Source: Candidatus Saccharimonadota bacterium (GTDB lineage: Bacteria > Patescibacteriota > Saccharimonadia > Saccharimonadales > UBA4665). From it: DNA of 44,588 bases. Below the pieces are notes generated by a model that worked only from the letters and a program-made list of their open reading frames with translations, searched no databases and was not told the origin of the DNA. The position numbers and the translations under genes are program-made. Positions 1 through 44,588 of this stretch are shown here, piece by piece (positions within the stretch are counted from its first letter, which is position 1; the number at the start of each line of letters is the position of its first letter). The DNA is taken from contig PLYP01000004.1 of assembly GCA_003153395.1 (NCBI GenBank), forward strand, positions 1 to 44,588, read 5' to 3'.

Positions 1-2
1 AC

Positions 3-233
3 GGTACAGGTGGGACTGCAGCGCCTACCGGATCCCCTAATAGTGACAACGGTATTAATATAAGCCACGGTAATGGTGGTACTGCAGCGCCAAATACTCC
101 TCTGGCAAGTAACTCTATAGGCCAGTCTAATGGTACTGGCGGCACTGCTGCTCCAGCCATAAGTGCTACGTCAATCACAGATTCCCAACCAGTTACTGAT
201 ACTTCGGGGGTAACGGGTGGAACGGCGGCACCT
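3..233 (+). repeat. GGTAAP-centred protein repeat
   Basis: Four copies of a GGTAAP core with periods of 22, 21 and 26 residues in the linker before the LysM domain. The spacers between cores are Ser/Asn/Thr-rich and do not match each other. More copies may lie upstream of the window. Confidence 0.6.
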
Positions 234-635
234 GCTTCCTCAACCTACACCGTCGCGCATGGTGATACGCTTAGTGGAATAGCAGCTACTAATAACGTTC
301 CTTTGTCGGAACTTGAGAAGATGAACCCTCAAATTAGTGACCCGAACTTTATTTTACCTGGTCAGCAAATTAATCTAGGTAGTGCCAACAGTTCAGCAGT
401 CCCTGCTAGCAGTTCAGGCGGGTCTACTCCGTCAGTAACTCAATCTAGCATTGTATTTCCTTCAGCTTCGAGCTATCAATCATCTTCAGCAACTAATGAT
501 CCAAACGTCCAGACGTCGGTAGTCGGTGCTAACTCAGGATGGTCGGCTTCCGGTACAAGTGGAATTCCAGAAGATCCAGTTAAAAACATACTAGAATCAG
601 CTGGAAAAGCCGCAACTGAGCCGAAGAAAACATAA
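3..635 (+). CDS. LysM-domain surface protein, C-terminal part (5' end outside window)
   Basis: The frame is open from the first bases of the window to TAA at 633-635, so this is the last 210 residues of a longer protein. A LysM domain is clear at about residues 82-122 (STYTVAHGDTLSGIAATNNV, then NPQI and LPGQQI). LysM binds peptidoglycan-type glycans, so an extracytoplasmic wall-associated protein is likely. Before it, the motif GGTAAP occurs four times (about residues 3-8, 25-30, 46-51 and 72-77) in a Gly/Ser/Thr/Asn-rich linker. After it comes a Ser-rich low-complexity stretch and a charged end (KAATEPKKT). No catalytic domain is visible in the part present. The TTG at 303 is not a credible start because it cuts through the LysM domain. 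Confidence 0.8.
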   Translation, partial: GTGGTAAPTGSPNSDNGINISHGNGGTAAPNTPLASNSIGQSNGTGGTAAPAISATSITDSQPVTDTSGVTGGTAAPASSTYTVAHGDTLSGIAATNNVPLSELEKMNPQISDPNFILPGQQINLGSANSSAVPASSSGGSTPSVTQSSIVFPSASSYQSSSATNDPNVQTSVVGANSGWSASGTSGIPEDPVKNILESAGKAATEPKKT

Positions 636-676
636 TTAAGATCAACATACTGTCTATTTCACGGCTATAACTATAG

Positions 677-705
677 TCAACAACTTCGGCCAACTCTGTT
701 ATGCT
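677..705 (+). promoter_or_regulatory. Promoter of the ABC exporter gene
   Basis: TCAACA (677-682), 17-bp spacer, then TATGCT (700-705) preceded by TGT, giving an extended -10 of the TGn type. The ATG at 718 is only 12 bases downstream, so the mRNA would have almost no leader. Confidence 0.5.
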
Positions 706-717
706 TATATTTAAGGT

Positions 718-2625
718 ATGGAAGAACAAAGACTAAAAACTGCTATAGAAGAAGGTGTTGCCAAAGGAGTTCCGATGGACTTCATTTCCTATAGTTTGAC
801 CCGTGCTGGTTGGCCGGCACAAATGGTTGCTGACGCAGTAAATAACTGGCTGCTGGCAAATGGCCGTAAGCAGCAGACAACCGAGTTTTCTACATGGCTA
901 AAAAAATATTACTCCCAAGCCAAGCCAGGTATTATTTTAATGGTCTTATTAAACACCGTTGCCTCAGCTATAGCTCTACTACAGCCTTGGCCACTCAAGA
1001 TACTCGCGGACTCTGTTTTCGGTTCTATCCCCGCCCCAGGTCCGCTTAAGCCTTATACCCATACCCCGCACTTAATAATTATTGTTTCGCTGTTAACTCT
1101 CGCAATTTTTATATTAGGACAAGCATTTGGTGTTCTGAAAGATTATTTATTACTCAAAATTGATTACTGGCTTAACAGGTCAATTAAGGAAGAAGCTTTT
1201 AGGCATATCCTGCATTTGCCTTTGTACCATGAGGGCAGGTTGCCTAAGGGTGATTACATTTACAGGCAAAACGAAGTAACTAATTCCCTATCAGATTTAA
1301 TTCTTAATTCTACTTCCTCTATTATAGGTTCGGTTATATTAATTATTGGCGTTATGGCAATTATGCTTACTCTAAACGCCAAGCTCACAATTATTACTAT
1401 CGTCGTTATTCCCTTTTTAATTATGACGGTTGCTATCTTCGGCCCAGTTATGAGTAAACTAGGTTACGCTCTGACAAAACTTTTTAGTCAAACCTCTTCA
1501 TTAATCGCCGAATCAATAGATAATGCTGAAGCCGTTCAGGCCTTCACGCTGCAGGAGCGGCAAGTCCAGAAACTGAAGAGTCTTTGGATGGACACTTATT
1601 TAATATCCAGAAAGGGACTACTTTGGGGTAAATTATTTAGTTTCAGTAACGGCTTAATAGTTATATTAGGTACTTCTCTAGTTATATATTTCGGTGGTAG
1701 TGCCGCTCTGCAACACAAATTCTCCTTAGGTGAGCTTCTAATCTTTATGACTTATCTAGGATATCTCTTGGGTCCGATTCAGGAAATAACTAATCAGATT
1801 ACTATAAGGCGGCAGAAGCTAGTCAATGTTAAGCGAGTTTATGAGGTGTTAAGTGATCATGAAGGTGTTGAAAGATTGCGGGAAGGAAGACATTTGCCTG
1901 CAGGGGACGGCCGAATAAAATTCCAAAATGTTTCATACGGATATAGAGGCACTAAAGTACTTGACCAAGTTAATCTAACAATTGAGCCGGGAGAGAAGAT
2001 TGGTATAGTCGGACCAAGTGGCGCTGGTAAGAGTACACTGCTTAGGCTCCTGGATCTATATATAGAGCCGACGGCCGGGCGAATTATGATAAACGACTGT
2101 GATATACAAGCTGTAGATTTACAAGACCTCAGAAGACATATAGCCTGGATAAGCCAGTCACCGCAGCTTTTTTCTGCGTCAATTATTGAGAACATGCAGG
2201 ACGGAGATATAAATAGAGTAATTACGCCGGAAGAAATTAGCTGGGCGGCCCAGGCAGCAAACGTCAACGAGTTTGTTACTAAACTACCTATGGGTATGAA
2301 TTCAATAGCCGGAGAGGGTGGATCTAGTTTAAGTGGCGGACAACGGCAAAGGATTTCTATTGCTAGAGCTCTTCTTAAAAACGCGCCGATTATTTGTATG
2401 GACGAGCCTACGTCTGCCCTAGACGATAAATCTGAGAAGCTAATACATGATTCGATAGGTTCACTAATTCAAAACAAAACGGTACTGCTCGTAACTCATC
2501 GTGTGCCTCTACTTAGCCTTATGGATAAGATTTATGTTCTGGATAATGGCAAGCTTGTCAATGTTGATCAGTACGGCGGGATAGACAAATACGTATTTAA
2601 CCTGCAGGTAACAGGCAGGCTTTGA
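718..2625 (+). CDS. ABC exporter, fused membrane and ATPase domains (MsbA/LmrA type)
   Basis: A half-transporter that should work as a homodimer to export a lipid, peptide or drug; the substrate cannot be told. Residues 1-45 form a small helical domain ending in GWPAQMVADAVNNWL. The six-helix membrane domain spans about 60-360. The nucleotide-binding domain starts near 395 with Walker A GPSGAGKST at about 431, signature LSGGQRQRISIARAL at about 537, Walker B IICMDEPTSALD at about 558 and the H-loop VTHR at about 592. All key residues are present and 635 aa is a normal length plus the extra N-terminal module. The ATG at 718 follows an extended -10 with almost no leader. The last 29 bp overlap the end of convergent alaS. 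Confidence 0.92.
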   Translation: MEEQRLKTAIEEGVAKGVPMDFISYSLTRAGWPAQMVADAVNNWLLANGRKQQTTEFSTWLKKYYSQAKPGIILMVLLNTVASAIALLQPWPLKILADSVFGSIPAPGPLKPYTHTPHLIIIVSLLTLAIFILGQAFGVLKDYLLLKIDYWLNRSIKEEAFRHILHLPLYHEGRLPKGDYIYRQNEVTNSLSDLILNSTSSIIGSVILIIGVMAIMLTLNAKLTIITIVVIPFLIMTVAIFGPVMSKLGYALTKLFSQTSSLIAESIDNAEAVQAFTLQERQVQKLKSLWMDTYLISRKGLLWGKLFSFSNGLIVILGTSLVIYFGGSAALQHKFSLGELLIFMTYLGYLLGPIQEITNQITIRRQKLVNVKRVYEVLSDHEGVERLREGRHLPAGDGRIKFQNVSYGYRGTKVLDQVNLTIEPGEKIGIVGPSGAGKSTLLRLLDLYIEPTAGRIMINDCDIQAVDLQDLRRHIAWISQSPQLFSASIIENMQDGDINRVITPEEISWAAQAANVNEFVTKLPMGMNSIAGEGGSSLSGGQRQRISIARALLKNAPIICMDEPTSALDDKSEKLIHDSIGSLIQNKTVLLVTHRVPLLSLMDKIYVLDNGKLVNVDQYGGIDKYVFNLQVTGRL

Positions 2626-4492
2626 TTCTTCTGATTCCAGCTGAGCTTGATTCTTCTTTAATAATTTTAAATGTTTTATTACCTTCTGCTAGCTCTAGGG
2701 TATGTTCAACGTGGGGGCCGCCACATATTTCAAAACTAAAAGGCTTTTCTTCATTGTCGGCTATCATCTTATAGACTTTAACTCTATCTCCGTAACGATC
2801 GCCGAATTGGCCAAGGGCGCCCAAGTCTAGTGCATCCTGAGTTGGAAATTCCCGGTAGCTAACTTTAAGGTCTTTTTTAATTTGCTCGTTAACAATATCT
2901 TCAACTTGTTTTATTTCCTCTGGCGTCATCTTCTCTGGATGACTGAAATCGAATCTCAGTCGCTCCTGCGTTATATTTGAACCTCTTTGGATTACATGAT
3001 CACCAAGTACATTTCTAAGTGCCTGATACATGAGATGAGTAGCTGTATGGTATTTCTTATGTTGCTCAGTATGTCCGCCCAGGCCACCTTTAAAAACTCC
3101 TTTGGCTGCCGTCTGACTACGGCTTTTTTGTTCGTTCATAAGTTTTTCAAATTCTTGGTCAGCATTATCTTCAACTAGTAGGTCTCTTTTAAATGCTTCT
3201 TCTTTACTAAGCTCTACTGGAAAGCCGTATGTATCATAGAGCTTAAAAATTGCCTGTCCGCTTAATTTATCTCCGACTAGTCTAGTAAATTCATTAAGTC
3301 CTTTTCTAAGAGTTTGCCTAAATATTTTCTCTTCCTTTACTAAAATGTCTATAACTTTATCTCGGCTGGCGGCAACTTCCGGAAAATCCTCCTGATATAA
3401 GTTGGTTATTACTGGAACTATTTGTTCTAAGAAATTTTGTTCTATACCAAGTTCAAAAGCGAACCTAATCGCTCGCCTTACTAAACGTCTCATTACGTAA
3501 CCCTGCTCTTTATTACTAGGTGTCACGCCATCTACAGCCAGAAATGTAGCAGCTCTAAGATGATCAGCTATAACGCGCATACTGACTGTATGGCTGTCAT
3601 AGCTTTTGCTAGAAAGCGTCTCAAGCTTTTCTATAATCGGTTTAATTAAGCTAATTTTAAATACGTCAGGATCGTTAATGGCCGCTACGGCAATCCTCTC
3701 CAGCCCACCGCCAAAATCTACGTTTGGTTTCTGCAGAGGAATAAATCCGGAATCTGTTCGCTTATATGCCATAAAGACGCTGTTGGCGATTTCTAGAAAT
3801 CTACCGCAGTCACAGTTCGGATGGCATTTTTCGCCCCATTTAGTGTCATGTATAACGTTTTCAAATTCATAAAAGACTTCAGTATCTGGACCGCACGGAT
3901 CGCCTATAGGTGTGTCAGTTTCGGCTCCACTTCGGCTCCACCAGTTCTTTTTGCCATCATAGTAAAATATTCTCTCATTAGGATTAATACCTCTGGAATA
4001 TCCGGCCTCTTCTGATCCAATATCTGCTGTTTTTGCTTCAATATTCTTGCTCGAAAAAAGCTTTTCCCATATTTCTGCGGATTCATTATCTTTTGGAATA
4101 TTAAACTCTGGGTTTCCTAGGTAGCAAGTAACATATAGCTTGTTTGGGTCGAGGCCAACCTTGTCAGTCAAAAATTCAAATAGCCACGGTATTTGCTCCT
4201 TTTTAAAATAGTCGCCTAAGCTCCAGTTCCCTAGCATTTCAAAGAAAGTTGTATGGCGATTGTCTCCTACCTCCTCAATATCCTGGGCCCTAAGGCAAGT
4301 CTGACTATTAACTAAGCGCTCTCCATCGGGATGTGGTTCACCTAGAAGATAAGGAATTAAGGGCTGCATGCCAGAGCCTGTAAAAAGAGTGGTCGGGTCA
4401 TTATATGGCACTAACGGTGCCCGGGCAATGGTTTTATGACCGTGGGAATTAAAAAAATCTATATATGATTGACGTATTTTCTGTGAGTCCAT
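2597..4492 (-). CDS. alaS: Alanyl-tRNA synthetase, short form without C-Ala domain
   Basis: Charges tRNA-Ala and clears mischarged Ser/Gly. The class II catalytic domain opens with IRQSYIDFFNSHGH and contains TLFTGSGMQPLIPYLLG and FFEMLGNWSLGDYFKKEQ. The editing-site zinc ligands are HTATH at about residue 481 and CGGPH at about 589. The protein stops shortly after the editing domain (KIIKEESSSAGIRRIKACLL), so it is about 631 aa against about 875 in E. coli and lacks the C-terminal C-Ala/oligomerisation domain. I chose ATG 4492 rather than ATG 4537: the family-typical MDSQKIR begins there, and TTGTCA (4530-4525) and TAGACT (4506-4501) sit 18 bp apart just upstream. The end overlaps the ABC exporter tail to tail by 29 bp. 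Confidence 0.93.
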   Translation of the reverse strand: MDSQKIRQSYIDFFNSHGHKTIARAPLVPYNDPTTLFTGSGMQPLIPYLLGEPHPDGERLVNSQTCLRAQDIEEVGDNRHTTFFEMLGNWSLGDYFKKEQIPWLFEFLTDKVGLDPNKLYVTCYLGNPEFNIPKDNESAEIWEKLFSSKNIEAKTADIGSEEAGYSRGINPNERIFYYDGKKNWWSRSGAETDTPIGDPCGPDTEVFYEFENVIHDTKWGEKCHPNCDCGRFLEIANSVFMAYKRTDSGFIPLQKPNVDFGGGLERIAVAAINDPDVFKISLIKPIIEKLETLSSKSYDSHTVSMRVIADHLRAATFLAVDGVTPSNKEQGYVMRRLVRRAIRFAFELGIEQNFLEQIVPVITNLYQEDFPEVAASRDKVIDILVKEEKIFRQTLRKGLNEFTRLVGDKLSGQAIFKLYDTYGFPVELSKEEAFKRDLLVEDNADQEFEKLMNEQKSRSQTAAKGVFKGGLGGHTEQHKKYHTATHLMYQALRNVLGDHVIQRGSNITQERLRFDFSHPEKMTPEEIKQVEDIVNEQIKKDLKVSYREFPTQDALDLGALGQFGDRYGDRVKVYKMIADNEEKPFSFEICGGPHVEHTLELAEGNKTFKIIKEESSSAGIRRIKACLLPAG

Positions 4493-4500
4493 TATGTAAT

Positions 4501-4551
4501 AGTCTATCGCAGAACACCTTAAATTGACAAAGTTCATTCATGTGATGTAAG
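4501..4551. promoter_or_regulatory. Back-to-back promoters sharing one -35 palindrome
   Basis: TTGACA at 4524-4529 (plus) and TTGTCA at 4530-4525 (minus) overlap as TTGACAA. On the minus strand TAGACT (4506-4501) lies 18 bp away, before alaS at 4492. On the plus strand a weaker TGTAAG (4546-4551) lies 16 bp away, before the gene at 4561. RNA polymerase could not occupy both sides at once, so the two genes may exclude each other. Confidence 0.45.
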
Positions 4552-4560
4552 TTTAGTTTG

Positions 4561-5037
4561 ATGAGCACTCCCGAAAATGAGTTTGAGTTTGGACTACTGC
4601 CTGTAGTTATCAATACTTTGGAGCAAGATGGTTTTGTCGTTATCAGGAGATTTTACCCAAAGATACCTGACAGTGCTAACAGTAGATACGCAGCGCTAGT
4701 AATGCCGGAAAACGAGCACGAAGTGAAACTAGCCAACCACAATATCTATAGTCGGTGGCAGTGGGAGCAAGAAATAGCATTGGAGGATGAAGTTGTACGC
4801 TCACTTTATACATTTGAGGAAGACCAAGAATTATCTGATAAAACAATCGAGCGAGATGAAAGATATTTTAGAAGTGCTACTGCGTGGGGAGCTATTATGG
4901 GTTCTATTGAAAACGCTAGGATTCTTGGCAGGGAGCAAAGACTAAATAATTTCGTTCGTCGTAGGGTTTGTGAAGGGCGTCATCATAGCTTGCCTTCTTC
5001 AATGCTAGTCCTGTTACCAGAAGCTGTTAATTCGTAA
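4561..5037 (+). CDS. Hypothetical cytosolic protein, 158 aa
   Basis: I do not recognise a family. The protein is acidic and rich in Glu and Arg, has no membrane segment or signal peptide, and shows an alpha/beta-like start (FGLLPVVINTLEQDGFVVIR) followed by a helical charged half. The ATG at 4561 is preferred over the TTG one codon earlier. The start region shares an overlapping -35 element with divergent alaS. The last 11 bp overlap the 3' end of mnmA, which reads towards it. It is a single-gene unit between two tRNA-related genes, which suggests but does not show a role linked to translation. Confidence 0.7.
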   Translation: MSTPENEFEFGLLPVVINTLEQDGFVVIRRFYPKIPDSANSRYAALVMPENEHEVKLANHNIYSRWQWEQEIALEDEVVRSLYTFEEDQELSDKTIERDERYFRSATAWGAIMGSIENARILGREQRLNNFVRRRVCEGRHHSLPSSMLVLLPEAVNS

Positions 5038-6061
5038 CTACTCCACCACCTAAAACTAACTGATCATCATAGATTACAGCTGATTGCCCGGCAGCTACTC
5101 CTCTAACCTCATTTTCTAGTTTAAGTCTATTTCCTTTAAGCGTTGCCTTTATTAACGGGCCTCTGTACCTAAGCCTCGCCTTATACGTCTTGTCCGTTGA
5201 TGGCTTGCCGTTTATCCAATGAATATCTTCTAGTGTAATTTCCTGTCGCCATAAATCTTTATCATCTAAATCGGTGGTAACATATACCGTATTAGTATTC
5301 ATGTTTTTATGAGTTACGTAGTACGGCAGACCTCCGCCAACATTTAATCCGTGCCGTTGCCCGATTGTATAGAATATAGCCCCCTCATGCTGACCGATTA
5401 CTTTTCCGTTGCCACCATCTACTATTGCTCCTGGCTCCTGCGACCCCAGTTCATTTATCAGGAATTCTTTAATTCCCACTTTACCTACAAAACAAATTCC
5501 CTGGCTGTCTTTTTTATCGGCGGTATATAAGCCAAGCTTTCGCGCTAGTTTCCTTACTTCAGATTTTTTATATTCACCTATAGGCATTAGGGACTTTTCT
5601 AACGCCTCACTTGTTACACGGTATAGGAAATATGACTGATCCTTAATCTCGTCTATTCCAACTAAAAGTTTACCGTTATGAGTCCGGCAGTAATGTCCGG
5701 TGGCTATTTTATCCGCGCCATCACTTATAGCAGTATTAAGAAATAGCTTAAACTTAACTTCCTGGTTACACATAATGTCCGGGTTAGGTGTTCGGCCCTT
5801 CTTATATTCACTGACCATATAATCTACTACCATGTGTCTGTACTGCGTTTCGAAGTCATATAGCTTAAAGTCTATGCCTAGCTGAACCGCTACTCTCTTA
5901 GCGTCCTCATAGTCTTCTTTCCAAGGACAAGTAAAACCGGGCAAATCTTTGCTCCAGTTTTTCATGTAAACGCCGGTGACCTCATGACCTTGCTCCTTAA
6001 GTAAGGCAGCCGCTAGTGAAGAATCCACGCCGCCACTCATTCCTACGTAAACTTTGCTCAT
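5027..6061 (-). CDS. mnmA: tRNA-specific 2-thiouridylase MnmA
   Basis: Adds sulfur to U34 of tRNA-Lys, -Glu and -Gln using ATP and a persulfide relay. The PP-loop SGGVDSS is at about residues 9-15. GVYMKNW and CPWKEDYEDA follow. The first catalytic Cys is in NPDIMCNQEVKF near 98, and the second in KDSQGICFVG near 190. ATGHY, DQSYFLY and YTIGQRHGL are also family motifs. At 344 aa it is near the usual 360. I start at ATG 6061 (MSKVYVGMSGG) rather than at the TTG three codons upstream. The minus strand has a TATAAG-like -10 just upstream. A cysteine desulfurase that could deliver sulfur is encoded at 12190-13338, in the same direction. Confidence 0.95.
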   Translation of the reverse strand: MSKVYVGMSGGVDSSLAAALLKEQGHEVTGVYMKNWSKDLPGFTCPWKEDYEDAKRVAVQLGIDFKLYDFETQYRHMVVDYMVSEYKKGRTPNPDIMCNQEVKFKLFLNTAISDGADKIATGHYCRTHNGKLLVGIDEIKDQSYFLYRVTSEALEKSLMPIGEYKKSEVRKLARKLGLYTADKKDSQGICFVGKVGIKEFLINELGSQEPGAIVDGGNGKVIGQHEGAIFYTIGQRHGLNVGGGLPYYVTHKNMNTNTVYVTTDLDDKDLWRQEITLEDIHWINGKPSTDKTYKARLRYRGPLIKATLKGNRLKLENEVRGVAAGQSAVIYDDQLVLGGGVVTN

Positions 6062-6105
6062 AATAGTCAATACATCTTATATAAAAGTAATGAATAAGTT
6101 AAGTG

Positions 6106-6135
6106 TTGCAGCTAAATAGAGCAATACACTACAAT
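6106..6135 (+). promoter_or_regulatory. Promoter of the 221-aa membrane protein gene
   Basis: TTGCAG (6106-6111), 18-bp spacer, TACAAT (6130-6135). The ATG is at 6148, so the leader would be very short. A second TATAAG lies at 6139-6144. Confidence 0.5.
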
Positions 6136-6147
6136 AATTATAAGTAA

Positions 6148-6801
6148 ATGCCATATAAAGACGATACCGAAGGCCGAATCAATGCTATTCGCCTTAAGAA
6201 ACTCCTAACTCCCTCCTGGCTTAGTGGGCTAATTAGCATTACCGCTGGTCTAATTGTGACAGCCGGATTTATCTTTATCTTTGCGTTTAATAACGGTACC
6301 GTGCGGCAGCAACTTATTAGCTATCAGAACACTCCATCATCTCAACCGGCACTGACTCTTCCAGGAAGTGCGCCACCGGGTAATAACAATAATTCGCTGC
6401 AAAATACTTGGCCTCTTATTGCCTTTTGGGGAATGATTGGATTTGTAGCATATTTTGTAGTCGAATTTATTGTAAAGATTATTAGAGATGCTCAGGAATT
6501 TACTGAGGAGTTAAATTACGTCCATGCCAAACGAAACGTAATATTAAAAACTACGGCTGAGTATTTACTTTTTAGAGTAGCCGCGGCAGCGATATGGTTA
6601 ATATTTATAGATGTATTTTTTAAACGTATCATACCCTATAGTATTTTGGCGGCAAATGCTAGCGCCTCAGACTTTGTAAGCGTCGGCGGGATACTAGATG
6701 CCCTGCTGTCATTTTTGATGATAGCTGTAAGCTTGCACGTTAATGCCATATTTCTAAGACTGACTCTCAGGAAGCCACGAATTTTTACTAGCGTAGACTA
6801 T

Positions 6802-6813
<12 letters not shown>
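6148..6813 (+). CDS. Hypothetical membrane protein, about four TM helices
   Basis: No family recognised. A charged N-terminus (MPYKDDTEGRINAIRLKK) is followed by a TM helix at about residues 28-50, an outside Pro/Asn-rich loop (residues about 60-88, with SAPPGNNNN), a second TM at about 90-112, and two further hydrophobic stretches at about 135-160 and 175-200. The soluble segment KIIRDAQEFTEELNYVHAKR between TM2 and TM3 would be cytosolic. It has its own promoter and reads against the ATP-synthase operon; its last 12 bp overlap the end of atpC, so the two transcripts are convergent. Confidence 0.75.
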
Positions 6814-9359
<2,546 letters not shown>

Positions 9360-9363
<4 letters not shown>

Positions 9364-10865
9364 GCTTTTGCCACCGCTTTCTTTGGTTCTTCCGCTACTG
9401 GCGTTTCTTCGTCCTTAGCCTTTTTCTCATCTTCAGGGGAACCCTTAAGCTTATCTACGCACTCGCTTTTTAACTTGTCTCTTATTTTTTCGAAATCCTC
9501 ATCTTTAATAATCTTTAAGCCGTACTCGTTAGCCTTTTGCTTAAGTTTGCCAACGTCTAAGCTCTCCACTATATCTAGGTTTAATACAATGTCGAACATC
9601 AGTTGCTGAGCCATTAATGAAAACGTCTCATTTGGCCCCTGAGTTAAAATTTTAAAAATTAGCTTACCGGTATCAAAGGATTTTTGGGCTTCCAGGGCCA
9701 GTTCGCTACCGAAGTGAGAGAACTCTTCCGCTGCCCGATAGTCAGCCAGAACTTTAAGAGTTTTTGAGGCATATTCCTTCTGCCGCTTATTATGTCCTAA
9801 ACCACCGGCACGTGTCACACTTAGACCAATGTTAAGCGCTGGCCTGACACCTTTACGAAAGGTTTCCATATCTAGTATCCACTGCCCGTCCGTAATGGAC
9901 ATAACGTTAGTAGGCAAGTATGCTGTTATATCCCCGTTAGCAGCATGAATAATGGGGATAGATGTTAATGTCTTACCGGTGCTGTCGAGTCTCCCCGCTC
10001 GCTCTAGTAAACTGGAGTGCGCATAGAACATATCGCCTGGGTAGGAGTCCCTTCCCGGGCTAGAACTACTCAGCAGCGCCACCTCCCTATAGGCATGGGC
10101 GTGGCTAGTAAGATCGTCATAGATTATTATGGTATCGATGTCACACTTTTGCCAGAGATATTCAGCCATTGAACAGGCCACATAAGGAGCCAGGTAATTA
10201 ATAATAAGGGATTCAAAAATGGTAGCCACGACTACTATGGCTTTTTCTAAGGAACCGTTGGCTTCCAGTCTAGACAGTAGTGTATCGACATCGCTTCGCC
10301 GCTTAGCGATAAGACAATAAACTACAATCTGATCGGTATTTTTCTGGTTAATCGTTAATTGCGTAGCCAGTGTACTTTTACCTGACTTGCTGTCTCCAAG
10401 CATGGCCATACGCTGTCCCCTAACAATTGGGAATAGCGAATCAATACCAACTACTCCGCTTTCTACCTGATCCTGGATTAGCCTACGAGAATGGAGTGGC
10501 GGCGCATCATTAAAAACCGTCCATACTCCGTCAGCAGGTATCGGTCCCTTACCATCCAGGGGATCTCCCGTAACAGATACAACCCGACCTATGAAGTCCT
10601 TGCCTACTTTGCAAACCAAATCTCCGTGTTGGGCAACAGCAACCATACCAGTACTAAGAGAAATATCACCAAGATGAAGTACTAAAACGAAATCGGTCAG
10701 AATTTCGTGAACGTAGCCCTTTGAACCGTCTTCGAACATTATGAGTGTATTGATTGTGCAGGGCTGAAGTCCGCGAACCTTAATTAAGAATTTATCTACC
10801 CCAATTACTTCACCGATGGGGTTGCCTTTTTTAACCAGACTATCGAAATGCTTAGTATTACTCAT
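9360..10865 (-). CDS. atpA: F1 ATP synthase alpha subunit
   Basis: Non-catalytic nucleotide-binding subunit. The start IGEVIGVDKFLIKVRGLQ is the beta-barrel domain. Walker A is GDSKSGKST (GDRQTGKT in E. coli). IIIYDDLTSHAHAYREVALL, SPGRDSYPGDMFYAHSSLLE and the arginine-finger region GLSVTRAGGLGHNK are all present. It begins close to the barrel, so the N-terminal helix of about 20 residues that binds delta in E. coli is short or absent. The C-terminus carries an extra Lys/Glu/Ala-rich tail (about 30 residues, ending KKAVAKA). The gene is 13 bp after atpH and overlaps atpG by 4 bp. Confidence 0.95.
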
Positions 10866-10878
10866 TGTTATACAATCT

Positions 10879-11412
10879 TTAGCTCTGTTTTTCTACGGCA
10901 GGCGCTTTTAATTCAAAGCCTGGCGGCATCATTTTATTTACTAACAGGTCTCTTTGTTTTACGAATTCTTGTTGCAGAGAGAAATTAAAATATTTGTTGG
11001 TTGATCTCAGTATGCAGCCAGCACCAATATTCGGCTGAAGGCCAATTGTAAGCAGCAGCGAGGGATGTATTTCCTTACGAAACCAAACCGTCAGCTGCTC
11101 TAGAAATTTCTGTGACGGTTCTTCGCTGAAGCTGATATGACATATCGGGGAGTTGGCTTTAACTTCACTTAGAAATTTACTTAGTCTTTTCCTATCTGTT
11201 TCATGAAGTAAGTTTAGTTCATTTTCAGTTTGAATTTGTTCCATCATCCTCGATGTTTTAGGCATCTTTATACTTGAACCGGATTTTCGAAGCTTTAGCT
11301 GAAGCAAGTTTTCGTCTACCTCTTCAAGCTCTCTAATTAATCTGCCGACTTCAACGGATCCCACAACTCCGGGAGGAAGAACTAAGGCTGTATCTTCTTT
11401 CTCATGCACCAT
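10879..11412 (-). CDS. atpH: F-type ATP synthase delta-like stalk subunit
   Basis: Position between atpF and atpA and length (177 aa, as in E. coli delta) mark this as the delta/OSCP subunit joining the stalk to F1. The C-terminal half carries a delta-like pattern: LTVWFRKEIHPSLLLTIGLQ, NIGAGCILRSTNKYFNFSLQ and a final helix. The N-terminal half (VGRLIRELEEVDENLLQLKL, RKSGSSIKMPKTSRMMEQIQ) does not look like the classical delta N-terminal six-helix domain; I associate this form with Saccharibacteria. Its start overlaps the end of atpF by 11 bp. Direct homology to classical delta is weaker than for the other subunits. Confidence 0.72.
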   Translation of the reverse strand: MVHEKEDTALVLPPGVVGSVEVGRLIRELEEVDENLLQLKLRKSGSSIKMPKTSRMMEQIQTENELNLLHETDRKRLSKFLSEVKANSPICHISFSEEPSQKFLEQLTVWFRKEIHPSLLLTIGLQPNIGAGCILRSTNKYFNFSLQQEFVKQRDLLVNKMMPPGFELKAPAVEKQS

Positions 11413-12028
11413 TTTTTATATCCTCAATAATTTCTTGCTTATTAGCTTCCAGTTCGCCAAGGATGTATTCTAGCTGGTCACTTAGATCAATCTGATCACC
11501 TACAGCGGCCAGCACGTAATGATTAATAATGTCGGCCATATTATCCTGAAAATGCCCTATAAGCAGACGTTTAGCATCAAAGACCTCTTGCTCCACCTGC
11601 TTGGATAACATTTCCCTCTGCTCAACTATTGCCTGATTGGTTTTTTGAATAGAATCTATTGCCATTTGCTTGGCGTCACTGATAGATTGTTCGTATTTGG
11701 AAAACTCTTCCTTTAGAGTTTTTGTCACCTCTGTTTTCATATATTCGTTCAGCTGAGAGGTAGTAAGGCGCAAATCCTGCTGTAGGAACATGGCGTTCTC
11801 GCCGATAATTTTTTCAAAATGTAGTCGCCCACGGTTGCGTAATTCTTCTCGGAATTCTTCGTTAAAAATATGTTCAACATCCTCTATGGCTGCTTGCTCA
11901 GTGGAACCCGATAGTCCTTTGCCTTTCTTCCCTACAGCAACTTTATTGAGCCTTACTGCCAGCCAAATAAAAGCTATCCCGCTTGATCCGAGGAATCCTA
12001 GAATTAATAATAGCCACCAGATTGTCAT
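11402..12028 (-). CDS. atpF: F-type ATP synthase b-subunit (peripheral stalk)
   Basis: One N-terminal TM helix (WWLLLILGFLGSSGIAFIWL) followed by a basic stretch and a long, Glu/Gln/Lys-rich helical region (about residues 50-205) suited to a coiled-coil stalk, for example QMAIDSIQKTNQAIVEQREM. This architecture and its first place in the cluster fit subunit b. 208 aa is longer than the usual 156-170. No c-subunit (atpE) or a-subunit (atpB) gene lies upstream: the 161 bp before it hold only a promoter and leader, then the cysteine desulfurase gene. A 9-codon frame (12060-12031, start MVTYYVV) ends two bases before its ATG and could couple translation; that part is speculative. Confidence 0.8.
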   Translation of the reverse strand: MTIWWLLLILGFLGSSGIAFIWLAVRLNKVAVGKKGKGLSGSTEQAAIEDVEHIFNEEFREELRNRGRLHFEKIIGENAMFLQQDLRLTTSQLNEYMKTEVTKTLKEEFSKYEQSISDAKQMAIDSIQKTNQAIVEQREMLSKQVEQEVFDAKRLLIGHFQDNMADIINHYVLAAVGDQIDLSDQLEYILGELEANKQEIIEDIKNGA

Positions 12029-12142
12029 GTTTATTTGCCCACCACGTAGTATGTCACCATGTATAAAACTACATAATTTAAAAGCTTACTCATGTAATTT
12101 TACAAAATATATGATCAAAGTACTAAAGCTTTTCTAGGGTCA

Positions 12143-12171
12143 AGTATACCTTAAATTGCCCTTAAGGTAAA
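12143..12171 (-). promoter_or_regulatory. Promoter of the atp gene cluster
   Basis: On the minus strand: TTTACC (12171-12166), 17-bp spacer, TATACT (12148-12143). This would give a leader of roughly 110 nt before atpF, long for this genome. The promoter core coincides with an inverted repeat, described separately. Confidence 0.5.
12147..12169. repeat. Inverted repeat in the atp promoter (operator-like)
   Basis: TACCTTAA (12147-12154) and TTAAGGTA (12162-12169) are perfect inverted copies separated by 7 bp. They lie exactly between and over the -35 and -10 elements of the atp promoter. No T-run follows on either strand, so a protein-binding site is more likely than a terminator. Confidence 0.5.
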
Positions 12172-12189
12172 AGTTATTACGCCTGTATT

Positions 12190-13338
12190 TTATACATTTT
12201 TATTTGTTAGGTTTTTTAAGGCTTTAAGAGTGTTAATTAAGTCCTCTTTTTTGATATATCTGCCCATACTAAGACGCAGGGAGGAACGGGCTTCTTCCTT
12301 AGTTTTACCGATTGCTGATAAGACGTGAGATGGTTCCTCGCTACTGGCGCTACAAGCTGATCCAGCAGCCGCCATTATTCCAATCTCATCAAGAGCAATT
12401 AACAGTCTTTCGTTGTCTACACCAGCAATTGTTATATGAATATTATTTGGAAGCCTATATTTCACTGATCCGTTTAGTTCAATTCCTGGACCAATATTTG
12501 CTAGCTGACTTATAAAATATTTCTGCAAGTCCATTAATCTTTTACTCTCGATATGTCTGCTTTTTTGGGCAATGTCCAGTGCCTCGCTAAAACCTATAAT
12601 GCCGACAACGTTCTCGGTACCTGATCTTAGACCCTTTTCTTGGCCGCCACCGTATATTAAGGGTTCGAGGATGACAGTTGATTTTACATATAAAGCCCCG
12701 CTCTGTTTAGGACCGTAGATTTTGCCACCGTTAAGGCTCATTAAATCTACGCCTAATCTAGCGACGTGCAGATCCAGATAGTTTGCAGCTTGAGCGCTGT
12801 CAGTATGAAAATACAGAGGCCAGGAGTTATTTTTTCGTTCTTGCCTTTTAGCATTAATAATTCGGGACGCTTCTCTAATCGGCTCAATGGTGCCTATTTC
12901 GTTGTTGGCATGCATTATGCTGACGAGTACTGTGTTCTCGTCAATTAGTCTGTCTAGCTCGTCTAGGTTAACTCGTCCGTCACTATTTACTTTAACTATC
13001 TTAATTTCGTAGTTACTAGCCGAACCAGTTACAGAATCATGCTCAATGGAACTTATAACAATATTACCTTTAGGGTACTCACGCATGATGCCGTGAATTG
13101 CTAAGTTATTGGCTTCAGTGGCTCCGGCCGTAAACACTATTTCCGCTGGTTTTGCTCCTAGCCAATAAGCTACCTTTTTTCTGGAAAGTTCAATGTCTGC
13201 TTTTATTTTTTTCGCAGCCATATAGCTAGCTGATGGGTTATAGAAATTTTCTGTAAGGTATGGCTCCATCACCTTTTTGACAACAGGGTCTAAGGGTGTG
13301 GCCGCGGCATAATCTAAATATATAGCAGTGCTTTTCAT
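12190..13338 (-). CDS. iscS: Cysteine desulfurase (IscS/NifS family)
   Basis: PLP enzyme that takes sulfur from cysteine as a persulfide for Fe-S clusters and thiolated tRNA. IYLDYAAATPLDP opens the protein; TAGATEANNLAI, MHANNEIGTIEPI and HTDSAQAANY are family motifs. The PLP lysine is in SLNGGKIYGPKQSGALY, the catalytic Cys in AAGSACSASSEEPSHVL near residue 330, and RSGTENVVGIIG is conserved. 382 aa is normal. No iscU or sufB is in the window, while mnmA is about 6 kb away in the same orientation, so tRNA thiolation is a plausible main job. TATACT at 13353-13348 lies just upstream of the ATG, fitting a leaderless start. Confidence 0.93.
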   Translation of the reverse strand: MKSTAIYLDYAAATPLDPVVKKVMEPYLTENFYNPSASYMAAKKIKADIELSRKKVAYWLGAKPAEIVFTAGATEANNLAIHGIMREYPKGNIVISSIEHDSVTGSASNYEIKIVKVNSDGRVNLDELDRLIDENTVLVSIMHANNEIGTIEPIREASRIINAKRQERKNNSWPLYFHTDSAQAANYLDLHVARLGVDLMSLNGGKIYGPKQSGALYVKSTVILEPLIYGGGQEKGLRSGTENVVGIIGFSEALDIAQKSRHIESKRLMDLQKYFISQLANIGPGIELNGSVKYRLPNNIHITIAGVDNERLLIALDEIGIMAAAGSACSASSEEPSHVLSAIGKTKEEARSSLRLSMGRYIKKEDLINTLKALKNLTNKNV

Positions 13339-13371
13339 TTGCTTATAAGTATAGGCATTTAGACGCTACTC

Positions 13372-13743
13372 TTAAGCAGGTGCTTGGAGAATTCGCTGGT
13401 ATTCAGCCTCAACCCTATCAGCATACTGATCAACGGCTCTGTATAAATTACTTGCTTCGTTCCTGGATAGCTTGCGGTGTGCTTTACCGTCCTGGGATTT
13501 AATAACTCCATAAGGTCGGACATCATATCTAGTCGTCATTACTTTCTTCTGGCCGTTATCTATCCATTCCTCATGCCAAACCCAAGTGTTTTCATCTAAG
13601 CAAAAAAACTGACGAAGATGGCCTTTAGGGATTTTGCCGAATAGCTGGCCACCAATTTTTGCCTCGTGCCTTAGCAGCGCTTGGCCGTAGCTGTCACTAT
13701 TATCATTACTGGTTTTTGAAAATATCTTAGACAGGAAATCCAT
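13372..13743 (-). CDS. Hypothetical protein, 123 aa
   Basis: No named family. Soluble, no signal peptide. The centre has many aromatic residues (LRQFFCLDENTWVWHEEWID) with alternating strand-like pattern, then a helical end (KLSRNEASNLYRAVDQYADR). It overlaps the preceding gene by 17 bp, so the two are almost certainly translated together and may form a pair. It lies downstream of metG and tatD on the same strand. I have the impression that proteins of this type recur in Saccharibacteria; a database search would decide. Confidence 0.7.
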   Translation of the reverse strand: MDFLSKIFSKTSNDNSDSYGQALLRHEAKIGGQLFGKIPKGHLRQFFCLDENTWVWHEEWIDNGQKKVMTTRYDVRPYGVIKSQDGKAHRKLSRNEASNLYRAVDQYADRVEAEYQRILQAPA

Positions 13744-14086
13744 ATTGATTCCCTTCTAAGTTTTCACGAGTTACATCCGGCTGCAGGTTATGAGCAGCGA
13801 GTACAGCTTGCTGGGCCTGGTCAATTCTCTGATTATATGCCTGATCCTCAGCTTGCTCATGATGATTAAGCATAGTAACTACTTTGACCTCTTCAGTTAG
13901 ATGCTTAGTGTGAGTAATGGCCACAGGATCGTACTCTACTTCCCTACTAACTTCTATGCCTGGGAAATCGTAGCTAAGCATTACTTTAGCCTTATTTCTA
14001 GCTAAGTTAACAATGTATCGACGGCTCTCTATGTCATATATTTGAAGATCACGTCTTTCCGGATTGTTGGTAAATGTATTTGTCAT
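13727..14086 (-). CDS. Hypothetical protein, 119 aa
   Basis: No named family. A soluble protein: residues 1-60 look strand-rich (RDLQIYDIESRRYIVNLARN, KAKVMLSYDFPGI), and residues 65-105 form a Gln/Ala-rich helix (RIDQAQQAVLAAHNLQ). It starts 5 bp after tatD and overlaps the next gene by 17 bp, so it sits in the metG-tatD operon. No membrane segments and no cysteines. Function unknown. Confidence 0.7.
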   Translation of the reverse strand: MTNTFTNNPERRDLQIYDIESRRYIVNLARNKAKVMLSYDFPGIEVSREVEYDPVAITHTKHLTEEVKVVTMLNHHEQAEDQAYNQRIDQAQQAVLAAHNLQPDVTRENLEGNQYGFPV

Positions 14087-14091
14087 AATGT

Positions 14092-14913
14092 TTAACCTTG
14101 GAGCCCAAATAATTCTGTGGCGTTCTTTGTAGTACTTTTAGCTAATTCCTCAAGACTTTGTTTTTGAAGATCGGCTAAAAATTCAGCCACGCTAAGTAGT
14201 CTCTTAGGTTCATTTATCTTACCACGATAAGGAACAGGTGTCAAGAAAGGAGAGTCTGTTTCAAGAAGTAATCGCGTAAGAGGAATAGATTTATATACTG
14301 CTAACTGTTTTTCGTTTTTTGTAAATGTTGCGATGCCGTTTACGCCAATATATAGGTTATTATCTATAGCCCTCTGCATGTTTTCCTGGCTATCGGTAAA
14401 GCTGTGAAGCACTCCCCTGATACCGCTGTAGTTGTCAAAAATCGACCAAAAGTCATTAAATGCTTCGCGGACATGAAATATTAGCGGCAGATTTAACTTT
14501 AAGGCCAGCTCTATCTGAAACTTTAGTAATTTGATTTGGTCTTCTTTAGGCGAATGATTGTAATAGTAATCCAGCCCGCACTCGCCGATTGCTACAACTT
14601 TGTCTCTGCCAGCCAGAGCCGCAAATTCCTTGAGCTTAATAGCTCTAGAACTATACAGCTTAGCTTCATGCGGATGAATTCCTGTGCTTGCCCATACATT
14701 GGAGTGTTTACTTGCAAGATCGGCGGCTAGCATGCTATCGGGATAATCACAGCCTACGGCTAGCAGTCTGTTTACGCCACTGTTTTTAGCATCTTTGATT
14801 ACGGAGTCAATTGTAAGCGATTCTTTCTTTGACCACAGTTCACTTGTAGTTCTCTCACCTCCGAGAGTTCCTATGGACTGTATGTGACAATGAGTATCGG
14901 TTAGCTCTATCAT
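14092..14913 (-). CDS. tatD: TatD-family metal-dependent deoxyribonuclease
   Basis: Metal-dependent hydrolase of the TatD/YcfH/YabD group acting on DNA ends. Metal ligands are all visible: TDTHCHIQ at the N-terminus, GIHPHEA, the bridging Glu in AIGECGLDYY, His in LIFHVREA and VLHSFTDS, and Asp in LLETDSPFLTPVPYRG. 273 aa is typical. It directly abuts metG (stop and start adjacent), as metG and tatD do in many Gram-positive bacteria. It is followed by two small genes of unknown function on the same transcript. Confidence 0.92.
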   Translation of the reverse strand: MIELTDTHCHIQSIGTLGGERTTSELWSKKESLTIDSVIKDAKNSGVNRLLAVGCDYPDSMLAADLASKHSNVWASTGIHPHEAKLYSSRAIKLKEFAALAGRDKVVAIGECGLDYYYNHSPKEDQIKLLKFQIELALKLNLPLIFHVREAFNDFWSIFDNYSGIRGVLHSFTDSQENMQRAIDNNLYIGVNGIATFTKNEKQLAVYKSIPLTRLLLETDSPFLTPVPYRGKINEPKRLLSVAEFLADLQKQSLEELAKSTTKNATELFGLQG

Positions 14914-16368
14914 CTACTTGACTTTTTGCTCGTCACTTTCATGTTTAGGAAATAAGGTTGTTTTAGCCATTTTAACTACGCCGCTACTCAGACTGCTAGT
15001 TATTTTGTCTGCGGTTTCCGGCATGAATGGTTCTAGCAGCTTAGCAATTGATAACAGAGAGCCTACCTGGTAGGCGAGAACCTCTCTTAAATGCTCCGTG
15101 TCTTTTTCTTTAGCGATTTTCCAAGGTTTTTCCTCGTCAATATATTGATTAAGTCCTCTTACCTGCTCCCAAATCTCATTTAAAGCTACATCAAAATGGC
15201 ATTCACTAATAGCTTTCTCGTAATTTGCTATATCGTGACCAATATCTGGCAGGTCGCCTATCTTGCCGTCCTGATACTTGATAATCATGGCTATGGTGCG
15301 CTGCAGGGCATTACCTAGATCATTAGCGAGCTCATTGTTATATGCCGCTTCCAGCCTATCCCAGCTGAAGTCGCCGTCATCATAACTAGGTATATGCCTA
15401 AGAAAATAATAACGAAAAGCATCGACACCATATTTAGAGATTATTTCGTTTGGATGAACGACATTACCTATGGATTTACTCATCTTTTTGCCTTCTACAG
15501 TAATAAATCCATGAACATATAGCTGATCCGGTAGCTTAAGACCCAGGCTCATTAGCATTCCCGGCCAAATTGCAGCATGGAAACGCAGGATATCTTTTCC
15601 GAGTACTTGAGTGCTGGCAGGCCAAAATTCTTTAAAATCCTTATTTTCAGGATAACCAAGCACCGTAATATAGTTCATTAAAGCTTCAAACCATACATAC
15701 ATGACCTGATTATTGTCACCCGGAACCGGTATGCCCCAGGATATCTTTTCTTTAGGACGGGAAATGCTTATATCCTCAAGTCCGCCTTTTATCACGTTAA
15801 GTATTTCGTTTTTTCTCGACGCTGGAACTATCTGAAGTTCATCAGATTCAATAACTTTTGCAATTCTATCTTCGTATTGCGATAGTTTAAAAAAGTAATT
15901 TTCCTCCGATATTTTTTCATATGGACGATTATGCGCCGGACAGATTCCGTTATTAGCTTTTACTTCGCTGTCTGAAAAAAATGCCTCATCACCGGTACAG
16001 TACCAGCCTATATATTTCCCCTTGTATATATCTTTACTTAGGGCTTTCCAAATTACTTGGGCCCTCTGTTCGTGTCCTAAATCCGTAGTTCGTATAAAGC
16101 GGTTATTGCTGCTATTAATAAGCTTGCAGAGATCTTTAAAGTTTTTACTTATTTGATCGGCAAAGGCCTTTGCTTCTATTCCAGCTTCAGCGGCCTTTTC
16201 TGCTATCTTTCCACCGTGTTCATCAGTGCCGGTGCTAAATATAACGTCGTCGCCCAGCTGCCTAGCACGTCTAGCAAGAACATCGGCATACAAGAGTTCC
16301 ATAGCAAATCCAATATGTGGATCGGCGTTGACATAAGGAATAGAGGTCGTAACAAAATATTTGCCCAT
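14914..16368 (-). CDS. metG: Methionyl-tRNA synthetase, core form
   Basis: Class I synthetase that charges initiator and elongator tRNA-Met. The HIGH-like motif is in YVNADPHIGFAMELLYAD and the KMSKS loop is KKMSKSIGNVVHP. YCTGDEAFFSDSEV and CPAHNRPYEKISEENYFF mark the connective-peptide knuckle in a reduced-Cys form similar to Thermus-type enzymes. 484 aa ends after the anticodon-binding helical domain (EEKPWKIAKEKD), so the C-terminal OB-fold dimerisation domain of the B. subtilis and E. coli enzymes is absent. The ATG at 16368 has a TATTAG -10-like hexamer just upstream. Confidence 0.95.
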   Translation of the reverse strand: MGKYFVTTSIPYVNADPHIGFAMELLYADVLARRARQLGDDVIFSTGTDEHGGKIAEKAAEAGIEAKAFADQISKNFKDLCKLINSSNNRFIRTTDLGHEQRAQVIWKALSKDIYKGKYIGWYCTGDEAFFSDSEVKANNGICPAHNRPYEKISEENYFFKLSQYEDRIAKVIESDELQIVPASRKNEILNVIKGGLEDISISRPKEKISWGIPVPGDNNQVMYVWFEALMNYITVLGYPENKDFKEFWPASTQVLGKDILRFHAAIWPGMLMSLGLKLPDQLYVHGFITVEGKKMSKSIGNVVHPNEIISKYGVDAFRYYFLRHIPSYDDGDFSWDRLEAAYNNELANDLGNALQRTIAMIIKYQDGKIGDLPDIGHDIANYEKAISECHFDVALNEIWEQVRGLNQYIDEEKPWKIAKEKDTEHLREVLAYQVGSLLSIAKLLEPFMPETADKITSSLSSGVVKMAKTTLFPKHESDEQKVK

Positions 16369-16400
16369 TATCTAATAGCTTACCTGGTTATTTGCTTAAG

Positions 16401-16874
16401 TTAAACCGCAACCGGTGGTCTTGGTGCAATTTCTGAGGTAGGAACATATACCCTTGATTGACCAGTAGGCTCTAGGCTAAAAGGGATTGCTGTAGGGCTC
16501 AACAGCTCTAAAGCTACAGCGTGGCAGATGGATATACCTTTATCTTCAGTTACACGCCTAGCGAATGAGCTTTCTTCGTCAGACCTGGTTGAAGGTCTTC
16601 TTCTTAGCATTATAAAGTCATAAGTTCCAACTACTTCCTGAGTTTGATCAGTTAAACCAGTAAATGGGGTTTCATTGAATATTCCGACTCGCGCTCCTCT
16701 TACCGGTTTTCCCACCTCAAATATTACTTCACCTATGCAACCACCTGCTCGTCGACGATCTAATCGCATTCGCTCAAGCACCGGGTATTTATAGTCATCC
16801 GTTTGCACTCCATTATCTCGGGCCCACGATATCAGAGATGCAATTGCTTCATTTTCAGCTGATATTATTGACAT
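16401..16874 (-). CDS. Hypothetical protein, 157 aa
   Basis: No family recognised. A soluble, Arg-rich protein with helical start (NEAIASLISWARDNGV), a strand-rich middle (GCIGEVIFEVGKPVRGARVG) and a Pro-rich end (TSEIAPRPPVAV). Unlike most neighbours it has a good Shine-Dalgarno, AAGGAG, 7 nt before the ATG at 16874, so its mRNA probably has a real leader. A minus-strand terminator lies just upstream and separates it from the next transcription unit. Confidence 0.7.
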   Translation of the reverse strand: MSIISAENEAIASLISWARDNGVQTDDYKYPVLERMRLDRRRAGGCIGEVIFEVGKPVRGARVGIFNETPFTGLTDQTQEVVGTYDFIMLRRRPSTRSDEESSFARRVTEDKGISICHAVALELLSPTAIPFSLEPTGQSRVYVPTSEIAPRPPVAV

Positions 16875-16907
16875 ATTTAGTCTCCTTGTTTCATTAAATA
16901 GTTATAT

Positions 16908-16932
16908 AAAAAACCGGCTCTCGGCCGATTTT
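16908..16932 (-). terminator. Rho-independent terminator, minus strand
   Basis: Read on the minus strand: AAAATCGGC, loop CGAGA, GCCGGTTTT, continuing to six T. One pair is G.U, which forms only in the minus-strand RNA. It closes the short transcription unit at 16950-17058 and, failing that, read-through from the trehalase gene. Confidence 0.75.
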
Positions 16933-16949
16933 GCTATTCGTTTTTTGAT

Positions 16950-17024
16950 TTATTTAGACAGAGGACGGCCAAGGTTACATATCGACATGCACATAAACTG
17001 TAACCTAAGACCCTTAACTGACAT
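16950..17024 (-). CDS. Candidate 24-residue small protein or short RNA unit
   Basis: Between a promoter (17058-17031) and a terminator (16932-16908) lies a frame of 24 codons starting MSVKGLRLQF and ending NLGRPLSK with TAA. The ATG is 6 nt after the -10 box, matching the leaderless layout seen elsewhere in this window. An inverted repeat (AGGTTACA / TGTAACCT) spans its middle. The whole transcript would be about 110-120 nt. It may be a microprotein or the RNA itself may be the product. The promoter and terminator are visible; the function is unknown. Confidence 0.4.
   Translation of the reverse strand: MSVKGLRLQFMCMSICNLGRPLSK
16972..17006. repeat. Inverted repeat AGGTTACA / TGTAACCT
   Basis: Perfect 8-bp arms at 16972-16979 and 16999-17006 with a 19-nt loop, inside the small transcription unit. 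No T-run follows, so it is not a terminator. It could be the stem of a small RNA. Confidence 0.5.
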
Positions 17025-17030
17025 ACTATT

Positions 17031-17058
17031 AATCTACACCTAATCTGTTAAATGTCAA
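17031..17058 (-). promoter_or_regulatory. Promoter of the small unit at 16.95-17.02 kb
   Basis: Minus strand: consensus TTGACA (17058-17053), 16-bp spacer, TAGATT (17036-17031). It is one of the best -35 matches in the window and points into about 100 bp with no other gene before a terminator. Confidence 0.55.
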
Positions 17059-17106
17059 TCGTTTTAAGCTTCGCTTATAAGTTCAATATTAGGATTAAAT
17101 AACTAT

Positions 17107-18408
17107 TTACTCTGGACGATCTACGTAGTCCCGACATAATCTTTCAAAGACCGCGTTGGTCCAGCCAAATCCGGTTTGACTTGGATAGAGGCCCTTTACA
17201 GGGGGTTTTTCTGGTGCGACAACATTATATTTTTCCAGGAATACTTGATCGTTATTAAACCACTGCAGATTTGTCTTAAGCCACTTCATAGCTATTCTTC
17301 TAGCGTCCTTATGATAACCATAGCGTTCTAATGCTTTTACTACCATAAAATGAAGGGGAGCCCATCCGTTAGGGTATGCCCACTGAGTTGGCACGCTGCC
17401 TAGTACAAACTGACCAAGAGGTAAGGCGTCAGTAGTAGCCAGGCCACCCTTATGTTCAAACCTTCTAAGAGATTTTGTTAATGCCGCAGCCTGTTTGTCG
17501 TCGACCATTCCGGCCCACATTGGATAGAATGCCGCTAGACTACTAGTAACTCCTCTTTTTTGTTTTACGAAGTTATAGTCGAAATAAAGACCTTTTATAC
17601 GGTCCCACATTAGCTTGTCCATATTTTCCTTACGGACTTTAGCGACATCATCCCACTTGGCAGCTTCTTTTTTATTGCCAAAAATTCGTGCCGCTCTAGC
17701 GAAATCCGTTTCGTATTTATATAGCAGAGCATTTAAATCTACTGGCAGATAATTAAGTGCCCGCCTATCAAATCTAGTGGTCATATCCCAGCCGCTTTCG
17801 GCTTCAGCTAGATCATGTAAATAATTGATATCGTAGTACCTGCTTAGACCCCTATATACTTGTCTTTCGTTAGGCTTCTTTATTCCCATCCATACAGTTG
17901 CATATTCCTGTTCAGCAATTTTAATTACGCTTTTTAACCACGCATCGTCTTTTCCAAACGACTGATAAACATCGAAGATAAATGTAGTAAGCAGCGGCGG
18001 TTGCGAGCGTCCTGTTAAATATGTTCGGGAAGCATTGGGTATAATCCCAAAGCGGTTATACAGCGACAGTAGATTCTCCAGTATTCCGCTAACCAGTTCT
18101 TTATGATCCATGTCCAGCATTCCTTGAACCATGAAATAACTGTCCCAATAGTAGAGTTCATTGTAGTCAAAGCCAGTTTTCAACCTATAAGACGGCACAA
18201 GGTAAGGCTTAGGAAGTCCAAGCAGGCTTTCATCGTCTTTGGGGTGAAATCTTTCGACTTTCGACCAATATTTAGCAATGTACTCTCTGGCATCCTTGAC
18301 GTCTTCGGGTTTAAGCTCAATGTCTGGCCTAAAAGACAAAGACAGAGGCACCAAGGCGTGGCTAAAGATGTTTTTTGCTTTGCTTGTAGCTTTCTGCAAT
18401 TTCGACAT
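17107..18408 (-). CDS. treF: Trehalase, glycoside hydrolase family 37
   Basis: Splits trehalose into two glucose. GH37 motifs in order: LKTGFDYNELYYWDSYFMVQ (near 80-100), SRTYLTGRSQPPLLTTF (near 125), the catalytic-acid region AESGWDMTTRFD (Asp near 205), TQWAYPNGWAPLHFMV (near 340), and the catalytic-base region FLEKYNVV (Glu near 389), then GFGWTNAVF. 433 aa is shorter than the E. coli enzymes (549-565), mostly in the N-terminal part. There is no clear signal peptide, so a cytosolic (TreF-like) enzyme is more likely than a periplasmic one. A TTGACC-like -35 lies upstream at about 18451-18446. No trehalose transporter or synthesis gene is in the window. Confidence 0.9.
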   Translation of the reverse strand: MSKLQKATSKAKNIFSHALVPLSLSFRPDIELKPEDVKDAREYIAKYWSKVERFHPKDDESLLGLPKPYLVPSYRLKTGFDYNELYYWDSYFMVQGMLDMDHKELVSGILENLLSLYNRFGIIPNASRTYLTGRSQPPLLTTFIFDVYQSFGKDDAWLKSVIKIAEQEYATVWMGIKKPNERQVYRGLSRYYDINYLHDLAEAESGWDMTTRFDRRALNYLPVDLNALLYKYETDFARAARIFGNKKEAAKWDDVAKVRKENMDKLMWDRIKGLYFDYNFVKQKRGVTSSLAAFYPMWAGMVDDKQAAALTKSLRRFEHKGGLATTDALPLGQFVLGSVPTQWAYPNGWAPLHFMVVKALERYGYHKDARRIAMKWLKTNLQWFNNDQVFLEKYNVVAPEKPPVKGLYPSQTGFGWTNAVFERLCRDYVDRPE

Positions 18409-18474
18409 TATGGTCTTTAGCCTAGCTGTATTGGTGCCTCTAGGTCAAGGTTGTTTTTTAGAATATTTTAATCT

Positions 18475-18492
18475 TACTTAACTAATTAAGTA
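18475..18492. repeat. Inverted repeat TACTTAA / TTAAGTA
   Basis: Perfect 7-bp arms separated by CTAA, between the end of the RRM gene and the promoter region of the trehalase gene. It lacks a T-run on either strand. It may be an operator for the trehalase gene or a weak 3'-end structure of the RRM mRNA. Confidence 0.4.
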
Positions 18493-18506
18493 TTGATGAA
18501 ATATAT

Positions 18507-18788
18507 CTAATATCTACGGCTGTTGTCGCGAGGTCGTTCCTCACGTGGTCGTGCTTCGTTAACAACGATAGCGCGTCCGTCCAGCTCTTTACCGTCAAGC
18601 TGTTCAACAGCAGCCTTGGCTTCTTCATCGCTAGACATTTCTACGAATCCGAATCCTTTGCTCCTGTTAGTTTCTCGATCTTTTATAACTGTAGCTGATA
18701 CTACTGTTCCTGCTCCAGCGAAGAAATCCTTCAAGCTGTCGTCTGTTGTAGTCCAAGCTAGTGAACCGACAAATAATTTACTTGCCAT
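18507..18788 (-). CDS. Single-RRM RNA-binding protein
   Basis: A compact RRM: RNP2 is LFVGSLAW at residues 5-12 and RNP1 is SKGFGFVEM at about 43-51, with the typical DDSLKDFFAGAGTV helix and a basic Arg-rich tail (REERPRDNSRRY). Such 90-residue proteins bind RNA and in cyanobacteria are cold-induced. A Shine-Dalgarno (GAGGAG, 18803-18798) lies 9 nt before the ATG, and a structured leader of over 100 nt precedes it, described separately. The partner RNA cannot be told from sequence. Confidence 0.9.
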   Translation of the reverse strand: MASKLFVGSLAWTTTDDSLKDFFAGAGTVVSATVIKDRETNRSKGFGFVEMSSDEEAKAAVEQLDGKELDGRAIVVNEARPREERPRDNSRRY

Positions 18789-18797
18789 TTATACTCT

Positions 18798-18849
18798 CTC
18801 CTCGTACTAAAAAGAGGTAATCTGGCAATCCAGTTAGCTGCTCCTCTTT
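18798..18849 (-). promoter_or_regulatory. Structured 5' leader of the RRM gene (possible RNA switch)
   Basis: In the mRNA, AAAGAGG (18849-18843) can pair with CCTCTTT (18817-18811), enclosing an inner CTGG/CCAG hairpin (18833-18822), followed by a U-run. The same CCTC can instead pair with GAGG of the Shine-Dalgarno (18803-18800). The two pairings exclude each other, as in attenuators or thermosensors. This is a reading of base pairing only. Confidence 0.4.
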
Positions 18850-18924
18850 ACTCGCACTTATTCTTTAACTTATTACTCTAGAACCTAACCATTAAAAGTT
18901 ATTAGCAGCTTTTCTAGCACCGCC

Positions 18925-18954
18925 AGTGTAACAGATACTTTAACGCTAGCACAA
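18925..18954 (-). promoter_or_regulatory. Possible promoter of the RRM gene
   Basis: Minus strand: TTGTGC (18954-18949), 18-bp spacer, TACACT (18930-18925). Only moderate matches. It would give a leader of about 130 nt that includes the hairpin region. Confidence 0.3.
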
Positions 18955-18975
18955 GTACATAATATGTTATAAGTT

Positions 18976-19410
18976 TTATTTTACCCGTTGATTGCCGGTT
19001 AGCCTGACGTCATTTTCCTCTGTTGTTTCTCGAACTGCGTGATAAATAATTCTGTATGTCAGAAGGGCAAGCGATATTTCAATAATTCCGAAAAATATGG
19101 CTTTTCGTTGGTCGCCACCGGATCTAGCCGTTAAAACATCGAACCAAGCATCAACGACAAATAGTGTTGCCAGTATGGTGCCACTAACTATTACCCAAAT
19201 AGCGTGTTTAATCATGAGAAAGATAGTAGCTAATATAACCACAAGCATTGCTATATCAAAGCCTACCCAAAGGGTATCCCAGTGACGGGTAACATGCTTG
19301 GCCGGAAGATTGGAGGCGAGATCAAATATCCAAGGTATAAGAATGATTGCCATAAAGGAATAAAGAATCATTACCCATTTAGGCAGATATATCTCGATAG
19401 TTCGATTCAT
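18976..19410 (-). CDS. Conserved small membrane protein, four TM helices
   Basis: Four hydrophobic segments at about residues 12-32, 47-67, 71-90 and 100-122. The pattern ASNLPAKHVTRHWDTLWVGF then DIAMLVVILATIFLM and VVDAWFDVLTARSGGDQRKA recalls small membrane proteins common in Actinobacteria, with a conserved 'cDAWFDvlTA' stretch; I know no function for these. The C-terminus (RETTEENDVRLTGNQRVK) is charged and probably cytosolic. The gene is alone between the RRM gene and a small Gly/Pro-rich gene. Confidence 0.72.
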   Translation of the reverse strand: MNRTIEIYLPKWVMILYSFMAIILIPWIFDLASNLPAKHVTRHWDTLWVGFDIAMLVVILATIFLMIKHAIWVIVSGTILATLFVVDAWFDVLTARSGGDQRKAIFFGIIEISLALLTYRIIYHAVRETTEENDVRLTGNQRVK

Positions 19411-19457
19411 GCTGTTTATTTTATATCACGTTTGAGAACTCTTTGACTATTATGCGC

Positions 19458-19700
19458 TCAAGCGGCGTCTCGACGTTCTGGTCTAAATTGCCCTGGATTA
19501 GGGAAACCGTCGTCTCCAACGCCATACTCTGCCTCTTCCTTCGTCAACGGAAGAATGAGCGATTCAACATCTGGAACCGGAGGCCCAGGCCTAACTGCTG
19601 CGTCGCTGCTTCCCTCACCAGGAACTTCGCCCGCAGTACCCATACTCTCTGGAGGTTGGCCATAACCCGCAAAGGAACCACCTCCGCCTTCGTGCATCAT
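19458..19700 (-). CDS. Small Gly/Pro-rich protein, 80 aa
   Basis: Starts at ATG 19700 (MMHEGGGGSFAGYGQPPESM), chosen because AAGGAG lies 9 nt upstream; a longer frame from 19748 would run through the Shine-Dalgarno and poly-A. Low-complexity Gly/Pro/Glu composition without a membrane segment or cysteine suggests a disordered protein. It lies directly downstream of the tmRNA gene, on the same strand. No family is recognised and it could be non-coding, but the ribosome-binding site argues for translation. Confidence 0.5.
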   Translation of the reverse strand: MMHEGGGGSFAGYGQPPESMGTAGEVPGEGSSDAAVRPGPPVPDVESLILPLTKEEAEYGVGDDGFPNPGQFRPERRDAA

Positions 19701-19753
19701 AAAATTTTTCTCCTTTTTTTTAGATTTATTAAAATATCTAGCAGTCAATAATT

Positions 19754-20152
19754 TGGTGGAGCTGGCGGAGTACTGCCCTCCGCGTCCGTCAGTTTATCTA
19801 TGTTAGTCATCTACAGGCTTAGTTCGCTTTATTGTCTTTAAGAAGCGGTATATAAACGAACAAACATTCGCTTCTCGCAGCCCTAAAATCTTTTACAAGC
19901 ACTTAGAGCGGGGTACTTGTAGCAACCTGATGATATGACACGCCTTTGCGCTATCAGGTGTCACACGCGGCGTGGCTTTAGCCTTGGCTAAAAGCTGGTG
20001 CTAATACAAAATTTGCGCTGGGTGTAAAAACACTAGCTACAGATTTTGCAAAGCTTTTAAATGCGTTTGCAATTAAAGGTTTTGCCTATACGCTGACAAG
20101 CGACCTGCTGATCTAACTGATAAAGTCCAACGTCGAGCTTAAATTCAGCCCC
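19754..20152 (-). ncRNA. ssrA: tmRNA (transfer-messenger RNA)
   Basis: The 399-nt minus-strand RNA frees stalled ribosomes. Its ends form the tRNA-like acceptor: GGGGCTG (20152-20146) pairs with CAGCTCC (19764-19758), followed by ACCA. CTCGAC follows the 5' end as in other tmRNAs, and AACTAAGCCTGTAGATG then GGACGCGG precede the 3' end. Four H-type pseudoknots can be drawn: PK1 (CGC/GCG and TTGTC/GGCAA, 20102-20082), PK2 (GACAC/GTGTC and CTGAT/ATCAG, 19962-19926), PK3 (ACAAG/CTTGT and GCTCTAA/TTAGGGC, 19920-19880), and PK4 (AGAAGCG/CGCTTCT and GTTCGTTT/AAAGCGAAC, 19875-19822). The resume codon is GCA at 20070 after CTTTAATT. The tag frame begins ANAFKS, runs 30 codons and ends FSQG then TAA at 19980-19978, in helix 5. 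Odd points: the tag lacks a terminal LAA, and the T arm (19783-19765) has a GGCAGTA loop instead of a TTCRANT type. Confidence 0.95.
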
Positions 20153-20184
20153 GTAATTCCCGATCAATTTAATGACGGGCTACT

Positions 20185-20190
20185 ATTATA
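20185..20190 (-). promoter_or_regulatory. Extended -10 of the tmRNA promoter
   Basis: Minus strand TGATATAAT contains a perfect TATAAT (20190-20185) with an upstream TG. No convincing -35 is seen. Transcription would start about 25 nt before the mature 5' end; the leader can form a CCCG...CGGG hairpin and would be removed by RNase P. Confidence 0.6.
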
Positions 20191-20243
20191 TCACTTGCAA
20201 ACAGTTAATACCATTAAAAGTTTGATTGATTAAAAGTAATTTA

Positions 20244-20600
20244 TTATTCCCGCCACGATAATACATCGTAACTATGGCCGCGCTTCTGTCCCTTTCCGAT
20301 ATCAATAGCATGAGATTCATATTGAAGGGTAGGATCTTCACACGCTTCATCCAGCACCATTCCTTCCGGACCTAATCTGAATATACCTCGCCGTATAGTA
20401 CAAGCTGTGTTACAGCCACTGCACGCTCCGTCGTATTTTATATACATATGAGCAATACTTGCTTTCAGTCTAGACTTAAGCTCTTTTGATGCCACATCAC
20501 CATTAGGAGAAGCAGCCTGCAGCGCCAAACCTAGCAAGCAGATCTCTTCACTTAAAGGAAAATCTAGTGGAGAACTAATTTCCGAAAATCTTTCTGACAT
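20244..20600 (-). CDS. Hypothetical Cys-motif protein next to a MarR regulator
   Basis: 118 aa, soluble. The centre has GACSGCNTACTIRRGIF, a CxxCxxxC motif that could hold a metal or Fe-S cluster or act in redox; another Cys follows (DEACEDP). No family is recognised. GGGAG, a short Shine-Dalgarno, sits before the ATG at 20600. It begins 15 bp after the MarR stop, so the two genes share the MarR promoter. The pairing suggests a function sensed or controlled by the regulator, possibly redox or metal stress; this is inference. Confidence 0.6.
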   Translation of the reverse strand: MSERFSEISSPLDFPLSEEICLLGLALQAASPNGDVASKELKSRLKASIAHMYIKYDGACSGCNTACTIRRGIFRLGPEGMVLDEACEDPTLQYESHAIDIGKGQKRGHSYDVLSWRE

Positions 20601-20615
20601 AGAAAAGCTCCCTAT

Positions 20616-21080
20616 TTAAAAACCAAGTTGATGATCGCAGGCACCAACTTTGCCCGGACGGCAAATTGTTTTATGAAGTTGAAGAAGTGAAGTGTTGAGA
20701 TTCATTAGCTGGTCTTCGTTAATCTTGTTGACATCAGAAGTTAAGCTTCGCCTTAACAGCTGAGTTGCAGCTTCTGTTATCTGTTTGCCTAGAGTGGTCG
20801 GCGAACTTATGTGTTTTCGTTTGTTACTCTGATCAACTTTTGAATTTAGCAAGCCCTTCTTCTTCAGAAGCTTTATTTGCCGACTAATACTAGCCTCTGT
20901 TTGTCCTAAACTTTCACCAATAGCTTTCTGTTGCACTAACGGATTCCATTCTAGTACCATAAGTATCTTGTACTGACTTAAGCCAATGCCAAGCTGCTCC
21001 TGAAGTATTTGATCGTTCTGTTTTGAAAGAACAGCTGATAAATGCTGAATCAAATAATAAAAGTTATTTGTGGGTCCCAT
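20616..21080 (-). CDS. MarR-family transcription regulator
   Basis: 154 aa with the MarR winged helix: dimer helix at the start (YLIQHLSAVLSKQNDQILQE), then LGIGLSQYKILMVLEW, the HTH QQKAIGESLGQTEASISRQI and the wing region KKKGLLNSKVDQSNKRKHIS with TTLGKQITEAA. MarR proteins are dimeric repressors that release DNA on binding a ligand or on Cys oxidation. Two Cys occur near the C-terminus (TICRPGKVGACDHQ). It heads a two-gene operon with the CxxCxxxC protein and has a strong promoter overlapping the ksgA stop, so autoregulation is likely. Confidence 0.88.
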   Translation of the reverse strand: MGPTNNFYYLIQHLSAVLSKQNDQILQEQLGIGLSQYKILMVLEWNPLVQQKAIGESLGQTEASISRQIKLLKKKGLLNSKVDQSNKRKHISSPTTLGKQITEAATQLLRRSLTSDVNKINEDQLMNLNTSLLQLHKTICRPGKVGACDHQLGF

Positions 21081-21089
21081 AATAATTTA

Positions 21090-21119
21090 ATTTTAGATCT
21101 ACATTACTTAACGCGTCAA
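21090..21119 (-). promoter_or_regulatory. Promoter of the marR operon
   Basis: Minus strand: TTGACG (21119-21114), 18-bp spacer, TAAAAT (21095-21090), 9 nt before the ATG. The -35 overlaps the ksgA stop codon. AGATCT, a short palindrome, lies just before the -10 and could be part of a MarR site. Confidence 0.6.
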
Positions 21120-21901
21120 GTGTTAAGTGAAAGTGCTAAATTGTGCCATTCTTCCAAGCTCAGTGTTTGAGGTCGCCTTTTTGGATCAATATCTACAGAT
21201 TTGCAGGCTTCGTTAACTGCATTTTTATCTAGTCTGAGACCGGCACTAAGCGAATTTAAAAGCGTTTTTCTCTTTTGCGAGAAACCCGATCTAACGACAG
21301 TAAAAAATGCTTTCGGACTGATGTCCGAGTATAGTAATCCATTTCTTCGCTTAAGTATTATGACTTGGGAATCGATTTTCGGAACTGGTTCAAATAGTTC
21401 CTTTGGAACTACAGCTCCCAGAGCGACTTCCCAGTAAAACTGTACCGATACGCCCAGTAAAGACATCTGGCCAGGGACGGCAGCTACTCTCTCGGCCACC
21501 TCTTTTTGCACTAAAAGTACAGCGAGCTTAGGAGGGTTTTTAGACTCGGACAACACTCTTAACAAGTTGTTTGTTAAGTAGTAGGGTATGTTAGCAACAA
21601 GCTTATATTTGCTTGGTAAATCGTTCAAATTAAATTTAAGTATATCTTCATTAATAACATCTAAGTTTTCGCTTATAAACTTATTCTTTAGCATCGCAGC
21701 TAATTTATTATCTAACTCTACAGCAATTACTTTTTCAGCTGCCTCAAGCAAAAGTTTTGTTAGCGAACCATGTCCTGGTCCGATTTCTAGAACCGTATCA
21801 TTTGGCTTTAACTCAGCAGCATTACCAATTGCTCGAAGGCTAGCATTATCTTTTAGCCAATGTTGTCCTAAAGATTTTTTTGCGGGCAGGGGTAAATTCA
21901 T
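21116..21901 (-). CDS. ksgA: 16S rRNA dimethyladenosine transferase KsgA
   Basis: Dimethylates two adjacent adenines in helix 45 of 16S rRNA late in 30S assembly. PAKKSLGQHWLKD replaces the usual LGQNFL motif; the SAM site is VLEIGPGHGSLTKLLLE, acidic loops VAVELD-like (IAVELDNKL) and NEDILKFNL follow, and the catalytic motif is VANIPYYLTNNLL. 261 aa is normal. It follows the Rpf/YabE-like gene by 11 bp on the same strand, an arrangement also known from Actinobacteria (rpfB-ksgA) and Firmicutes (yabE-rnmV-ksgA). Confidence 0.95.
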   Translation of the reverse strand: MNLPLPAKKSLGQHWLKDNASLRAIGNAAELKPNDTVLEIGPGHGSLTKLLLEAAEKVIAVELDNKLAAMLKNKFISENLDVINEDILKFNLNDLPSKYKLVANIPYYLTNNLLRVLSESKNPPKLAVLLVQKEVAERVAAVPGQMSLLGVSVQFYWEVALGAVVPKELFEPVPKIDSQVIILKRRNGLLYSDISPKAFFTVVRSGFSQKRKTLLNSLSAGLRLDKNAVNEACKSVDIDPKRRPQTLSLEEWHNLALSLNT

Positions 21902-21912
21902 ATCTAGTTATA

Positions 21913-23145
21913 TTAGTTGTTTGGTGGGAAGGCTGATATACCTGTTCTGTAATAACAGCCTGGGTTTTGACTGGCTATGCCTCCGGAAGACAAATTAGTA
22001 TTTTTAACTATTGCGGCATCTTGAACTGATGGCGGGGCATCACTTGGAAGGCCGGAATAACCAAGCCTAGCCCACGTACCTGGTGAGAACTGATATGCGC
22101 CGTAGTATCCGTTGCCTGTATTATCTTGGTAGTTGCCACCTGATTCACATGATCTTAGTCTAAGCAGCCACGTACCTAAGCTACCGCTGACCGGTGCGGG
22201 AGCCGTACCTTGGGCTATAATTTCTGTGACTGGTGCAGTTACCTGTACTGATTGAAGCTGGGTCTTAGCCCCAGTTTTAACATCTACTTGATAAGTAATT
22301 AGCAGTTCTCCGGGTGAACCCTGCTGACGAATGGCACTAGTTCCTGATGACAGCGTCGGATCATTGACTGTTTGCACTGGAGCCGGTATGGGCTGTGTTG
22401 CAGTGACAATTGATGTACCGGCATGAAGAATGAATATCTGCTGATTAGGAGAGATAGGTGAGTCCTCTGAAGGTTGAACCGTATCACCATTTTTAAGGAC
22501 TATGTTCTTCTCTCGAAGCATTTGTTTAACAGTCTCGGAGTGCGTACGAGTTACAATCGGGGTGCCATAAAGTATTAGATTGATTGGTACCGATCTTTTG
22601 ATGGTAACCACCTGACCAATGGCTTGCTGGCTTACGAAGTTATTGGCAGGAGTTGTAGTCAGTAAGTCTTCCGGATACAGGCTAATACTGGACTGTGAAG
22701 CGATAGATCTAGGTGTGGTTGCAGCACTAAAGGTATAGGTCTTTTGGTTACCGTCAATAATCTCAACTGGCAGTGCCCTATATATATTTATTCTAAATTC
22801 ATCCTGGTTAATTCTAGCGCTCAGGCTAGGTTCGACTACGTCACCTTGATTAAGCGTAATGTGTAGTTTTTTAATTAAAGCCCCGACTGTTGGCTCAATG
22901 CTTGGAACAATCTGTTTAACGTGATCATGAGAAATAACTACTACGAAAGGGCTGGTTTTAGGTTTGTGATGTTGAGCGGCGAATATAACACCGACTAAAG
23001 TTATTAGTAATAAAGTGGAAATAGTAACAACTGGTACAGCGAAGGGATGCCGGCTGGCTTTTTTAACTTTTTTTACCCTTCGCGGCAGCCTTACACGGCG
23101 GTATCTCTCAAATTTAAGGCTCATAAGCCGGAGTTTCTTCTGCAT
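21913..23145 (-). CDS. Rpf/YabE-like wall protein: DUF348 repeats, G5 domain, lytic transglycosylase-like domain
   Basis: A basic N-terminus (RRVRLPRRVKKVKK) precedes one TM helix or uncleaved signal at about residues 36-56. Outside are two DUF348-type modules (about 67-125 and 180-230, with TVGALIKKLHITLNQGDVV and ETVKQMLREKNIVLKNGDTV), a G5-like segment near 275-315 (GELLITYQVDVKTGAKTQLQ), and a C-terminal Rpf-like domain with LRSCESGGNYQDNTGNGYYG and AYQFSPGTWARLGYSG. In Rpf proteins the Glu of CESGG is catalytic and cuts peptidoglycan. The protein should remodel the cell's own wall, or possibly the host's. The start could also be Met 8 (23124). TACAAT lies just upstream. Confidence 0.9.
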   Translation of the reverse strand: MQKKLRLMSLKFERYRRVRLPRRVKKVKKASRHPFAVPVVTISTLLLITLVGVIFAAQHHKPKTSPFVVVISHDHVKQIVPSIEPTVGALIKKLHITLNQGDVVEPSLSARINQDEFRINIYRALPVEIIDGNQKTYTFSAATTPRSIASQSSISLYPEDLLTTTPANNFVSQQAIGQVVTIKRSVPINLILYGTPIVTRTHSETVKQMLREKNIVLKNGDTVQPSEDSPISPNQQIFILHAGTSIVTATQPIPAPVQTVNDPTLSSGTSAIRQQGSPGELLITYQVDVKTGAKTQLQSVQVTAPVTEIIAQGTAPAPVSGSLGTWLLRLRSCESGGNYQDNTGNGYYGAYQFSPGTWARLGYSGLPSDAPPSVQDAAIVKNTNLSSGGIASQNPGCYYRTGISAFPPNN

Positions 23146-23202
23146 ATGTTCTTGGCTTTATATTGTAGCAAAAACAGCGGTGATTAGATAGATAACTACT
23201 TC

Positions 23203-25362
23203 TTAAAGCTTTTCGAGTGGCGCAAAGCTTAGATTTAATTTCCTAGCGCCTTTACCCTTGAAATATATAGTGGCGTTATCTCCATCAACTTCCACTACAG
23301 TGCCGATACCAAATACCTGATGGCGCACCCCATCGCCTTCGTTAAGATCAGGAACGTACCTCGGTTCATTAGATATTTTAGATGCTTCAAAGGAAGCGTT
23401 ACTGAGGAGTACGCTTTCCTGAGCATTACTAAAAGAATTAGAAATAGTCTGAACTTCACCGTCTATTTCCGATAAAAAGCGACTAGGTGGATTATGCTGT
23501 ACACCACCGTACAGTAATCTCGAACTGGCGTGAATGAGATATAGCTCGGCTTTAGCTCTGGTCATGCCGACGTAGCACAAACGTCGCTCTTCTTCCATTT
23601 CTGACTGGTCATATAAAGCCCGGCTGTGGGGCAAAATGGATTCTTCCATACCAACCATGAAGACAACTGGAAACTCTAGGCCTTTTGCAGAGTGCAAAGT
23701 CATGAGTGTAATTGCATTCCCGTCAAAGTTGGCATTATCTAAATCACTAACTAGAGCCACTTCTTCTAAAAAGCCACTTAGCCCATTATCCTGGTATTCC
23801 TGAGCCACACTTAACAGTTCCTTAACGTTCTCACTCCTGGCCTCGCCTTGTGGGGTGCCGTCTTCTAAATAATGGAGATAATCTATGCGCCGGAGCAATG
23901 AATCAATAAGCCCACTAACAGAAGCACTTTCGCTTACTCTTCTAAGACTAGACAAAATATCTCCTAGTTCACTTAGGCTTTTTCGAGCTACTGGCGTAAT
24001 GTCAGCGCAATTACTGCTTCGGTTCAAGGCTTGTTCGAGAGTAAAACCATTTTGCTGCTGCCAACTAATAAAGTTAGACAGGCTTTTAGCCCCTACCCCT
24101 CTTGCCGGAACATTGACTATGCGATCAAAGCTCACTCTATCCTCAGATTGAAAAATTAATCTGAGGTACGACATAATATCTTTAATTTCCTTACGGTCGT
24201 AAAACCTTACTCCGCCAACTACTCTATATGGTAAACCATAATGTACTAGGCCTTCTTCTATGCTTCTACTTTGGGCATTAGTTCTGTATAAGACTGCATA
24301 ATCGCTGAATTTTTTTAGACCACTGTCTACTCCTACTCTTACTCTTCTAATGACTGCTTCAGCTTCGGCCCGTTCACTGGCAACCTGCATAATCTGCACC
24401 GGCATGCCATCATCAGCGTCTGTCCAAAGTATTTTGTCAGATCGCTGAGAGTTTTTAGTAATTACGGCCTGAGCGGCGTCTAATATGTTCTTCGTCGATC
24501 TGTAATTCTGCTCCAGCTTAATTACCGTGCAGTTCTTAAAGTCAGATTCGAACTTTAGGATGTTTCTAAAATCCGAACCTCTCCACATGTATATGCTTTG
24601 CCAGTCATCACCAATGACGGCTATGTTATTAGACTCATTTGTTAGTAGATTGACCAGTTCGTACTGTCCCGAATTAGTATCTTGATATTCATCGATCATT
24701 ATATATTTGAACTGCTTTTGCCATTTCCTTCTTACCTCCGGTTTAGTTTTAAGCATTAGAACGGTCTTATTAATTAAATCATCGAAGTCCAGCGCTGAAG
24801 CTTGTTTGAGAGCCTGTTCGTACAAGGGATATACTTTTGCTGCTGTCTGCTGAGCTGGAGAATTAGCGAGCGACACATAATCCGAGGGAGTTATCATTTC
24901 ATTTTTCGCACTGCCTATTAGGCTGCTCAATAATTTGGGTGGGAAAGCTTTTTCGTCTAAGCTCAGCTGCTTACTTACTTGCCTGACTGCTGCTTGACGA
25001 TCCGACTCATCAAATATTACAAAGCTTCTTGGTATTTCAATTGATTCACCGTCCTGTCTGAGCAAACGTACGCAGATACCGTGAAAAGTGCCCATATATG
25101 GCATAAAACCGCGGTTGTCAGCTCTTTCATTTAGTAGTCTAGCCACCCGCTCACGCATTTCCTTGGCGGCCTTGTTTGTAAAAGTTACCGCCAGAATATT
25201 AAATGGTGTAGCTTGATTGGAAGCTATAAGATAGGCGATTCTATGAGTTAGGGTTTTCGTTTTTCCAGAACCCGCTCCGGCAAGAATAAGCATCGGCCCC
25301 TCGGTAGTCTCAGCTGCCCGGCGCTGCTCCGGATTTAACCCTTTAAGTAAGTCATCTAACAC
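23203..25362 (-). CDS. pcrA: UvrD/PcrA-type superfamily 1 DNA helicase
   Basis: 3'-5' helicase for repair and for removing proteins from DNA. Motifs in order: Q motif LLKGLNPEQRRAAET, Walker A LAGAGSGKTKTLTHR at about residue 28, VTFTNKAAKEMRER, GTFHGICVRLLR, Walker B YIMIDEYQDTN, VIGDDWQSIYMWRGSD, LEQNYRSTKNIL, VTLMTLHSAKGLEFP-like (ITLMTLHSAKGLEF) and CYVGMTRAKAELYL. The C-terminus has the small Tudor-like domain of PcrA (GDGVRHQVFGIGTVVEVDGD). 719 aa is typical. It reads leftward after the 420-aa membrane protein gene. Confidence 0.95.
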   Translation of the reverse strand: MLDDLLKGLNPEQRRAAETTEGPMLILAGAGSGKTKTLTHRIAYLIASNQATPFNILAVTFTNKAAKEMRERVARLLNERADNRGFMPYMGTFHGICVRLLRQDGESIEIPRSFVIFDESDRQAAVRQVSKQLSLDEKAFPPKLLSSLIGSAKNEMITPSDYVSLANSPAQQTAAKVYPLYEQALKQASALDFDDLINKTVLMLKTKPEVRRKWQKQFKYIMIDEYQDTNSGQYELVNLLTNESNNIAVIGDDWQSIYMWRGSDFRNILKFESDFKNCTVIKLEQNYRSTKNILDAAQAVITKNSQRSDKILWTDADDGMPVQIMQVASERAEAEAVIRRVRVGVDSGLKKFSDYAVLYRTNAQSRSIEEGLVHYGLPYRVVGGVRFYDRKEIKDIMSYLRLIFQSEDRVSFDRIVNVPARGVGAKSLSNFISWQQQNGFTLEQALNRSSNCADITPVARKSLSELGDILSSLRRVSESASVSGLIDSLLRRIDYLHYLEDGTPQGEARSENVKELLSVAQEYQDNGLSGFLEEVALVSDLDNANFDGNAITLMTLHSAKGLEFPVVFMVGMEESILPHSRALYDQSEMEEERRLCYVGMTRAKAELYLIHASSRLLYGGVQHNPPSRFLSEIDGEVQTISNSFSNAQESVLLSNASFEASKISNEPRYVPDLNEGDGVRHQVFGIGTVVEVDGDNATIYFKGKGARKLNLSFAPLEKL

Positions 25363-25419
25363 CTTAATATTCTAACGAAAATATAAGGTTAATAATAGTT
25401 TATGGCTAATTATAATTCC

Positions 25420-26682
25420 CTAGCTGCACTTACCGGTGCTAGTTCCAGCACTAGTACTAGTTGTTATGTTGTCGACCAGCCAATTATGTCCTGAAGGAAC
25501 TAGGTTCATTTCTAATGAATTTATACTAGAAGTTGTACAGTTTGGTGAATGGGAAAATGTCTTTACGCTGTAGGTTATAGTTTGGCCTTTAGCGCCGTCC
25601 TGGGCCGTGTAAGCTTTATACGTTTTAACGGATTTAGTTATAAAGCCTGAAGAAAAGAAAACCGTGCATTTTTGGCCGACATTTTGACAGGTGTCGTAAA
25701 AACTTGCTGACCCATTACTGGCTAGAAAGGTAGCTTTTGCTGAAGTTGATTCTAGTAAATCTGCAGCAGTTTTATCCTTATTTTGAATCGCTTTAATAAA
25801 AAGCTGAGAACCTAATAGGACTTTGGTATTTAGCGCAACTGCTGGAGTTGGGCTAGCTGGCGCTACAGAACTTGTAGGTGCTGGGGCAGTGGCAGCGAAG
25901 AAATTAGTATGAGGTAAATTTGAAGAATTACTTATTAGTCCAGCATCAAGAGCTATATCAAGCCAGGCAACAATAAGCAGTAAACTGAGAAGAATTCCTA
26001 ATATGACGAAGCGCTTGGAGCGTCTTTTCTCAATGGTGTTTATAGGCAAATAGTACTTTTTGCTTTCAGTTAATTTTTGCAGGGCCTCTTCCCTCTCAGC
26101 TTGTCTTACGAGTTCTTCTGTTTCTTTCTGCTCTACTGATTGATCATTTTTTGCAGTCGACTCTTTCTTATCTCCGCTGTCTATAGCATCTTCTTTGGGT
26201 TCATCGACTTTCGGAATAGGTTCTTCAAGCGCTGCTTCCTTTTCCGTTTCCGTTTCTGGGTTATTTTTATCTTGCTCCTTATTTTCTTCAGGCTTTATTG
26301 GTGATTCTTCGCTATTATCTGTCTGTTCTTTAGTCTCATCTTTCGCTATAGAATCTTCATCTACTTCTTTAGATGTTTCTGGTTCGCTAATATTTTCTTT
26401 GACATTACTTTCGCTTTTGTCTTCAGTTTCTATAGGCAGTACTGGTGCAGAAAAAGGCTCAATACGGTCTTTGGAAGATTTTTCAGGAAGCTCAGCTTTA
26501 GTTTTAGAGTCAGTGTTGCTTTCTTCGCCACTGTCTTTGTTTTCGTCATCGACCACCATGGGATCTTTCATGATGGGACGATTTGTAACTATTAAAGGCC
26601 GCGAAGAAGGATCGCTAGCTGAGGAGTCCGGGCTAGAGACATCAATGATTGTTCTGCTTGAGGGTTTTTTATCGCTGGCCAT
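25420..26682 (-). CDS. Membrane-anchored protein with long acidic cytosolic region
   Basis: No family recognised. Residues 1-185 are a low-complexity Glu/Lys/Ser/Asp-rich, surely disordered region. A helix at 190-210 (EELVRQAEREEALQKLTESK) leads to one TM at about 222-244 (FVILGILLSLLLIVAWLDIA). The outer part has a Pro/Ala/Ser linker (TAPAPTSSVAPASPTPAVAL) and a folded domain of about 130 residues with four Cys (DTCQNVGQKC, SPNCTT, TGKCS) that could form disulfides; it resembles NTF2-like or DUF4878-like extracytoplasmic domains in outline only. It starts 14 bp after tpiA, so it shares the glycolytic transcript. Confidence 0.72.
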   Translation of the reverse strand: MASDKKPSSRTIIDVSSPDSSASDPSSRPLIVTNRPIMKDPMVVDDENKDSGEESNTDSKTKAELPEKSSKDRIEPFSAPVLPIETEDKSESNVKENISEPETSKEVDEDSIAKDETKEQTDNSEESPIKPEENKEQDKNNPETETEKEAALEEPIPKVDEPKEDAIDSGDKKESTAKNDQSVEQKETEELVRQAEREEALQKLTESKKYYLPINTIEKRRSKRFVILGILLSLLLIVAWLDIALDAGLISNSSNLPHTNFFAATAPAPTSSVAPASPTPAVALNTKVLLGSQLFIKAIQNKDKTAADLLESTSAKATFLASNGSASFYDTCQNVGQKCTVFFSSGFITKSVKTYKAYTAQDGAKGQTITYSVKTFSHSPNCTTSSINSLEMNLVPSGHNWLVDNITTSTSAGTSTGKCS

Positions 26683-26696
26683 AAATATATCTAATC

Positions 26697-27476
26697 CTAA
26701 GGCTTCTTATGCGTTAAGCGGTAAGCGCTATTAACTATCTCTGAGAACTTATGGTAATTGAGGCTGGCGCTGCCAGGAAGTAGTCCATTGACGCCTTCAA
26801 TCTCTAAATATCCGGGTGCCGTTTGATCATCAACGCTTCCGCCGTAAATAATTCTAAGGCTGGCGGCGGCTTTTTCTCCGTAAAGCTCCTTTACGTTATA
26901 ACGTATAAGATCTATTATCGGTTTTACCACTGACGGTTTTGCTAGCTCGCCACCAAAAGTGGAGATTGCCCAAACTGGCTCGTAAGCAATAACTACTTTT
27001 TCTACGTCCTCAGCTGTAAGGTTACTGAGAGCCGTTGTTACCTGGTCGTGAATTACTCTTTTAGTTTCACCTTCAGTTTTTTCCTGATGACTTTCACCGA
27101 CGCAAAGTACGGGAGATATATCATTTCTGATTGCCGCCGTTACCTTGTCCCTTATTACTTCCAAATCTTCATGGAAATATATTCGTCTTTCGGAATGTCC
27201 GACAATTACGTATTTAACGAGATTGCGAAGCATATTGAAGCTTACTTCGCCGGTATATGCTCCCTCATCTTTATAATAGGCGTTCTGAGCCGCCAGACTA
27301 ATTTTCCGAGTGTCTATCTGCTGGCTGATAGGTTGAAGGGTCAGCATGCTCGGAGCTATGGCAACTTCAACTTCTCTATGCACTTGAATAAGATCGCTTA
27401 TTCGTTTAACTAATATGCTGGCTTCATGAACATTGAGGTTCATTTTCCAGTTTCCGATAATTAATACACGCTTCAT
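26697..27476 (-). CDS. tpiA: Triosephosphate isomerase
   Basis: Interconverts dihydroxyacetone phosphate and glyceraldehyde 3-phosphate. The catalytic Lys is in GNWKMNLN, His in YVIVGHSERRIY and Glu in VVIAYEPVWAIS; the phosphate-binding IIYGGSVDDQT and GLLPGSASLN (normally GxLVGGASL) close the site. The flexible loop 6, usually AIGTGKTAT, reads AISTFGGELAKPSVV here and is longer. 259 aa is typical. It follows pgk by 23 bp in the order pyk-pgk-tpiA. Confidence 0.95.
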   Translation of the reverse strand: MKRVLIIGNWKMNLNVHEASILVKRISDLIQVHREVEVAIAPSMLTLQPISQQIDTRKISLAAQNAYYKDEGAYTGEVSFNMLRNLVKYVIVGHSERRIYFHEDLEVIRDKVTAAIRNDISPVLCVGESHQEKTEGETKRVIHDQVTTALSNLTAEDVEKVVIAYEPVWAISTFGGELAKPSVVKPIIDLIRYNVKELYGEKAAASLRIIYGGSVDDQTAPGYLEIEGVNGLLPGSASLNYHKFSEIVNSAYRLTHKKP

Positions 27477-27499
27477 AATTCTTATGGCTTAATTGTACC

Positions 27500-28786
27500 T
27501 TATATTTTATCCATTAGGGCTTCAACACCGGGTAATTTATGGCCGCATATTAGCTCTAGAGATGCGCCACCACCAGTTGAAACATGGTCAAAACCATCCA
27601 TTATCTTTCGCTTTTCGACGTAGCCAACAGTATCGCCGCCTCCAACTAAACTAAATGGTTTATGACCTAGGTCGCCAACTAGCGCCTCTATAACCGTTTG
27701 GGTACCATGAGAAAAAGGTCCAATCGGGCCCTGAAGACCATCAATTTCCGTAACGCCCATTGTTCCATTCCAGACTACTGTTGCCGATAACTGTACGGCA
27801 CCGGCTATAAAAGAAGCGCTAAATGGTCCAATATCCAGTATCTTTTCCGCAGCGTTTAGTTTAGTTTCACTCTCTGGAACCCTGCCAGGGTAATTAATAA
27901 TATCGGCAAAGCTATTGCTTGAAAAATCCACTATTCTAGTCCTTGCAGTCTTATCTATTTTTGTTGCAACAACACTGTCATGAGGCACAGAAAATACAAA
28001 ATTGCGCAGTTTTGATTCCGCATTGGCTTCTTTAAGTACTTCCTTTGCCGTCTGTACTTCACTTTTATCCATTAGACTTTGCTTAACGTCTACGCCCTTG
28101 GCTACTAGAAATGGATTGGCCAGTGCTCCGCCTACGGCCAGAAAATCCGCAATCTTAATAAAGCGTTTTATAATTTCGATCTTATCCTCTATCTTAGCTC
28201 CGCCCACAATAGCCATTAGGGGTCGCTGGGGGTTTTCCATGACGTTTGTTATTACGTCGACCTCTTTTTCTAGCAATAGACCAGAGACGCTAGGCAGAAA
28301 ATGAGTTACGCCTTCCGTACTAGCATGAGCCCTATGAACGACACCGAAACCATCCTGCACGAATACTTCGGCAATTGAGCTCAGACTTTTGGCGAAGTTC
28401 TTATCGTTTTTTTCTTCCTGGAGGTAGAAGCGCAGGTTTTCTAAAAGCAGAATATCCTTACCCTTAAGTGCGTTAGCTGCTTTTTTAACCTTTACGCCAA
28501 TACAGTCATCAACAAATTCGACCTTTTTACCCAGTAGTTTTTCAAGTTTTTTGGCAATGGGAGCTAGGCTCAATTCTTTATTGACCTTGCCGTCAGGCCG
28601 GCCCAAATGAGAACAGATTATTAGCTTCACGTTTTTAGATAATAAGTATTCTATGGTTGGCAGCGATTGACGGATTCGGTAATCGTCAGTTATCTTGCCA
28701 CTACTAAGTGGTACGTTATAGTCAGCGCGCAGTAGGACTGTCTTTCCTTCTAGATCGATATCTCTGATAGTTTGTTTATAAAACAT
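27500..28786 (-). CDS. pgk: Phosphoglycerate kinase
   Basis: Makes ATP from 1,3-bisphosphoglycerate. Motifs: TVLLRADYNVPLSSGKITDD, ICSHLGRPDGKVNKE, LLLENLRFYLQEEKND, VQDGFGVVHRAHAST (usually NDAFGtaHRAHAST), VGGAKIEDKIEII, VVWNGTMGVTEIDG and VGGGDTVGYVEK with HVSTGGGASLELICG. 428 aa is slightly above the usual 395-415. A Shine-Dalgarno-like AAGGG lies just before the ATG. It follows pyk by 25 bp. Confidence 0.96.
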   Translation of the reverse strand: MFYKQTIRDIDLEGKTVLLRADYNVPLSSGKITDDYRIRQSLPTIEYLLSKNVKLIICSHLGRPDGKVNKELSLAPIAKKLEKLLGKKVEFVDDCIGVKVKKAANALKGKDILLLENLRFYLQEEKNDKNFAKSLSSIAEVFVQDGFGVVHRAHASTEGVTHFLPSVSGLLLEKEVDVITNVMENPQRPLMAIVGGAKIEDKIEIIKRFIKIADFLAVGGALANPFLVAKGVDVKQSLMDKSEVQTAKEVLKEANAESKLRNFVFSVPHDSVVATKIDKTARTRIVDFSSNSFADIINYPGRVPESETKLNAAEKILDIGPFSASFIAGAVQLSATVVWNGTMGVTEIDGLQGPIGPFSHGTQTVIEALVGDLGHKPFSLVGGGDTVGYVEKRKIMDGFDHVSTGGGASLELICGHKLPGVEALMDKI

Positions 28787-28811
28787 CCCGCCCTTTTTAT
28801 GTAAATTAACT

Positions 28812-30230
28812 TTATTCTAGCACGCGCACTTTTATGGTGTCAGTGGTTCCGACTACCCCTGGATATCTGCCTGAGGCAGTTACAACCATGTCGCCCTTAT
28901 TAAACAGCTTGTTTACTCTCAGCCAATCTGTCAGCTTGGAAGCAGCTAAGGGATCAACCGGACGCACATAAGAGCGTGTACCATAAACGATAGATAACTG
29001 TTCAGCAGTTCGTTTATCGCTCGTAACGGCAATAGTTGGAACGCTTGAGCGGTGTGCGGCTATATTTAAAGCCATGGCACCAGATTTCGTTTCTGCAACT
29101 ATAGCTTTAGCAGTTATATCCTCGGCTAGACTAATAATTGCCTTGGATATCGAAGATTGACGGGTATGTACTTCCTTATTATCCGTAAAGCTGACTTTAA
29201 GAGGCATATTCCTCTCCGTATACAGAATAATTTTCTTCATGAATTTTACAGCTTCCAGAGGATGCTTGCCGCTAGCTGTCTCGTCGCTTAACATTACACT
29301 GTCTGCTCCCAGAATTACGGCTGTGGCAACGTCAGATACTTCCGCCCTGCTCGGTTCCGGACTGTCAGTCATGGTACCTAACATTTGAGTGGCTACTATT
29401 GTTGGCTTGGCATAATGCTGACCTAGCCCAATAATCCGCCGCTGCTCAATCGGTACACTCTCAGCCGGCGTTTCAACCGCTAGATCACCCCTAGCAATCA
29501 TGACGGCATCGGCCTCTATAACTATTTCCTCAATGTTATCTATGGCTGCCTTTGTCTCAATTTTAGCTATAACCTTGGCGCTACTGTTCATAGACCGCAG
29601 TATCTTCTTCAGCTTCTCAATATCGTGTACTGATTGAACGAAGCTAAGCGCTACATAATCCATGTCTTGAGATGATCCATAAACCAGATCGGCCCTATCT
29701 TTGGGCGTTATGATATCTCCCTCAAAGTCGGTATCCGGCAAGTTCATGCCTTTTCTTTTAATTAAAATACCGTCGTTAAGCGCTTCGACATGAACGATAC
29801 CGTCTCTTACGCTAGTAACTACAGATTGAATTTTTCCATCATAGAGATAAATTCGCTCGCCTCGTTTAACCTTTTTACTAAGGTCATATTGCGTAGGCAA
29901 ATGACCGCTCTGGCTATAATCCGCCTGATACTTAAAACTAAGTGTCTGGCCTTTAGCGATATTTACTATTCCCTCGAAATCACCTAGGCGAATCTTAGGT
30001 CCCTGTAAGTCTTGAATGATAGCCACCGGCTTATTCAAAGACTTACTGGCTTTTCTTATCCAGGCTATCTGTTTATCTCTTTCTTTATTGTCGCCGTGAC
30101 TGAAATTTAGTCTTAGTCCATTAGCTCCGGCTGCAATTACGTCATGAATGGCTTCATACGTATTTATAGAAGGACCAACCGTTACGATTATCTTGGTCCT
30201 TTTGAAGTCTTCTAAACTTATACCAGCCAC
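28812..30230 (-). CDS. pyk: Pyruvate kinase
   Basis: Last ATP-forming step of glycolysis. TKIIVTVGPSINTYEAI opens the barrel; LRLNFSHGDNKERD, VAIIQDLQGPKIRLGDF, KDRADLVYGSSQDMDYVALS, the catalytic Lys region KVIAKIETKAAIDNI and MIARGDLAVETPAESVPIEQ are all present, with TQMLGTMTDSPEPSRAEVSD (usually TQMLESM...PTRAEVSD). The C-terminal allosteric-type domain is present, shortened, with AVTSDKRTAEQLSIVYG and VTASGRYPGVVGTTDTI. The start is GTG at 30230 with GGGGCGGG close upstream. 472 aa is normal. Confidence 0.95.
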   Translation of the reverse strand: MAGISLEDFKRTKIIVTVGPSINTYEAIHDVIAAGANGLRLNFSHGDNKERDKQIAWIRKASKSLNKPVAIIQDLQGPKIRLGDFEGIVNIAKGQTLSFKYQADYSQSGHLPTQYDLSKKVKRGERIYLYDGKIQSVVTSVRDGIVHVEALNDGILIKRKGMNLPDTDFEGDIITPKDRADLVYGSSQDMDYVALSFVQSVHDIEKLKKILRSMNSSAKVIAKIETKAAIDNIEEIVIEADAVMIARGDLAVETPAESVPIEQRRIIGLGQHYAKPTIVATQMLGTMTDSPEPSRAEVSDVATAVILGADSVMLSDETASGKHPLEAVKFMKKIILYTERNMPLKVSFTDNKEVHTRQSSISKAIISLAEDITAKAIVAETKSGAMALNIAAHRSSVPTIAVTSDKRTAEQLSIVYGTRSYVRPVDPLAASKLTDWLRVNKLFNKGDMVVTASGRYPGVVGTTDTIKVRVLE

Positions 30231-30304
30231 TGTCCCGCCCCTTATTTTTGCTAAGAATATTTTCTATAAAATATGTGAATATATTTAACGCTAATGCTTT
30301 TACC

Positions 30305-30604
30305 TTAGTATAACCTGTTAAGCGTCCATCTCCAATGAAGTAGAGTGAATAAAGACGTAACTGCAATAAACAGACCTATTACGTCTCCCGGACCAGAATT
30401 AGCAAGCGTCGGCGCAGACCTGGAGGTTTTAGAGTTATTCGAGCTTGTACTAGGTGCTTTGTGCGCAAGGGTTGGTGCATTTTTATCAGATGTGGGATGA
30501 GAAACTTTAGTGCTACTAGATTTAAACGACGTAGCAATAACAGTTATCAGCACCGCAATTAAAGCAAGGTAGCAGATATATAACACTGTGGTTTTTAAAG
30601 TCAT
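30305..30604 (-). CDS. Small surface protein with LPxTG-like sorting tail
   Basis: 99 aa: an N-terminal hydrophobic helix (LYICYLALIAVLITVIATSF) that can act as a signal, a Ser/Thr/Lys-rich spacer of about 40 residues, then SAPTLANSGPGDVIGLFIAV, a second hydrophobic stretch and a basic end (HWRWTLNRLY). LANSG followed by a hydrophobic helix and positive tail has the layout of a sortase signal; in Saccharibacteria I know 'LPNTGPG' forms. The start has the strongest Shine-Dalgarno of the window (AAGGGGAGGTGA) 4 nt before ATG. Likely a short surface or anchor protein. Confidence 0.65.
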   Translation of the reverse strand: MTLKTTVLYICYLALIAVLITVIATSFKSSSTKVSHPTSDKNAPTLAHKAPSTSSNNSKTSRSAPTLANSGPGDVIGLFIAVTSLFTLLHWRWTLNRLY

Positions 30605-30684
30605 AATTCACCTCCCCTTAGTAAATAAAATGACAATAAACTATATTTACTATGTTAACAAATAAATTTTCTTTTTAAGTATAT

Positions 30685-30978
30685 CTAGTGAACTGTATGC
30701 TTAGCAGCAATTACTGGATTAGTAACGCTAACAGGAGCTTTAACGAGAGAACCAGCATCGATAATACCGGTGCTTATGGACCAATTAACTGCATTGGTTT
30801 TAGGAGAGCTTGACGAAGTTAGTTCGGCGTTTGACGTCAACGAACTAAGTGCTGCGGCATTTAGATAAGTACTTTGATGAGCCGAGTTTATATGTCCTCT
30901 CTCTACATAAAAAGGAACGAGGAATACAAAAAGTAGCAATAAAATAGATATTACTTTATGTGTAGTATGTTGTCTCAT
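30685..30978 (-). CDS. Small secreted or anchored protein, 97 aa
   Basis: A basic start (MRQHTTHK) and a strong hydrophobic helix (VISILLLLFVFLVPFYVERG) form a signal peptide or anchor. The rest is a Ser/Thr/Ala-rich exported segment without cysteines or recognised motif. TAGAAT lies 6 nt before the ATG, another leaderless-type promoter, within the 3' end of the preceding gene. The following gene is also a small surface protein. Function unknown. Confidence 0.6.
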   Translation of the reverse strand: MRQHTTHKVISILLLLFVFLVPFYVERGHINSAHQSTYLNAAALSSLTSNAELTSSSSPKTNAVNWSISTGIIDAGSLVKAPVSVTNPVIAAKHTVH

Positions 30979-30987
30979 ATACTTATT

Positions 30988-31995
30988 CTACTGCCAATTC
31001 CAATTGTTTTCAATAGAAGTAAGATCATAATTTTTCCCGCTTGCAGTATCGTGACCTATCAGAACTAAGTTTCCCTGACTTGTTGGCTGATAAATATATT
31101 CAAGTATTCCGGCGCTTCCGTTGCTAGATTTAACTGTCGCCTGGTAGGCTTTACTGCCCGAAAAGGTCGTATCGTGCTGGTTAGATGCTTGGCCGCCGGG
31201 TGTTGCTTGAACGACATTAGTTATATCCGGCTGAGAAGACTGATCGAGATTAGCAGCCGTTAACTGGGGCACTTGGAGAACTTTTACTACATACTCTTCG
31301 CTGCCTCCGCTGTCGACTGCCGTAAAAGTACAGCTGCCGGTAGTTTTAGTAATTTTAAACGAGGTTGAAACTTTTGTAGTAAAACAGGGTGTACTTATAG
31401 ATTGCAAGCTTGAACTCGTTGAAGTTGATCCGCCGTTAGCTTTAATTATTGTCTGAGCGTTTTTAACCCAGAAGAAGATAGATAGCGCGAGTACCGGAAT
31501 GGCCAGAATTATCCCAATAATAGCTAGAACTCGTTTACCGGAATGAATCGATATTGTGCCAAAGATTATTGCTAAAATACCTAAAATTACACCGACAATC
31601 GGTATTAGCCAGCCAATAAGTCCGAGCATACCAAGCACAAAGGCAGCTATGGCTTTACCATTGTTTTGCGTTGGATTGTTATCTAAGGCATTAGGAGCGG
31701 CTAGTGGCATAGTGCCCACTGCTACTCCACCATAAACAGGCTGGCTTAGAGGCACCGCTGCGTAATTTGCTGTAGGTGTTGGCTGCTCGGTAAATGATTG
31801 CTGAAATACTGGTTGGTTAGGGGGAGTAGGTGCCGGTGTGGCTGCTTGCGGAACAGTTGTTCCCTGCAGAGGCGAAACAACATTATTCTCTGCCGCCTGA
31901 GGTTGTGACTGGGGATTTGCATTAATCTGAAACCCGCAATTACCACAAAATACAGCACCAGGGCTAAGAAGTTGTTGGCAATTTGGGCAATTCAT
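30988..31995 (-). CDS. Zinc-ribbon membrane protein with extracytoplasmic domain
   Basis: Residues 1-25 are a zinc ribbon (MNCPNCQQLLSPGAVFCGNC). A Pro/Gln-rich linker of about 85 residues follows. Two TM helices at about 115-145 and 155-178 (AFVLGMLGLIGWLIPIVGVI) with a GKRVLAIIGIIL turn resemble DUF4190-type membrane segments. The outer domain (about 195-335) has two Cys (STPCFTTKV, TGSCTFTAV) likely to pair, and ends SIENNWNWQ. It precedes a promoter for the next gene in its last codons. It lies downstream of a PrsW-type protease that also carries a zinc ribbon. Confidence 0.75.
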   Translation of the reverse strand: MNCPNCQQLLSPGAVFCGNCGFQINANPQSQPQAAENNVVSPLQGTTVPQAATPAPTPPNQPVFQQSFTEQPTPTANYAAVPLSQPVYGGVAVGTMPLAAPNALDNNPTQNNGKAIAAFVLGMLGLIGWLIPIVGVILGILAIIFGTISIHSGKRVLAIIGIILAIPVLALSIFFWVKNAQTIIKANGGSTSTSSSLQSISTPCFTTKVSTSFKITKTTGSCTFTAVDSGGSEEYVVKVLQVPQLTAANLDQSSQPDITNVVQATPGGQASNQHDTTFSGSKAYQATVKSSNGSAGILEYIYQPTSQGNLVLIGHDTASGKNYDLTSIENNWNWQ

Positions 31996-32035
31996 ATTTT
32001 ATTTTTCGGGTATTTATTAGGTAATTTAATTTGAA

Positions 32036-32806
32036 TTATATATGTCTGCCACAGTATTCACAAAACATTTTATGATTTGCGTTCGGCTTTCCGCAAAATT
32101 TGCAGTAATTTAAGGAATTTATTGGAATACTCGCCACAGCCGCCTTATCCAGGTCATTGGCAGCCATGAAGTATAGAAACAGACCTATAGTAAGAAGTAA
32201 GGTAATCATGAGAGAGAAAATGGCAAGAACTGCCAGACCTGACCCCAGACCAAAGTCATAGAAGCCGTGCATGACAGGTAGCAATAAGCATGCCAAAACA
32301 AACTTTGTTTTGTTCGCCTTATTTATCTTCATATTAACCAAGTAGTAGCCTAATATGCTGGTGGAGGCGGCATGGAAAAACGGAGTCATAATTAGTCTAG
32401 CTATACCAACGTTAGAACCATAGCTAACGGTATACATAATATTCTCAAAAAGACCGAAAGTAAGACCGCAGATAGCAAAGAATATAACTCCATCAGTATG
32501 TTCTTTGAAATATGACTTCTTATATATAAATAAAGCTAGAGGAATAAACTTTGCAGCCTCTTCTAAAAAACCAACACTCATAAAAAATGTAAACCTTTTA
32601 GCGATTGGGATGGATAGTGGAGATACGGCAAAATCTTTAGGTAGTAAGTTAAGCTCCAATAGCATTGCCGCGATAATACCCAGAACGCCAAATCCGCAGG
32701 CTATCCAAAGAGACGTTACCGGAAGTCGTCTTCCATGATCGTGTTTTAGCAGATACCAAACTAAAACACATGCCAGGACTATGAAAGTAATTATTATTTG
32801 ATACAT
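32036..32806 (-). CDS. prsW: PrsW-family intramembrane metalloprotease with C-terminal zinc ribbon
   Basis: About eight TM helices. PrsW active-site motifs: GFLEEAAKF (EExxK), FGLFENIMY (FxxxE), TPFFHAAST and VMHGFYDFG (HxxxD). PrsW in B. subtilis cuts the anti-sigma factor RsiW; the target here is unknown. The last 25 residues form a zinc ribbon (YCKFCGKPNANHKMFCEYCG), which should sit in the cytosol and could bind a partner. The next gene encodes a membrane protein with the same kind of ribbon at its N-terminus, so the two may act together. 256 aa. Confidence 0.88.
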   Translation of the reverse strand: MYQIIITFIVLACVLVWYLLKHDHGRRLPVTSLWIACGFGVLGIIAAMLLELNLLPKDFAVSPLSIPIAKRFTFFMSVGFLEEAAKFIPLALFIYKKSYFKEHTDGVIFFAICGLTFGLFENIMYTVSYGSNVGIARLIMTPFFHAASTSILGYYLVNMKINKANKTKFVLACLLLPVMHGFYDFGLGSGLAVLAIFSLMITLLLTIGLFLYFMAANDLDKAAVASIPINSLNYCKFCGKPNANHKMFCEYCGRHI

Positions 32807-32852
32807 TATTTTTTATTTTTGTTTATCTACTACTAACTATATATTATTTTTG

Positions 32853-33584
32853 CTAAGACTCCAGGGCGTTAACGTCAGTAAATACCGACCAAGTCCATAC
32901 TAAGAAGAATATGGCTATTGGCAGCGTAAAGATGTATGAAGTTATATTTGCAAAATGAGTAGTTGCTAAGTTCACAAAATATGAAACGAGAGATACTCCG
33001 TAGTTTACCAGCAGAATTATTAAAAAGGCTTTAACAAGTGTGACATTCTTGGTAATTAGGAAAAATATTGAGCCAATAAGGGGAATAAAGTCAGCTATTA
33101 GACTTACGAAATATATGAGTTTAATGCTAGAGGAGGTATGCCCTCCTCTAAAAAGAGTAGTCAGTGTCATAACGGCTACTAATGCAACCATAAAACCTAA
33201 GAGGCTTAATACTAGATCGACTATGGCAAATAGTTTTAAGGAAGGTGCTCTTTCACAGACTTTTAAATGTGACGGGTCATATTCATCTGTAGGCTGTTGT
33301 ACGGCACTGGCAGGCCCATGTGTCGGATTAGGGTAAGGACTCGGAGCCATAGCAGCAGCTTGCGCCGGCTGAGCTAAAGGCTGCGGGAATGGTGGTTCGG
33401 CATTTGTTGGCAATTGCTCAGGTCTAGGTTCCACGACTGGAGCGTTAGCAGCCTCTGTTTCTTTTTGGACTTTCATTTCTTCAACGAACTGCGCAGAAGG
33501 TTGCAGAACTCTCTCATGTACAAGTGAAGGAGTTGCGTGAGTACTTTCTTCCGGTGTTTCTTTTGGTGGATCAGACTCGTCCAT
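32853..33584 (-). CDS. Membrane protein with Pro-rich cytosolic N-terminus
   Basis: Residues 1-105 are Pro/Glu/Ala-rich and disordered (PPKETPEESTHATPSLVHER). From residue 115 come four TM helices (LKLFAIVDLVLSLLGFMVAL, IKLIYFVSLIADFIPLIGSI and others) to the C-terminus. The middle motif EYDPSHLKVCERAPSLKLF joins the two parts. No known family or catalytic motif. It lies just upstream of prsW in the same direction and could be a partner or substrate; that is a guess from position. Confidence 0.65.
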   Translation of the reverse strand: MDESDPPKETPEESTHATPSLVHERVLQPSAQFVEEMKVQKETEAANAPVVEPRPEQLPTNAEPPFPQPLAQPAQAAAMAPSPYPNPTHGPASAVQQPTDEYDPSHLKVCERAPSLKLFAIVDLVLSLLGFMVALVAVMTLTTLFRGGHTSSSIKLIYFVSLIADFIPLIGSIFFLITKNVTLVKAFLIILLVNYGVSLVSYFVNLATTHFANITSYIFTLPIAIFFLVWTWSVFTDVNALES

Positions 33585-33670
33585 TATAATTCAAGCATAA
33601 CGCGCTAATGCTTTTTTTACAATATTACGTCTTCTTGGGGTAATTTAAGGTGTAGATTATCATTTAAAAA

Positions 33671-34949
33671 TTATGCAACTAAAACTTGTAAAGCGCATCG
33701 GCCCAGCATCGCATTTGGTTTAAGTTTGAGCTTTAAGAACATTAATAAGCTTCCAAGCAATGATACGCCGTCTTGAGGTTTGTATTCTCTGGTGCCTAAC
33801 TTATTAAGGAGCTCAATGTTTAGCTCTGTTCTGTCTTCTACGTGTTGAGATTTCTCTGAATATATAATTTCTAAAAAATTTACAATTAGCTCTTCATCAT
33901 ATTCCATACCAATGCATTCAAATAACTGGACACAAAGCGCTTTAATCTCTACATTATCTGTATCTGGGCTATTATCCAGAACTTCTAAGTTAATCTGATT
34001 GTTGATGGCTTGAGTTACCAGCTCTAGTATTTGCAACGCTTTTTCTGCTTGATCGCTTTCTAGTGTTTCAAAATGATACATGAATTGCTCTCCTATTAGG
34101 TGTTGTTCGCTAGGTAATTCGTCTGCAACTGCAGGATAATCATCTTCATAATTTGCTACGCCAAAAGAATGCTGTTCGTCGACAGCTTCTTCTCCATCAT
34201 TATTAATATCTATAAGTACATACTCTGCTCCCATATTAAGTAAAATATATCCGGCATAATCAGTATCAAATTGCAATTCGTCTTCTTCTTTGTCATCGAA
34301 AAATACATCAAAACTACTCTCTACGTGTTCCAATCCATTATTCTCTAGTTCTATATCGCCTTCTTCAGAGAAATATTCTTCAGACGTAAGGTCGGGTTTT
34401 GGTAAAGAAAATTCATCTAGTTCAACAGAGCTTATAGCTTCTTCTCCAGATAGCCGATGGGTCCAAGTCGTCTTATCTTTAGTTGAGGTAGTAATTACCT
34501 CTAAAGGAATATTGGTAATATTTGTGGATAAACTATTAGCTGTCCTTATATTTTGAGCCCTAGAGCCTTTAAGTTTTTTTAGAGGAGGATCTCTTTGAGG
34601 TAAGACTGTTTCTGTTTTTAAAACACCTGGAATCAGTGCTGTGGGTGTTCTATTAATGGCTACAGGTTTAATTAATTCATCTGGCTTAGCGACTTCAGCA
34701 GTCGATTGCTCTGTCAAGTAATAATGTAGTGCAGCCTCTCTGGCTATTCGCGCACTCGCTTCTGCTGTAGAAGTTGCCAGCTTTTGATAATCTGGATTTT
34801 TTTCACCAGGTTTTGTACTGCTTGTATTTGTAGAATGCTGGGCACCTTCGTTATCTACTGTTTTTGATTTAATCGCTAAATCCTCTTTTTTTTCTGTAGT
34901 TAAGCCATATAACGGTGAATTTGTCTCAGCTGTATCTAATTTTTTTTTA
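33671..34949 (-). CDS. Downstream part of a frameshift-split hypothetical gene
   Basis: Frame open from just before the A9 run to the stop at 33671, about 420 codons, but with no ATG or GTG in its first 75 codons; the only candidate is a TTG at 34717 without Shine-Dalgarno or promoter. It is therefore best read as the continuation of the gene at 34936-35292 after a -1 shift. The sequence is soluble and acidic. The early part is Ser/Thr/Lys-rich, the middle is acidic (FFDDKEEDELQFDTDYAGYI), and the C-terminal 130 residues are helical (KALQILELVTQAINNQINLE, LLGSLLMFLKLKLKPNAMLG). No family is recognised. The joined protein would be 540 aa. Confidence 0.6.
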
Positions 34950-35292
34950 GCTGTTCCTCAGGAACACGTTCAATGTTGCCTTGTCCATCACGCCTTGCAA
35001 AAACACTGATTGCTGCACTTACAGCTTCACCAGGATCTTGACCTGCGTCTTTAGCTTGATTAGCAACCAATAAAATTGCCTCCTTTAAATCTGAGTGTTC
35101 GGGTGTGCCAATAATATCCGCAACTGTGCCTCTGCATTCAGGACGCGGTCCTATTACTAGTATTCCTGACACGTCATAACCAACTCCAATATCTAAAAGT
35201 GCTTCTGCGCCAACCTGCATTGTATTTACAGCTTGGCCAGCCGCTTGCTGCTCTGGCGGGGCAGATATAGGAAAACCTTCTCTTGCTGACAT
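34936..35292 (-). CDS. Upstream part of a frameshift-split hypothetical gene
   Basis: 118 aa ending VPEEQLKKN at TAG, immediately after nine A. The sequence has a disordered start and then an alpha/beta-like part (GYDVSGILVIGPRPECRGTV, LKEAILLVANQAKDAGQDPG). No family is recognised. The start ATG at 35292 follows a TATGAT -10-like hexamer 10-15 nt upstream, as for other leaderless genes here. The next ribosomal frame (-1) is open for about 420 codons. Translation could give both a 118-aa product and a 540-aa fusion, as dnaX does in E. coli. A one-base indel in the homopolymer is the simple alternative. Confidence 0.6.
   Translation of the reverse strand: MSAREGFPISAPPEQQAAGQAVNTMQVGAEALLDIGVGYDVSGILVIGPRPECRGTVADIIGTPEHSDLKEAILLVANQAKDAGQDPGEAVSAAISVFARRDGQGNIERVPEEQLKKN
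34940..34948 (-). promoter_or_regulatory. A9 slippery run, candidate -1 frameshift site
   Basis: On the minus strand the 0 frame reads CTA AAA AAA AAT TAG. A -1 slip on A AAA AAA enters the long downstream frame (AAA TTA GAT ...). GAGGA lies about 6 nt upstream of the run, near the position where E. coli dnaX has its stimulatory Shine-Dalgarno-like element. No clear downstream hairpin was found by eye. Confidence 0.45.
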
Positions 35293-35408
35293 ATATAGTT
35301 ATCATAAGCAGTTTAGAAGTAAATGTCGAGCGATAACAAACTTTAGTCAGTTATATTACTAAGCAATTCAGTTAATTAATAATTTCGGAAATATAGTTGC
35401 AGTTTTAA

Positions 35409-35507
35409 ATGGTGACCCATGTTGACCAAACATGGAACTCCGTGCTCAGAGGTTTAGAGCAAATTGATGCAGCTTTTGATGAGCTAATGCTCGATGGGGA
35501 GCAATAA
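35409..35507 (+). CDS. Small protein, 32 aa, coupled to the Mrr-like gene
   Basis: ATG 35409 to TAA 35507 encodes a 32-residue protein starting MVTHVDQTWNSVLRGLEQ and ending ELMLDGEQ, with the look of one amphipathic helix. Its stop is one base before the ATG of the Mrr-like gene, and the Shine-Dalgarno of that gene lies inside it, so coupling is likely. TATAGT at 35392-35397 provides a close -10. It may be a control or antitoxin-like peptide, or the remnant of a longer gene. Confidence 0.45.
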   Translation: MVTHVDQTWNSVLRGLEQIDAAFDELMLDGEQ

Positions 35508-35508
35508 C

Positions 35509-36051
35509 ATGGCGCGGTCACGGGCTCAGGGCAATGATCTAGTATTCCCTATCGTCGTTCTCATAGGCGCTGCTGCCTGGACGCATCGGGCGCAGCTTGT
35601 GTATATAGCCTATATAGCCCTCGGTGTGATGGTCTGTTTGCTACTACTTAAACTGTCGTGGAAAATCATACATCGCCGTCGCCGTGTATGGCGCCGTGAC
35701 GTTGATACTATGGGCGGCCTGGATTTTGAGAAGTACGTCGCGGAGTTGCTTCGAGCTAACGGCTATCGTAACGTCTCCGTAACGGAACGATATGATTTCG
35801 GCGTGGACATCACAGCTGAAAAGGATGGTGTACGTTGGGGCATTCAGGCCAAACGTTACGCTGGACTGGTCAAGGCTAGCGCCGTTCGCCAGGTGGTAAC
35901 TGGACTAAGAGTATACGGTTGCGACCGTGCTATGGTCATAACGAACAGCACCTACAGTGCAGTTGCACGGCGGCTAGCGAATGCAAATGACTGTGTGCTT
36001 GTTGATCGCGCAGGGCTGAAACGGTTGGCTCGACAGGGGTGTATACTATGA
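35509..36051 (+). CDS. Membrane-anchored Mrr-like restriction endonuclease
   Basis: 180 aa. The ATG at 35509 is preferred over 35494 because GGGGAG lies 7 nt upstream. Two TM helices at about residues 10-28 and 33-52 are followed by a basic stretch (IIHRRRRVWRR) and the nuclease domain. GGLDFEKYVAELLRANGYRN begins the Mrr_cat fold; the PD-(D/E)xK site is YDFGVDITAEKDGVRWGIQAKRY split as DFGVD...IQAKR. VVTGLRVYGCDRAMVITNS follows. Mrr enzymes cut modified foreign DNA; membrane-anchored forms are known in defence contexts. Base composition looks clearly more GC-rich than the neighbours, suggesting transfer. It overlaps the next gene as ATGA. Confidence 0.85.
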   Translation: MARSRAQGNDLVFPIVVLIGAAAWTHRAQLVYIAYIALGVMVCLLLLKLSWKIIHRRRRVWRRDVDTMGGLDFEKYVAELLRANGYRNVSVTERYDFGVDITAEKDGVRWGIQAKRYAGLVKASAVRQVVTGLRVYGCDRAMVITNSTYSAVARRLANANDCVLVDRAGLKRLARQGCIL

Positions 36052-36278
36052 ACATGCCTGGATACATGCCAACCGACGAAGACATTGCCGCAATGGTGCA
36101 TGAACTTGAACAAAAGGATCCCGAAAACGCCAACCCAGTCTATGCCCGCCAGATGCTCATCCGCATGAAACTGATGTACCGCGAGCTCGGACGCATCGAT
36201 GAGAAATTGCTTCACGAAGAAATGGAATCGTTCAAGACTGAGTCGACTGAAAACGATAACCACCGACAAGCCTCCTAG
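36048..36278 (+). CDS. Hypothetical small helical protein, 76 aa
   Basis: Starts at ATG 36048 (MNMPGYMPTDEDIAAMVHEL), overlapping the Mrr-like stop by ATGA, so it is translated with it; the ATG at 36039 is less likely. The protein is charged and all-helical in appearance (PVYARQMLIRMKLMYREL), with a disordered polar tail (ESTENDNHRQAS). No family is recognised. As the third gene of a tight operon it may be a partner of the nuclease. Confidence 0.6.
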   Translation: MNMPGYMPTDEDIAAMVHELEQKDPENANPVYARQMLIRMKLMYRELGRIDEKLLHEEMESFKTESTENDNHRQAS

Positions 36279-36279
36279 G

Positions 36280-36300
36280 TTCTGGTGTCATCTTGGTGCA
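36280..36300. repeat. Direct repeat, left copy
   Basis: TTCTGGTGTCATCTTGGTGCA matches the sequence at 39294-39314 with one inserted base and one substitution (20 of 22 aligned positions, excluding the last base). On the minus strand both read GCACCA followed by a similar flank, like a tRNA 3' end plus downstream sequence. The 130 bp from here to the end of the ATPase gene hold nothing else that I can recognise. Confidence 0.55.
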
Positions 36301-36430
36301 TCATTGTTGCTCAGAGTATAACTGTACTATTAGATTCTCACGGAGTTAAATCTTAGCGTAGCTAACCTTCAGTAGATTCCACTATTTGAAAGGCTATAAC
36401 TTCTCCTGTACTTAATATGCGCAAATAATA

Positions 36431-39052
36431 TTATTTTTGCCGTTGTTTTATAGCCTTAACCCAATCTTCTAACGTAGTAATGTCTTGGTCAATTTGATCT
36501 GGTTCTGGTAATTCGGCAGTTGAAACACTTTTGGGTTGGTCGTGAGCATAATTTGAACAGTGTTTCATGTTCTCAAAAACAATTTTTTTATCATCGTCAG
36601 TAATGATAACTTTACCCAATTGTTGAGTTGAAATATTGCGGCTGTACCGTTTAACTACGTCGTTGAATAATTTCTCTTCTACTGCACGTTCCCATGTCTC
36701 TCTTAAACTTGTATATAAAAATCTGGTGTTATGGTCATACTCTTCAACAAGATCATTATTAAATTCTTTTCTGACATTTTGAGCGCGTACTTTTAATGTA
36801 CCAATACGTTTTTCAGTCGAAAGTGCTTGCCAAGGCAGTTCGTCGGTTACATTCCCCGTGTTTAACCTTTTAGACACTGTTCTAGGTGTCCATTCAGCTT
36901 TCATTTCTTTGGCAGTTTCCATAAGTTCAGAGGTAAAGAACAAATTATGTGTAAATACTATTACCTGTCTGGCTTTTGATTCTTCTACTATTCTTTCGGC
37001 GATTCGAGCTGTATTAAGCTCGTCAAGCGATGTAACAGGGTCATCGAAAATAATTGCAGACTTGTGTGGAGATAATGATAACTCAGTAAAAAAGCCAGCA
37101 ATAGACGCTATCTTTTGTTCACTTTCACTCAAAATTTCGTCTGGCTTGAAACTACCTTGTTGCGCCTTTTCACCTGATTTTATTACTATCGCACTGTATG
37201 TAACACCCTTTGAAACATGAGATTTAACTAATTCAACAATTAAACCTTTTCTGTTTAGAGCCTGTAATTCTGTATTGTAGTTATCTGAGAGTTGTTTACT
37301 TAAATATTTGGTTGATAAGTCCCCTCCTTTGCGACTAATGTTAGTGGTATCAGCTTGACCAGAGCAAACAGTCAGCATTTTTATATTTTTTAGATTGATT
37401 ATTTCCTTTTTAATATCATTTCTTTGTTTGTCCAATAACTGTCTAACTTTGTATTGTTTAAGTTGTTCCCGCAACTTGCTCAGTGCTTCTGCGTGTTTAG
37501 TGCTATCATTCGGCTCAATATCCTTAGCCATCTCTTCTAATAGCTTTTTAAAGTTTGTTCGTGGCGCGAAATCAAGCATTAACACCTTTGGCAGATCGGT
37601 CTTTTTAAAATCCGCAATCTCACTTAGCAATCGAGCATGTTCTTTAACACATGATTTGTATAAAGCATTTAATTCATCAAATTCAGGGTATTCATCATCT
37701 TTTAATTCCTGTAATACAGCTTCAATTTCTTCTTTTGAAATTTGTGGTTGAAAATCAACTTCCTCGTATGCCTCGTTATAAGCTTTATTTGCCTTTGATG
37801 AAAGCAATTGCGATTTATCATTTACGAATTCGGTAAATTCTACAAATCTTTTTTTAGCAGGCCTGCTAATTGGTTGCTGACATAGTACGCAAACTGAATC
37901 AGTTCCCGTATATGGAAATTCGTGCTGATGAAATGCTTTCTGATTTGAAAATTCCTTTGCGGAATCCCATAATATTTTCCACAAATCACCACCTGTACCT
38001 TCAATATTATCTTTATCAAACTTTTTGCTTTTTGCAGTTTCAGCAATTTTTGTCGCCTCAATGGCAGAATTTTTGAATTTCCATAATACCTGTATTGCAT
38101 CTTGATCAATATATTTCTGATAACTATTGAGGTGATTGTGAAAGCGTATGAAACGATTTCTCTTTAACTGAATTGTTTGGCTTAACTTTATCGGATCATT
38201 TGCGTCTTTAATTTTGATTTCTTTTTCTAGTTTTAAAATATTTTTTATCTCTTGTTCACTTAATACGGCTATTTGTATAATAGCCTTGGCATTATCTTCG
38301 TCTGACAAATCTGAGACTTTTGCATAGATATCAGTATCAGCGAAATCGCTAAAGATTAATTCAATATTTGGTGATGCACTTCGTCTTTGTAATATTTCCT
38401 GATTAATTTCATAATTAACCTGTTCAAATAAATCTGCCAATTTATCAAAGATATCTAATCCGGCAGGTACGTACTTAACATCGTTCTTTTCAGATAATTG
38501 TATTCTGGAAGTTCTAGCGTCAAAAATATGTACAGTTTTGAGTAAAGCATCTGATTCTGCACTTTTAGACCAATTATATGTAATCGGACTATTTGAATTT
38601 GAATAAACGATACTTGCTTCTGGATCAACCACTTCTTCGCGAGAAATATTTCCGTGAACTTCCTCCGTGTCTCTGCAGGTACACGCAGCCTTAAATATTC
38701 TTGAATAACCCGACTTGCCGACAGCATTTGAGCCGAAAACGATCGTTAGACCAGTCTCATTAAAATTTATAATGCTATCGTCTTTGATTGCATTAATATT
38801 TTTCGTAGAATTTATTTCCAGAATTTTTACATTCTCAGATTTGCTCTTACCGGCTTGTAACTTAAAATTCTTTAACGGGTCGCCCAGTAACTTAACTAGC
38901 TCGTCTTTGTCTTCTTGTTCGAGTTTGCAATATCCTACAAGTTGGCCAACAGTATCTTCATCTACGCCGTTATTTAATATTTTGACAACCGCAACTTGTT
39001 GCCATAACGGCAACCCTGATGCCCAATCTACAATTTCTTTTAGTACTTCCAT
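36431..39052 (-). CDS. RloC/PrrC-like AAA ATPase with zinc hook and HEPN-like C-terminus
   Basis: 873 aa of the AAA_13 type. The N-terminal module (IVDWASGLPLWQQVAVVKIL) is common in such defence ATPases. Walker A is GSNAVGKSGYSR near residue 106; long helical arms flank a zinc hook CVLCQQP near 386; the ABC signature is LSESEQKIASIAGFF near 638, Walker B SAIIFDDPVTSLDELN near 664 and the H-loop VIVFTHN near 695. The C-terminal helical domain has LRETWERAVEEKLFND (RxxxE near 781) and KHCSNYAHDQ near 830, similar to the anticodon-nuclease/HEPN domains of PrrC and RloC. RloC cuts tRNA anticodons after phage damage. Nuclease activity here is inferred; DNA-repair-type AAA_13 proteins are the alternative. 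An in-frame TAA precedes the ATG, fixing the start. Confidence 0.78.
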   Translation of the reverse strand: MEVLKEIVDWASGLPLWQQVAVVKILNNGVDEDTVGQLVGYCKLEQEDKDELVKLLGDPLKNFKLQAGKSKSENVKILEINSTKNINAIKDDSIINFNETGLTIVFGSNAVGKSGYSRIFKAACTCRDTEEVHGNISREEVVDPEASIVYSNSNSPITYNWSKSAESDALLKTVHIFDARTSRIQLSEKNDVKYVPAGLDIFDKLADLFEQVNYEINQEILQRRSASPNIELIFSDFADTDIYAKVSDLSDEDNAKAIIQIAVLSEQEIKNILKLEKEIKIKDANDPIKLSQTIQLKRNRFIRFHNHLNSYQKYIDQDAIQVLWKFKNSAIEATKIAETAKSKKFDKDNIEGTGGDLWKILWDSAKEFSNQKAFHQHEFPYTGTDSVCVLCQQPISRPAKKRFVEFTEFVNDKSQLLSSKANKAYNEAYEEVDFQPQISKEEIEAVLQELKDDEYPEFDELNALYKSCVKEHARLLSEIADFKKTDLPKVLMLDFAPRTNFKKLLEEMAKDIEPNDSTKHAEALSKLREQLKQYKVRQLLDKQRNDIKKEIINLKNIKMLTVCSGQADTTNISRKGGDLSTKYLSKQLSDNYNTELQALNRKGLIVELVKSHVSKGVTYSAIVIKSGEKAQQGSFKPDEILSESEQKIASIAGFFTELSLSPHKSAIIFDDPVTSLDELNTARIAERIVEESKARQVIVFTHNLFFTSELMETAKEMKAEWTPRTVSKRLNTGNVTDELPWQALSTEKRIGTLKVRAQNVRKEFNNDLVEEYDHNTRFLYTSLRETWERAVEEKLFNDVVKRYSRNISTQQLGKVIITDDDKKIVFENMKHCSNYAHDQPKSVSTAELPEPDQIDQDITTLEDWVKAIKQRQK

Positions 39053-39168
39053 TTACAGGCATTGTACTCCTTAGCAATTGCATATACACAAGCTTTTATA
39101 TGCCACTAATACTGCCAGCTGGTATGCTTATTGTAACTCCCCTCAAATTAGCTATTGTTGCTGACAAA

Positions 39169-39182
39169 AAGGTTATAACCTT
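39169..39182. repeat. 14-bp perfect palindrome AAGGTTATAACCTT
   Basis: Perfect palindrome about 120 bp upstream of the RloC-like gene, in a 270-bp stretch without a gene. It is a candidate operator, for example for the nearby XRE regulator. Otherwise the stretch 39053-39268 shows nothing recognisable. Confidence 0.45.
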
Positions 39183-39268
39183 CATTTCAATCAAGAAACA
39201 ACACTTTTTTGTCTCGTGAGGTCTACTTCACTGGACATAGGTTGAAACCGTTGGCCGGATCAATAAAC

Positions 39269-39295
39269 AAAAAACTCCCGATCAAGGGAGCTTTT
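39269..39295 (-). terminator. Rho-independent terminator, minus strand
   Basis: Minus strand: AAAAGCTCCC, loop TTGATC, GGGAGTTTTTT. The stem has five GC-rich pairs, one G.U and four A-T, followed by a T-run. It lies 30 bp after the XRE stop and just after the tRNA-like fragment, as if it originally ended a tRNA transcript. Confidence 0.8.
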
Positions 39296-39314
39296 CTGGG
39301 TGTCATATTGGTGC
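39294..39314. repeat. Direct repeat, right copy
   Basis: TTCTGGGTGTCATATTGGTG then C; near-identical to 36280-36300. The two copies bracket the RloC-like gene and 3.0 kb of DNA. Confidence 0.55.
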
Positions 39315-39327
39315 TGGCGAGAGGACT
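39309..39327 (-). other. tRNA-3'-end-like fragment (candidate att site)
   Basis: On the minus strand AGTCCTCTCGCCAGCACCA reads like the last 19 nt of a tRNA: partial T-loop, T-stem half CCTCT, acceptor half CGCCAGC, discriminator A and CCA, then a short flank and a terminator. The upstream half of the T-stem does not match, so no tRNA is present. The XRE stop codon falls in it. Such displaced tRNA ends mark integration of islands. Confidence 0.45.
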
Positions 39328-39547
39328 AAAACCCAACAATCTCAGTAACTGTTACTTTTAGGGCTTTTGCAATCTTGCACAAAGTTTTAAGTGACGGAAT
39401 GCCGTCGCCGCGTTCGACTTTAGCGTAGTAGTTCGGATTTAAACCAGCCATATCCGCAACTTCCTTTTGGGTGTAGCGTTGCTGTTTCCGAATACTTGAA
39501 AGGTTTCCGGGAATTTTACTTGCAAAGTCATCTGCTTTTGTGGCCAT
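39326..39547 (-). CDS. XRE-family DNA-binding protein
   Basis: 73 aa, a single Cro/CI-type helix-turn-helix: NLSSIRKQQRYTQKEVADMA, GLNPNYYAKVERGDGIPSLK and TLCKIAKALKVTVTEIVGF. Stand-alone proteins of this size act as control proteins of restriction systems, antitoxins or element regulators. TATAAT (39559-39554) lies 6 nt before the ATG, so the mRNA is nearly leaderless. Its stop lies inside the tRNA-like fragment, followed by a strong terminator. It is 35 bp after the APH-like gene, on the same strand. Confidence 0.9.
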   Translation of the reverse strand: MATKADDFASKIPGNLSSIRKQQRYTQKEVADMAGLNPNYYAKVERGDGIPSLKTLCKIAKALKVTVTEIVGF

Positions 39548-39582
39548 AGAGATATTATACTCGAAGTTCTGTAACCTACTCT

Positions 39583-40464
39583 TTAAAGCGCCACCGCCTT
39601 ATCAAAAATTCGTTTGGCTTCCTCGAAAGATATTTTTTGATTCTTGAATGAATGCGCCATCATGTGGACGCCAACACGCCGCAAGTGGATTTTGGCTCGG
39701 TTGAGAAATTCCGGATCTTTTGGCCCGCGATACAAGTCGTAAACCTGTTCTACAAACTCAGGAGAGTATAAGTAAAGCTCGGTAAAATCACCTGCTGGGT
39801 CACCAATACAACGGTCGCTAAAGTCAATAACTCCCACTGACTTATCTTCCGAATTCCAAATGATGTGCTTTGGTGATATGTCGCTGTGGGTTAGAACATG
39901 CGGTACTTTGGTGTAGTCGATTTGCTCTGTTTCTGCAATTACGCCTTCAACTTTTCTATACTCCTCAACACTTAAGTTGGGCTTTAAAAATTCTTCACTA
40001 AGACTTTTGAGTCGCTCTTCAAGCGGCCTTTCGTGAGCAACATGATATTGCTCCACCATTTCATTAACATCCAGTGTATGTAAAATCGTGAAGAACCCTG
40101 CCAGCTGTTCGGCGATGTTGCTGCGGCCTTGCTCGGAAAGAGTGCCAAAAACAGACTCTGTTAGTTCTGCGCCTTTAATAAGCTGGTAGCCAGCGAAGGA
40201 GTGGTCAGAGGCGACGTACTTATACTGCGGAATTTTGATTTTTACCTTGGCACCGAGGAAGTGCAATAAGGCTATCTCGTCCTCCAATACCCTTAGATAT
40301 TCGGGCGAGTTGGGGAAGCGGAAGGCCAGCTTATCGTCAAGGATGATAACCTCATGGTCCCAACCATTATTTAAATAGTTATAGCGTTCCCACTTTAGCT
40401 CTGGAAATTCTTTGTGTATCTGACCTAGCAGTGTTTTTTGGTCAGTACCTTTTTGTTCAGACAT
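39583..40464 (-). CDS. APH-type phosphotransferase (aminoglycoside kinase-like)
   Basis: 293 aa with the protein-kinase-like APH fold. The N-lobe has NNGWDHEVIILDDKLAFRFP and a conserved Glu (LEDEIALLHFL). The catalytic loop is VLTHSDISPKHIIWN near residue 188 (HxD with catalytic Asp; His in place of the usual Asn, as in APH(2'') enzymes, which have NH at this place), then the metal Asp in VGVIDFSDRCIGDPAGDFTE. The closest type I can name is APH(2''). It may phosphorylate an aminoglycoside or another small alcohol; resistance is not proven. It belongs to a cluster of small-molecule-modifying genes on the mobile side of the window. Confidence 0.82.
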   Translation of the reverse strand: MSEQKGTDQKTLLGQIHKEFPELKWERYNYLNNGWDHEVIILDDKLAFRFPNSPEYLRVLEDEIALLHFLGAKVKIKIPQYKYVASDHSFAGYQLIKGAELTESVFGTLSEQGRSNIAEQLAGFFTILHTLDVNEMVEQYHVAHERPLEERLKSLSEEFLKPNLSVEEYRKVEGVIAETEQIDYTKVPHVLTHSDISPKHIIWNSEDKSVGVIDFSDRCIGDPAGDFTELYLYSPEFVEQVYDLYRGPKDPEFLNRAKIHLRRVGVHMMAHSFKNQKISFEEAKRIFDKAVAL

Positions 40465-40495
40465 GCAGTAATTTTATCAAAATAACAGAAGTTAT

Positions 40496-41134
40496 TTAAG
40501 CTAAATGCTGTTTGATAACACTCAGAAACTCCCTGTAATCAGTAGCAGAGTAGTCAGCTTCACTCGATTGACTCCACAGTAAGCACGTTTGCATACCGAC
40601 CTTCTTTGCAGGTAAAACATCGACTTTTGCTCTATCACCTACGTAAAGCATTTGGTTGGCTGGCAAAGCCGAAAGTTCTTGCATTTTCTCAAAGCCTTCG
40701 AGGTCGGGCTTTCTCTTTGTAATGTCATCACCGCTTAAGATATGCGTAAAGTAGCTTCGTGGAATATCCAGTAGCCTAAGGACTTGTGCGATTTTTTCGG
40801 GCTTAAAGTTGCTAAACAGTGAAACAGGCACAAGTTGGCTAAGTTCTTTTAGTGCGGCTTGCTCTGTCGGGTCGGGAGCAATCAGGCCAGTTAAATCGAT
40901 GTCGTCAAATACTTGCTGCCAAAAGTCTGATGGTTTTCCAAGGGAGCTAAAGACCGCTGAGTTGCTACCATGCTCCTTGTACAGAGCATTATAGAGGCTT
41001 GTCGCCTTTGCTAAGTCGTGTTCTCCCACTATTTCCGCATAGGTCTTGTACCGCAGAACATCATGTACGGCGTCAAACTCCGGGGTTTCTCGATACAGCG
41101 TGCCGCCAACATCAAGCCAGATGTGTTTAATCAT
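40496..41134 (-). CDS. HAD-superfamily hydrolase
   Basis: 212 aa. Motif I is IWLDVGGTLYRE, with the nucleophile Asp kept but the usual second Asp (DxD) replaced by Gly. Motif II is VSLFSNFKPEKI, motif III the Lys of DDITKRKPDLEGF, and motif IV MLYVGDRAKVDVLPAKKVGM. The helical cap lies between motifs I and II. HAD proteins are mostly phosphatases; loss of the second Asp suggests altered chemistry or weak phosphatase activity. Cargo of the same cluster as the APH-like kinase. Confidence 0.88.
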   Translation of the reverse strand: MIKHIWLDVGGTLYRETPEFDAVHDVLRYKTYAEIVGEHDLAKATSLYNALYKEHGSNSAVFSSLGKPSDFWQQVFDDIDLTGLIAPDPTEQAALKELSQLVPVSLFSNFKPEKIAQVLRLLDIPRSYFTHILSGDDITKRKPDLEGFEKMQELSALPANQMLYVGDRAKVDVLPAKKVGMQTCLLWSQSSEADYSATDYREFLSVIKQHLA

Positions 41135-41157
41135 GGCTTAATGGTAGCATTTTTGCT

Positions 41158-41736
41158 TCACATTAGCTGTTCATCAAAAGGCTTTGTGCCGTCTATGACG
41201 ATGTCGGCGGTTTCCATCGGGTTGTGTTTTTTGATATGCGCGTCTTCCTTTGGCTGCCAGACTTCCCGCCACTGTTTTTCTGCTCGCTCCCTTGGCATAT
41301 CATCTCTTGCGATGCCGCGCTCACGAGAAATGTCGCCCAGTACCTCGACCCAAATTTTTAAATCCCAATCTAGTTCAAAATCAAAAACAAAGCTCCGCTC
41401 TATGCAAACGCCTTTTGTTATTTTTAGAGTTTTCTCGCTAATGTGCGGTTCCGCGTGCCAATCGTATGGCCGATAACGCAGAACGGTCTCACCGGCTTTG
41501 AGCGGCTCAATGACATCCTTGATAAATCGCTCATCGTTAAAATCACCCCAAGCTATTGAATCTTCAACAGGCTCAAAATAATCATCGCCGTTAATCATTA
41601 CAAAACCAGGCAGTAATGCTTCTATATGTTTGAGCAGCTCCGTTTTGCCCGAGCCACCACGCCCATCAATAGCAATGAGATAAAATTTGCCGTTTTTTGG
41701 TGGCCTCTTCGTCAGCCGTTGCTTTAGTGTATCCAT
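41158..41736 (-). CDS. Uridine kinase-like P-loop protein
   Basis: 192 aa. Walker A is IAIDGRGGSGKTELLKHI near residue 26, then VMINGDDYFEPV, which matches the DDFY motif of uridine kinases, and YRPYDW. A lid-like part holds DISRERGIARDDMPRERAEK, and PMETADIVIDGTKPF closes the fold. Such proteins phosphorylate nucleosides or unknown small molecules. It lies between the HAD and GNAT genes and is transcribed with them. Confidence 0.8.
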   Translation of the reverse strand: MDTLKQRLTKRPPKNGKFYLIAIDGRGGSGKTELLKHIEALLPGFVMINGDDYFEPVEDSIAWGDFNDERFIKDVIEPLKAGETVLRYRPYDWHAEPHISEKTLKITKGVCIERSFVFDFELDWDLKIWVEVLGDISRERGIARDDMPRERAEKQWREVWQPKEDAHIKKHNPMETADIVIDGTKPFDEQLM

Positions 41737-41761
41737 GTCCGTTGTTGCTAAACCTTAAAGT

Positions 41762-42292
41762 TTATCTATTTAATCTTAGAACCTGGGTGGGTAAATAGGT
41801 GTCTCTATCGAAGTAGTGCCGTTCCTCACGGCCAACCTCTACAAAGCCATGTTTTTTATAAAATTCGCGGCTAGGGTTTTTAGCAAATATTATGACCTGA
41901 AGAGTATTATCTGTTTTGTTTTTTAGCGACTCCAGTAGCTTGTCTCCCACGCCTTTGCCATTAAACCCCTCTGCCACAAATACCCCTATGTCCCCCATGC
42001 CATTCTCTAGGGTGTCATAGCAAACTGTACCGATTATTTCATCATCTAAAGTTGCAACCAGATTTTTATTCTTATTAGTTGGTTTGGCCAGCATTGCGTG
42101 GTAATGATCGATGTCCTCGGAGCTTGGAGGCAGCTTAGCTAAAGAAGAAGCAAGCAGTTCTTTTGTAACACCGGATTCTGGGTTAGCATACCTAGCTTGC
42201 CAAGCTTTTTTGCGTATAGCTTGCACGGCTAGAGTATCTTCGCTTGTAGCTGGTCTTATTAGAACCTTTGATAGGTGTTGATTTTTGCTCAT
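41762..42292 (-). CDS. GNAT-family N-acetyltransferase
   Basis: 176 aa. LIRPATSEDTLAVQAIRKKA is the GNAT start, then NLVATLDDEIIGTVCYDTLE, the acetyl-CoA-binding motif A as GVFVAEGFNGKGVGDKLLES (V-x-x-x-x-x-G-x-G) and IIFAKNPSREFYKKHGFVEV, where FYKKHGF is the typical motif B. It transfers acetyl groups from acetyl-CoA to an unknown amine; many mobile GNATs act on antibiotics. It is the first gene of the leftward cargo cluster. Confidence 0.88.
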   Translation of the reverse strand: MSKNQHLSKVLIRPATSEDTLAVQAIRKKAWQARYANPESGVTKELLASSLAKLPPSSEDIDHYHAMLAKPTNKNKNLVATLDDEIIGTVCYDTLENGMGDIGVFVAEGFNGKGVGDKLLESLKNKTDNTLQVIIFAKNPSREFYKKHGFVEVGREERHYFDRDTYLPTQVLRLNR

Positions 42293-42335
42293 AGCAATAT
42301 CATATCAGATAGGGCATTGATAAATTTTGCATGGT

Positions 42336-43154
42336 TTACTTCAAGCTCACCGACTTGCTTACTTCTTCGTCGGCATCCCGCCAGATATGCATGTCTGGCT
42401 TAGCAGATTTTAGGGTGTCTGTTGTCGTAGCCAGGAACTTTATGTCTTCATAGGTTGTCTCCAGTTCTTTGCGGGCCAGCCTAAGTATGCGCCGCATCAG
42501 CGGCTTGGTTTCGAACACCATTAATATAGTCGGGGCGCTGCTGAGACCACCCTGCCAGCCCTCTTCCTCGGCGTATTCAATGTACTTCTTTATCCTGGCT
42601 CTGTGCTGGTAGAAGGGTTTGCTTGCCTCGTAGTAATCCAAGAATAGGTTGTTCGGCTTTGACTGGGCTTTGCTCGGCCTAATCCTTTGTAGGTACGCGT
42701 CTGGCAGTTTCTCGGGGAAGACCTCGTCGTCATCAAATTTTTTCAGTTCGCTTCTACTAAAGAAGTGAAAGGTATCCGGGTGCAACCTCTTAAGTTCTAC
42801 GTATATCCTGAACACCCCTAGCTGGTGGTTAATGAAGTCATCGCTGGCCTGCTTATCCCTATAGAGTGAATTAATCACTTTGGGTACGGTGTAATCTTGC
42901 TTACTGAGCGTCTTTATACCTTTAGGCAATAAGTAATAACTAGCTTGCTTACCTTTAATCCTGTAGCTACTATCATAGTTCCTGCCAATGTATTCCTGAT
43001 CTAATAGTACTTTTAACCTTGTATTAATAACTCTGACATTAGCCCCATGACTACTAGACACTAAACTAGCCGTAATAAATCTAAATTTATACATACTGCC
43101 AAGCAACCTCAGCTGCAGTTTATTCAATGGTTTACGATATGTTGGTAAAGGCAT
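42336..43154 (-). CDS. Replication-relaxation-like DNA-binding protein
   Basis: 272 aa from ATG 43154 (MPLPTYRKPLNKLQLRLLGS); a start at 43205 would add 17 unlikely hydrophobic residues across the promoter. The N-terminal winged helix (YKFRFITASLVSSSHGANVR, VINTRLKVLLDQEYIGRNYD, ASYYLLPKGIKTLSKQ) has the pattern of replication-relaxation (PF13814-type) proteins found on plasmids and integrative elements. The C-terminal part includes HQLGVFRIYVELKRLHPD and APTILMVFETKPLMRRI, a nuclease-like fold outline without clear active site. It reads away from the recombinase gene, so the region between is a divergent control region. Confidence 0.68.
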   Translation of the reverse strand: MPLPTYRKPLNKLQLRLLGSMYKFRFITASLVSSSHGANVRVINTRLKVLLDQEYIGRNYDSSYRIKGKQASYYLLPKGIKTLSKQDYTVPKVINSLYRDKQASDDFINHQLGVFRIYVELKRLHPDTFHFFSRSELKKFDDDEVFPEKLPDAYLQRIRPSKAQSKPNNLFLDYYEASKPFYQHRARIKKYIEYAEEEGWQGGLSSAPTILMVFETKPLMRRILRLARKELETTYEDIKFLATTTDTLKSAKPDMHIWRDADEEVSKSVSLK

Positions 43155-43172
43155 AGTAAAGATAAGTTTATG

Positions 43173-43184
43173 ACTATATATAGT
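43173..43184. repeat. Palindrome ACTATATATAGT before the replication-relaxation-like gene
   Basis: Perfect 12-bp palindrome 19 bp upstream of the ATG at 43154, overlapping TATACT/TATAGT hexamers that could serve as -10. Candidate operator-promoter. Confidence 0.45.
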
Positions 43185-43205
43185 ATATATAAAGAAAGCA
43201 AACAC

Positions 43206-43345
43206 AAGAAAAGATAAAAAACAGAGTAGACTATAAGCCTTAGATATCCTAACGATGAGATATCCACAGGGTTGTAAAATGTACTTGTCTTTATCCTTAT
43301 TAGTGTACTATAATTATCCCTATAAGGTAAGCTTTCGAGGGTAAA
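43206..43345. promoter_or_regulatory. Divergent control region with DnaA-box-like site and recombinase promoter
   Basis: Rightward promoter: TTGTCT (43285-43290), 18-bp spacer, TATAAT (43309-43314). AGATATCC occurs twice about 20 bp apart (near 43240 and 43258). The second copy continues to ATATCCACA, one mismatch from the DnaA box TTATCCACA. The layout would fit a small origin or a recombinase control region. Confidence 0.4.
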
Positions 43346-43501
43346 ATGAGCAGACCTACTGGATCAAAAAATAAAGAAAAGCCGCCTAAAATAGTACAGG
43401 CGGAAGAGGCGGAACGGCTGGAATACTTGGCGGCTTTGCTGCTGGAGATTGCAGAAGAAGAGCTACAAAACAGTGGGGTGGCAGTATGCAGTCAGAACTA
43501 G
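43346..43501 (+). CDS. Small protein, 51 aa, overlapping the recombinase gene
   Basis: ATG 43346 with GAGGGT close upstream, TAG at 43499-43501. A basic, polar start (MSRPTGSKNKEKPPKIVQAE) leads into an amphipathic, Leu/Glu-rich helix (EAERLEYLAALLLEIAEEEL). It lies directly after a good promoter and overlaps the recombinase start by 16 bp, so the two are co-translated. No family is recognised. A role as recombination directionality factor or regulator is possible from position only. Confidence 0.6.
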   Translation: MSRPTGSKNKEKPPKIVQAEEAERLEYLAALLLEIAEEELQNSGVAVCSQN

Positions 43502-44588
43502 CCGGTAAGAATGCAGTCGCAGCCATACGCGTCTCCACCACCAAGCAAGGTACTGAGGGCGACTCACCGGAAGCTCAGAAGGAGCAGATAGAGCGCTTTG
43601 CCGCCAATAAGGGCGTCACGATCAAAAAGTACTTCGTCTTTATGGAGTCGGCCAGCAAAGAGCAGCAGCCGATGCAAGAAGCGGTTGATTACTGCAAGAA
43701 TGCGAAAAACAACGTTGACCTGTTTATTATCAAGTCGATTGACCGCTTTACGCGTGGCGGATCACTCAGTTACGACATGCTGAAAACCCAGCTTGAATCC
43801 AGCAAGGTGCAGCTTGTTGATATCTATGGCGTTATTAGTTCCCAGCAGGTAAATACCCTAGACCACCTCGGCTTTGAGTACAAATGGAGCGTCTATAGCC
43901 CCAGCAAGAAGTCGGAAATACTCGAAGCCGAGCGGTCTAAAGACGAGCTGCGCGACATTATGAGCCGCATGATTGGCGCTGAAATCCGTTATACCCAAAA
44001 TGGCTACTGGATGCGCCAGCCGCCGTATGGATACCGAAGTGAAAAGGTTGATACGAATCAGGGCAAACGTACCATTCTCAAGCCGTGCGAAGATGAAGCC
44101 GTCTTCATCCGCAAAATGTTCGAGCTACGAGCCGAAGGTCTACTGACCGACCCAGAGATTGTCGATAAGCTCAATGACACTGGCTATCAGACACGCGTGC
44201 ATTATATCCGTAACAAAGATGACCTAACCAAAGTGATTGCCAAAAAGGGCGGCAAGCCACTTACCGTTAAAAGCATGCAGCGCATTATCACCAACACCAT
44301 ATACGCCGGGATCAACGTCGAAAAATGGACGAACTACGAACCAACAAAGTGTGCGTTTGAGGGGCTTATATCAATTGATCTATTTAATCGGGCGAACCGC
44401 GGCAAGAAGTACATTGCCTTTAATGAAGCCGACGGCGAGTATGAAATCCAACGACAGGCTCCTAAAAAGCATCTGGTTGAAAAAGTCATGAACAATCCTG
44501 ACTTTCCTTATAAGAAGTTTGTGCTCTGCCCTGAGTGCCGGGGTTCATTACTTGGTAGCGCAAGCCGGGGCAAGACCGGCAAATACTA
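43486..44588 (+). CDS. Large serine recombinase (cut by window end)
   Basis: 367 codons are visible; the 3' end lies beyond the window. The start ATG 43486 (MQSELAGKNAVAAIRVSTTK) leads into the resolvase domain: catalytic Ser in AIRVSTTKQGTEGDSPEAQ, then FIIKSIDRFTRGGSLSYDML with the catalytic Arg. The Recombinase domain follows (about 165-300, with QPPYGYRSEK, VFIRKMFELRAEGLLTDPEI, SMQRIITNTIYAGINVEKW), and the zinc ribbon begins at the window end (FVLCPECRGSLLGSASRGK). Such enzymes integrate and excise phages and conjugative elements at short att sites. The gene is more GC-rich than the surrounding non-coding DNA. Confidence 0.92.
   Translation, partial: MQSELAGKNAVAAIRVSTTKQGTEGDSPEAQKEQIERFAANKGVTIKKYFVFMESASKEQQPMQEAVDYCKNAKNNVDLFIIKSIDRFTRGGSLSYDMLKTQLESSKVQLVDIYGVISSQQVNTLDHLGFEYKWSVYSPSKKSEILEAERSKDELRDIMSRMIGAEIRYTQNGYWMRQPPYGYRSEKVDTNQGKRTILKPCEDEAVFIRKMFELRAEGLLTDPEIVDKLNDTGYQTRVHYIRNKDDLTKVIAKKGGKPLTVKSMQRIITNTIYAGINVEKWTNYEPTKCAFEGLISIDLFNRANRGKKYIAFNEADGEYEIQRQAPKKHLVEKVMNNPDFPYKKFVLCPECRGSLLGSASRGKTGKY

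Follow-up and report, generated by a model that had tools for sequence, protein, structure and literature searches.

A one-piece tmRNA with a variant elbow and a long tag in a Saccharimonadia bacterium

The window (the whole stretch of DNA that was analysed, 44,588 nucleotides) carries on its minus strand a one-piece tmRNA gene, the features of which are listed in Table 1. The Infernal search with Rfam model RF00023 that the earlier note had proposed returned a full-length match at 20152–19754 (86.1 bits against a gathering score of 47 bits; model positions 1–374; E 3.6e-32), far beyond chance. It was the only match above cut-off in the genome (G000; 920 kb, rated 100% complete), and the tmRNA is thus single-copy. 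A permissive Rfam scan of the window found no RNA family besides tmRNA, and a promoter and terminator scan of the regions flanking the gene gave no signal above shuffles. The four pseudoknots were assigned from the Rfam alignment. The acceptor is tRNA-Ala-like, with the G3·U70 pair and a CCA end; a resume codon opens a tag frame with its stop in or near helix 5, and SmpB is encoded in the genome (PF01668, 4.7e-40). The RNA is a genuine tmRNA, as had been proposed from its sequence, and a member of the RF00023 family with a variant elbow.

Table 1. Features of the tmRNA gene in the window.
Feature	Position	Strand	Basis or detail
tmRNA (ssrA), one-piece, 399 nt, CCA encoded	19754..20152	-	RF00023 86.1 bits, full model
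Acceptor 5' strand GGGGCUG, G3·U70 alanine identity pair	20146..20152	-	Sequence, Rfam alignment
D-loop AAUUUAAGCUCGAC; A13 = 20139, G14 = 20138, nt 16 absent vs E. coli	20132..20145	-	Sequence
Tag frame, 30 codons from GCA: ANAFKSFAKSVASVFTPSANFVLAPAFSQG	19981..20070	-	Resume context UUUAAUU-GCA common to relatives
Resume codon GCA	20070-20068	-	
Tag stop UAA, helix 5 3' strand	19978..19980	-	Nine-tmRNA alignment, folds
Helix 5 hairpin GCUUUUAGCCAAGGCUAAAGC, extra U in 5' strand	19975..19995	-	Fold, alignment
T arm, 6-bp stem GCGGAG/CUCCGC, loop GGCAGUA	19765..19783	-	G54 19777, G55 = G342 19776, C56 19775, G58 19773
Acceptor 3' strand CAGCUCC + ACCA	19754..19764	-	Sequence

ARAGORN made zero calls across the window. 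It recovered four of 85 Saccharimonadia tmRNAs and none of the 55 with a T-loop starting GG, which bears out the suspicion that a gene finder relying on the T-loop motif may miss this RNA. Zero matches above the RF00023 gathering score were obtained in 25 of the 99 genomes searched. Under-annotation of tmRNA in the group is therefore real, and the variant T-loop accounts for the failure of common tools to detect tmRNA in Saccharimonadia.

The T-loop was compared in 155 Patescibacteria tmRNAs (89 Saccharimonadia and 66 others), made up of 85 Saccharimonadia sequences from the same genome, family and order and 70 drawn evenly across the phylum, four of the latter being Saccharimonadia. The earlier note had described a non-standard T arm with six pairs and a GGCAGTA loop lacking TTC; the description holds, and the arm is not a local oddity. 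G stands at tRNA position 55 (E. coli 342) in 83 of the 89 Saccharimonadia tmRNAs, and the exact loop GGCAGUA recurs in 33 of them. Relatives with a normal TTC loop, which had been named as the sign of a local error, are not what was found, and a base-call error in the T-loop was ruled out by the same loop in relatives. Six-pair T stems are rarer (7/89 Saccharimonadia), and six of the seven have the same sequence, GCGGAG/CUCCGC. The motif UUCRANY, from which the loop departs, is typical of tmRNA and not strictly defining, since the G55 sequences and two published tmRNAs (PMC1168896) likewise lack it. The unusual-looking T-loop is the form normally found in Saccharimonadia, not an error. All 11 tRNAs of this genome that were checked have ordinary TTC loops and TruB is present, so that the loss of U55 in the tmRNA is not the loss of an enzyme, and the change concerns tmRNA rather than translation in general.

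Few tertiary structures in biology are as highly conserved as the contact between D-loop and T-loop. In ordinary tRNA, U54·A58 closes the T-loop, U55 meets G18 and C56 pairs with G19 (PMC7912444). Among the 155 tmRNAs, G54 was partnered by G58 in 57 and by C in one, and G58 was never seen apart from G54 (G54/G58 table 57/1/0/97; Fisher p 5e-42, kinship ignored). On a tree built without the tested columns, position 54 gave eight supported independent contrasts; position 58 changed the same way in seven, the opposite way in none and was unchanged in one (sign test on the 7/7 informative contrasts, p 0.016). At nt 13 (tRNA 18) and nt 342 (tRNA 55) the combinations were G/U in 44, A/G in 96, U/G in five and G/G in none of the 155, where nt 13 and 14 were assigned in Saccharimonadia on the assumption that one base of the D-loop is deleted. 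The 66 tmRNAs from outside Saccharimonadia, most of which have a normal-length D-loop and which align without a gap, gave 44 G/U, 17 A/G, four U/U, one C/C and no G/G. The D-loop is one base short in 76 of 85 Saccharimonadia, and the form AAGC|UCGAC is common to 57/85. The nt 13/342 coupling comprises three supported independent contrasts on the tmRNA tree, too few for significance, and kinship is therefore less well excluded for it than for 54/58. C56 and G14 are mostly kept across the sample. We read this as two tertiary pairs swapped for alternatives of putative geometry: G54·G58 would stand in place of U54·A58 and A13(18)·G342(55) in place of G13(18)·U342(55), with G14(19)–C56 retained. 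The elbow would be rewired rather than lost; the loss of D-loop contact that had been supposed earlier is not borne out, matching changes being present at T-loop position 58 and D-loop position 13.

The tag was read from the GCA at 20070. An inner GCA, which had been considered as the start of a 12-residue tag, was rejected as resume codon because the UAAUU-GCA context and the position used in relatives are matched only at 20070. The frame of 30 codons, its lack of an LAA end and its ...FSQG terminus were correctly described; its length is not unusual, the median being 26 aa for the readable Saccharimonadia tags and about 21 for other Patescibacteria (lengths from a simple frame finder, some rows being unreadable or misread), and published lengths span 8–35 (PMC3968760). 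Long hydrophobic tags are normal in the group, and the short LAA tags that had been thought to betray an error here are not the rule in relatives, where some tags do end LAA. The C-terminus is exceptional: all other readable Saccharimonadia tags end A, V or I (rows L014 and L021, which had been misread, were corrected by hand and both end A), and the comparison with relatives that had been suggested confined the non-A/V end to this genome in the sample. According to an alignment of nine tmRNAs and their folds, those relatives that share the CACCAGC-UUUUAG region have their stop codon in the apical loop of helix 5 (..PALV-UAA or similar); here the helix-5 5' strand has an extra U, CAA replaces the loop stop, and UAA follows two codons on in the 3' strand. 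The shifted stop would be explained by two indels that compensate each other or by a few substitutions: the loop stop of helix 5 would have been lost and reading continued over two codons to the next UAA, giving the C-terminal SQG. As a separate and speculative alternative end, a -1 frameshift at the helix-5 UUU (19995–19988, minus strand, GCUUUUAG) would meet UAG at once and yield a tag ending ..LAPAF.

The ...FSQG end could also be an artefact of assembly or base calling, in which case the true gene would end in the helix-5 loop like its relatives (..PALA/PALV or similar). We think this rather unlikely, though it deserves serious attention: the end is carried by one genome only amid readable tags that all finish in A, V or I, and the extra helix-5 U and absent loop stop are as expected from a pair of small indels or from several substitutions. 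A single homopolymer error is nevertheless insufficient, as UUU leaves the old frame without a stop for many codons and UUUUU gives an end in ..APAF, and no damage is apparent in the adjacent genes of the window. Only very improbably is the whole gene a degenerate or non-functional tmRNA; its Rfam score does lie below that of most Patescibacteria outside its own order, and its tag end is odd, but many relatives score lower still, and the gene is single-copy and complete, with CCA, G3·U70, the conserved resume context and SmpB in the genome.

Decay of the T- and D-loops, with the elbow contact lost and the tRNA-like domain held by SmpB alone, is likewise improbable, if less so. It would fit the disappearance of both the m5U54 and the pseudouridine-55 sites, the missing nt 16 and the aromatic residue, Y or F, that aligns with E. 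coli SmpB Trp122 in 29 of 32 Saccharimonadia. A strict coupling of G54 with G58 and of A13 with G342 is not expected from decay, however, nor do C56, kept in most loops, and 33 identical loops among 89 speak for it. In the E. coli SmpB sequence used as reference, Trp122 falls at 122 as published. In E. coli this residue packs on A15, U17 and A334 (PMC8363625). A search for an SmpB column tracking elbow type found none that separates both types cleanly across the phylum, Y/F at 122 marking Saccharimonadia only, and support in the SmpB tree was too weak to date the elbow switches.

With regard to the fate of tagged proteins, the ClpX zinc-binding domain (zf-C4_ClpX) was found in 0/30 relatives, with positive controls, and no intact PF10431 ORF of ~400 aa was recognisable as ClpX; the PF10431 Clp ATPases are all about 800–900 aa, bar some shorter fragments close to contig ends. 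ClpXP-dependent ssrA tagging relies on ClpX and an LAA end, and the present tag ends SQG. Among the Clp ATPases of this genome, one resembles ClpC/ClpB and has a ClpC-type N domain; ClpP and FtsH occur here and in nearly all relatives. Since ClpX was undetected and ClpP, the ClpC-type ATPase and FtsH are present, the LAA rule of ClpXP does not apply. Tagged proteins would be cleared without ClpX, the most likely route being the ClpC-type ATPase with ClpP, or FtsH. Lon was discarded as tag reader, since in this genome the protein that matches Lon_C is RadA and a true Lon was not seen. The earlier note had deduced a different protease from the tag end; the outcome is likely right and the reason is not, ClpX being undetected group-wide, including in relatives with LAA tags. 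A ClpX-free route has a precedent in Mycoplasma, which has no ClpXP and in which an extended tag is read by Lon (Ge and Karzai 2009, cited in PMC3985003). Two further Clp ATPase observations were made: G000:C2:145300-148500 (L280:453-2879 +) encodes a Clp/Hsp100-type ATPase of 808 aa whose N-terminal segment is hydrophobic and which may be membrane-anchored, and a second Clp ATPase of ~800–900 aa occurs in most of the 30 relatives.

On these sequence comparisons we consider it highly probable that the gene, from a Saccharimonadia (TM7-type) bacterium, encodes a working tmRNA. It is predicted to serve ordinary trans-translation with SmpB as partner, its elbow kept by alternative pairs that would still permit binding of SmpB and EF-Tu, its tagged proteins cleared without ClpX, and its SQG end, if biologically real, due to the lost loop stop. 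A more far-reaching proposal is plausible and tentative: the Saccharimonadia tmRNA elbow (G54·G58 and A18·G55 versus U54·A58 and G18·pseudoU55) may be a differently wired, probably unmodified form restricted to tmRNA in these cells, co-adapted with SmpB and feeding ClpX-free degradation, with the degron moved or lost in this species.

Like E. coli ssrA and other one-piece RF00023 tmRNAs, the RNA combines a G3·U70 acceptor, CCA, resume codon, tag frame, helix 5, T arm and SmpB. It differs from E. coli ssrA in the T-loop (GGCAGUA vs UUCAACU), the D-loop (AAGC|UCGAC vs GGAU|UCGAC), the 30-aa tag ending SQG and the 6-bp T stem. The same T-loop replacements are known from Caulobacter crescentus, where G replaces U342, and from Reclinomonas americana mitochondria, with GG at 341–342 (PMC1168896); those are isolated cases in two-chain tmRNAs, whereas the changes reported here are lineage-wide, lie in one-piece genes and go together with changes at positions 58 and 13. 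In Dehalococcoides tmRNA a sixth T-stem pair has been noted as possible (PMC1168896), comparable with the six-pair stems found here. Mycoplasma shares a long hydrophobic tag, the lack of a strict LAA end and a lineage without ClpXP; unlike there, ClpP, a ClpC-type ATPase and FtsH are kept, the genome shows no true Lon, and the tags of relatives end A/V.

The G342 and GG loops are thus already published as isolated replacements (PMC1168896). Within the open-access literature on tmRNA T-loops in Patescibacteria/Saccharibacteria (subscription journals lay outside the scope), no report of the coupled changes or their spread was found. The accessible text of the 2025 tmRNA database paper (97,179 sequences; PMC11915505) does not discuss the T-loop change, and the database probably holds such sequences. 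The lineage offers a natural series in which both key non-canonical elbow pairs are exchanged in one RNA while the checked tRNAs of the same cell are standard, by which the limits of the elbow in structure and function become testable. The findings also point to a ClpX-independent fate of tagged proteins.

Some observations were made on smpB and tmRNA across the phylum. The two genes directly adjoin in many Patescibacteria (L243 = G154:C1:24848-25299, G157:C30, G222:C1, G118:C1 and others); in the present genome they are not adjacent (C2 vs C9). One relative (G012, 96% complete) has a tmRNA and no SmpB or ClpP match, probably owing to assembly gaps. Nine Patescibacteria (G099, G115, G122, G125, G155, G209, G214, G225 and G227), several of them 97–100% complete, gave no SmpB match and weak, tRNA-like RF00023 matches; joint loss of tmRNA and SmpB, that is, an absence of trans-translation, is possible in them. 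In one family (code f47; G106, G127, G144, G162, G175 and G202), SmpB is unusually short (135–141 aa), and the tmRNAs are long or poorly scoring, for example 458 nt in G144 and 486 nt in G175.
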